IMG/VR virus record: IMGVR_UViG_3300037340_000055
Span: 1-35,710 of that record
Length of the DNA stretch: 35,710 bases
Reading direction: 5' to 3' (one strand)
From: a virus
The notes beneath the pieces are model-generated. The model was given only the letters and a program-made list of their open reading frames with translations, was not told where the DNA came from and did not search any database. Position 1 is the stretch's first letter; each line of letters opens with the position of its first letter. Below, in pieces: positions 1 to 35,710 of the stretch. The position numbers were made by a program, and so were the translations under genes.

Positions 1-135
1 TGTGCCGGACGGCTTGGTAGAACCCACATTGACGCCCGATGCCAAAGGATCACTGCAATTCCACGCCTTCGCAGACGGGGTAAACAATAACACTGATGCA
101 AGCAAAGCCAGCACCCAACCCATTACTGGTTTCAT
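1..135 (-). CDS. small exported protein, 3' end cut by window edge
   Basis: The reading frame starts at an ATG (133-135) behind a strong GAGGAG site and runs off the left edge, leaving 45 codons. The N-terminus is a classical signal peptide: a Lys, a hydrophobic core of about 17 residues rich in Leu/Ala/Val, then a small-residue A-K-A site followed by Trp-Asn-Cys. The mature part begins W-N-C-S-D and is Ser/Gly rich. No conserved function is recognised; it could be periplasmic or involved in lysis or the envelope. It is the last gene visible in the promoter-led run from 743 downwards. Confidence 0.7.
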   Translation of the reverse strand, partial: MKPVMGWVLALLASVLLFTPSAKAWNCSDPLASGVNVGSTKPSGT

Positions 136-185
136 GAGTCCTCCTCTTCGAACCTCTGTAGCCCTTCGTCTGGGCTCTCAGTGGC

Positions 186-356
186 TTACTCCCTCCACTT
201 CCAGTCTAAAAATAGATCCCAAATAAACGAACCCGTGATGTATAACAGCAGCGCCGAGATTCCTAGAACTGCAATCAAAAAGATGGCGTAACAAACGGCG
301 ACGACCCAGTATAAGATCGCGTACACGAGTCCGAGGAGATCCAAAAGTAGGCTCAC
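186..356 (-). CDS. small membrane protein (56 aa)
   Basis: GTG start with a GAGGAGG site six bases upstream; its first bases overlap the end of the preceding gene by GTGA-like coupling. The product is strikingly hydrophobic, with one long or two tightly packed membrane segments (about residues 9-45) rich in Leu, Ile, Val, Ala and aromatics, and ends in a charged W-K-W-R-E tail. It lacks any recognisable family signature. Size and topology would fit a holin-like or antiholin-like protein, but nothing beyond hydrophobicity supports that. Confidence 0.65.
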   Translation of the reverse strand: MSLLLDLLGLVYAILYWVVAVCYAIFLIAVLGISALLLYITGSFIWDLFLDWKWRE

Positions 357-511
357 AACGCCTCCTCCTCGAATTCGATCTCACCCAAGTATACTACACC
401 CGCCTCAGGCGTGTCAACAAAATTCTTTTGCGCTTGGATGCGGGCGGCAACACGGCGCCGGGACGCCTCGATCCATTCCGCTGTCAACTTCAGTACGATT
501 TCGGATCTCAC
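353..511 (-). CDS. small hypothetical protein (52 aa)
   Basis: GTG start (509-511) with GGAGG eight bases upstream, overlapping the stop of the preceding gene in a GTGA junction. The N-terminal half is a basic amphipathic helix (EIVLKLTAEWIEASRRRVAARIQ region) and the C-terminus ends in a Glu-rich stretch. No family is recognised. A consensus promoter (388-417) lies inside its coding sequence and would serve the two genes downstream. Confidence 0.6.
   Translation of the reverse strand: MRSEIVLKLTAEWIEASRRRVAARIQAQKNFVDTPEAGVVYLGEIEFEEEAL
388..417 (-). promoter_or_regulatory. sigma70-type promoter inside a small gene
   Basis: On the minus strand, TTGACA (412-417) is followed by an 18-bp spacer and TATACT (388-393). 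Both hexamers match or nearly match consensus. It lies within the 52-aa gene and points at the membrane-protein gene starting at 356. Confidence 0.65.
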
Positions 512-639
512 TTGATTGCCTCCTTCCGCGCCTTCACGATATCGATGCAGCAAACTCCGTACCGGAACCGCCCAACCCACTCGACTACGCCCTCGGTGGG
601 CTTGGCGCATTTTGCGCAGACAACGTTGTCACTTTTCAC
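508..639 (-). CDS. small Cys-containing protein (43 aa)
   Basis: GTG start (637-639) with GGAGGAACC upstream. The protein has a CAKC pair near residues 8-11 and a VCC pair near 29-31, a spacing compatible with a miniature zinc ribbon, and ends in a Lys-rich tail. First gene after the promoter at 715-743. No family recognised. Confidence 0.6.
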   Translation of the reverse strand: MKSDNVVCAKCAKPTEGVVEWVGRFRYGVCCIDIVKARKEAIK

Positions 640-714
640 GGTTCCTCCTTGGTAGGGATGAGCCACGTGTCACTAGGACAGAGGCGGCTCCCCTCGGCTA
701 TCGACCGTAAGGGA

Positions 715-743
715 AGTATACTATTTCGAAACGCGCGTGTCAA
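715..743 (-). promoter_or_regulatory. consensus sigma70 promoter
   Basis: Minus-strand TTGACA (738-743), exactly 17 bp, TATACT (715-720). The -35 and spacer lie in the last codons of the SNF2 helicase gene, and transcription would start near 708 and read the four small genes to the left edge. About 75 bases of untranslated leader (640-714) follow; I see no convincing hairpin in it. Confidence 0.8.
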
Positions 744-2184
744 GCATTAAATCCGATTTGTTTTGCTTCCTTATAAGGGTCGCGACTTGGCGCTCGGCCA
801 GCGAACCCTCAAGCACGAGGTGTTTGTAGAGCACTTTTAGGGCCTGACCGATGCGGTGGATTCGGTCCTCGGCCTGTGTGACAATACCGGGCACCCAATC
901 CCGCTCCACGAAGATCATCAGACTGGCCGCAGTGAGCGTGAAACCCACCCCCATGGCCCCGATAGTTCCCACGGCCACGTGAACGTCGGGATCGGTCTGG
1001 AAGCCGTCTACCAGTTCCTGACGGCGCATAGGTGGCACCGTACCGTCGATCAGGACACAGCCGATGGGCTCGAAATGCTTGTGGATGGCTTGGGCCACCT
1101 CCACGTGCCAGCACATGACGACGATCTTGTCGCGCTCTTCCAAATCGGATTCGATCACCTCGATGGCCGGGGCCACCATTTCGAGACCCAGCTTCTTCAT
1201 GGCGCCGCTGTGGTCTTGGAACTCCACGGTCAGCAAGTCGTCTTCGTCTCGGCCCCCCAGTAACTGGTCGAATTCTACCATTTGACGGGCGATGGCCTTC
1301 TTAACAGTCGCATTTCTACCGATTATGGGCACGACCATTCGACTCTTGGGCGGCAGTTGTGGCAGGATGTCGGCCTTCAGGCGCCGCACCATGAACTTCG
1401 AGCGCATGTATTCTTGCAGCTCTTCGAGATTGTCGGCCTCGTCCCAGATCCAACCCATGTGGACCTCTTTGCCTTGCGCGGGATCGAATCTCTTGATCTC
1501 CAAAAGTTTGCAGTATCTCTTGGCGAACCCGTACCAGTCCGCACCTAGCCCCATGGGGTCCAGAGCCTGAATAATATTCCACAATTCCTTGGGCTTGCCG
1601 TTGAGCGTGGGCGTGCCTGTCAGCAGTACAAGTTTTCTTGAAGGAATACTTGACACTTTCTCCACGATCTTTTTGTTCTCGTCCCTTTTAATGCCCCCAA
1701 GAACCTCGCGGGTCCGATCCGCGCGGCGGTTCTTCAGTTTGTGAACTTCGTCCACGATCACCACATCCCACTTTTTCGCGCGCAGCGCGGCCCGGTGATC
1801 CTTCAAGATTTCGTAGTTGATGATCGCGACGTCGGTGAGGGGGAACTCGCCTTTGCGGCCCTCCACGATCCCGATAGTCAGGCCCTTGACGTCCCATTTC
1901 TTGAACTCGTTGCGCCAGTGTGGCTTGAGGAAACCGGGGCAGATGATCAGGACACGGCGGGCATCATCATAGTAGTTGCACAGACCTACGGACTGGATGG
2001 TCTTGCCGGAACCGGGGTCGTCGGCTAGAAGGGTGCCGGAGTGTGTTGCGATGTATTCGATGCCAGCTATTTGGAATGGGAGGAATTTCTGGTCGGCGGG
2101 GCAGGGAACTGCGAGATCCGATGTCAGGGCGCGCGACGGATCAACGGGCGGCTTACGTAGACGCTTGAGGCGAATCGGGGTCAA
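721..2184 (-). CDS. SNF2/SMARCAL-type superfamily 2 helicase/ATPase (487 aa)
   Basis: Two RecA-like lobes of an SF2 Snf2-family translocase. Visible motifs: Q-motif-like FQIAGIEY region, Walker A DDPGSGKT (55-62), DEVH box (145-148), TGTP motif III (189-192), and the Snf2 motif VI signature with AEDRIHRIGQ ending at residue 447. Such phage proteins remodel DNA or forks, typically annealing or branch-migrating rather than unwinding long duplex. The only start giving the full N-terminus is TTG at 2182-2184, behind GGAGAAGGG, and it overlaps the upstream zinc-protein gene by 32 bases. Length is typical of the compact phage version. Confidence 0.93.
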   Translation of the reverse strand: MTPIRLKRLRKPPVDPSRALTSDLAVPCPADQKFLPFQIAGIEYIATHSGTLLADDPGSGKTIQSVGLCNYYDDARRVLIICPGFLKPHWRNEFKKWDVKGLTIGIVEGRKGEFPLTDVAIINYEILKDHRAALRAKKWDVVIVDEVHKLKNRRADRTREVLGGIKRDENKKIVEKVSSIPSRKLVLLTGTPTLNGKPKELWNIIQALDPMGLGADWYGFAKRYCKLLEIKRFDPAQGKEVHMGWIWDEADNLEELQEYMRSKFMVRRLKADILPQLPPKSRMVVPIIGRNATVKKAIARQMVEFDQLLGGRDEDDLLTVEFQDHSGAMKKLGLEMVAPAIEVIESDLEERDKIVVMCWHVEVAQAIHKHFEPIGCVLIDGTVPPMRRQELVDGFQTDPDVHVAVGTIGAMGVGFTLTAASLMIFVERDWVPGIVTQAEDRIHRIGQALKVLYKHLVLEGSLAERQVATLIRKQNKSDLMLDTRVSK

Positions 2185-2344
2185 ACCAATTTCCCTTCTC
2201 CATGACGGGCTTCTCGAAATTGCCCTTGTGGTTTTTCCACATGGGTTTGCCGTCGCTGAACATCACCAATTTGTGACGGCACCTATAACACTTGCCGCAT
2301 TGGCTGCACTTGTACTCCATGATGCATCCACAAGACTGTCTCAC
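2153..2344 (-). CDS. small zinc-ribbon-like protein (63 aa)
   Basis: GTG start (2342-2344) that overlaps the preceding stop as GTGA, with GGAGATAAAGG upstream; an internal ATG at residue 9 is a poorer alternative because it lacks a ribosome site. The protein is dominated by cysteines: C-G-C near the start, then C-x2-C-G-x-C-x2-C, followed by a basic stretch. It probably binds one zinc ion; function unknown. Its 3' end carries the ribosome site and start of the SNF2 helicase, suggesting coupled translation. Confidence 0.65.
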   Translation of the reverse strand: MRQSCGCIMEYKCSQCGKCYRCRHKLVMFSDGKPMWKNHKGNFEKPVMEKGNWFDPDSPQAST

Positions 2345-2679
2345 GCCTTTATCTCCAACTTGTGCAAATCCTCGAAAGCCAGATCGTGGTGTTCCAGATC
2401 CGGCAAATGGGATTGAAGAAGGCGAAGCCGTTCTATTGAACATTCCGCGACTGATACCTCACCCAGGCGCTGCCCAATACTCGATTGCATATGGTATCCC
2501 GCTAAGCCCATTCCCGCAAATCGAGGATCGGCCTTCACAAACGCCTCGTATCGAGCGTATCGGGCTCGCTCCTCTTTCAACCACTTTGTGCGAATTTCCA
2601 GTTGCCCTTGCCAATAGGACAGGCGGTCGCGAAAATGTTCCTGCAACTCTTGGGTTGTGTATCGCAGCTTAAAGGCCAT
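2341..2679 (-). CDS. hypothetical protein with helical N-terminus (112 aa)
   Basis: ATG start behind AAAGGAGAGCC. The first half is highly charged and heptad-like (Leu/Trp/Tyr with Glu/Arg/Lys), suggesting a coiled coil; the second half contains the LLQSHLPDLEHHD segment. No catalytic motif or metal site is visible. It sits between two other uncharacterised small genes and the helicase, overlapping both neighbours. Confidence 0.65.
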   Translation of the reverse strand: MAFKLRYTTQELQEHFRDRLSYWQGQLEIRTKWLKEERARYARYEAFVKADPRFAGMGLAGYHMQSSIGQRLGEVSVAECSIERLRLLQSHLPDLEHHDLAFEDLHKLEIKA

Positions 2680-2911
2680 TTTGGCTCTCCTTTCTGCTGA
2701 GCACTACGGTAATTAAAGCCATAGCGACTTCTCTCAGACTGTGCGCTTTGTCTGGCAGAGATATGGGCTCCATTTCTACGCGGTCCCATATCCGTTTGAG
2801 TGTATCGCACGGGTTCGCGATGCGCCGCTCCTCTCTTGCTCGGTCAGCAGTGTATCCAGTGTCGTGCGCCACCGTAGATGTCGATTCGCCCCAATATACC
2901 GATTCGCTCAT
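2669..2911 (-). CDS. hypothetical protein (80 aa)
   Basis: ATG at 2909-2911 with GAGG eight bases upstream; a GTG at 2930-2932 is an alternative start seven codons earlier but without a better site. Polar, Ser/Thr-rich N-terminus (VYWGESTSTVAHD), then a charged helical middle and a hydrophobic patch (REVAMALITVVLS). It overlaps the next gene by 11 bases. Function not recognised. Confidence 0.55.
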   Translation of the reverse strand: MSESVYWGESTSTVAHDTGYTADRAREERRIANPCDTLKRIWDRVEMEPISLPDKAHSLREVAMALITVVLSRKESQNGL

Positions 2912-2912
2912 A

Positions 2913-3089
2913 CTATATACCTCGCTTATCACGATCTACGTGATGCTGCCAATGCTTCTTCACGAAAGGCCACGCGAACACACCGACTACGACGTCAAAC
3001 ACGAGCATTTCTACGAATCCCACAAACAGTTCGAACTCCCAATGTGCTTTGTCGTGCAGCAGGGACCGAAACGTCTCAGGATCGATCAT
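2913..3089 (-). CDS. small membrane-associated protein (58 aa)
   Basis: ATG start with AAAAGGGAAC upstream, stop TAG directly before the next start. After a polar N-terminus (MIDPETFRSLLHDKAHWEFE) comes one hydrophobic segment of about 22 residues with Val, Phe and Leu, then a His/Lys/Arg-rich tail that would face the cytoplasm. Single-pass inner membrane protein is the simplest reading; no family recognised. Confidence 0.6.
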   Translation of the reverse strand: MIDPETFRSLLHDKAHWEFELFVGFVEMLVFDVVVGVFAWPFVKKHWQHHVDRDKRGI

Positions 3090-3297
3090 CTATGTTCCCT
3101 TTTATCAGAATATACTTCGCTGTCCGACGGGCGTGGTCCTGGGCCCACTCGTTCAGTCGCCCAGCCCAGAGCGTGACTTGTTGCCAGAATGGTGTGAACT
3201 GAACGCCCCAGATTGCAGAACCGTTTGGGCCTGACATCTTGTGTTCCTCCATTTCTTGATGCGTCATCTTGTGTTCCTCCCTTTCTTGATGTGTCAT
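3076..3297 (-). CDS. small protein with triplicated translation start (73 aa)
   Basis: Three ATG codons lie exactly 30 bases apart (3297, 3267, 3237), each preceded by a GGAGG(G/A)A-type site, because the first 60 bases are a tandem repeat. From the first ATG the protein begins with two copies of a M-T-H-Q-E-x-E-E-H-K decapeptide followed by MSGPNGS. The first ATG also overlaps the RNA ligase stop as ATGA. The body (WGVQFTPFWQQVTLWAGRLNE) is aromatic and amphipathic. Which ATG is used cannot be decided; the third yields a 53-aa protein. Function unknown. Confidence 0.6.
   Translation of the reverse strand: MTHQEREEHKMTHQEMEEHKMSGPNGSAIWGVQFTPFWQQVTLWAGRLNEWAQDHARRTAKYILIKGNIDDRS
3237..3297 (-). 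repeat. two 30-bp tandem repeats carrying SD plus ATG
   Basis: Two consecutive 30-base units run from ATG at 3297 and ATG at 3267, differing at only a few positions, and the partial third copy of the ribosome-site part ends at ATG 3237. Each unit encodes ATG-Thr-His-Gln-Glu and ends in GGAGGAACACAAG just before the next ATG. This duplicates the translation initiation region itself. Confidence 0.85.
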
Positions 3298-4424
3298 TCT
3301 CCCTCCGTTCGGAACGTGGCGTCGTCGCCGCGTGGCTTGATCTGTTTCCAAATGATCGGAGCCGGATCTTTTCCGTCGAGCATAGCGAACAATACCCCAT
3401 GAAATGCGGGCGCCACATTCTGGCGAAGATACTCAGCGAACACGGCTCGATACGCTCTGTCGTTTACTATACTTTCGGTCCAACCACAAGGGGGCGGGCG
3501 ATTCGCGAAAATTTGTCGAGACTCAACGAAAATTTCATTGAACTCTCGATTCAACTTCTCGGACCAAGACGCCAGCCACTTCTGAAAATGCTCGGGCGTG
3601 TGCTCGAAGCCTGCGGTACCCGTGCCGCTCGACAGCAGTTCCCAGACGCTGCGCGCGTTCATGCCTGTGACGATCTTGTGCAGACGCAGATAGTCCGCCA
3701 TCTTCACCTTGACTTTCAATGGGGGCGACGCTGGCCCCCGCCTGTATGTCAGGACATAACCTTCCTCATTTTCAATATTTTTCTTTTTCAGAATTTCAAG
3801 ATTTTCTTTTATACATTCTGTTAGACGAATCCCGTTATATTGGGCGTGTTTCAGGAGCGTAATCCAATTATACTCATAGCCTGAATGTATGCTCACAAGA
3901 CCGATTAATACCAGTCCCTCCCAATCATACTTCACTACGATTCGATTCTCAGGATAGATGATTTCAAATAAAGGTGTCGCCGATCCAGATAAGTCATCTA
4001 CAAAACCCCGCGGGCATTTTTCTTGAATCCACTTCGTAGCCCACTGTGCTTGTGGACTAGTGAAACTGCCCCGAGTCGCGACTCCGAATTGCTCATCATA
4101 TTTCCAATAAACGCCTAAACTACCGTCGTATTTCTTGGTAATCTCAGGAGGCACACTAGGCAGATTCTCTTCCCGCGTCTCCGGTATGTTCGTAGTCTGA
4201 AGATTATGAAACTTTTTGAAGGGCCGCGCGACGATGTTATCGTTGTCGTCCACGATCAGACCCCGACAGAAATCAATGGTGCCGCCCCACTTGTTCTCGA
4301 ACTGGGCGTGAGGAGTATAGTTGAATATTCGTAATGGGAGCGAGGGATGGCGCTGAATGCCGACGAATCGGTCCTGTACCAACTGTTCCAGCTCCTTGAT
4401 GTTCAACAGGGATTCCAGTTTCAT
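3294..4424 (-). CDS. RNA ligase, T4 Rnl1-like (376 aa)
   Basis: ATP-dependent RNA ligase that would join 5'-phosphate and 3'-OH RNA ends, for example after anticodon nuclease cleavage of tRNA. Nucleotidyltransferase motifs are all visible: motif I KYDGS with nucleophile Lys98, preceded by CRGLIVD and ARPFKKFHN as in Rnl1; motif Ia-like TRGSF (about 117-121); motif III LFEIIYPENR (152-161); motif IV EEGYV (220-224); motif V KVKVK (237-241). The C-terminal domain (about 250-376) is the family-specific part. Starts at ATG overlapping the upstream stop. The 3750-4160 stretch is visibly AT-richer than its surroundings. Works with the kinase/phosphatase 650 bases upstream. Confidence 0.9.
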   Translation of the reverse strand: MKLESLLNIKELEQLVQDRFVGIQRHPSLPLRIFNYTPHAQFENKWGGTIDFCRGLIVDDNDNIVARPFKKFHNLQTTNIPETREENLPSVPPEITKKYDGSLGVYWKYDEQFGVATRGSFTSPQAQWATKWIQEKCPRGFVDDLSGSATPLFEIIYPENRIVVKYDWEGLVLIGLVSIHSGYEYNWITLLKHAQYNGIRLTECIKENLEILKKKNIENEEGYVLTYRRGPASPPLKVKVKMADYLRLHKIVTGMNARSVWELLSSGTGTAGFEHTPEHFQKWLASWSEKLNREFNEIFVESRQIFANRPPPCGWTESIVNDRAYRAVFAEYLRQNVAPAFHGVLFAMLDGKDPAPIIWKQIKPRGDDATFRTEGE

Positions 4425-4684
4425 AGTTCCTCGCCGTCATCACCGATTTTTGCCAACTGAAGCCTCAGACGATGCGCGCGCGTCTCGGATTCCGCAAAAT
4501 CTGCGATCTCACGAAAACAGCCCTCGTCGAAAATCGAAGTTGTTGTTTCACATACGTACTTTCGCCATGGCGCGTACCAGTATACGTCGCCCAACTTCGG
4601 GCCACCGGCTGTAGCCTCTACAACCCAACGCTTGGTCTTGCCGCTGGGGCTCGTGCCGTTCTCGGTGAATTTGATGTAGCTCAT
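4421..4684 (-). CDS. hypothetical protein (87 aa)
   Basis: ATG start with AAAGGACATC upstream; stop overlaps the RNA ligase start (ATGA). N-terminal half looks like a small beta domain (SYIKFTENG, KTKRWVVEA, LGDVYWYAPWRKYVCE) and the C-terminal half like a charged helix. Position directly before the RNA ligase suggests translational coupling, but no functional link is visible. Confidence 0.6.
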   Translation of the reverse strand: MSYIKFTENGTSPSGKTKRWVVEATAGGPKLGDVYWYAPWRKYVCETTTSIFDEGCFREIADFAESETRAHRLRLQLAKIGDDGEEL

Positions 4685-4711
4685 TTGATGTCCTTTCCGC
4701 CCGTGAAATCC

Positions 4712-4816
4712 TTAGTTTTCCCAAAGAACAGCCATCGCCAACAACGCTATAGCAAGGAACGGATGTCCGGTGAAAAACACCGCCAGCGCGATAATGAACA
4801 AACAAAAACTCATCAT
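4712..4816 (-). CDS. tiny membrane protein (34 aa)
   Basis: Begins Met-Met (4816) behind GGGAGGG, overlapping the preceding stop as ATGA. Nearly the whole protein is hydrophobic: a first segment (FCLFIIALAVFF), a Thr-Gly-His-Pro turn, and a second segment (LAIALLAMAVLW). That reads as a hairpin of two short membrane helices. No family recognised. Confidence 0.55.
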   Translation of the reverse strand: MMSFCLFIIALAVFFTGHPFLAIALLAMAVLWEN

Positions 4817-5073
4817 GGCTTGAACCCTCCCTTGAACGCCACCCAAATCGTGACGAACGGTATGAAGTTGATGCAAAGCCTTTTCTGCATGGTCGAATAA
4901 TGGAAACCCACCCAGCAACTACCCGCGCGCACTAGCAGACCCACGGTTGTCTTATGCACGCGCTTGGCTTCGAGGGCCAGAGACTCCGTAGTCCACGGCG
5001 GATCGGGATGGAAGATGCCAGCCATAATGTCGCGACTGACGCGCTGACAAAGATCGTTTTCATAAGTTGACAT
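4813..5073 (-). CDS. hypothetical protein (86 aa)
   Basis: ATG at 5071-5073 with GGAGAT upstream, sharing one base with the kinase stop (TAATG). Begins with a charged helix (STYENDLCQRVSRDIMAG), contains a TTVGLLVRAGSCWVG hydrophobic stretch and ends aromatic and hydrophobic. No domain recognised. Confidence 0.6.
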   Translation of the reverse strand: MSTYENDLCQRVSRDIMAGIFHPDPPWTTESLALEAKRVHKTTVGLLVRAGSCWVGFHYSTMQKRLCINFIPFVTIWVAFKGGFKP

Positions 5074-5960
5074 TAAAAATCTCCGTCCGCTACTTGATAG
5101 CACGTCAGGCCGTTCTTGCGCCACATCGCGACAACACGGTCGCGGTCGTCGATTGTGAACGCAACGCGATCTCGGGGCAGCAGGTTCAGGATGTCTTGCT
5201 TCACGAGCGTGTCGTCCCTACGATCTCCCGCGTTACGCATGAAGATGTGATGATAGGGCACGTTGTTCTTCGCAAGCCACTCCACCGTGCTGAACGCCGA
5301 CGACCCCGCGTCTCTGCCGGACACGATGACAACCACGTGGGTTTCGTACAGGCCCCGCACCCAGTCCACGACCACCGAGAAAGGGGGATCGGCCAGAATC
5401 AAATCGTCGCGGTAGAAATAAGCCCAATCGACTTTCCCATTCTCCTTCGGTTTGCGCCGATGACCTGTGTCGGACAAGGTGCCATCAACGTCCACGATCA
5501 CAATCTTCTTGGCGGGGTCGAACTTGATCATGCCGTTCGCCAGCGCCATGCGCTCGATGACCACGCGACCAACCTGTGTGCCACCCTGATTATACTTCCC
5601 TACACGCAGTGCATCCCGTCTCACGCACTCGTCCACAGGCACGTCGAAGAGTTTCATCTCGACTGTCATGCCGAATCCCTCGGCAAACTCGGTCCAGTAG
5701 CGGATATGCCCAGCATGAAGATTAGTGTTGTCGATTAGAAGATTGTATCCGTCCTCAACAGCCTCACGCGCGGCGAAATATGCGCGCTCGATCACGCGCT
5801 TCTCGTTGGCCTTTGAGAATTTATAGTTGGGGGACTCGTGGCGAATGGCGTCCCACGACACGCACGCCCACTTGTGAGGCTCCTTCTCCATCAGGTCGCG
5901 GGCGTACGTACTCTTCCCACTCGCCGGTAGACCACTCAGTATTCGCATGATTCCAGACAT
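5073..5960 (-). CDS. polynucleotide 5'-kinase / 3'-phosphatase, T4 PseT-like (295 aa)
   Basis: Two-domain RNA/DNA end-healing enzyme. N-terminal kinase: P-loop GLPASGKST (10-18), WDAIR and LIDNTN as in T4 Pnkp. C-terminal HAD-type phosphatase: DVDGTL (157-162), VIVSGRD, and a terminal DDRD motif. It removes 3' phosphate and phosphorylates 5'-OH ends, producing the substrate of the RNA ligase encoded at 3294-4424. The chosen ATG (5958-5960) follows AAAGGAGGGCC; a promoter lies at 5983-6011. Length matches T4 Pnkp (301 aa). Confidence 0.93.
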   Translation of the reverse strand: MSGIMRILSGLPASGKSTYARDLMEKEPHKWACVSWDAIRHESPNYKFSKANEKRVIERAYFAAREAVEDGYNLLIDNTNLHAGHIRYWTEFAEGFGMTVEMKLFDVPVDECVRRDALRVGKYNQGGTQVGRVVIERMALANGMIKFDPAKKIVIVDVDGTLSDTGHRRKPKENGKVDWAYFYRDDLILADPPFSVVVDWVRGLYETHVVVIVSGRDAGSSAFSTVEWLAKNNVPYHHIFMRNAGDRRDDTLVKQDILNLLPRDRVAFTIDDRDRVVAMWRKNGLTCYQVADGDF

Positions 5961-5970
5961 TGGCCCTCCT

Positions 5971-6387
5971 TTAAGTGTGATCAGGATACACGATAAATGT
6001 GTGAACGTCAAGCTTTTTCGCGTAGCGGATCGTGGCCCAAGTACCCGACCTTAGAACCTCGGTGTCCTCGGCAGGTGCGGCCACCAGCATGTCGCAGGCC
6101 TTCACGATGTTGTGATTGCGCGTCAAGTACTCTCTGGGCGTCTCCATCCTGTCCGACTTCATCCACGCGCGCTTCGAAGAATGGATTGGTGGAAAGGTCC
6201 ATATCTTGTAGCCCATACCGTACGCCATAAATGAGGCTTCGTGATCAGCGCCGATGCAATCGCCTTGAAGAAACCACAGTTCTGTGGGTTCACGTTCGTA
6301 GATGCGAAGAAAGTTCCCGACGGTCAGGCATTGGAAATCCGTCATGCCCTTCTGCGTTCCCGTGAACCCGATGTTCAAAGTTTTCAC
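5971..6387 (-). CDS. SLOG-superfamily (DprA/LOG-like) Rossmann protein (138 aa)
   Basis: GTG start (6385-6387) with GGGGAAGAG upstream and GTGA overlap with the preceding stop. The opening strand-loop LNIGFTGTQKGMT is the nucleotide-binding glycine loop seen in SLOG proteins of the DprA/YpsA type, followed by LHGDC-like LQGDCIGADHEA and a central WTFPPIHS segment; the late MLVAAPAE matches the 'P' loop of the same fold. Such proteins bind nucleotides or nucleic acid; several take part in nucleotide signalling or conflict systems. Placed directly before the RNA-repair kinase. Substrate unknown. Confidence 0.75.
   Translation of the reverse strand: MKTLNIGFTGTQKGMTDFQCLTVGNFLRIYEREPTELWFLQGDCIGADHEASFMAYGMGYKIWTFPPIHSSKRAWMKSDRMETPREYLTRNHNIVKACDMLVAAPAEDTEVLRSGTWATIRYAKKLDVHTFIVYPDHT
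5983..6011 (-). promoter_or_regulatory. sigma70-type promoter before the kinase/phosphatase gene
   Basis: Minus-strand TTGACG (6006-6011), 17-bp spacer, TATCCT (5983-5988). It overlaps the 3' end of the SLOG-like gene and leaves a short leader with the GGAGG site before the kinase ATG. One mismatch in each key hexamer, so somewhat weaker than the other promoters. Confidence 0.6.
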
Positions 6388-6650
6388 AGACTCTTCCCCG
6401 CCATACAAACCCAATTGGTCCCGTGATGGATTCCGCAATCTTCTCGCGGACACTTGGGATTGCGGGTGTGAACCGGCATCCATCCCGACAGTGCAGCACA
6501 CGTAAGGGAGCAAAATGCGGGAAGCAATTCGTCACGATCATCAGGTACATCGATATACTGAATCCCGCGCGGAAGTTGCTCGGGGTCTGCCCAATGCCTC
6601 CGGCGATCAGCACATCCTTGATGCGTCATGTAGCAGGGTTGGCGTCTCAT
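6384..6650 (-). CDS. Cys-rich hypothetical protein (88 aa)
   Basis: ATG at 6648-6650 overlapping the endolysin stop (ATGA). It holds Cys6 and Cys14 in a PCYMTHQGC context, an FCSLTC pair and a CPREDC pair, a pattern compatible with one or two zinc sites. RRHWADPEQLPRGIQ looks like a folded surface region. No family name recognised. Confidence 0.65.
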   Translation of the reverse strand: MRRQPCYMTHQGCADRRRHWADPEQLPRGIQYIDVPDDRDELLPAFCSLTCAALSGWMPVHTRNPKCPREDCGIHHGTNWVCMAGKSL

Positions 6651-7141
6651 AAATTGATCCTGCGAATCCAACCCGTGACGAACTGGCGTTCCGCAGGCCG
6701 CTCCGCGCCGATGTCGAGGGCGTGCTGCACCAGCACTGTCTTGATGGCCGTCAGAAGAGAGAATGGCTCGGCTCCGTTCACTGCGGCTAGAGACACAGGC
6801 CCGAAATTTCCGTCAACCTTCAGTTTCAGGATGCCTTGCAGAAACTGCACAACCGTGCCAACGCCGAAGAGCACACCCAAGTCGAAAACCTTGGACGCCA
6901 CGCCCTGGCTCTCGATGTCCCAGTACAAGGGATTATTATAACGCTGGGGCTGCGTTGTCGTCTCATACCACTGCGAAGCATCCGCAGCGGTTAACGTCGC
7001 GACGTCCTTGCCGGGCATCGTGAGGACTAGATCCCTTTGCGTGATTCCGAAATTGGTGCGGCCCCCGGGATCGGCGGGATTGTCCACGAAACCACCTTCA
7101 TTTATCAACGTATTGAAAACTGCTATCGCAAAATCGCTCAT
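6647..7141 (-). CDS. GH108-type endolysin (164 aa)
   Basis: Peptidoglycan-cleaving lysozyme of glycosyl hydrolase family 108. The signature EGGFVDNPADPGGRTN with catalytic Glu15 and FGIT is plain; NNPLYWD follows about residues 68-75. The C-terminal part (VDGNFGPVSLAAVNG) matches the peptidoglycan-binding PG_binding_3 region that completes this family. No signal peptide or membrane anchor is visible, so it needs a holin for release. ATG behind GGAGCC, overlapping the upstream stop. It sits among early-type genes, with no obvious lysis cassette next to it. Confidence 0.93.
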   Translation of the reverse strand: MSDFAIAVFNTLINEGGFVDNPADPGGRTNFGITQRDLVLTMPGKDVATLTAADASQWYETTTQPQRYNNPLYWDIESQGVASKVFDLGVLFGVGTVVQFLQGILKLKVDGNFGPVSLAAVNGAEPFSLLTAIKTVLVQHALDIGAERPAERQFVTGWIRRINL

Positions 7142-7383
7142 AGTTCGGCTCCTTCCGGCCAGCGCGTCTTAGTCATCGAGCGTACCGAGATGCAGGATTT
7201 GCATTTCTCGTAAATCGCATCCTTAGCCTCCGCTTCCAAGGACCACTGCGGGAATGCGAGATGTGTCAAGGCGGGAAAAGTCAAATTGAACAAAATCAAC
7301 TCATTATGATCCGGGCAACGAACAGCAAATCTGCTCGGCGCAGCGGGATCAAACGCACTTGGTGGGAATCCCCAGATTTTCAT
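7138..7383 (-). CDS. hypothetical protein with possible zinc site (81 aa)
   Basis: ATG overlaps the phosphoesterase stop (ATGA). Contains RCPDHNE, and later CKSC, giving three Cys and a His that could hold a zinc ion. Begins with KIWGFPPSAFDP. Its stop overlaps the endolysin start, so the two are probably translated together. No family recognised. Confidence 0.6.
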   Translation of the reverse strand: MKIWGFPPSAFDPAAPSRFAVRCPDHNELILFNLTFPALTHLAFPQWSLEAEAKDAIYEKCKSCISVRSMTKTRWPEGAEL

Positions 7384-8036
7384 ACTTCAACCTCGTACGT
7401 GGACAGCTCGGACACGCACGTGAACTTCGTTTTATATCCCGGCGCGTGAACTTCCTTGTTGATGTGGTAGTGGCCGAAGACCCACTCCTCGGGTTGATGC
7501 GCGTCGAGCATGGCCTGCAAGGCTCCGCACGTCCGAGACGTGCCGCAGGCCTGCTTGGCAAGGAAGTAGGGCCCCATCAGATCGTAAAGCAGAACCTTGT
7601 TGACAACTTCGGGGCAATCATGGCTCAGCATGATGCGAGGCTTGGCCGCGATGTACTCGTCGATGACTTTTTCGAGTTGCGAATAAGACAACTCCTCGTC
7701 CGGCCACCAGCCCACACCCTCGATGCGATGGTCGCGGTCGATGCTGAACGCTCCGGCAACGTGGAAGATGTCGGTTGCTTTATCGTATCCCCAATCGCCC
7801 CGATAGTTGGGGTGACGGCGGCACTTCTGGGAGTCGTCGTGATTGCCGCGAAACCATGTGTGATTGCCAGTCGGCATAGTAGTGCCCGGAGGCGGCAGGC
7901 CAACGCCTGAGAAGCCCAGTCCCATATCTCCCAGCTGAATACTTGTGGCGTGCGGGGTCTGCCCTTCCAGCTTTCGCAGAAGGTGGACGTATTGGCCCGT
8001 CTTGCCGTGAACGTCGCCGATGATCGTAATTTTCAC
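7380..8036 (-). CDS. calcineurin-like metallophosphoesterase (218 aa)
   Basis: Dinuclear metal phosphoesterase. Metal-ligand motifs in order: GDVHGK (D8, H10), GDMGLG (D37), GNHDD (N65, H66), LSHDCPE, and FGHYH near the end. GTG start (8034-8036) behind CAGGAGCAAAG; upstream in-frame codons lack these motifs. The family includes diadenosine-tetraphosphate hydrolase-like and protein/nucleotide phosphatases; the substrate cannot be told from sequence. It is one of two members in the window (see 28884-29732). Confidence 0.85.
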   Translation of the reverse strand: MKITIIGDVHGKTGQYVHLLRKLEGQTPHATSIQLGDMGLGFSGVGLPPPGTTMPTGNHTWFRGNHDDSQKCRRHPNYRGDWGYDKATDIFHVAGAFSIDRDHRIEGVGWWPDEELSYSQLEKVIDEYIAAKPRIMLSHDCPEVVNKVLLYDLMGPYFLAKQACGTSRTCGALQAMLDAHQPEEWVFGHYHINKEVHAPGYKTKFTCVSELSTYEVEV

Positions 8037-8194
8037 GCTTTGCTCCTGTAAGTGAATGCCACAGCCCACCAAAGAAATCGAATTGCAAACCACCCTCGGT
8101 TCATATCTTCGATGCTCACCATGCCTGAGCGATCCGGTGGGCAATAGTAAAAGATGGGAATAATCGTAAAGCGGCGCATGGTATAGAATTTCAT
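8033..8194 (-). CDS. small basic/aromatic protein (53 aa)
   Basis: ATG at 8192-8194 overlapping the preceding stop (ATGA). Hydrophobic patches FTIIPIFYY and WFAIRFLWWAVAF suggest membrane association; a CPPDRS loop lies between. Stop overlaps the phosphoesterase start (GTGA). No family recognised. Confidence 0.5.
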   Translation of the reverse strand: MKFYTMRRFTIIPIFYYCPPDRSGMVSIEDMNRGWFAIRFLWWAVAFTYRSKA

Positions 8195-8286
8195 TTGCCG
8201 GTCCTGAACCAACGCGCTACGCGCGCCGCAATAATCGTGATGGCAACCCAGCCAAACGAAACAGCGCACATGATTCGGAGGGTCAT
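8191..8286 (-). CDS. tiny membrane protein (31 aa)
   Basis: ATG-to-TGA frame with four-base overlaps on both sides, the strongest argument that it is real. One hydrophobic segment (MCAVSFGWVAITIIAA) followed by an Arg-rich cytoplasmic tail (RVARWFRTGK). No family recognised. Confidence 0.5.
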   Translation of the reverse strand: MTLRIMCAVSFGWVAITIIAARVARWFRTGK

Positions 8287-8840
8287 AGTCTCAACCCCGG
8301 ATTCGCCAATCCTCTGTTGATACGGCGGGAGAGATCCGCGGCCTTCTGTGCTTTTCTAGCACGCTTTTGGAGGCGGGTGTTGATGATACGGATGGCCTCG
8401 CGTACGCTGCGCGTGATGTCGGGCTGGTAATTCGGAAATGATTCCGCGAATTCCAGATCGGCCTCGAATAGTTCATTCGTGACGTCCTTGGCCTCCAGAG
8501 TCCGGGGATGGCGGTGGTGCAGGACTCGCTTGCCCTTGAAGTGCGCGGCTCCGATAATTCCGTTGCGCGTCTTGGGTGCGATCAAAATCGTCTTCTCGTC
8601 CTCCGGTAGTTGCAGGCCTGTCTCCGCGTCCAGCTCGTAGCGCGCTGTGGAATAAGTCAGGTCCGCGTGCACGACTGCTCCACGGTGGCGCCCCAGCACA
8701 CAGCCGGGATTCCCGCAGTTCACCATCTTTCCCAACCCGGGATTGCGGTCGCCGTAAGACTTGGCCCAATGCTCCGCGTGATACTTGAGGGCGGCGCGGG
8801 CGACGTCTGACAGTTCGCCAACTACGTTGATTCGAATCAT
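8283..8840 (-). CDS. hypothetical protein (185 aa)
   Basis: ATG at 8838-8840 with AGGAGGGACT upstream. N-terminal half has VNCGNPGC (two Cys) and GRHRGAVVHADL with several His; the middle includes TRNGIIGAAHFKGKRVLHHRH; the C-terminus is a long basic helix (LQKRARKAQKAADLSRR). The His/Cys content suggests metal binding and the tail nucleic-acid contact, but no known nuclease motif is complete. Confidence 0.65.
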   Translation of the reverse strand: MIRINVVGELSDVARAALKYHAEHWAKSYGDRNPGLGKMVNCGNPGCVLGRHRGAVVHADLTYSTARYELDAETGLQLPEDEKTILIAPKTRNGIIGAAHFKGKRVLHHRHPRTLEAKDVTNELFEADLEFAESFPNYQPDITRSVREAIRIINTRLQKRARKAQKAADLSRRINRGLANPGLRL

Positions 8841-8848
8841 AGTCCCTC

Positions 8849-9100
8849 CTAAAACGGTCGAATTTTGATGCGCTTCAACCATGCGATGTCCAGATCCGTA
8901 AGCCTGAGGTCGAACTTTTTCGCGCCCTCGTCTCCGTAATGGTACTTGTTGTCGCCAACCTGACCGGCCTTCGTGAGTCTATCGCGATACGTCGTACCAT
9001 CGGAGCAAATGTGCTGAGAGGGTTGTATGCCTTTGTAAACACCTTTGCACCAAAAACAAATAATGCCTTGATTCGGCAGCGGCGGCACGTCTTCAAGCAT
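8849..9100 (-). CDS. small zinc-finger-like protein (83 aa)
   Basis: ATG at 9098-9100 behind GAGGAG. Contains CFWC near residues 15-18 and H-x-C (QHIC) near 30-32, a C2HC arrangement likely to bind zinc. C-terminal half is charged and helical. Function unknown. Confidence 0.6.
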   Translation of the reverse strand: MLEDVPPLPNQGIICFWCKGVYKGIQPSQHICSDGTTYRDRLTKAGQVGDNKYHYGDEGAKKFDLRLTDLDIAWLKRIKIRPF

Positions 9101-9102
9101 GG

Positions 9103-9264
9103 CTACTCCTCTTCTTTGTCTTCGATCTTCACGCGCGTCCAGTAACCGCCTATGCGACCGTCGGTGTAGAGCGTGAAAACTTGCTTGGTGCGCCCCACAA
9201 CTTTGTCCTTCATCCATTTCTCGCGCGCCGCTCCGTTCTTTTCGTTGCTAGCTCTTCGGGGCAT
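9103..9264 (-). CDS. small basic protein (53 aa)
   Basis: ATG at 9262-9264 with GGAGGGCCC upstream, overlapping the preceding gene's last 17 bases; stop TAG directly precedes the next start. Basic N-terminus, then a beta-like stretch (QVFTLYTDGRIGGYWTRVKIE) and an acidic end. No family recognised. Confidence 0.6.
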   Translation of the reverse strand: MPRRASNEKNGAAREKWMKDKVVGRTKQVFTLYTDGRIGGYWTRVKIEDKEEE

Positions 9265-9691
9265 CGGGCCCTCCTTCATTCTCCATAGCCGCTGCGTCCA
9301 CGCCCGGGTGAATCGGTCCCTCGATGACTAATTCGACAACTTCGGCCAGCTTGTTCTCGGCGCCCATAAACTCCTCAACGGGTGTCTGATCCATGGTCGG
9401 CGCCATCGCCTGAAGTGCGGCATACGTTTTGTCGTACTTCGCCTGGAGTTCCTCGAAATTGGCGAGGGGAACCGCATCAACCCATTTCGAATTCACAAGG
9501 GCGTTTCCCAAGACGACTAGTTCGTCGTACTTCGTCAACAGAAAAAGTGTGTCGCCCGGCGTTACCGCCAACTTCGCGGCCAAGTTCGCCCTTATGTCCT
9601 TGATGATTTGCTCCGGCGTGCGTTCGAGCAGCCTTGTCTTCTCGCTCTTCTTGACCGAACGTCCTGCCTGTTCTCCGACTGTATGGCCCAT
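9248..9691 (-). CDS. hypothetical helical protein (147 aa)
   Basis: ATG with GGAG nine bases upstream. Starts with a basic segment (GRSVKKSEKTRLLERTPEQ) and then alternates helices rich in Ala, Leu and Glu, with a Pro/Gly-containing acidic C-terminus. No catalytic motif. It follows the exported metallopeptidase with a 63-base gap (9692-9754) in which I see no clear promoter or terminator. Confidence 0.65.
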   Translation of the reverse strand: MGHTVGEQAGRSVKKSEKTRLLERTPEQIIKDIRANLAAKLAVTPGDTLFLLTKYDELVVLGNALVNSKWVDAVPLANFEELQAKYDKTYAALQAMAPTMDQTPVEEFMGAENKLAEVVELVIEGPIHPGVDAAAMENEGGPDAPKS

Positions 9692-9754
9692 AATGGTTTT
9701 CTCCTTTATCGATAGTCTATAAATCTGTCGTGCTTTCGATTGTTACACCCATTT

Positions 9755-10213
9755 CTACCACACGCCATCCATCCCTCCGGCCTTCGCGACGTTCATCATA
9801 CAGGCCGTCCATTCCTTGCCGTGGCTTCCGTGGCCGTCGGTCAGACCGGCTTTGAAGGTCGCTACGTGGCACATTTCGTGAATCACCGTTTCGACCGCCA
9901 CCGACTGCGCCACGTTTGCATACGGGCTTACGTAGATGGTGCAGTTTATCGGATCGTGTGTAACAAGATCCAGCTGGCATTCTGTGTCGCCAATGTCTGG
10001 GTTGTCCACCGTGCTCGTGGGGTCTTCGGCGTACATGATCGCGACGTTGTGAGGAAGATTATCGTCGAAGTACTCGCGATTGTATTCGTCGTAGACACCT
10101 TGAAGAAACACAGCATTGACAACCTGCTTCGGATGTCGCGGTGCTGCGAGAGTATGCAACACTCCACCGAAGATTAGAACGGCTGCCACACATAGTGCTG
10201 TGATCTTCTTCAC
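9755..10213 (-). CDS. exported SprT-like zinc metallopeptidase (152 aa)
   Basis: GTG start behind AGGAGGCCC, first gene after the promoter at 10236-10264. The N-terminus is a signal peptide: V-K-K, hydrophobic core to about residue 20, then TLAAPRH with an Ala-x-Ala-like cleavage site. The catalytic core HEMCH (112-116) with a following DGHGSHGKEW (third ligand probably His131) is the SprT/WSS1-like HExxH...H arrangement. Usual SprT proteins are cytoplasmic and act on DNA-protein crosslinks or copper proteins, so a secretion signal is unexpected. Two or three Cys in the exported part could form a disulphide. Confidence 0.8.
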   Translation of the reverse strand: MKKITALCVAAVLIFGGVLHTLAAPRHPKQVVNAVFLQGVYDEYNREYFDDNLPHNVAIMYAEDPTSTVDNPDIGDTECQLDLVTHDPINCTIYVSPYANVAQSVAVETVIHEMCHVATFKAGLTDGHGSHGKEWTACMMNVAKAGGMDGVW

Positions 10214-10235
10214 GGGGCCTCCTGATTACTGGTAC

Positions 10236-10264
10236 AGAATACTCCAATAGGAATCCTTTGTCAA
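10236..10264 (-). promoter_or_regulatory. sigma70-type promoter before the exported peptidase gene
   Basis: Minus-strand TTGACA (10259-10264), 17-bp spacer, TATTCT (10236-10241), in the short gap after the 238-aa gene. Transcription would start about 15 bases before the peptidase's AGGAGG site. Confidence 0.75.
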
Positions 10265-10267
10265 GTA

Positions 10268-10984
10268 CTAATTTTGATGCCCTCCAGCAGTGCGCTCATC
10301 GGCGGTAAACGGGAACAGGCAACGGCCCGCCATTGGATCGTCGATAAACTCAGGGGCGCCGTACGCGCGGGAGCCGACTTTGCGCTGGTTGCCGACAAGG
10401 TGCGGCACACCATCCTTGTTTTCAATGACTTGGCCGTCTTCAATCGTCAAACCGTAGAACATGAGTGCGCGTGCTTCCATGTGCATCTCATGGATCATCT
10501 CGATCTTCTTGATCGAGGACGGCACCTTGTTGACATAGGCCCTCTCTATGTCGGCCTTGGTGATCAAATCGATACGGGGAACTCGGCCAACGACTACAGG
10601 GCGCCATATATGGCCCAGCGCGCCTCTCAGGGGCCCCAGGGCGTTGCGCCGGGGCGGATCGGGCTCACAGCGCAGAACTTTACCGTCCTTCTTCTTAAAG
10701 GCCCACAGAGCGTGTCCTGAGTCGCACAGATCGATGGCTTCGCGGAACGTGATCCATTTTCGGCACTTACAGTTGCCGTCGGGCCGCATCCTATAGTATT
10801 CAGGCTCTTTAGTGACTTGTTCCAACCAAGACTTGGGCGCGCCCTCGTCGGCCCGGGGGTTGCGAACACAAATGTACCGATTACTTGGGAGGATTTGTTC
10901 CTCCAAAGTGCCCGGCCCATAGTCCTGCAACAGTCGGCACGTATGCACCTTAACTGAGTATTCGATTACTGGATCGCGTTTCAC
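10268..10984 (-). CDS. hypothetical protein with Cys motif (238 aa)
   Basis: GTG start with GAGGACACC upstream and a 27-bp element (10993-11019) nine bases ahead that recurs before the gene at 30868. Cysteines occur at RYICVRN, NCKCRKW, DLCDSGH and LRCEPD, so a zinc site in the first half is possible. A later helix (IKKIEMIHEMHMEARALMF) is followed by a Gly/Asp-rich end. No family recognised. Confidence 0.65.
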   Translation of the reverse strand: MKRDPVIEYSVKVHTCRLLQDYGPGTLEEQILPSNRYICVRNPRADEGAPKSWLEQVTKEPEYYRMRPDGNCKCRKWITFREAIDLCDSGHALWAFKKKDGKVLRCEPDPPRRNALGPLRGALGHIWRPVVVGRVPRIDLITKADIERAYVNKVPSSIKKIEMIHEMHMEARALMFYGLTIEDGQVIENKDGVPHLVGNQRKVGSRAYGAPEFIDDPMAGRCLFPFTADERTAGGHQN

Positions 10985-10992
10985 GGTGTCCT

Positions 10993-11019
10993 CTCAAAAA
11001 TGGTTTCTATGCGGGCACT
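10993..11019 (-). promoter_or_regulatory. 27-bp leader element, copy 1
   Basis: Matches 30877-30903 at 23 of 27 positions: a 13-base block reading AACCATTTTTGAG on the minus strand and a 10-base block reading AGTGCCCGCA. In both places the element ends nine bases before the start codon. Here it also overlaps the last codons of the HTH gene. Role unknown. Confidence 0.6.
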
Positions 11020-11417
11020 CCTTTTCGCGGCCTCCCTCTTTTTCCGCTGAGTACCCCTCTTCCATTGGCCTGTTGCCCACTCGCGGCTCTTTTAGTGTTT
11101 CGAATCAAGGAATTGACCGCCGCGTACGAAATACCCATCTCTTCTGCGATTTGACCGCGAGTCAACCCCATACGAAAATACAAATGAATCACTCGCGCCC
11201 AACGCCCTGCCCTCGCAGCCGGTTTCTTGTTGACCATCAGCTTAGGGAAAGATCGGGATAAAATCTTCCGAATTTTCAGGTCGCTTTTAGTCCATCCGGG
11301 CATCGTTTTTTGTATCTTTCGAGTCACCAGAATTTGATGACCCGACCGCATGAACTGCTCTTTTGAGTCTATCTGTTTACTCAGTTCATCGTATATAGGA
11401 CGGAGGTTATTCGCCAT
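11007..11417 (-). CDS. HTH protein with AT-hook-like tail (136 aa)
   Basis: ATG behind AAGGAGG. A helix-turn-helix of the sigma-region-4/LuxR style is clear at about 84-106 (MGLTRGQIAEEMGISYAAVNS), and the C-terminal KRGRPRKG is an AT-hook-like minor-groove motif. The N-terminal half is basic and helical. It probably binds DNA as a transcription factor, or less likely as a small terminase-like protein. The promoter inside the nuclease gene at 12405-12433 could express it separately. Confidence 0.7.
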   Translation of the reverse strand: MANNLRPIYDELSKQIDSKEQFMRSGHQILVTRKIQKTMPGWTKSDLKIRKILSRSFPKLMVNKKPAARAGRWARVIHLYFRMGLTRGQIAEEMGISYAAVNSLIRNTKRAASGQQANGRGVLSGKRGRPRKGVPA

Positions 11418-11718
11418 TTTCCTCCTTCGGATACATTTTCTGAAGTTCGTCCGAGGTTATGACGTTAGAACCGTGATTTGGAATATGACTCGTACCGATG
11501 GGCATGCGCGCGATGCGAAGATCCTTGTCAAACTGATGACCCTGAAAATGGATGTCGTTGTCGGCCTCATCCGTCACAGGATTATACTTACGTCCCACAG
11601 CTTCGACTTGCGCCTGCCGCGGATGCTCCCTGCAAATGAATCTTGCGTTGGGGGAGACGGCTTCCTCTGTCAGGTACACGTTTTTGCAGTCCTTCACCTT
11701 GCATTGTATGCTATTCAT
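11407..11718 (-). CDS. hypothetical protein with N-terminal Cys motif (103 aa)
   Basis: ATG overlaps the nuclease stop by eight bases. C-K-V-K-D-C near residues 6-11 and F-I-C-R-E-H near 28-31 form a plausible C2CH zinc knuckle. The remainder is polar. Its stop overlaps the HTH gene's start by 11 bases. Function unknown. Confidence 0.6.
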   Translation of the reverse strand: MNSIQCKVKDCKNVYLTEEAVSPNARFICREHPRQAQVEAVGRKYNPVTDEADNDIHFQGHQFDKDLRIARMPIGTSHIPNHGSNVITSDELQKMYPKEENGE

Positions 11719-12928
11719 CGTCGCCCTCTTCCTCTGGTGTTTCGTCGGCGAACAGGTCGTCCAGTGTCTGATCTGCCGTTTGAATGAAATTCTGGTCCCG
11801 GTACATCTTATCTTCCTTCACGAACGCCTGGAAGTAAGGATCGCCCGTATCGTCGTGCGGGTATCGCACTCCGAAAGTGTTGTCCCAAGTATTCGTCTTC
11901 CACGCGTTGACGATTGCCTGGATCTGGCGACCGGCCACGCGTCCCGCTACCGCTGCGCTCTCTTTGGTGACGAACGAGGCATTGAACTGTACGCGGCATC
12001 GAGTGACGGCTGACGCTGGAACTTGGCAGGCGTTCTGAGCCAGCCACATTTCTTTGCGCGCTGTCGCGGCCTTGGTGGTGTCGAGTTTTCCGGCTGCGTT
12101 GCGGCCTTGGGCCTTTTCCATTTCTTCCAGCAGAAATTTTCCCGCCAGTACCCACCACATGTCGCCGTCGTCTTCGGATGCCAGCACAACCTCGGCGCCA
12201 GCCTTATACGCTCCGGCGTCCACCAGCAGCGTCACGGTACGGCCCTTCCCCAACTTGGTGCTGGCCTTCTTGAACCAAAGAAAAGCCACGTCCCGAATAT
12301 CTGAGAGCCAGCTGTACCTTCGAAGTTGCATGTCGAATCTCGACATACCCTGAGACTCATGGAAGTCCTTCGCCCCCGTCTTGATGTCCACAATCAGGGG
12401 ACGTAGTATACCGTACTCCGGCTTCCATGTCAAGGAGGGAAGCAGAGGATGATGGGGCTCCACGTAGCACACGATATCCAGCTTCCCGGCGTCCTCGATC
12501 TCACCGTAGTTGGGATCTCCCGGGTAAACTTCCTTGGCGTACTCCCTTTGGAACACGCTCTGGGCCCCCATGGGGATAGGGAGACTGGGCTGCTTCATGA
12601 TGTAAAGCCTCATCATGTCGATGCCGCAACGGTTCAGGTTCTCCCAGTCCTTTTCGGTCTTGGAGAATTTCAGATCCTTCTGCTCTTTGTGCGCGGCCCA
12701 CTCGGCGACGAAAGTTTCGATACCTCGCGCGCCTCCGTTTTCATGGTAGTACTGTATGGCTGTCTCTAACGCCCTACCAAACTTAAAAGCGGCTTTGTTG
12801 TCTTTCTCTTTCCACCCCTCCACGTATTTAAGATAGTACTTATATTGACATTGCTCCCAAATTAGGCCAGCACTGTAGCTATGCTTTCGATGAGCAACGC
12901 CTCGTTGATTTACATATAAAACGGCCAT
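11711..12928 (-). CDS. PD-(D/E)XK nuclease, RecB/Cas4-like (405 aa)
   Basis: Exonuclease-type PD-(D/E)XK fold (PDDEXK_1 group). The N-terminal SAGLIWEQCQYKYYLKY matches the RecB-nuclease 'S...l..C...y.y.Y' helix, GRALE (51-55) the metal/helix residue, GKLDIVC the first catalytic Asp (D151), LIVDIKTGAK the D-x-K pair (D181, K183), and QLRRYSWL the Q-x3-Y motif. C-terminal part is acidic (ETPEEEGDDE). Likely resects DNA ends for the recombination genes upstream. ATG follows AGGAGGCGATA, sharing one base with the preceding stop. A consensus promoter sits inside the gene. Confidence 0.85.
   Translation of the reverse strand: MAVLYVNQRGVAHRKHSYSAGLIWEQCQYKYYLKYVEGWKEKDNKAAFKFGRALETAIQYYHENGGARGIETFVAEWAAHKEQKDLKFSKTEKDWENLNRCGIDMMRLYIMKQPSLPIPMGAQSVFQREYAKEVYPGDPNYGEIEDAGKLDIVCYVEPHHPLLPSLTWKPEYGILRPLIVDIKTGAKDFHESQGMSRFDMQLRRYSWLSDIRDVAFLWFKKASTKLGKGRTVTLLVDAGAYKAGAEVVLASEDDGDMWWVLAGKFLLEEMEKAQGRNAAGKLDTTKAATARKEMWLAQNACQVPASAVTRCRVQFNASFVTKESAAVAGRVAGRQIQAIVNAWKTNTWDNTFGVRYPHDDTGDPYFQAFVKEDKMYRDQNFIQTADQTLDDLFADETPEEEGDDE
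12405..12433 (-). promoter_or_regulatory. consensus sigma70 promoter inside the nuclease gene
   Basis: Minus-strand TTGACA (12428-12433), exactly 17 bp, TATACT (12405-12410), entirely within codons of the PD-(D/E)XK gene. It would give a transcript starting near 12398 that covers the gene's 3' two thirds and the small genes, including the HTH gene, downstream. Confidence 0.65.
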
Positions 12929-13410
12929 TATCGCCTCCTAAGATATAGATTTAATCTTTTCAACAATCCGGGAGTTGCCTCAATGTGGCCAAGCAAGGTA
13001 TTACACGGCCAGCAAATCGCGCCTCTATAGATATTTCGTTTGTGATCGTGGTCTGGGCACAATCGTCGCTTTCTTTTGCAGAGATAGCACCGACCTTTCT
13101 GCTTAAGAACTTTATTTTCGAACCAACTTAGTGTTATCCTGTATTGCCTGCGGTACACTAAATCTTTACAATGCTTGGGGCTCTTCCAGTACTTGTCGCG
13201 ACTTCTCTGGCGCTTAAACTTTCGATTTTCGGGCTTATTCATGTATTTCTGCCAACGCCTGCGAGAATTTCTCTTCGCTTCGGGGCGCTTTGCATAATCC
13301 GATTCACAAGATTTGCACCAACCCTTGATGCCCATTCGGTATCTAGGATCTTCGTTAAAGAATTTCACTCTACGAGTCTTATTGCATTTTGAACATCTTT
13401 TAGTCTTCAT
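12928..13410 (-). CDS. endonuclease VII-like HNH protein (160 aa)
   Basis: C-terminal domain is the recombination endonuclease VII fold: CYLC (108-111), CPDHDH (118-123) with catalytic Asp/His, CWPC (133-136) followed by NTLLGHIE. An extra N-terminal zinc ribbon (C6-x2-C9 ... C32-x2-C35) precedes a strongly basic linker (about 40-100). Could resolve branched DNA or act as a free-standing HNH nuclease. ATG at 13408-13410; another ATG five codons earlier lies in the acidic tail region of the preceding gene. The gene is AT-richer than its neighbours, hinting at recent acquisition. Confidence 0.85.
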   Translation of the reverse strand: MKTKRCSKCNKTRRVKFFNEDPRYRMGIKGWCKSCESDYAKRPEAKRNSRRRWQKYMNKPENRKFKRQRSRDKYWKSPKHCKDLVYRRQYRITLSWFENKVLKQKGRCYLCKRKRRLCPDHDHKRNIYRGAICWPCNTLLGHIEATPGLLKRLNLYLRRR

Positions 13411-13669
13411 TTTCGTCGTCATTTTCGTCGCCGTCCCAAATGAAATCGTCGTCATCGTCCTCTTCGAGGACGTCTTCTGCATCTTCGAAATCGTCGCTGT
13501 CCTCGCCAAACATCATCTCGTCGAGACGCCTGAGAACTACACCCTCTTCGTCGATCTCCTGAGGGTCGCGCGAGACGCAAGTCTTGCAGGTGTTCTGCTC
13601 GTACTCGTAATACTCTTCGAAGTCATCCTGCGTTTTGATTGTGGCGCAAACATCGCAAAAGTGGATCAT
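13400..13669 (-). CDS. small zinc-ribbon protein with acidic tail (89 aa)
   Basis: ATG overlaps the UvrD stop (ATGA) behind GGAGGAG. F-C-D-V-C near residues 4-8 and C-K-T-C near 28-31 form a zinc ribbon; the last 30 residues are almost only Asp and Glu with a few hydrophobics (ending DDENED). Acidic tails of this kind occur in SSB tails and DNA mimics. No family recognised. Confidence 0.65.
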   Translation of the reverse strand: MIHFCDVCATIKTQDDFEEYYEYEQNTCKTCVSRDPQEIDEEGVVLRRLDEMMFGEDSDDFEDAEDVLEEDDDDDFIWDGDENDDENED

Positions 13670-16110
13670 AACTCCTCCGAATTGGAAAGATTCTGAATCT
13701 GATCCTTGAAGTTCTCCAAAAACATGCTGTAGTGGTTCGAGTAACTGATGTGCAAGAACTTCGCGGCTCTCGTACATGCGACATAGAATATCCGGCGCTC
13801 TTCACCGGTCTCGCCTTCTTTATGGGGCATGCGGCCTTGCTCCGCGCCGATGACGAACACGTTATCCCACTCCCGGCCCTTGGCTTGATGCACTGTGCTG
13901 AGTGTCAGGCCCTTCGCGCCCTTGCGCCCGTGAGTCTTCTTGCGCAGGTAGTCCAAGAACTCCGCGATGGTGCCGCCCTTCAACCCCGCGGACTCGACGA
14001 CCTTGTTCAGGTTCTCAATTGGGTTGGAGTCCTTGGTCGCGCTGTGCTTGTAGACGTCCAGCATTCGGTGTTTCTCAATCAGACCGGCCAAGCACGCGGC
14101 TGCGGGTTTGTTGCCCGGCTCATCCTTGGCGTACGTCAGCAGCTTCTTGACTTCGTTCTGTTCCCAGTAATCTTTCTTGCCCAAAATCTTGTACTTGATG
14201 CTGCGCATCGTACAGATGCGATGATAGATGAAAAGTTGGCGATTGGTGCGCGCCAAAATCGCAGTGTTCTCGGGGTCGGTGATCTGCGCCAGAACCCAAT
14301 ATGCTTCCTCGTGATCGTCGGAATACTTCTTGAAGACGGGCCCGATGCCCTCTTCGTTGTCTGTCATCATTCGTGACGCGATGCCGTTGTCCACCGGCAG
14401 GATAGCCTTGAAGAATTCCACCAGTCTCTTCGTGCTATTGCCTACGCAAATACCGTTAGCAAAATAATTATGATCTATATCAACATCTAAAGAATACACA
14501 ATACCATTAAATTGCGTTCGCTTGATGAGAGATATTTTCTCTCCTGTCAACTTATCTCGGGTTGGCACCAACATTAAATCCGAAATTACATTGGCTGCCG
14601 CCGTTTTATTATAACCATTAACCAAATGGAAAGACAGTTTTCCTTCTTTTCGTTCAGGAGATATAAGAGGTTTTTCAAATAGAAGATTGAATTCTCTTAA
14701 TAGTAAAACGCCTCTATTTGTATTATCGTAGGAAAATACCTTCTTAATTTCGACTTCTGTCATCTTCCCATCTCTATCTAAGCCTTCTGGAACGAATGTT
14801 GTTTGGGCAACCCCGTATTTAAAAGAAAGAAATTGCTCTTCAATATACGCCTCTCTAGCGGTATTTACAACCTTTAAAATCCATGTTTTATCTGGCTTCT
14901 GAATATGAATACGATGCCAAAAACGAATTACCTTTCCTTTAGGACCCTGAACAACGAGTGCACTTTTTCCTATCCTAAAGCCAAATCCCTCCTTCCACAT
15001 AAGATACACAACATGTTTTCCTAATGCCGCCTCTTTATCAATGCGAACCAATAAATCATGATTAGGGGTCACGGAGACTGCTTTTCCTGTCTCCGTAATC
15101 ACTTCGAGCATCGGGCCTCGGTATTTATATGTTGTTTTTTCTGTTTTTCGCCCTTTAATATGCACATACCAATCTCTCTTGTCCCAAGATACTGCTCTAT
15201 TCTTTATATTAACGTTTTCAATCGGCACTTCATTGATTATCGCGGTTTGGCCCCTCGCTCGCCTATTTCCTACCCAACACTCAATATTCGTCCCCGCTGG
15301 GTGGCATCTATAATTTTTTCCGATGTAGAGCGTCTGGGCTCCCGGAAACTTCTGTGCGAAGTTTATAAGGTTGCCGCTCTGCGCCGACCGCCACTCATAA
15401 ATCAACTGGTTCTCGTCGCCCACGACAAAGATGTTACCGTTGAACAGGAGCTGAAGAATTCTGAACTGCACCACGTCTGTGTCTTGGCATTCGTCCACTG
15501 CGATGTAGGGTCGTTGCCAGCGCGCACGGACTTCGGCGTTCGTCTCCAACAGGGTTTTCGTCTCCTGCATCACGCTGTCGAAGTCCAGCCATCCCTGCTG
15601 ACGGCATTCTTGCTCATAGTCGGAATAAGCCAAGGCGTAAAAGTATTCGATGCCGTTGTTGCGGGATCTACCCATGGCCTCGTCGGGGTCGATGTTCTGG
15701 CGCTTCCAGTCCGACAAATATTCCTTCAGCGCGTTGAAGTTTCGAATCGCGGGATAACGCTTCACAAGATCGAACAGCAGCTTGTAATCCTCCATGCCCA
15801 CCGGAATCACTGTATCGCATAGAGGAAAAGACAAATTGCTTCGCTCCTGCCGTAGCAGTTCCATGCAGAAACTGTGGAAAGTGCGGAACACCTTGTCGGC
15901 GTCCAGCAGGCCAACCTTCTTCACCATAGCCTCAGCAGCGGCGCTAGTGAACGAAAGGTTCAGGATATCTCGGGACGGTATACCGCGCATCAGCATAGAC
16001 AGATGGCGTTGAGCAAGAGTTGTGGTCTTGCCCGTGCCCGGCCCGGAGATGGCTACGTGGACGCCATCGACGGCATCCACGCAGGCCTGCTGTTCTGGGT
16101 TGAGAATCAT
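13666..16110 (-). CDS. UvrD/Rep-like superfamily 1 helicase interrupted by an intein (814 aa precursor)
   Basis: SF1A 3'-5' helicase. Motif I GPGTGKTT (23-30), Ia-like LSFTSAAA, motif II VDECQD (205-210), motif III GDENQLIYEWR (231-241), motif IV split by the intein between NYR (266-268) and STKR (559-562), motif V STVHQAKGREWDNV, motif VI VACTRA. Without the 290-residue intein the mature protein would be 524 aa, a normal size for compact phage UvrD-like helicases. ATG shares a base with the upstream stop (TAATG). Likely works with polymerase and PD-(D/E)XK nuclease in replication or recombination. Confidence 0.93.
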   Translation of the reverse strand: MILNPEQQACVDAVDGVHVAISGPGTGKTTTLAQRHLSMLMRGIPSRDILNLSFTSAAAEAMVKKVGLLDADKVFRTFHSFCMELLRQERSNLSFPLCDTVIPVGMEDYKLLFDLVKRYPAIRNFNALKEYLSDWKRQNIDPDEAMGRSRNNGIEYFYALAYSDYEQECRQQGWLDFDSVMQETKTLLETNAEVRARWQRPYIAVDECQDTDVVQFRILQLLFNGNIFVVGDENQLIYEWRSAQSGNLINFAQKFPGAQTLYIGKNYRCHPAGTNIECWVGNRRARGQTAIINEVPIENVNIKNRAVSWDKRDWYVHIKGRKTEKTTYKYRGPMLEVITETGKAVSVTPNHDLLVRIDKEAALGKHVVYLMWKEGFGFRIGKSALVVQGPKGKVIRFWHRIHIQKPDKTWILKVVNTAREAYIEEQFLSFKYGVAQTTFVPEGLDRDGKMTEVEIKKVFSYDNTNRGVLLLREFNLLFEKPLISPERKEGKLSFHLVNGYNKTAAANVISDLMLVPTRDKLTGEKISLIKRTQFNGIVYSLDVDIDHNYFANGICVGNSTKRLVEFFKAILPVDNGIASRMMTDNEEGIGPVFKKYSDDHEEAYWVLAQITDPENTAILARTNRQLFIYHRICTMRSIKYKILGKKDYWEQNEVKKLLTYAKDEPGNKPAAACLAGLIEKHRMLDVYKHSATKDSNPIENLNKVVESAGLKGGTIAEFLDYLRKKTHGRKGAKGLTLSTVHQAKGREWDNVFVIGAEQGRMPHKEGETGEERRIFYVACTRAAKFLHISYSNHYSMFLENFKDQIQNLSNSEEL
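14437..15306 (-). other. intein coding segment (290 aa) within the helicase gene
   Basis: Residues 269-558 of the precursor. Starts with Cys269 (CHPAGTNIECW, block A), has block B TPNHDLL (348-354 region) with the conserved T-x2-H, block F DIDHNYFANGICVGN, and ends in Asn558 followed by Ser559 as +1 nucleophile, directly inside helicase motif IV. The penultimate residue is Gly instead of the usual His. No LAGLIDADG motif is visible; the central region contains an AYIEEQFLSFKYGV segment of unknown role. The DNA is clearly AT-richer than the flanking exteins. Confidence 0.9.
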
Positions 16111-17387
16111 TATTCCTTGGCCCCGATCTTCTGGTTGATCATCGTCACGAGCCCTTCGGCGCCAATCTCCGCATACTTCTCGTCAAGGAATCCCAAGAAA
16201 GATTCCCACTGGTTGACAGTTAGGTGTTTCGTTTCCGCTGTGGCGAACATGGCCTTCACGAAGAAAGACATCTTCTGCGCGATGCCCCCGATGCCTTCGC
16301 ACGGGATCATTTTGCCCTGCTTCAGAATAGTGTTCGTGTAATTGAACAGACGATCCTTGAAAACCTTGATCTGTTCCGCATTGGGCTGGTCCTTCAGCTC
16401 GACGCGCGGCGGCAGCGGGGCCTCCGGCACAACAGCTGCGGCTTCAGTCAACTTGGTTGCGTTCACGCCTGCCATGGCGGCTGCCGCAGCCTGTTGCGCA
16501 GGCGTGGGTGCCGCATTGAGGCAAACGTGCGGTGTATCGTCCGCATTCACGTAGATTCCATCCTTATCATGAACTTCCACGCGGCACGCCAAGCATTGCT
16601 TCACAAGCACTGGCGTGGGTTGATCCGGGGATTCCAAAACGACTTCGCTCTTCTTCCGGCGACGACGTTTCTTGGGCTCTTCTGCGATTGCGGCGGCAAT
16701 AGTCGCGTTGGTGGCTTCGATAATATTTTTCACTAGACTGTCGCCCGCAGCAATGATTTTCGGATCGATGGAGGACGTTCCGGCTTCGACAACCGGCAAG
16801 ACTTGCCCGTTTGGCGTCTGCACCGTGTCTCCAACTTTCATAGGAGTCACATCGCGACCCGCCGAAGGATTGGGTGAGAGCGATGGGGGTGCCGCGATTT
16901 CAGCCAAGGGCTGAGTTGCGCGGGAGATGTCCGTGGTCGTGTTCTGAACTTCTGACTCGTCGAGCAGGCCCCCGCCTACGAATTGAAGCGTGAGGCGGCG
17001 GGTAGCGCGCGTTTGCGCTGTCATGATTGCGTCCGACAGATACTTGCCACTGCGGCCCCGGGTGTCTGCGGCACCTACGGCCACGTCTGTGCGGCCTGTT
17101 TTGTCGTGGCCCTTGGCGATGAACATGATGGAGCCGTCGCCCACCACTTCCCGGATTTCGTCAACAGAGATTCCGCGGTTTCCACGCATGATATCCGTAG
17201 CGCCCTTCTTGGCGTAGAGCACGAGGTGGCGACCGGCGTCACCTGAGTCCAGCCACATGAATTCTAGCAGGCTCAGCTCGGGCGGAATCTCGAAATACTC
17301 GCACGCGTTAACCTTGTACTCAGTCTTCTGTACGTCGCTCAGGTTATCCAGACTTGTGAGCGGGATGAATTTTTTCTTGTTTGCCAT
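16110..17387 (-). CDS. recombination/replication-associated protein with zinc motif (425 aa)
   Basis: Residues 1-150 form a conserved block: VLYAKKGATDIMRG, a GISVDEI segment, and LSDAIMTAQTRATRRLTL ending in GGGLLDESEV. I recognise this pattern from uncharacterised phage and bacterial proteins in recombination regions, but cannot name the family firmly. A disordered Pro/Ala-rich linker follows, with a KKRRRRKK stretch (about 240-247), a zinc motif C-x2-C ... H-x-C (around 264-288), and a C-terminal helical domain. Between polymerase and UvrD genes, overlapping the latter. ATG behind AAGGAGAC. Annealing or mediator activity is a guess. Confidence 0.6.
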   Translation of the reverse strand: MANKKKFIPLTSLDNLSDVQKTEYKVNACEYFEIPPELSLLEFMWLDSGDAGRHLVLYAKKGATDIMRGNRGISVDEIREVVGDGSIMFIAKGHDKTGRTDVAVGAADTRGRSGKYLSDAIMTAQTRATRRLTLQFVGGGLLDESEVQNTTTDISRATQPLAEIAAPPSLSPNPSAGRDVTPMKVGDTVQTPNGQVLPVVEAGTSSIDPKIIAAGDSLVKNIIEATNATIAAAIAEEPKKRRRRKKSEVVLESPDQPTPVLVKQCLACRVEVHDKDGIYVNADDTPHVCLNAAPTPAQQAAAAAMAGVNATKLTEAAAVVPEAPLPPRVELKDQPNAEQIKVFKDRLFNYTNTILKQGKMIPCEGIGGIAQKMSFFVKAMFATAETKHLTVNQWESFLGFLDEKYAEIGAEGLVTMINQKIGAKE

Positions 17388-17396
17388 TTTGTCTCC

Positions 17397-19553
17397 TTAT
17401 TTGTGATAATACGTGCTTTCAAAACCGTCGCCCTTCAGAGGGAGGCCGGGAGCCCAGTAAATCGGCTGGGACATCTCCCACTCCATCTCCCTCACGCCGG
17501 GCGCAAAAGGATCTTTGCTTTTCTCCGTCAGACCTTCGTCATGCACATGCCCGCAAATCGGCAGCCCTCGTTCGTTCTCGAACTTCAGGAGCACATGCGC
17601 CAACACGTCGCGCGCGATGCCCTGCACGATATTTTCGAAAATCTTGCCGCCGTGCGACGTGACCACCCCCCAGCCATGAGTCTTCTGGTCCTGACTCGCA
17701 TAAACTAACGTGGGTTTATACACATCCTTCATGATGGGCTTGCCGTCTTTATCTACCTCGCCCGTCTTTTGTTGCCACGGCATCTTGGTGCTCTCGATGC
17801 GCGCGTCCATGTAGTGCAAATAGCGACCGCTGGGCAACTGGATTCTGAGAATAGGGTGCCGTCCCCGAATCGGAGTCTTATCGATCTTGATGCAGTTGTT
17901 GGGTCCGACGAAGCGCACGGTGTTCGCGCCCTTGAGCACGTCCGATACAGCTTCTTCCAGAATGTACCACATCTGGACGATTTCCTTGTAGGATTCCCGG
18001 AACACGTCCACAATAGCCTGAGCCTCTTCCAGCGTCAGGACAACGCCGTAGCCTTCGGCGTATTCCTTGAGAGTCGCGGCCCCCATCCTGTAGATGCAGC
18101 CCAGCATGCCCGGCTTTGCGTTCTGCCTGTGCTTTTTGGCGATTGCCTGTTTCAGTTTATCTAACTTGTTGTGGAGATCGAAATCTAAAGTCTCGTAGGG
18201 AATCTGGGTCGTCTTCATCGCGAAATCAAGATAGGGGTCTCGGCCCTTGAGGAAAACGTCTATCAGGGCTTGGCAACCCGACACCCACGCACCCACGCGT
18301 GTTTCAATTGCGTTCTCATCTGCCACCGCGAACTCATTGCCTTCTTGGGCTTCGAACGCCGTCCGCAAGAGAGATTTGATTACCAATAGCACTGCGCCGG
18401 GATCGCCCCTCTCAGGAGTTGGTTTCCCAAACGTCTTCTCGATGGCTTCGTAATCCTCGGCCATCACCATGGCGCGCGCCTTATTGACGTTGTCCTCGTC
18501 CTCGAAACGCACATCGGGTCGAGCCATGTTATGAAATTGGAGAGCGTTGCTCGACCATCGTCCGCAGCGCGCACTACCCATGTACACGAAGAGGTTTCGC
18601 AGTCTCTTATCGGGAGACAGTTGCCGAAGGATCGTCGCGAACTTCGTATAGGACGTACTGGACGCTGCCTTCTTGTTGAGCAGAACTTCGCGACAGAGGG
18701 GCGTAAGATTGGGGTTGTTCTTGAGCTGGGACTCGACACACTCGACTTCGAGGGATTCTTCCCTATAGCCTCGCGCCGTTACCCACGGCAACAGTTGGTC
18801 GCCGGAGTTTGCGTTCGCCAATCCTGTCAATCTATTCTGTTCCGCAATGGCTGCTTTCTTGGCACGCTCGGCGATCTTGAGCGCCTTAGTCACAAACTCT
18901 TCGTTTACAGGCATGCCGCGTTCGTTGACCGTCTGATCGAATACCCAGATGGCGCGCTCGTTTGGCGGTAGGGGCATGGTGCCTAGAAGAGTCAGGCGAC
19001 GCATGACTTCGCGCTCAGCCACCACATCCTGACGGCAGTACTCGACAAACTTAACCCACTCCTCGGTATCAGTCATGGCGTCACGGAAGTAGTACTCGAC
19101 GGGCTCACCCCTTTTCTTCTTGCGCTTCGAGGGCTTGCAGAAAATATTAATGAGGCGTTTGCCGTCCGCTTCTTTGGCGTAATCGCGCGGCAGCCCCAGA
19201 ATGATGGAGACTTCTTCCAACGCTGCGGGCAGGGACAGATAACGCCCCGAGGCTTGGGGGTCTTGGAAGCGAGAGATGGGAAGGCCGATGCCAAGCACGT
19301 GGCGGAAGATGTAACGCTCGAACGCACTATTGAACGCCACGATGTCTACACTGGAGTCGTCCAGAGCCCGGCGCAGTTCGTCGGGCATGGGCTCGTCGCA
19401 GAACCAGATCTGAACCTCGCCCTCATCGATGGCCCAACCCAGCATCAGGGCTTCCGTTGTCGGGTGGGTGGCGTAGTTCCGCAAGCCGATGGACTTCTGT
19501 CCCCTCAGCTCCCCGTATGAACGAGTCTCAAAGTCGATGTAAAGGATTTTCAC
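17397..19553 (-). CDS. family A DNA polymerase with 3'-5' exonuclease (718 aa)
   Basis: Replicative polymerase. N-terminal DEDD exonuclease: YIDFETRS (D7, E9) and YCRQDV (Asp176). Polymerase domain: motif A VADENAIETRV (410-420), motif B R476...K480...Y488-x2-G491, motif C HDE (671-673). SARCGRWSS (327-335) matches the thumb/palm 'G-R-x-S' element. Motif A has Glu-Asn where many relatives have Tyr/Ser, but the metal Asp and the I-E pair remain. No 5'-3' exonuclease domain, as usual in phages. GTG start after AAAGGGGCAG. No interruption seen. Confidence 0.95.
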   Translation of the reverse strand: MKILYIDFETRSYGELRGQKSIGLRNYATHPTTEALMLGWAIDEGEVQIWFCDEPMPDELRRALDDSSVDIVAFNSAFERYIFRHVLGIGLPISRFQDPQASGRYLSLPAALEEVSIILGLPRDYAKEADGKRLINIFCKPSKRKKKRGEPVEYYFRDAMTDTEEWVKFVEYCRQDVVAEREVMRRLTLLGTMPLPPNERAIWVFDQTVNERGMPVNEEFVTKALKIAERAKKAAIAEQNRLTGLANANSGDQLLPWVTARGYREESLEVECVESQLKNNPNLTPLCREVLLNKKAASSTSYTKFATILRQLSPDKRLRNLFVYMGSARCGRWSSNALQFHNMARPDVRFEDEDNVNKARAMVMAEDYEAIEKTFGKPTPERGDPGAVLLVIKSLLRTAFEAQEGNEFAVADENAIETRVGAWVSGCQALIDVFLKGRDPYLDFAMKTTQIPYETLDFDLHNKLDKLKQAIAKKHRQNAKPGMLGCIYRMGAATLKEYAEGYGVVLTLEEAQAIVDVFRESYKEIVQMWYILEEAVSDVLKGANTVRFVGPNNCIKIDKTPIRGRHPILRIQLPSGRYLHYMDARIESTKMPWQQKTGEVDKDGKPIMKDVYKPTLVYASQDQKTHGWGVVTSHGGKIFENIVQGIARDVLAHVLLKFENERGLPICGHVHDEGLTEKSKDPFAPGVREMEWEMSQPIYWAPGLPLKGDGFESTYYHK

Positions 19554-19563
19554 TACTGCCCCT

Positions 19564-19968
19564 TTAAGAAGGCTTAAAATTACTTAGACGTTGGGGTGGG
19601 TGCTCTTGTTTATCTGCCCAATCTGCCCATTCTTTCATCCAACGATGAAGGACACCCCAAAGATTGTCTTCCTCCACAAGTTTAAAATTCGGAAAATGCT
19701 CTAAACGAGATATGGTTCCTTCATCAGGATCTCCCCAAACTATAAACACTGTACGGTTATCCAATACTCTAGCGATACTCGTCCTTTTCTGCCCCACTGT
19801 TAAAGTTTCGCCCGTACGCTTTCCTTCCATACCTAAAAAGTGCCCGTTAATTTCTGTCTCTTGATCCTGATCGGCGCAAGAAATCCCTCTCGGCGCCCAC
19901 GGGCCATAGGGTTCCAAGAATTTATCCCAATCCCAGCGAGTAGCGATTGGGTTTCTCAATTTTGCCAC
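19564..19968 (-). CDS. hypothetical protein of the ABC-GNAT cassette (134 aa)
   Basis: GTG start (19966-19968) behind GGAGACAC, overlapping the preceding gene by 13 bases. Compact alpha/beta-like protein: LEPYGPWAPRGISC, a beta stretch RTVFIVWGDPDEGT, and a Trp-rich helix WGVLHRWMKEWADWADK. No motif recognised. Last gene of the cassette before the polymerase. Confidence 0.6.
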   Translation of the reverse strand: MAKLRNPIATRWDWDKFLEPYGPWAPRGISCADQDQETEINGHFLGMEGKRTGETLTVGQKRTSIARVLDNRTVFIVWGDPDEGTISRLEHFPNFKLVEEDNLWGVLHRWMKEWADWADKQEHPPQRLSNFKPS

Positions 19969-20471
19969 GTCAGTGTCTCCAGTTGTTTTTTAGATAAAAA
20001 CAGCGTAACACGATACCTGTCCTCGACGGGCTTATATTCCTTCTTGATGTCCGAATCATAGACGGGACGCCACGGGGCCCACCCTCCCCAAATATAAGAG
20101 ACGCCGCCCGCTATTCGCGCTAAGGTTTTCAACAAACCTTCTGCTATTTTCGCCTGCCGATCTTTGCAGTCAGCGCCGAAACAACTACAATGCCAGTCTT
20201 TTGCATGCGAATGATTTTGCAGTTTCACGTTCGGAGTTAGTTGACGAACGCGTTGGTGACTAAAACGAAGTTTCTCATTGCATAGCTTATTAAAGCTGGT
20301 ATACCCCATGAAAGATTGTTTGTTTTGACGCGCTTGAGAAAATCTCACTTTAATTTCGTGCAACAAAACCACTACGCTCTCCTCTGAATTTTGAAAAATA
20401 GGGGAATACCTAACACACTCTGCAATGAGTTCTGCATCACTGGCTAAGGCGACGTTAAATGGTTTTTTCAT
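19956..20471 (-). CDS. hypothetical protein with HTH-like segment (171 aa)
   Basis: ATG start overlapping the ABC-GNAT stop by 17 bases. Residues about 53-80 (GYTSFNKLCNEKLRFSHQRVRQL) resemble the 'w.sFe.yc.erl.fs...a..l' HTH-like helix pair of phage and plasmid DNA-binding proteins. A CSCFGADC cluster with nearby His (HSHAKDWHC) could bind zinc. The end (YRVTLFLSKKQLETL) resembles an arm of a DNA-binding protein. Function not known. Confidence 0.6.
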   Translation of the reverse strand: MKKPFNVALASDAELIAECVRYSPIFQNSEESVVVLLHEIKVRFSQARQNKQSFMGYTSFNKLCNEKLRFSHQRVRQLTPNVKLQNHSHAKDWHCSCFGADCKDRQAKIAEGLLKTLARIAGGVSYIWGGWAPWRPVYDSDIKKEYKPVEDRYRVTLFLSKKQLETLTWQN

Positions 20472-21840
20472 CCTTCTCCTTTTGGAAAAGTTTGTGTGCT
20501 GGGCCTACGTATTTTGCCATCTTGCGCGGGCGAATGCGCCAAAGAGCCTGCGCTGCTAGCACGTCGTTCTTTCGAAAACAGTCTTCGAGAGACTTATACG
20601 GCGAACCCTCGGTACCGGGATACACTCCCCCGGGATGGGTATCTCGGCCTAACTTTGCCGCGTTCGCCACAACGAGAGCCCGATACTTTGGATTTCGGAC
20701 TATCAAATTTTGACACTCTTTTTTACTTGCCCATTGGCCTACAGTCAAGGGAATAGTTCGAAGATAATCGGGCGCAGCTATGTCTACATCAGCCACACGG
20801 CGCATTCCCGCTCGCTCAAAAACTGGATTAAAACGAGCCATAGCTGCTACAGTATCCGCGTCCGGGTGCATCCCCAAATAGTAGCGGATCAGTTGCTGTC
20901 CGACTCCGCAGCCTCGATATGTGGGGTGAACTACTACACGAGCAATTCTATACCCCCCGGTACGAAGTTGAGTGCCGACAACCCAACCGATGATTTCACC
21001 ATTCAATCGTGCCGAAATGTACTCTTGCGGCCCCCCGACATATTTCCCCTTATAGTGTATCTCGCCCAGCCGATTTGCTCTATATTCATCTTTGCCCGCT
21101 GAAACCGCTTTATCCGGATGGGCGCAGGAGCAGCCTACTCCTTTCTTGCAGTTGCGACAAGTCCCGCCGATAGTAGTTTTTGCGCTGGGCGTCAACTCCT
21201 GTGTCACGGCAATCTGTGAGGCAAAAGGGTTAAAGACTTTCGGCGCAGGGAAATGAGTTGTCCAATCTGAAGGAAACGCCTTTCCTCTAACGATCAAATC
21301 AGGCTGTAAATACAAATCCAAATCATCGTGCGCTGTGGCCGCAATAAGACTAATTTGCTCTCTGCGAAGCATACGTTGAAAACTATAGGCTAACGCCTTG
21401 GCTGTTTTCCTGTCTAGGGTTGAAAGGAACTCATCAACAACCAAAGTTTTCTTGCCACGGCATAACCAAAAATACATCCGGGCCCTCGCTTGTTGGCTGT
21501 CAGATAGCTGACGATAGTACAAAACGAACAACGAAGCATCATTCAACCCCACCGAGTTAAGAAGACGAAGCGCGCCCTCATCTGAATCGGCCCACTTGTG
21601 CAGAGGCTTATTAGGGTCAGTGAACGGTGTCAACTTTCCTAACATTTTCAAAAGCGTAGATTTCCCGCAGCCCGACTCTCCCGTAATCAATGTGATTTTG
21701 GGGAGGGGATCGGGAAGAACAACGTCCACAATTCGATTCACCCATCCGGGCCCTATACCGAAGGCCTCTGCAACCAAGAGAGATGTATTCTCTGGTTGAA
21801 CCTCGAACGACTTTTCATGGTGTTTGTTTTGTGTAAACAT
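20455..21840 (-). CDS. ABC-type ATPase fused to GNAT acetyltransferase, COG2401-like (461 aa)
   Basis: N-terminal ABC ATPase: Walker A GESGCGKS (54-61), unusual signature LSDSQ (112-116) in place of LSGGQ, Walker B LVVDE (133-137), STLDR D-loop and ATAHDDL H-loop (His171). Then a Cys/His cluster CRNC-x5-C-x-C-x-H (228-241), and a GNAT domain with acetyl-CoA loop YRGCGVG (308-314) and the ARFNPVFERAGM segment. The order matches COG2401 ('ABC-type ATPase fused to a predicted acetyltransferase'). No membrane segments, so not a transporter. ATG at 21838-21840 chosen; the frame stays open to a GTG at 21927 overlapping the upstream gene. Substrate unknown. Confidence 0.85.
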   Translation of the reverse strand: MFTQNKHHEKSFEVQPENTSLLVAEAFGIGPGWVNRIVDVVLPDPLPKITLITGESGCGKSTLLKMLGKLTPFTDPNKPLHKWADSDEGALRLLNSVGLNDASLFVLYYRQLSDSQQARARMYFWLCRGKKTLVVDEFLSTLDRKTAKALAYSFQRMLRREQISLIAATAHDDLDLYLQPDLIVRGKAFPSDWTTHFPAPKVFNPFASQIAVTQELTPSAKTTIGGTCRNCKKGVGCSCAHPDKAVSAGKDEYRANRLGEIHYKGKYVGGPQEYISARLNGEIIGWVVGTQLRTGGYRIARVVVHPTYRGCGVGQQLIRYYLGMHPDADTVAAMARFNPVFERAGMRRVADVDIAAPDYLRTIPLTVGQWASKKECQNLIVRNPKYRALVVANAAKLGRDTHPGGVYPGTEGSPYKSLEDCFRKNDVLAAQALWRIRPRKMAKYVGPAHKLFQKEKDEKTI

Positions 21841-22396
21841 TGACTGGGAAACCTGCTTTCCGAAGCCCCGTTGAAAAAGTAACTCGGGAGATTTCAATTC
21901 TTTTTCCGTTCTCTGATAAACGCGCACCTTCGGGAATCGATGTAGAATCTTGTGGTGCGGGATAGCTCAACTCCGTGCTTAATCCGTACATCGGCTCACC
22001 ACCAAATTTACCGCTGTCCATCGGGCGCACGTCCGCGGGCATTGGGATCATCAGCTCTTTGAACCTCTCGATAACCGCATCGTGCACCTCGGCAGGCCAT
22101 GAAAACCGCAATTTAACATCTTCTCGAACGGACTCCAAATACACTAACAGCACATCATCGATGGTTTCCGGTTGAAGTTTCGAAATCTTATTCTTGCCGT
22201 TTTCGATTCGTTGCTGTCTTCGCTCTTCATCTATTTTCGAGACTACTATCTCTCGAATCCCTAAAATCTCAGCATCCGGGACTGCCGGTTTTATCGCTTT
22301 GAAACCCTCTCTGGCCTTCTCTGCGTTGTCCGCCGTCACCGTGACTATTGGACGTTCTTTCTTAAAGTACGTGTAGGTAATTTCGAAAACTGACAT
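21815..22396 (-). CDS. hypothetical protein, first gene of the ABC-GNAT cassette (193 aa)
   Basis: ATG behind a perfect AAGGAGGTG, 26 bases after the -10 of a consensus promoter. The opening FEITYTYFKKERPIVTVTADNAEKAREGFKAI looks like a small ferredoxin-like alpha/beta domain; the middle is charged and helical; the end is polar and basic. It overlaps the ABC-GNAT gene by 26 bases or more. No family name recognised. Confidence 0.65.
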   Translation of the reverse strand: MSVFEITYTYFKKERPIVTVTADNAEKAREGFKAIKPAVPDAEILGIREIVVSKIDEERRQQRIENGKNKISKLQPETIDDVLLVYLESVREDVKLRFSWPAEVHDAVIERFKELMIPMPADVRPMDSGKFGGEPMYGLSTELSYPAPQDSTSIPEGARLSENGKRIEISRVTFSTGLRKAGFPVNVYTKQTP

Positions 22397-22421
22397 TTGG
22401 CACCTCCTTGATTACAGGACA

Positions 22422-22450
22422 AGTATAGAGTAAATGGGTGCGCTTGTCAA
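22422..22450 (-). promoter_or_regulatory. consensus sigma70 promoter of the ABC-GNAT cassette
   Basis: Minus-strand TTGACA (22445-22450), exactly 17 bp, TATACT (22422-22427), in the 56-base gap after the primase-polymerase gene. The -35 box lies right behind the primase stop codon. Predicted transcript begins just before the 193-aa gene's ribosome site. Confidence 0.85.
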
Positions 22451-22452
22451 GC

Positions 22453-24525
22453 TTAATCTTCATCTTCTATATCTTGTAGCAAAATAACGCGCTTGGCGTC
22501 ACCCTTTTTGCCTGTGCCCACTTCCTTGATGATGCGGTTCTTGACCAATCCCTGATACGCTTGAGTCCACAGCGTGGTGCCGCCTCGCTCGGGGTGCATC
22601 GCACGTGTAACGTCGCGCATCGACATCTCGCCGCCGCTGCGCTTCAAAAGAAGGCGCAGTTCCATTTGCACAGCGCCCTCTTTCGTTGTTGCTTCATAAG
22701 TCTGTACGTATTTCTTGACGGCTTTCTCATACTCGACAAGTGCAAGAGCGCGCTCGATGCAGTCGCAGTCGATCTCATCCCGGCCCAAGTCAATGGCAAA
22801 GTACAATGCGAATTTCTCGGCTCGAATTTCTTCGCGGTTCTCGACGCCCTTTGCCATAGCTTCCTGTAGTGGGGTAAGGTTCTCGATCTTGAATAAGCTC
22901 TGTTTGATGGCTGCATCCACAAGTTTACGCGTCAGCAGCGCGCCATCCTGAGTAGCCACGTGAATCTGCGGCGACAGAGCCTTGAACTTCTCGGGTTGAT
23001 AAAGAAAGAAGAACCTCTCATCAAGTCCCGATGACCGGCCCGACAGCTTCGACCAGTGCGTGGTAAAATTCTTATCGGTGCAGCACGCAATCAGTGACAC
23101 GCAATAACTGCCGGGATCGAATGAGAAGCTTTCTTTCTTGGACTTGATCAGGTTCTGAAACTTGCCCGACTCGTACAGAGCCAACAGCCGCGACGTGAGT
23201 GTGCTGCCGTCGATGCCTGCCTTATTGGTCAGCGTGCTCAGTTCGTCGTAGAACAGAATCCCATTGCGGCACTTTAGGCGCGACATCTCGATGCCCAATC
23301 CCTCGGGCGAACCAATCTCCCACACTAGAGCCTTGCTGTTAGCGTTCTCCATCGAGGTGTTGCCGTGCTCGACCATGCCTGCGAACTTGAAGTATTCAAT
23401 TGCGCTCTCGACCGAACTGGATTTGATGATCTTTCCTTTTCGACCGATCAGGACCATGAATAGTGAAGGGATCAGTTGCTTGTGCTCCACTCGAACCTTG
23501 TTGGCGACATAATTCAACAACAGGGCCATGGCGGGCATGAACATGTATTCTTCGTACCGACTGTTGACGTCGCAAAACGGCTTCACGAGTCCTTCGTAGA
23601 TCGAGGTGCCAAGCATCACCCACTCGGGGAATATCGGATAAGGGGGTAGCACCAGTTCGGGCAGTTCCTCGACACCCTCGTCCGTAAGTGAAACGAGTGG
23701 CGCGGCGGGTGCCACGCTGTACGCCGTGCTACTCAAAGGTTTGCCACCGAATAGAACGGTTTCCTTCAGGAGGCTCCCCAAAGGATACCGACCGTACATT
23801 CCGCGCACATCCTGAAGAACTTTGTCGTCGTCGATTGGTTCTTCGCAATTCTCATGGGCCCATGCCATCACCGCAGCTTCGGCTGCTTCCTGAGGGACGG
23901 CTTTAGCGATGAATGTTCCTATGATGGAGACGAGATGACTGTTGATCTGGCCGTGCGGGATCTTGGGATCTCCCGGCTGCCGCGTGCCAATCTTGGCTTT
24001 CTCGATGCGCTGGGATTTTATCCAATCGATCAGGAACAGTGGGGCCTCGATGATGGGGGCTGTGCAAACAACTTCGTAGGGGTCTCCAGAGATTGGATGG
24101 ATCGAGCCCGCTGCGACAACATACTCCCGATCCACGCGAACGGAAAAGTCCCCGTTCTTGACGAAACCTTGGGCCACGTTACCTAGAGCGATGGATGCGG
24201 CGTTCTGTTTCCAGTAATAGTGTCCGCGCCCAGGACGGCTGCGCACGCGGTATGTGAGGGGGATTTTTTGGCCGGTCTCAGCTTCGATACGGCCCGGAAC
24301 GGAAGGATCATCGATCTCGAAGAACCATACGCCATCAAGCGAGGCTTGGGCCACTGCGGCGCAGTTGGCCTCGGGTGACTCGTCGTTCCATTGCGCGAGA
24401 ATTACAGAATCCGTTGTGGCGAGGGAGGGCCAATCGTCATCTCTGGCGATTTTCGTACGAGGTTTGAGTCGGATGACAGGAGCGCCCTTCGCGACAGTTG
24501 CCTGCGCGCGTTCAAGGAAGTTCAT
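22453..24525 (-). CDS. primase-polymerase with C-terminal DUF3987-like ATPase (690 aa)
   Basis: N-terminal archaeo-eukaryotic primase (Prim-Pol) domain: catalytic acidic FFEIDDP (E70, D72), RSRPGRGHYYW (95-105; the His motif), and VDREYVVAAGSIHP (131-144) with the third acidic residue. Middle linker of about 100 residues. Then an ATPase module with a degenerate P-loop G-R-K-G-x3-K-S-S (about 355-366) and GILFYDELST as Walker B, typical of phage DUF3987-like helicase/ATPases. A winged-helix-like C-terminus (GGEMSMRDVTRAMHPERGGT) ends the protein. Provides primers and probably helicase action for the family A polymerase. Confidence 0.88.
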   Translation of the reverse strand: MNFLERAQATVAKGAPVIRLKPRTKIARDDDWPSLATTDSVILAQWNDESPEANCAAVAQASLDGVWFFEIDDPSVPGRIEAETGQKIPLTYRVRSRPGRGHYYWKQNAASIALGNVAQGFVKNGDFSVRVDREYVVAAGSIHPISGDPYEVVCTAPIIEAPLFLIDWIKSQRIEKAKIGTRQPGDPKIPHGQINSHLVSIIGTFIAKAVPQEAAEAAVMAWAHENCEEPIDDDKVLQDVRGMYGRYPLGSLLKETVLFGGKPLSSTAYSVAPAAPLVSLTDEGVEELPELVLPPYPIFPEWVMLGTSIYEGLVKPFCDVNSRYEEYMFMPAMALLLNYVANKVRVEHKQLIPSLFMVLIGRKGKIIKSSSVESAIEYFKFAGMVEHGNTSMENANSKALVWEIGSPEGLGIEMSRLKCRNGILFYDELSTLTNKAGIDGSTLTSRLLALYESGKFQNLIKSKKESFSFDPGSYCVSLIACCTDKNFTTHWSKLSGRSSGLDERFFFLYQPEKFKALSPQIHVATQDGALLTRKLVDAAIKQSLFKIENLTPLQEAMAKGVENREEIRAEKFALYFAIDLGRDEIDCDCIERALALVEYEKAVKKYVQTYEATTKEGAVQMELRLLLKRSGGEMSMRDVTRAMHPERGGTTLWTQAYQGLVKNRIIKEVGTGKKGDAKRVILLQDIEDED

Positions 24526-24535
24526 GGTGTCCTTT

Positions 24536-24688
24536 TTATTCGAAGTATTCGTGAATCACATGCACCCAGTGGCTATGGGTAAACTTACTTTTCAGCAAAC
24601 GCGATAGGCCCCACTGTAACATGAACGAGATTTCTACGCCCAATCCCACCCAGAATCCTTGCCAGATAAAATGGAACACGGTCTTCAA
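24536..24688 (-). CDS. small membrane-associated protein (50 aa)
   Basis: The preceding stop and a TTG (24686-24688) form a TTGA junction with AAAGGTGAAG upstream; a GTG three codons later is an alternative. A hydrophobic segment (FHFIWQGFWVGLGVEISFML) is followed by a Lys/His-rich tail. No family recognised; the unusual start lowers confidence. Confidence 0.45.
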   Translation of the reverse strand: MKTVFHFIWQGFWVGLGVEISFMLQWGLSRLLKSKFTHSHWVHVIHEYFE

Positions 24689-25191
24689 ATCTTCACCTTT
24701 ACCCCGGCCCTTAGTGCCTCGACGACACTGGCGTAGCCTTGCGCCCCACCAGTAACTGAGTCGTGCCCTGTTATGGCCATCGGGACTTCCGATGTAGTCG
24801 TGCTGTTTGACGTGCGCTCGCGCATACTGGGCGCCAAATTCCAATCACGACTGGTTCGAGTCCATGTCTTTCGACACGTCAGGCACTTGATCACTCTCAA
24901 ACCATCGATGTATGTGTGGTCGGATATATTGTGGTCCATTATTGGTGATCGAACGCGCCCGCCCTTTGCGTGCGAGCACTGATCTTGACGACGCCGAATA
25001 CGCATGCGGATCGCATCGTGCTCCGCAGCAGTGCGCGTGAAATACTGGGGAACGTACTTGTGCAGCTTCAGCTGCAAGCACAGCTTGTAGTACTCGATAT
25101 CGTTCAGGATGCCGTGATACGTCCTAAGAAGGTTGAACTTTACCGTCCTGACGATCCGATTGAACAGCATCTTTTTCAGATTCACGCTCAC
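24685..25191 (-). CDS. basic zinc-motif protein (168 aa)
   Basis: GTG at 25189-25191 with GGAGGAATC upstream, overlapping the 56-aa gene by 68 bases. Basic helical N-terminal 80 residues (KKMLFNRIVRTVKFNLLRT), then C-S-H ... C-L-T-C-R-K-T-W, a C-H-C-C arrangement that is probably a zinc site, and a Ser/Thr-rich, Gly-rich end. No family recognised; RNA or DNA binding is plausible. Confidence 0.55.
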   Translation of the reverse strand: MSVNLKKMLFNRIVRTVKFNLLRTYHGILNDIEYYKLCLQLKLHKYVPQYFTRTAAEHDAIRMRIRRRQDQCSHAKGGRVRSPIMDHNISDHTYIDGLRVIKCLTCRKTWTRTSRDWNLAPSMRERTSNSTTTSEVPMAITGHDSVTGGAQGYASVVEALRAGVKVKI

Positions 25192-25294
25192 TTGATTCCT
25201 CCGTTGGCAACGAGCACGAATCGCAGATGATAGCATCTGCGTAGTCGTGCGCTTCCGTTAACACTCCGCACATCACACAATGAAGATTTTGCAT
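25124..25294 (-). CDS. small zinc-ribbon protein (56 aa)
   Basis: ATG at 25292-25294 behind a strong AGGAGG. CVMC (6-9) and CDSC (24-27) make a textbook four-Cys ribbon; the rest is Ser, Glu and Asp rich. It overlaps the following gene by 68 bases in another frame, much more than other junctions here, yet the Cys spacing and SD support it. Confidence 0.6.
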   Translation of the reverse strand: MQNLHCVMCGVLTEAHDYADAIICDSCSLPTEESSERESEKDAVQSDRQDGKVQPS

Positions 25295-25302
25295 GTTGCC
25301 TC

Positions 25303-25348
25303 CTAAGAAAGGCTGAGGCAGCCTCTGTCTGCACCGAAGCTGCCTCCC
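25303..25348 (-). terminator. possible terminator/attenuator hairpin
   Basis: Perfect 8-bp inverted repeat GAGGCAGC/GCTGCCTC at 25315-25322 and 25339-25346 with a 16-base loop, in the 84-base gap between the SSB-like gene and the 56-aa gene. On the minus strand it is followed by CAGCCTTTCTT, a weak U-rich tract, just before the next ribosome site. Confidence 0.45.
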
Positions 25349-25378
25349 CGGAATAGTCGCTGGGTTAAACAGACGCGA

Positions 25379-26008
25379 CTAAAACTTCGCATCCAGCACA
25401 ACTTCGGCAGGAGCCACAGCTGCGGCGACCGGCGCCGGAGTTGCTGCAACCGCAGGGGCCACGGGAGTTCCCGCAACCGCTGTGCCTGTCAGATTCGCGC
25501 TGATGTTTGACACCGGGGCAGCCTGAACCCCCGTGCGTGTATCTACTCGATCCTTGCTCCGAACGAATGTGGCCGGGATCGCCAAAGCGACTTCATTCCC
25601 CAGCGGCAGAACACCCTTCACATTCGCATAGAAATCACCCTTCTTCTTCTCGTTTTCTTCCTTGACGATGAAAAGCAGATTCACTTTTCCCAACAGCTGC
25701 TCGACATCGTAAGGCACTGGGGGCGCAGTTCCGAGAATGCTGCGGGCCATCTTATACAGGTCGCCGCCTTCGTTCATCGTGGCGTTGAAGCTACTCATGA
25801 CACGAAAAGGATTGCCCTCTGTGTCATTCGCGTAACCGCCGCCAAACGCTGCCAGCTTACCCAGAACCCACACAAGACGAATCTTGTTCTTGATTCCGTA
25901 CTTCGTGGGCTTGGGCCCCAGATCCACAACGTCGGCGATCACGGCAACGAATGTCCCTGAGTCCGGCTTCTCGTACACTTTCTTCTTGTCTTCAACGATT
26001 AACGCCAT
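25379..26008 (-). CDS. putative single-stranded DNA-binding protein, OB-fold (209 aa)
   Basis: Residues 17-60 (SGTFVAVIADVVDLGPKP, IKNKIRLVWVL) match the opening strands of phage SSB-like OB-fold proteins, which read 'G.y.arl..vvDLG.....g.k.k..+.v.el'. A middle region (about 75-135) ends the fold, followed by a 50-residue Ala/Pro/Val-rich disordered tail with acidic residues near the end (EVVLDAKF). Such a tail is typical of SSB partners. ATG after AAGGAG; a short GCGC-AAAA-GCGC hairpin (26021-26032) lies directly before the ribosome site. Next to exonuclease and primase genes. Confidence 0.65.
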   Translation of the reverse strand: MALIVEDKKKVYEKPDSGTFVAVIADVVDLGPKPTKYGIKNKIRLVWVLGKLAAFGGGYANDTEGNPFRVMSSFNATMNEGGDLYKMARSILGTAPPVPYDVEQLLGKVNLLFIVKEENEKKKGDFYANVKGVLPLGNEVALAIPATFVRSKDRVDTRTGVQAAPVSNISANLTGTAVAGTPVAPAVAATPAPVAAAVAPAEVVLDAKF

Positions 26009-26044
26009 TTGATTCTCCTTGCGCTTTTGCGCTAGACTTTAAGG

Positions 26045-26773
26045 CTATGAATACCATAGGTTTTCGACCGGGATATCCGTGACAAAGGATACGTCGAACT
26101 CGCCGTGGCTTGTTTCTGCTGCTACATCGCTTTGCTTCACAACCTTGTACCAAATCTTATACGTAGGGTTCCAACCGAACTTCCGGGCCTTAGCTAAAGC
26201 ATTGTCGGGAAGTCCGTTGAAGCCTGTGTGCGCCTTGAGGACTACGACGGGCTCTTTGGCGCGTGCTACAACCACATCTATATCGTACATGGACACGATC
26301 TTAAGGCACGTCTGAACGTCAGTCAGAGCGCCGTGCGGAAACAGGTTCAGGAAACCGTGGTCCGCGGCCATGTATGTCAAACCCTTCGACTCCACCCCCG
26401 GGAGATCCGTGCGAGTGTCGATCCACAACTTTTCTGGAATCGTCCTACCGTGCCGTGACGCCCAAGCCCCCAACATGCGCTTGTCGAAACGAATCACGTT
26501 CTGGCCCACGATTGCTTCTGCTTCTTTCATCATATCGATTACGATGTCGAGTGCATCAACACTGTCGTAGCCGAACTTATTTACCGCTGCGTGTGTGAGG
26601 CCCGTCAGTCCTGTGATGAAAGACGAGATCGCCACGTCAGTCTTGACGAGGAAGCCAGTGGACTCCATCGTACGTTTCTGGCCGGTGCTGTAAAGGACCG
26701 CGCCGATCTCGATTGGCCGGTCGTTCTGAAAGTCCAATCCGGTGGTCTCCATGTCAAACCCCATGAGGATCAT
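26045..26773 (-). CDS. DEDDh 3'-5' exonuclease, DnaQ-like (242 aa)
   Basis: RNase H-fold exonuclease. FDMETTGLD (D7, E9), QNVIRFDKRM with Asp97, and HGALTD (H147, D152) supply the complete DEDDh set. Such enzymes proofread or trim DNA or RNA ends. The C-terminal 65 residues (KAHTGFNGLPDNALAKARKFGWNP ... IWYKVVK) are an extra domain I do not recognise; it looks like a small alpha/beta appendage. The ATG shares bases with the upstream stop, and a later ATG (residue 4) is possible. Confidence 0.85.
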   Translation of the reverse strand: MILMGFDMETTGLDFQNDRPIEIGAVLYSTGQKRTMESTGFLVKTDVAISSFITGLTGLTHAAVNKFGYDSVDALDIVIDMMKEAEAIVGQNVIRFDKRMLGAWASRHGRTIPEKLWIDTRTDLPGVESKGLTYMAADHGFLNLFPHGALTDVQTCLKIVSMYDIDVVVARAKEPVVVLKAHTGFNGLPDNALAKARKFGWNPTYKIWYKVVKQSDVAAETSHGEFDVSFVTDIPVENLWYS

Positions 26774-27105
26774 TAGTTCACCACGTATCCTTTCTTCGTT
26801 TCATCAGGCACGGAGCCGACGAGTGGCGTCGTCTTCGTGGTGATGCACGCGATCATGTGAATGGGAACGAAGAATTGCTTGTCGGGCTCGAACGTAGCAC
26901 TGAGCATAACTTCCGGGTTCACCCTACACATCATACCCATGTTGACGCGCATGATGTGTATAAGGTGTGCCTCGGTCGCGCCCTTCAAGCTGGACATGCT
27001 GTCAACTTCGACCATCACGTCTTGTCGAACGACCTTCGGGAAACTCTCGGGCTTTGGTTCCTTGATGAGCCCGAAGTATTCGATCATGTACGTTGTGAGT
27101 GGCAT
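26773..27105 (-). CDS. hypothetical protein (110 aa)
   Basis: ATG behind GGGGGTCTAG, immediately after the preceding stop. Mostly beta-like with Met and Val stretches (VVRQDVMVEVDSM, IHIMRVNMGMMCRV, FFVPIHMIACIT). No motif recognised. The stop overlaps the exonuclease start (TAATG). Confidence 0.6.
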   Translation of the reverse strand: MPLTTYMIEYFGLIKEPKPESFPKVVRQDVMVEVDSMSSLKGATEAHLIHIMRVNMGMMCRVNPEVMLSATFEPDKQFFVPIHMIACITTKTTPLVGSVPDETKKGYVVN

Positions 27106-27357
27106 CTAGACCCCCAAAGTCTCGATTGGTGCGGGTGCCGGTGCGCCGATGAGAACTTTCTTGAACTTGAAGCCTGCCTTCTTAACCGCATCCCTCGCAA
27201 TCACGAGAGCAGCTTCTGCCCGCATCGACTCGACCGCTGCTTCATTCAACACATACCCGCTCCCCTCAAGAATGGCCTGAAAATCCGAATTCATGAGGAG
27301 GCCGCATATGCTGAACAACTGATGCGCTACCTTGACGCCCATCTTTTTCTTTGACAT
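27106..27357 (-). CDS. hypothetical protein (83 aa)
   Basis: ATG behind AAGGAGAC. Starts with a basic segment MSKKKMG, continues in Ala-rich amphipathic helices (EAAVESMRAEAALVIARDAVKKAG) and ends with an Ala-Pro repeat (IGAPAPAPIE). No known domain. Confidence 0.6.
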   Translation of the reverse strand: MSKKKMGVKVAHQLFSICGLLMNSDFQAILEGSGYVLNEAAVESMRAEAALVIARDAVKKAGFKFKKVLIGAPAPAPIETLGV

Positions 27358-27365
27358 GAGTCTCC

Positions 27366-27719
27366 TTAGCGTACGACTTTCAGATTAGCTGGCTTGCCTG
27401 TCTTGAGAGCCTTCGTTCCTTCTTTGGCACTCTCTGCGGCCTGTGCTGCGATCTTGATGGCCTGAGCGGCGCCAACCTGGGGCACGTCTACGATCTTCTT
27501 GGGCTCGGGCACGTTATGCTTGCTCGTTCCGATTCCCGCGATCTCGCATTCGTCGGAGCAATAAAGGAAATTGCGTCCGTCGCCTGTCTGGATGACGCGC
27601 GACGTATTGAGCCACGTGTTATCCTTCACGACTTGCTGGTGGTCCTTCATGCTGAAGGTCACCGTCTTGTCGCATTGCTCACAGCTGATGGTTCGAACCT
27701 GCACGTCTAGTACTGGCAT
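27366..27719 (-). CDS. small zinc-ribbon protein (117 aa)
   Basis: ATG at 27717-27719 with AAGGAGAAC upstream. C-E-Q-C near residues 14-17 and Y-C-S-D-E-C near 54-59 form a treble-clef-like zinc site; the C-terminal half is an Ala/Lys-rich helix (AIKIAAQAAESAKEG). Probably nucleic-acid or protein binding. No family recognised. Confidence 0.6.
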   Translation of the reverse strand: MPVLDVQVRTISCEQCDKTVTFSMKDHQQVVKDNTWLNTSRVIQTGDGRNFLYCSDECEIAGIGTSKHNVPEPKKIVDVPQVGAAQAIKIAAQAAESAKEGTKALKTGKPANLKVVR

Positions 27720-27730
27720 TGTTGTTCTCC

Positions 27731-28324
27731 TTAGAGTTGGTTTGTTAATTGATAGAACCGATGTAAAAATTCTACTTCTGCTACTTCTGGTGCCCAACAT
27801 TTGACTTTGATATCTGCTGCTACTGGTGCATCACCCCACTTCACTACCCATTCCATCGGAGGAAGAAGTTGTTCTTTCTCCGCGTAAAGCATCGCATTGT
27901 CGGCTTTCTTCACCGACAAGGGCTCAATTGTAGGAAGCCCGAATTTGAGTGCAATGGCTTTCATGATATTGGCCTCGATGGGGAGATAGGCTGGGCCGAT
28001 CTGTGTAAAGTGCTTCAGCGGCCTGTTGATGTCCGCGATATAGGCCTCTGATGCATCGTGCAGTAAGAACCAAAGCGCATCCCCTTCAGGCACGAGATAG
28101 CTCCCCAGCACGCTGTGTTCTGCGATTGAATAGAATCTCCGCACATGCCCGGTAAAACGACACTGCATTGCTAACGAATGTCCTATGTCCGTAATTTTTA
28201 TTTCGCCTTCGCGTGGGTTGAGGATGTGAAACACACCGCCGGAGTTTGTCTGTATCCACGCCTTTTCAACGTCAACTGAATCTCGGCCATAATCGTTAGA
28301 CAGTGTTGGCGGCGCCATTTTCAT
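27731..28324 (-). CDS. HD-domain phosphohydrolase, YfbR-like (197 aa)
   Basis: Metal-dependent phosphohydrolase. TGHVRRFYSIAEHS (H60, E69, H70), LLHDASEAYIAD (H89-D90, Asp98) and a following INRPLKH give the HD-domain ligands in the order seen in YfbR/5'-deoxynucleotidases. Likely acts on dNMPs or another small nucleotide and so shapes the precursor pool together with the kinase encoded directly upstream. ATG behind GAGGAC, overlapping the kinase stop (ATGA). Confidence 0.85.
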   Translation of the reverse strand: MKMAPPTLSNDYGRDSVDVEKAWIQTNSGGVFHILNPREGEIKITDIGHSLAMQCRFTGHVRRFYSIAEHSVLGSYLVPEGDALWFLLHDASEAYIADINRPLKHFTQIGPAYLPIEANIMKAIALKFGLPTIEPLSVKKADNAMLYAEKEQLLPPMEWVVKWGDAPVAADIKVKCWAPEVAEVEFLHRFYQLTNQL

Positions 28325-28884
28325 GACTTCAGTCCTCTAGTGTACTCGGCGATTGTGATGGCCTGTTCCTGAACCAATGCAACTTCGCCGGTATACGCCT
28401 TGATGTAAAAATCGAACAGGTACCCATCCAAATCCACTTCACTAGGGTGCGCTGCCGATCTTGACGGGTCTACATAAGGCGAGCCATCGCGATTAAGACG
28501 TGAGACGTTGATTACGAATCCATCTCGCTCCTTGACTTCTGCTGCCTCGTTCTGGTATCGAATGTCTGTGAAAACCGCGACATCTGGCTTCTCTGCATCA
28601 ACTTGTGCGAAGGCTCGCTCGATCCAATACCGAGGATTCTCGGATCGGCGTTCACTGCCCACCCGTTGAAGCAGTGGGGCATCCTTCTCTGTCATGCCGT
28701 GATTGTCTCGACATTCCTTGTAGAGTGCGTCCGCGAATTTGTACAGCATGGCTGCTGGTCCTTGCGGCTTGGCCCCATAGTGTCGATTCAACATGCTGCG
28801 TTGGAAGACAAAATGGTTGACCACGGCTTCGCCCGCAGTATCCTTGCCATGGCGCGCGCGATTTCCAAATGCCAGTAGTAACAT
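28321..28884 (-). CDS. deoxynucleoside monophosphate kinase, T4 gp1-like (187 aa)
   Basis: P-loop GNRARHGKDT (7-16) and the FTDIRYQNEA substrate-lid motif identify the phage dNMP kinase family, which converts dTMP, dGMP or modified dCMP to diphosphates. Length agrees with the family. The ATG overlaps the phosphoesterase stop (TAATG) and has only a weak AAGAGAC site, so translation is probably coupled. T4 gp1 is required when phage DNA carries a modified pyrimidine; here no base-modifying enzyme is visible apart from the ABC-GNAT protein. Confidence 0.85.
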   Translation of the reverse strand: MLLLAFGNRARHGKDTAGEAVVNHFVFQRSMLNRHYGAKPQGPAAMLYKFADALYKECRDNHGMTEKDAPLLQRVGSERRSENPRYWIERAFAQVDAEKPDVAVFTDIRYQNEAAEVKERDGFVINVSRLNRDGSPYVDPSRSAAHPSEVDLDGYLFDFYIKAYTGEVALVQEQAITIAEYTRGLKS

Positions 28885-29732
28885 TAGAGTCTCTTACCTC
28901 GACAGTGGATATTGATATCGATCCGACCGTCCTCTTGAAGTTCGCACACAGAAAGGCCACGGAGGCCGGGCGTCATGCGGACAGCAGCTGCGTAGCCGCC
29001 GAAATATCTCAGATAAGATGGGCTTATGATCACAGCACATCCGCGCTCATATACACGTCCGGTGGCTTGATCATAATCTGTCAAATAAACAGAATCAGCA
29101 AGCGTAGCATGTAAATGCCCGGTCCACAACAAATCTGGTTTAGCCCAAGCAAGTTCCTTGCGGGCCGCATTACGCTGTGCACCTGCTGTTTGAGCACCCC
29201 CGCTTCCGTGATGTGTCAAAAGGCGAAACTTGTTACCTCTCCATCGAAATGTACAGAAAGTATAGTCGTTAAAATACTGAACCTGAAGATTGTCGGCCAG
29301 CCTCTTGCCGGTCGAAGTGTGTGACAAGGCATAGGTGCGGGCCTCGTGGTTGCCCGGAAGCGAAAACGCGATCTTGTGTTGCATTGGCGCCAATAGCGTG
29401 GTCGCGCGGTCGATCTGTTCCTCGTTCGAGAGCGTGGTATGGCCCATCTTCTGATTAGTGATGTTCTCAATCATGTCGCCGCCTAGCCACGAAACTACGT
29501 TGGGCGTCTCAGCGATCCACTGTCTGTGTTTGAGGAAAAGCTTCTCGTCGAATTGGGGGTTCCCAATATGCACGTCAAATAGCGGAGCTAGCTTGATGGA
29601 GTCCAGATTATCATCCAGATTCACGAACAACTCTGGGAACTCGGACTTGGGGCGCTCGATGTCGAGCGGCGATTCGAGGAACGTGTTCTGAACCTTCTGC
29701 AACTCTGTCTGGATCTTGATCTTTTTCGCCAT
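28884..29732 (-). CDS. calcineurin-like metallophosphoesterase (282 aa)
   Basis: Metal ligands in order: FDVHIGN (D53, H55), GGDMIEN (D86), LPGNHEAR (N128, H129), THHGSG, and TGHLHA. The N-terminal 45 residues are an extra charged segment. Distinct from the shorter phosphoesterase at 7380-8036. Relatives act on DNA ends (SbcD/Mre11 type) or nucleotides; no capping domain for DNA-end processing is visible, so a phosphatase role is as likely. ATG behind GGAGATAAA, overlapping the repeat-protein gene. Confidence 0.85.
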   Translation of the reverse strand: MAKKIKIQTELQKVQNTFLESPLDIERPKSEFPELFVNLDDNLDSIKLAPLFDVHIGNPQFDEKLFLKHRQWIAETPNVVSWLGGDMIENITNQKMGHTTLSNEEQIDRATTLLAPMQHKIAFSLPGNHEARTYALSHTSTGKRLADNLQVQYFNDYTFCTFRWRGNKFRLLTHHGSGGAQTAGAQRNAARKELAWAKPDLLWTGHLHATLADSVYLTDYDQATGRVYERGCAVIISPSYLRYFGGYAAAVRMTPGLRGLSVCELQEDGRIDINIHCRGKRL

Positions 29733-29733
29733 T

Positions 29734-30207
29734 TTATCTCCGGGGAAAATTTAACTGCTCTTCAGTTAAGCCGGTCAGTTTCATGAAAATCTGTAATGGG
29801 TTAAGCCTGTTTCCGCGCCACGTAACGCTTCGGCGATTTCTCTTGATCATCTTCCCCACGGCGCAGCGGGGATGGCGTGCCCGTCCCTTTTCTGTTTTGT
29901 TGTAGCGTTGATAGAGTGCCCGTCCCTTTTCTGTTTTGTCGTAGCGTTGACGGCGTGCCCGTCCCTTTTCTGTTTTGTCGTAGCGTCGATTGCTTGCCCG
30001 ACGGTGTGCCCGTCCCTTTTCTGTTTTTTCGTACTTTACGTTTGCTCTGCGTAGTGCTATTCGGCACGCTTCACAGTGTCTGAAAAATGTGTTGTTGGGC
30101 CTTGTGCATCTGGTACAGTTCGCGTTAGTACCCGGCTGCGTGACCTGTAAAGAGTCCCCCGATGAATCCGATGCCGAAGCCGATCTTGAGTCCTCGGATG
30201 AAGGCAT
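29734..30207 (-). CDS. zinc-finger protein with KTEKGRA repeats, start uncertain
   Basis: From about 30110 down, the frame encodes C-T-R-C ... H-C-E-A-C, then four copies of (K/R)Y(E/D/N)KTEKGRA spaced 13, 13 and 17 residues, then a basic end with NPLQIFMKLTGLTEEQLNF. This combination occurs in phage HNH-nuclease-like and other small DNA-binding proteins; no HNH catalytic core is visible here. No ATG, GTG or TTG lies between the previous stop and the Cys motif: the nearest is ATG 30205-30207 inside the preceding gene, without a convincing ribosome site. A frameshift from that gene is the alternative. Confidence 0.5.
   Translation of the reverse strand: MPSSEDSRSASASDSSGDSLQVTQPGTNANCTRCTRPNNTFFRHCEACRIALRRANVKYEKTEKGRAHRRASNRRYDKTEKGRARRQRYDKTEKGRALYQRYNKTEKGRARHPRCAVGKMIKRNRRSVTWRGNRLNPLQIFMKLTGLTEEQLNFPRR
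29877..30038. repeat. four tandem 31-34-bp coding repeats
   Basis: Near-identical units begin at 29877, 29916, 29955 and 30006 (plus-strand GTGCCCGTCCCTTTTC...). Periods are 39, 39 and 51 bases, all multiples of three, so they code in-frame protein repeats (KTEKGRA). They are coding tandem repeats, not an array of spacers. Confidence 0.9.
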
Positions 30208-30868
30208 GCTTGGTCTTGACTTTTTGCGCGTTGACGTCGGCGACGTGGGACTTTTTCTCATCGGTCAGCTCCGTATTCAGATCGGTGATAACCAGCGTCT
30301 GCTTTGCGATGATGGTGTTGTCATTCGTCAACTCTGTATTCAAAGCCGCGTTTTGAACTTCGAGACTCGGAATGGTTTCAAGCTGTTGCGTGATCTTCAG
30401 CGCGCCCGGAGCGGAGACAACCAACGAGCCCGGTACCTGCGCGGAGTTCACGTCTGCCGGAGTCAGTTGTGCGATCAAGGCGAGGCGGGCACCCAGATCG
30501 GGGAGAGGCAATGTTGCGTCCGTTGCCTGCTGCGTCTGCGTTGCGGCCTTCTGCTGCACGATCTGCTGCGCGAGCAACATCTGTTGCGCGGCCACCGTCT
30601 TCTGCAATGCTGCCAGTGTCGCTGTGTCGGCCTTCGTTGTGGTGTCGTCAACCTTCACCACTGTTGCGGCGGTTTGCGCCACCTTCGAATCCCTGCGATC
30701 CAAATAGTCGATTCCGCGAGAGTAGAAGTGGAACGCCGCGAAGGCTAGAATCGCGACGATGATCAGCTTCTCGTGGGCCTTGATCAAGGTCTCCCAGCTC
30801 TGCACCCACGTCGGGGTGACTGCCGGGACTGCCGTTTTCGGTGCGATAACTGGGGCTGTTGTGCTCAT
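30125..30868 (-). CDS. membrane and coiled-coil protein (247 aa)
   Basis: ATG behind AGGAAGG, nine bases after the 27-bp leader element. Residues 1-33 are polar, 34-52 form one membrane segment (KLIIVAILAFAAFHFY), a long Ala/Thr/Gln-rich coiled coil follows (about 60-210), and the C-terminus is a Gly-rich hydrophobic segment (GLKIGFGIGFIGGLFTG). This architecture fits an Rz-like spanin or another inner-membrane phage protein; neither a lipobox nor an overlapping Rz1 frame was found. The gene is followed by the repeat-protein frame. Confidence 0.6.
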   Translation of the reverse strand: MSTTAPVIAPKTAVPAVTPTWVQSWETLIKAHEKLIIVAILAFAAFHFYSRGIDYLDRRDSKVAQTAATVVKVDDTTTKADTATLAALQKTVAAQQMLLAQQIVQQKAATQTQQATDATLPLPDLGARLALIAQLTPADVNSAQVPGSLVVSAPGALKITQQLETIPSLEVQNAALNTELTNDNTIIAKQTLVITDLNTELTDEKKSHVADVNAQKVKTKHAFIRGLKIGFGIGFIGGLFTGHAAGY

Positions 30869-30876
30869 GTACCTTC

Positions 30877-30903
30877 CTCAAAAATGGTTCGAGTGCGGGC
30901 ACT
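30877..30903 (-). promoter_or_regulatory. 27-bp leader element, copy 2
   Basis: Same two blocks as at 10993-11019 and the same nine-base distance to the start codon. Here it lies in the 54-base gap after the endonuclease VII-like gene. In this copy the four variable bases allow a CTCGAA/TTTGAG hairpin (one G-U pair), which the other copy lacks. Confidence 0.6.
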
Positions 30904-30922
30904 AATTATTGGTATGTAATCT

Positions 30923-31378
30923 TTACTCGATTCTGGCCGGGAATACCGCCCGGGAGGGCCAATTGTCGCAATAATCGGCGCATCGGCGCAGCCAAACGGG
31001 ATCATCGATCCTTCCAAGTTTCCGATTGCATCCCGCGTACCGACCGGCGCAGAGCAACCCCCGGACGCTGTATGGCATCGCGGCCTTCTTCACAATCGCT
31101 ATAGCCTCGGTCTTCGTTTTCGCAGTTCCTGCGAACATCTGGCCGTTTATTGTAGTTTGGGCCAACCAATATTTCTGCGGTGTGGGGTACTCACCGATCT
31201 TCATCACCGCCGTGACCTTAAAATGCACGTGGTCCACGTTCAGCGGCATCTCCTTAGCGAACCTGCCACAGGCCGCGCATCGATGGCCCTGAGCCTCGGA
31301 AAGGGCGTTGACCATTTCGAGCGTCCACCCATATGTCTTCTGAAGTCGTTTGTCGCGAGCCTTCTCTTGAGGAGTCAT
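30923..31378 (-). CDS. second endonuclease VII-like protein with insertion (151 aa)
   Basis: ATG at 31376-31378 with AGGAGAC upstream and TAATG overlap. QGHRCAACGRF (Cys pair) and LNVDHVHFK (catalytic Asp-His) open the fold, and VRGLLCAGRYAGCNRKLGRID completes it with the second Cys pair and the Asn. Between them is an insertion of about 45 residues (YWLAQTTINGQMFAGTAKTKTEA) resembling the AP2-like DNA-binding domain of HNH homing nucleases. A junction resolvase or free-standing homing endonuclease are both possible. Different from the gene at 12928-13410. Confidence 0.8.
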   Translation of the reverse strand: MTPQEKARDKRLQKTYGWTLEMVNALSEAQGHRCAACGRFAKEMPLNVDHVHFKVTAVMKIGEYPTPQKYWLAQTTINGQMFAGTAKTKTEAIAIVKKAAMPYSVRGLLCAGRYAGCNRKLGRIDDPVWLRRCADYCDNWPSRAVFPARIE

Positions 31379-31524
31379 TAGAAATCGTCTCCTATGCAGA
31401 CGGGATTGGCGAAGAATTTCCAAAGCCAGAAAGGCACCCAAGGTTTCTTCTGCCATGCAATGACGGATGCCGCCCTAAAATAGGTGTGGTACTCGCTTAT
31501 CGTGGCTTTGATTTCTTCAGTCAT
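31378..31524 (-). CDS. small hypothetical protein (48 aa)
   Basis: ATG overlapping the preceding stop (ATGA) and stop overlapping the next start (TAATG). Trp/Phe-rich centre (AWQKKPWVPFWLWKFFANP) suggests membrane-interface binding; acidic end. No family recognised. Confidence 0.55.
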   Translation of the reverse strand: MTEEIKATISEYHTYFRAASVIAWQKKPWVPFWLWKFFANPVCIGDDF

Positions 31525-31703
31525 CTCAAAACCTGTTTGAGTTGTGTCATGCCGCTTCCTTCCTTTTTCGACACTGATCTAGCATCGTTCACTTCAAACT
31601 CGCCGATCAGCACGATGTTAGTGCTGAACTGGTCCTCGGCGATGATCTGCATATACTCCTGCATCCCGTCAGAAGTCCTCGTAATTGTGACCTTATACTT
31701 CAT
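31521..31703 (-). CDS. small hypothetical protein (60 aa)
   Basis: ATG overlapping the nucleotidyltransferase stop (ATGA) behind GAGGAGAC. Short beta-strand pairs (KYKVTITRTSDG, NIVLIGEFEV) and a polar C-terminus. No family recognised. Confidence 0.55.
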   Translation of the reverse strand: MKYKVTITRTSDGMQEYMQIIAEDQFSTNIVLIGEFEVNDARSVSKKEGSGMTQLKQVLR

Positions 31704-32461
31704 TGTTTTGTCTCCTCCCAGAATTCGCGATACACATCCGTAATAATCTGTGACACCTGTGGCCTGTTGATGCAGGCTGGCAACGGTGAGTTATCGGACG
31801 CGCGCAATGCATCGGCTTCCAGATCCCGGCCCATAGTGCGGATCTCGGTCAACTTGTACTTGCCTTCGCGGATCGCGATCAGCTCGTCCTTGTTTGGCCG
31901 GGGCAGCGTTATGCGGCCCGTCTCCATCAGTTCCTTGGCCTCGCCGTATAGACGGATGACGTGCATGGCGTACTTGGTGTCGTACCCATACTTCTCTTCG
32001 ATGTCCGCGCGATGCACGTTCTTCTGGCCCTTCTCGCCGAAGAGACGCTTCATCTGATCGTCCGCGAACCCCAAGAACGGACGGACGTGTCCTCGGCTGA
32101 GGAACTTGTCGCTGTTCCATTGAATCACTGTCCACGCGCCCGCTTTATACTCCAGGGGCGCGAACAGGAAGTGCAGGGATGATGGGTTGCCCTTGGCTGC
32201 CAGACCGGCCCACTTGCGCAGACTGTAGAGGCAGATGTCAATGTCCTGAGGACCGTTGCCACCCGGCCCTCCACCAGTTGTGTGGACGAAGTGCTCTGAC
32301 TTGTCGAGCCCCAATGCCAGCACCGGAGACTCAATGAAGACCCCATACCAATCTGTGTCGTCCGTGCCGCCGACCTTGGCGCCATGCGCGTGACTGCCGC
32401 CGATGTACGTCATGATCAGCGAGTCAGGATACTGGAAGCCGTATTCAGAAAAATTTTGCAT
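31700..32461 (-). CDS. COG3541-like nucleotidyltransferase (253 aa)
   Basis: DNA polymerase beta superfamily nucleotidyltransferase. The GGSHAHG (21-27) and TDDTDWYGVF (33-42) pair is the G-S...D-x-D catalytic signature, in the form seen in COG3541/RlaP-type proteins of phages. Later DIDICLYSLRKW supplies the third acidic residue. Substrate unknown: tRNA, RNA ends or proteins are all possible for this group. ATG at 32459-32461 with AAAGGAGTA upstream; six earlier in-frame codons are less likely. Part of a chain with DUF4326 and AAA+ genes. Confidence 0.85.
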   Translation of the reverse strand: MQNFSEYGFQYPDSLIMTYIGGSHAHGAKVGGTDDTDWYGVFIESPVLALGLDKSEHFVHTTGGGPGGNGPQDIDICLYSLRKWAGLAAKGNPSSLHFLFAPLEYKAGAWTVIQWNSDKFLSRGHVRPFLGFADDQMKRLFGEKGQKNVHRADIEEKYGYDTKYAMHVIRLYGEAKELMETGRITLPRPNKDELIAIREGKYKLTEIRTMGRDLEADALRASDNSPLPACINRPQVSQIITDVYREFWEETKQ

Positions 32462-32472
32462 GCTTACTCCTT

Positions 32473-32823
32473 TCACCAATTCTTTGGATTGAAGCTGTCG
32501 TAATCTCTTAGGGCTCGCTCATACCAATTGCGCTTTGCCCACTCCACGTACCCTGCGATGATGTGGCCGTGGCACCACTTGGGCGCGCACCAACACATGA
32601 TATCGTTGGGTAGATCCATAGCCATCCTGCGAAGGTTCTTCTGCTCTGGCGCAAACCAGTACAACGCAAAGTCGATCAAGGCTTCCTCGCGAGACTGCGC
32701 ACGATTGCCTGGTGGATTCATGGGCTGGGGGTTGCAGTAGGGCGAGCGCGCATAGCCTCCCGACTCGCGCCCAATATATTGCGCGCCCTTAGGTGCCTTC
32801 CGAATGTGCCAGACATTGATCAT
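32473..32823 (-). CDS. DUF4326 family protein (116 aa)
   Basis: Matches the small phage/bacterial DUF4326 pattern: YIGRESGGYARSPYCNPQ, a central SREEALIDFALYW, and the hallmark CWCAPKWCHGHIIAGYV (three Cys plus His). The Cys/His set probably binds a metal. Function of the family is unknown. ATG overlaps the AAA+ stop (ATGA). Confidence 0.85.
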   Translation of the reverse strand: MINVWHIRKAPKGAQYIGRESGGYARSPYCNPQPMNPPGNRAQSREEALIDFALYWFAPEQKNLRRMAMDLPNDIMCWCAPKWCHGHIIAGYVEWAKRNWYERALRDYDSFNPKNW

Positions 32824-33926
32824 AGTTGATAGCTCCCATTGTCCGGTTCGTAACCAACCACGAACCCCATTTCGCCGCCCTTATCCGAATCATTCTTGAG
32901 ATACTTGACCTTGGAGTTGGCTTGAAGGCGAGCAACGCTTTTCTCGATTGGAATCCCCAAGCAAAGGAACGAAGCCGCGATCTCGCGAAGATAAGCCAGT
33001 TCCAATCCCTTGGTCTTCTCGACTAGCTCGGACAGCTCCGCTTCTGAAACCTTATCCTTGCACGTAAACTTGATGTACGCCACGCGTGTGGCTTCGGTCG
33101 GAGACTTGACGCCGATGACGAGATCGAATCGGCCCGGGCGCTTGATGAAACGATCCTCAAGCATTTCGGGTTTGTTGGTCGTCGCGATATGGACGATATT
33201 GTTGAATTGATCCTGGCCATCCAAGAATGAGAGGGCGCACTTGACCTGATGCTCGCCCTCGTTCCCCGTGAACAGACCCTCGATATCCTCTTGCAGCGTA
33301 AGGATTGGGCGGTCGGGTTCCGCAGATCGGAACATAGAGATGGCCGCGGTCGCCAATGAGAAATCAGAGATGGAGAACACGACGCCGCCAACCTTCATCA
33401 CCTCGTCGCACATCTGGCGCGCGACCGATGTCTTGCCGCAGCCCGGCTTGCCGTAGAGAAGGATGCCGCGCTTGTGCACGAAACCCCGCTCCTTGTATAC
33501 TGCGCCGTTCTTCCAGAACTTCTGCATCTGGTCCAGAATGTAATCCGACGGGAGATCCGGTAACGAAATCAACTGGTCTGTGGGAAACGTCTGGGTCTGG
33601 AACACGATGCCGTCGTTCTGCGTGTTATGGAAAGTGTAGATGCCCGTTGGCAGGGATTTCTCCATGATCGCGACAGGCTTGTAGCGATAACCTGACTCGG
33701 AGACCCAGCCCGACCGGCGCTTGGATCTGATCTGATCTGCTATCCTCTCGGATACATATTCTCCGTCAACAGTTGGCATTAAATCCTCCTCGTCATCATC
33801 AAAATATGGTTTTGCAATTGGGCCCATGTGTGGCGGTATCTTTACCATTTCATCAGGTTGACGGTACCACCCATCATCCATGAACCTGTAAACTACCCTT
33901 GTGCCGGTTGGAAGTGTGAATATCAC
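32820..33926 (-). CDS. AAA+ ATPase, BCS1/FtsH-like (368 aa)
   Basis: GTG start (33924-33926) overlapping the preceding stop. Residues 1-120 are an unrecognised N-terminal domain with an acidic YFDDDEED patch. AAA+ core: Walker A GKPGCGKT (159-166), Walker B-like ILTLQEDIEGLF, sensor-1 ATTNKPEML, and RPGRFD with the arginine finger. The order resembles BCS1 or FtsH-type AAA proteins, without protease or membrane segments. Such phage ATPases may unfold or remodel proteins; partner unknown. The neighbouring small genes are candidates. Confidence 0.85.
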   Translation of the reverse strand: MIFTLPTGTRVVYRFMDDGWYRQPDEMVKIPPHMGPIAKPYFDDDEEDLMPTVDGEYVSERIADQIRSKRRSGWVSESGYRYKPVAIMEKSLPTGIYTFHNTQNDGIVFQTQTFPTDQLISLPDLPSDYILDQMQKFWKNGAVYKERGFVHKRGILLYGKPGCGKTSVARQMCDEVMKVGGVVFSISDFSLATAAISMFRSAEPDRPILTLQEDIEGLFTGNEGEHQVKCALSFLDGQDQFNNIVHIATTNKPEMLEDRFIKRPGRFDLVIGVKSPTEATRVAYIKFTCKDKVSEAELSELVEKTKGLELAYLREIAASFLCLGIPIEKSVARLQANSKVKYLKNDSDKGGEMGFVVGYEPDNGSYQL

Positions 33927-34195
33927 TGTGCACCACAGCACCCCGTGCATCCGATGCCGCCGCATGCGCAGTTCGCGTGATCTCGGTTCACGAATTTGGG
34001 CTTGCGATCCGCTACTGCGCGCCACCCCTCGACGGCCTTCTCCAATAGCGTGATTGATTCACGCGCCAGAGTGAGTTGGGATTCCGCGTCCACAAGTGTG
34101 TGCTCAAGATCCGATACCCACGTACGCAAAATTCGCTCGTTGACCCACAGAAGCCGATGATTCCTTTCTTCCCTTTGTTCTTTACTCAACAACAT
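33923..34195 (-). CDS. coiled-coil protein with Cys-rich tail (90 aa)
   Basis: ATG behind GGAGGAGG. A long helix with heptad-like Leu spacing (about 20-65) precedes the tail CACGGIGCTGCCGAQ, five Cys within 13 residues, near the stop. Clustered C-x-C and CC suggest metal or disulphide chemistry. The stop overlaps the AAA+ start. Confidence 0.6.
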   Translation of the reverse strand: MLLSKEQREERNHRLLWVNERILRTWVSDLEHTLVDAESQLTLARESITLLEKAVEGWRAVADRKPKFVNRDHANCACGGIGCTGCCGAQ

Positions 34196-34337
34196 TGGTG
34201 TCCTCCTCCTCATAGTAGTTAAGCCAACCCGCGATTGCGACCTCTGCGTCGGTTTTGTTGTCGTATCGACCGTACTGTACACCATCTTGATCGAGCACAA
34301 CATGCTTACCTTCAATCTTTTCGATGTGGAATTTCAT
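34182..34337 (-). CDS. small hypothetical protein (51 aa)
   Basis: ATG at 34335-34337 with AAGGAGAAA upstream. Beta-hairpin-like start (KFHIEKIEGKHVVLDQDG), a GRYDN turn, then an Ala-rich helix and an acidic end (YYEEEDTN). Its last codons form the ribosome site of the next gene. No family recognised. Confidence 0.55.
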   Translation of the reverse strand: MKFHIEKIEGKHVVLDQDGVQYGRYDNKTDAEVAIAGWLNYYEEEDTNVVE

Positions 34338-34443
34338 TTTTCTCCTTCTCGTGTTTCCGCAAGATTTTGTACGTCACGTCTTCCATGTTCTTGAAATTGC
34401 CCAGAGTTCGGGGATGCTCGCGCCTGTCGGGTGTCTTGTTCAT
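34312..34443 (-). CDS. small basic protein (43 aa)
   Basis: ATG at 34441-34443 behind GGTGAGAA, overlapping the preceding stop. Very charged, Lys/Arg/Glu rich, including DRREHPRTLGNFKNMED and a KHEKEKNE helix. It overlaps the next gene by 26 bases. No family recognised. Confidence 0.45.
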   Translation of the reverse strand: MNKTPDRREHPRTLGNFKNMEDVTYKILRKHEKEKNEIPHRKD

Positions 34444-34610
34444 TTCTCACCCAGCTCTTCGACGACTCCAATTACTTCGCTCGCCACGAGAATCACGAAA
34501 GCCACGTACATGATCCAGTCGTGTGATATAACTGATGCTGCGCATCCGATTATGTAGCCACCGATGCGGATGCCGCTTTTCCAGAAGCTAAGCTTCTTAT
34601 GCAAACTCAT
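34440..34610 (-). CDS. small membrane protein (56 aa)
   Basis: ATG (34608-34610) behind AGGAGGAC, sharing a base with the ligase stop. A basic N-terminus (HKKLSFWKSGIR) precedes two hydrophobic segments (IGGYIIGCAASVIS; WIMYVAFVILVASEVIGVV) and an acidic end. Two-helix holin-like topology is possible, but nothing specific supports it. Confidence 0.6.
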   Translation of the reverse strand: MSLHKKLSFWKSGIRIGGYIIGCAASVISHDWIMYVAFVILVASEVIGVVEELGEK

Positions 34611-35509
34611 TAGTCCTCCTCACCTATGTCCGATGCGTCACGCGTGCCCAGCCACGTTGGGAAGCGGGGTTTGTCCTTGCTTCCCAGTGGAAAGTATTGG
34701 TATTTGATTATCATACCCATCATCATACCACGTTTGGCCCAAATGTCAAGTCTTTCTTTGTCGTCGTAACCCGTACCTATTTTGAACTCGACGCCTTTAT
34801 ACGTGCCGTTGATGCCGCGCACGATTAGCGCACCAAGATCGCCCCGGCCCGTCAGGCCCTCCATCGAGGTGCTGCGCTCGGTGCGGCCCACTGCGTTCTT
34901 CTTGGCCTCGTTACCATTGTGCGTGCGCTCCTCGAAGCCGATGATGCGGGCCTCGGCGTCCTCGAAGCGTTTGATCTTCAGAAGAAAACCTTCTTTCTCT
35001 GTACTCCGACCTTGTTTGTACGGCCCGTCAAGGCTGCGCACCATCGCGCCCTCGTGCCCGCCGTCAACCGCCTTCTCTTCGAAGGCATTCAGGTCTTCGA
35101 CACAATCGCAGTGAACATGGGGTAGGGGCTTGACCGCTGTATTCTTATAGGAATAGTTACGAACGAAACTCAATCGATCACTGAAGCCGCCTTTGATTTC
35201 GAAGTTGTCGAACACCCAATAACGCAAGCCGGTGATGTCGTTGCCGTCGCCCATGACTGCGGAGACTGTCTTGCGGTACGCGTCTGACGCCGTAGGATCA
35301 CCCAGAATCAGTTCGCCATCCAAACCTTCGGGCAAACCCGCGAGCAATTCCTGCACCTTGTTGTTCGGAATCAGCTTAAGCGTTCGGCTCATTAGCTTGC
35401 CGCCGATCACAAGACACCGCACACCGTCTAACTTCAAGGACGCGAGCACGGGAAATTTCAGCTTCGTCACATCTGTACACTTGCCCGCTAGCATGGGTTT
35501 GAACGTCAC
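34610..35509 (-). CDS. ATP-dependent DNA ligase (299 aa)
   Basis: GTG start behind AGGAGGCAATA, first gene after the promoter at 35532-35561. Nucleotidyltransferase motif I KLDGVR (26-31, nucleophile Lys26), motif III-like GLDGELIL, motif IV EGAMVRS, motif V LLKIKRF. A C-terminal OB-like half ends in FPTWLGTRDASDIGEED. Length and motif order fit T7-type phage DNA ligases that seal nicks during replication. A promoter-like sequence lies in its 3' part (34722-34749). Confidence 0.92.
   Translation of the reverse strand: MTFKPMLAGKCTDVTKLKFPVLASLKLDGVRCLVIGGKLMSRTLKLIPNNKVQELLAGLPEGLDGELILGDPTASDAYRKTVSAVMGDGNDITGLRYWVFDNFEIKGGFSDRLSFVRNYSYKNTAVKPLPHVHCDCVEDLNAFEEKAVDGGHEGAMVRSLDGPYKQGRSTEKEGFLLKIKRFEDAEARIIGFEERTHNGNEAKKNAVGRTERSTSMEGLTGRGDLGALIVRGINGTYKGVEFKIGTGYDDKERLDIWAKRGMMMGMIIKYQYFPLGSKDKPRFPTWLGTRDASDIGEED
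34722..34749 (-). promoter_or_regulatory. sigma70-type promoter in the ligase 3' end
   Basis: Minus-strand TTGACA (34744-34749), 16-bp spacer, TATGAT (34722-34727), within ligase codons. It points at the string of small genes beginning at 34610. Confidence 0.5.
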
Positions 35510-35531
35510 TATTGCCTCCTTGACTATGAAC

Positions 35532-35561
35532 AGTATACCGCATTAGCTTTCCGAATGTCAA
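35532..35561 (-). promoter_or_regulatory. sigma70-type promoter of the DNA ligase gene
   Basis: Minus-strand TTGACA (35556-35561), 18-bp spacer, TATACT (35532-35537), in the 60-base gap between the right-edge gene and the ligase. Confidence 0.75.
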
Positions 35562-35569
35562 GCACTTTC

Positions 35570-35710
35570 TTAAAAATTGTTCGCGAGGTATTGCTTCAGC
35601 CCGGCCAGACGATACTCCGTATCCTCGATCTGCACACGGAGCGCGATCTGGTCCGCAGTCAGCTGATTGCGGAATACGAGGGCCGTGCTGGTGTCCGAAT
35701 CCCCAATCTT
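35570..35710 (-). CDS. small helical protein, 5' end beyond window
   Basis: Open frame of 46 codons entering from the right edge and ending in TAA at 35570-35572. QLTADQIALRVQIEDTEYRLAGLKQ has regular heptad-like spacing, so a coiled coil is likely. No start is visible in the window and the family cannot be named. Confidence 0.6.
   Translation of the reverse strand, partial: KIGDSDTSTALVFRNQLTADQIALRVQIEDTEYRLAGLKQYLANNF

Follow-up and report, generated by a model that had tools for sequence, protein, structure and literature searches.

One point of comparison for the locus is Mom of phage Mu, a known DNA-base modifier (PMC7824862). Mom and the central protein of the locus are both phage enzymes of the GNAT superfamily, but Mom lacks the ABC ATPase that our protein carries. 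Iyer and Aravind predicted that a paired GNAT and ABC ATPase would make an undefined acyl modification of a DNA base (Iyer 2013, as restated in PMC7824862); an acyl-base role in DNA modification is therefore not a new idea. In the phage family phrog_11143, a soluble ABC ATPase is followed by a GNAT domain, as in the protein described here. SSU5-like phage-plasmids, in which ParB genes are present, carry separate ABC (phrog_293) and GNAT (phrog_886) genes, whereas our locus has one fused gene. Both domains also occur on one chain in cellular proteins of thermophiles (Thermomicrobium, Thermus, Thermococcales, and Desulfurococcales), which are related in sequence to our protein and which we take to be the COG2401-like family.

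Our locus is a four-gene cassette in a viral stretch of 35,710 nucleotides, hereafter the window. It lies within the replication module, with the primase on one side and the polymerase on the other. Its limits come from two near relatives, L009 and L010; its central protein was compared with homologues at L109 (54% identical) and L115 (39%). The features are listed below.

17397–19553, minus strand: flanking family A DNA polymerase (Pol A), 82% identical in L009
19565–22439, no strand assigned: exchanged segment, limits from BLASTN against L009 and L010
19564–19968, minus strand: 134-aa protein, no known domain in family searches, no relatives found
19956–20471, minus strand: 171-aa protein, no known domain in family searches, no relatives found
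20455–21840, minus strand: ABC-GNAT fusion, 461 aa from the ATG at 21840, start judged from L109 and L115
20806–20841, minus strand: MARFNPVFERAG motif, common to cellular COG2401-like proteins, variant form in phrog_886
20899–20949, minus strand: GNAT motif A RIARVVVHPTYRGCGVG, putative CoA-binding loop, from Pfam and alignment
21049–21057, minus strand: HYK motif that opens the GNAT domain, with HY invariant among aligned viral relatives
21124–21159, minus strand: Cys cluster CRNCKKGVGCSC in the linker between the ABC and GNAT domains, lacking at L109 and L115
21430–21435, minus strand: Walker B Asp-Glu (VVDEF), from alignment
21493–21507, minus strand: ABC signature LSDSQ, from alignment
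21655–21681, minus strand: Walker A GESGCGKST, from the sequence, kept in the relatives' alignment
21815–22396, minus strand: 193-aa protein, no known domain (Pfam, NCBIfam), weak counterpart at L109
22401–22409, minus strand: Shine-Dalgarno sequence AAGGAGGTG of the first cassette gene
22422–22450, minus strand: sigma70-like promoter TTGACA-17-TATACT, 11/12 by sequence match, directly after the Prim-Pol stop codon
22453–24525, minus strand: flanking Prim-Pol primase, 91% identical in L009

BLASTN homology to L009 and L010, which are 82–91% identical to the window in the flanking polymerase and primase, breaks off at 22440 and restarts at 19564. Exactly between these points, the relatives carry three genes in place of 19565–22439 (5314–7989 in L009): two for MT-A70 adenine methyltransferases and an unknown one. 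The second gene of this block matches the PHROG DNA methyltransferase family phrog_359. The two cassettes share slot, operon position, and strand, but the relatives carry methyltransferases in place of the ABC-GNAT gene and no gene is common to both. In L013, a more distant relative, the two flanking genes abut and the slot is empty. The segment is thus strongly supported as an exchanged block, and the original prediction of an insert between polymerase and primase was borne out by relatives with other content, or nothing, at exactly the same place. Its AT-richer composition was likewise confirmed, with GC3 values of 0.39–0.49 in the cassette versus 0.70 in Pol A and 0.65 in Prim-Pol. The methyltransferase swap counts as one observation, since L009 and L010 look like the same virus, and it is suggestive only, because variable slots can hold unrelated cargo. 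The MT-A70 fusion of L009 has a ParB-like look in its sequence, at a level of match that is not significant.

The promoter ahead of the set had been described as perfect; it matches 11 of 12 positions instead. The window has six sites that reach at least 11/12, this one included, all of them on the coding strand, against a mean of 0.33 such sites (maximum 2) in dinucleotide shuffles used as a control. The promoter was not seen in the L009 junction sequence. No RNA families were matched in or near the cassette. A promoter of its own, a divergent base composition, small unrelated companions, and an exchangeable position would also suit a moron, that is, defence or superinfection-exclusion cargo that attacks competing phages or works as a toxin–antitoxin pair. 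We regard this as very unlikely: the cassette sits in the replication module, with primase and polymerase as its neighbours, and Pfam, NCBIfam, and PHROGs recognised no nuclease or toxin domain in it.

The longest open reading frame of the central gene runs from a GTG at 21927 to 20455 on the minus strand (490 aa); comparison of start sites with L109 and L115 shortened the protein to 461 aa. As originally predicted, this one protein combines an ABC ATPase (Pfam ABC_tran, E 7.7e-7) bearing an LSDSQ signature with a C-terminal GNAT domain (PF00583, E 1e-8, above its cut-off). It matches phrog_11143 (E 3.2e-29), and its identity with the family members is roughly a quarter to a third over the matched part. 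The Walker motifs, the HY that opens the GNAT domain, and a C-terminal KY(I/V)G-like motif are common to both, and the window GNAT domain has the HY motif and R-x-x-G-x-G-type loop of the family. The signature differs, being LSDSQ in our protein and at L109 and L115, as opposed to LSNGE in phrog_11143 and LSNGE or LSDGQ in other viral relatives. With the SSU5-like proteins it shares HYK and M(S/A)(K/R)(Y/F)N motifs, and the highest ABC-domain identity is 37% (Acinetobacter plasmids). The Cys cluster (C-x2-C-x5-C-x-C) noted earlier is present in the linker, but a conserved zinc-binding or catalytic role for it was rejected because the nearest homologues, L109 and L115, lack it. No ABC transporter membrane domain was found in the four cassette proteins by Pfam or NCBIfam. 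A single-sequence scan of IMG/VR yielded no close relatives of the whole protein, and relatives were found by profile-type queries alone; the GNAT half gave no tblastn match among 50,697 phage records. Whole-record searches for ABC-GNAT or Prim-Pol came back empty and, run with no positive control, carry little weight.

The earlier assignment as COG2401-like holds for sequence but not for domain order. The Thermomicrobium roseum GNAT-ABC protein is 29% identical to ours in the ABC part and 42% in the GNAT core, and a MAR(Y/F)NPxFERAG motif is common to the cellular proteins and the window protein. In all 75 testable cellular proteins, however, Walker A follows the GNAT motif, the reverse of the window protein. 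The cellular proteins usually carry CxxC pairs ahead of the GNAT motif.

The GNAT model (pLDDT 69) found its best Foldseek matches among small-molecule and protein acetyltransferases. Such matches would fit a GNAT that acylates a protein, for example host RNA polymerase, as phiKMV Rac reportedly does, with the ABC domain recruiting or remodelling the target. RNA polymerase is a documented target of phage GNATs (PMC7824862), and the cassette has a strong predicted promoter of its own. Such hits are generic to this fold, however, with a query-normalised TM-score of about 0.3 and no substrate clue, and nucleic acid is the target suggested by the MT-A70 swap and by the ParB and ASCH associations given below. 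A protein target is therefore improbable in our estimate.

The cassette reading frames overlap their neighbours on the minus strand, and the description of three overlapping companions without recognised domains held up: neither Pfam nor NCBIfam gave a significant match for the 193-, 171-, and 134-aa proteins. A helix-turn-helix had been suspected in one of them. No method supports it; the 171-aa protein had no family match, and its single-sequence model was uninformative (mean pLDDT 43). Profile comparisons for a ParB hidden among the three gave probabilities of 0.1–0.4%. No relatives of the companions were found in INPHARED phages, nor of the 193- and 171-aa proteins in the IMG/VR scan. Directly upstream of the L109 ABC-GNAT gene lies a 184-aa counterpart of the 193-aa protein (28% over 89 columns, pairwise E 2e-5). 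The expected co-occurrence with ABC-GNAT genes in other phages is thus limited to this weak counterpart, and none was detected for the 171- and 134-aa proteins, so the cassette is no conserved four-gene unit. At most, the pair of the 193-aa protein and ABC-GNAT forms the conserved part. By analogy with the ParB and ASCH partners found elsewhere, the 193-aa protein may help to find the target.

Among 67 testable loci, 44 have a ParB gene directly upstream of the related viral ABC-GNAT gene, and the same arrangement occurs in Pmp13, Jace, LE4, EastWest, and NHagos. It is absent in Nonlabens P12024S and others; being frequent but not universal, it does not strictly define the phage family. Unlike many phrog_11143 loci, the window gene has no ParB neighbour, and no ASCH domain lies beside it. 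In a Mu-like phage of Porphyromonas, the ABC-GNAT gene is near the right end, which in Mu is the site of mom. Together, the MT-A70 replacement, the ParB partners, the ASCH fusions and neighbours, and this right-end placement lend indirect support to nucleic acid as the target.

We therefore read the cassette as an exchangeable anti-restriction module predicted to protect phage DNA by ATP-dependent nucleobase acylation, with a probability of about 0.5. On nucleic acid, the ABC-GNAT protein would form a dimer by way of its soluble ABC domains, and ATP binding and hydrolysis would hold the duplex or open it and so present a base. An acyl-CoA-type donor would then supply the acyl group that the GNAT domain places on an exocyclic amine of that base, and host nucleases would stop cutting the phage DNA. 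We infer the DNA substrate, the donor, the base acceptor, the ATP-driven presentation, and the protection from restriction. DNA acylation is favoured by the lack of an ABC membrane domain in the four proteins, by the empty site in L013, and by the published prediction of ABC-coupled base acylation by a GNAT, as restated in PMC7824862. The domains agree with the original prediction that nucleic acid or protein is modified with the help of ATP and an acyl donor, and its nucleic acid branch is indirectly backed, but the idea was already in print (PMC7824862). We found neither biochemical nor sequencing evidence of DNA modification for any ABC-GNAT member. Counted against a DNA target are the missing ParB and ASCH neighbours of the window gene, the two companions without relatives, and the mostly thermophilic origin of the cellular relatives, which may act on RNA.

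The same ATP-driven acylation could instead take place on RNA (tRNA, rRNA, or mRNA), where it would shield phage translation or counter host defences that cleave tRNA. TmcA and NAT10, ATPase-GNAT enzymes that acetylate RNA cytidine, offer a precedent. Kinship with them was rejected: our ATPase is of the ABC type and not a RecD-like helicase, and the matches to GNAT_acetyltr_2 (E 0.1) and by phmmer (E 0.08) are at chance level. The cellular relatives, most of which belong to thermophilic archaea, Thermus, or Chloroflexota, are also linked to ASCH, a PUA-like fold known from RNA-metabolism proteins. The phage ParB partners suggest DNA, however, as do the MT-A70 swap and its phrog_359 match, and no RNA family was found at the cassette; we consider an RNA target unlikely.

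Returning to nucleobase acylation, the viral ABC-GNAT and cellular GNAT-ABC proteins may tentatively be placed in one class of ATP-driven nucleobase acyltransferases recruited to their target by ParB, ASCH, or other partners. The phage members would be interchangeable with adenine methyltransferases as genome protection, and those of thermophiles, with ASCH on the same chain or beside it, would modify RNA or DNA. If nucleobase acylation is right, the base chemistry that phages use here is one still to be identified, and it belongs to a family common enough to occur in at least 583 stretches of IMG/VR. A slot that holds methyltransferases or ABC-GNAT in close relatives would open that function to direct testing. 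For the targets of the obscure cellular proteins, the ASCH fusions would then be the first concrete handle. What is new here is the methyltransferase swap at the slot, the domain permutation, and the ASCH domains fused or adjacent to the family.

An ASCH domain accompanies the cellular GNAT-ABC protein in 16 of 67 cases, fused at seven loci and adjacent at nine more. The eight aligned cellular ASCH domains read K-x-x-E-x-R and not the catalytic K-x-x-T-x-R of YqfB, an N4-acetylcytidine amidohydrolase. Since Glu replaces the nucleophile Thr24, the partners were rejected as YqfB-type deacylases and do not point to N4-acetylcytosine hydrolysis. Among phages, ASCH domains lie near the ABC-GNAT gene in L146, L156, L160, and Jace.

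The family-recognised genes of the 35.7 kb virus record all lie on the minus strand and, according to family searches, form a replication and nucleotide-metabolism module. Four overlapping ORFs sit between two of these genes.

17397-19553, minus strand, family A polymerase gene, cassette flank (family searches)
22453-24525, minus strand, Prim-Pol gene, cassette flank (family searches)

The longest ORF codes for ABC-GNAT, a protein with an ABC ATPase domain ahead of a GNAT domain; family searches recognised no domain in the remaining three (193, 171 and 134 aa). GC3 was 0.39–0.49 for the four genes versus 0.65–0.70 for the two flanking genes.

An IMG/VR scan with the window polymerase as query revealed that this position is an exchange slot. 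The near relatives L009 and L010 (polymerase 82% and primase 91% identical) were counted as one virus, since BLAST comparison with the window gives both the same coordinates and the same identities. Their DNA similarity to the window reaches 22440 and starts again at 19564. Between these edges their cassette is another one, consisting of an MT-A70 gene (E 7.5e-13), an unknown protein of 193 aa that is unrelated to the window’s 193-aa protein, and a second MT-A70 protein (E 4.7e-18), which also matched a PHROG DNA-methyltransferase family.

L009 5318-7984, MT-A70 methyltransferase cassette, same slot

The N-terminus of the second L009 cassette protein looks ParB-like (LLDGHNRFKIAEKNG), at a level not significant by Pfam or hhalign. 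In L013 (primase 63% identical), the primase and polymerase genes abut, the stop overlapping the ATG, and in L014 (46%) two small ORFs separate them. The slot therefore has at least four states: the ABC-GNAT cassette, the methyltransferase cassette, two small ORFs, and empty. MT-A70 turned up nowhere else in the window record, and in none of the L013–L015 records. The UvrD-like helicase of the window (13666-16110, minus strand) contains an intein-like insertion, from ...GKNYR|CHPAGT to ...NGICVGN|STK, which is absent in L009; the L013 insertion occupies a different site.

The window protein is a divergent variant of a known viral family, with at least 583 IMG/VR stretches. INPHARED yielded 51 matching records, mostly for the ABC part and with identities of at most 36%; the GNAT half alone matched none. 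Among the closest homologues, all from profile-type IMG/VR scans, are L109 (54% identical in tblastn, covering most of the protein) and L115 (39%). Because both begin near the window ATG at 21840, ABC-GNAT probably starts there and has 461 aa. They keep the LSDSQ signature, which is LSDGQ, LSNGE or LSTGQ in other relatives. The predicted Cys/His cluster is present in the window protein but not conserved, being missing in both homologues. Structure prediction bore out only the GNAT-like core (pLDDT 69). The profile-type scans also gave the viral contigs L110–L113, which carry ABC-GNAT of about 30% identity adjoining a terminase-like gene; the domains are fused in L110, L111 and L113, unlike in L112, where they form two adjacent, overlapping genes (3898-4593 and 4590-5333). 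In PHROG scans, phrog_11143 was the fusion; in SSU5-like phage-plasmids its two parts have genes of their own, phrog_293 and phrog_886. The misleading label ‘ABC transporter ATP-binding subunit’ is attached to phrog_886, which aligned with GNAT domains and had no ABC match.

L016 4868-5758, phrog_886 gene (PHROG)
L017 5244-6128, phrog_886 gene (PHROG)

A genome scan gave 80 cellular loci, mostly from thermophilic archaea, Thermus and Chloroflexota, of a family which we take to be COG2401. GNAT preceded ABC in all 75 loci where both motifs could be placed, whereas ABC comes first in the window and viral proteins; the two versions are therefore mutually permuted. We found no functional test of the viral family.

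The original prediction of an inserted cassette was confirmed, but a conserved four-gene unit was not: the 171- and 134-aa proteins had no counterparts in the relatives searched, and L115 lacks all three companions. Only for the 193-aa protein did a weak counterpart emerge, encoded just upstream of ABC-GNAT in L109 (28% over 89 columns; pairwise E 2e-5).

Other partners recur. A ParB gene lies directly upstream of the related genes in phages Pmp13, Jace, LE4, EastWest and NHagos, and upstream in 44 of the 67 IMG/VR loci with sufficient upstream DNA among the best 80 of at least 583. The window companions showed no ParB resemblance. In five phages, ABC-GNAT is directly followed by a formyltransferase-like gene.

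L006 5975-6592, formyltransferase-like gene
L008 5996-6469, formyltransferase-like gene
L018, L020 and L021, formyltransferase-like genes

Jace has an aspartate decarboxylase gene (L003 5969-6394). Both kinds of enzyme could possibly make the acyl group. ABC-GNAT and formyltransferase are the last annotated genes of a Mu-like Porphyromonas phage, and in Komp_PAO1_1, also Mu-like, the pair follows the tail-fibre assembly gene.

Beside cellular GNAT-ABC genes, ASCH was the most often matched family (5 among 100 proteins). Profile searches found it fused to the GNAT-ABC C-terminus in seven loci (L066, L084, L086, L091, L101, L102 and L103; L091 and L103 confirmed by Pfam). Besides T. roseum, nine more loci have ASCH as a separate gene that adjoins or overlaps GNAT-ABC, and L072 gave one distant match. 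The fusion contigs are bacterial (Chloroflexota/Anaerolineales). Twelve of these genomes have 1–7 ASCH matches each, and chance adjacency therefore seems unlikely. In three phage loci, ASCH lies immediately or closely downstream of ABC-GNAT and convergent with it.

L160 1605-2150, ASCH gene (Pfam)
L156 5038-5448, ASCH gene (Pfam)
L146 5439-5945, minus strand, ASCH gene (Pfam)

In Jace, an ASCH gene lies within about 1.1 kb of ABC-GNAT; all four matches exceed the Pfam cut-off. The window itself had no ASCH match. Eight aligned cellular ASCH domains read K-x-x-E-x-R, whereas the YqfB amidohydrolase has K-x-x-T-x-R with catalytic Thr24 (PMC6972931). Because Glu takes the catalytic position, binding would fit these partners better than hydrolysis.

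The adenine-methyltransferase swap, ParB, ASCH and the Mu-like placement, together with a published prediction for ABC-coupled GNATs (PMC7824862), point by association to ATP-dependent nucleobase acylation of phage DNA as the most likely function, which would let the DNA withstand host nucleases. RNA or protein are possible substrates instead. With the swap slot and the ASCH fusions to work from, the function can be put to the test.

The cassette promoter, predicted to be perfect, is TTGACA-17-TATACT, which matches 11 of 12 positions. The window has six such near-consensus sigma70 sites, this one included, each of them on the coding strand, against an average of 0.33 in shuffles.

22422-22450, minus strand, sigma70 promoter of the cassette
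388-417, 715-743, 12405-12433, 34722-34749 and 35532-35561, minus strand, further near-consensus sigma70 promoters

The -10 box is TATACT in five and TATGAT in one. Once the promoter, the start and the Cys cluster are corrected, the initial observation is real. The cassette promoter is typical of this phage, and it lies inside the exchanged block or at its edge.
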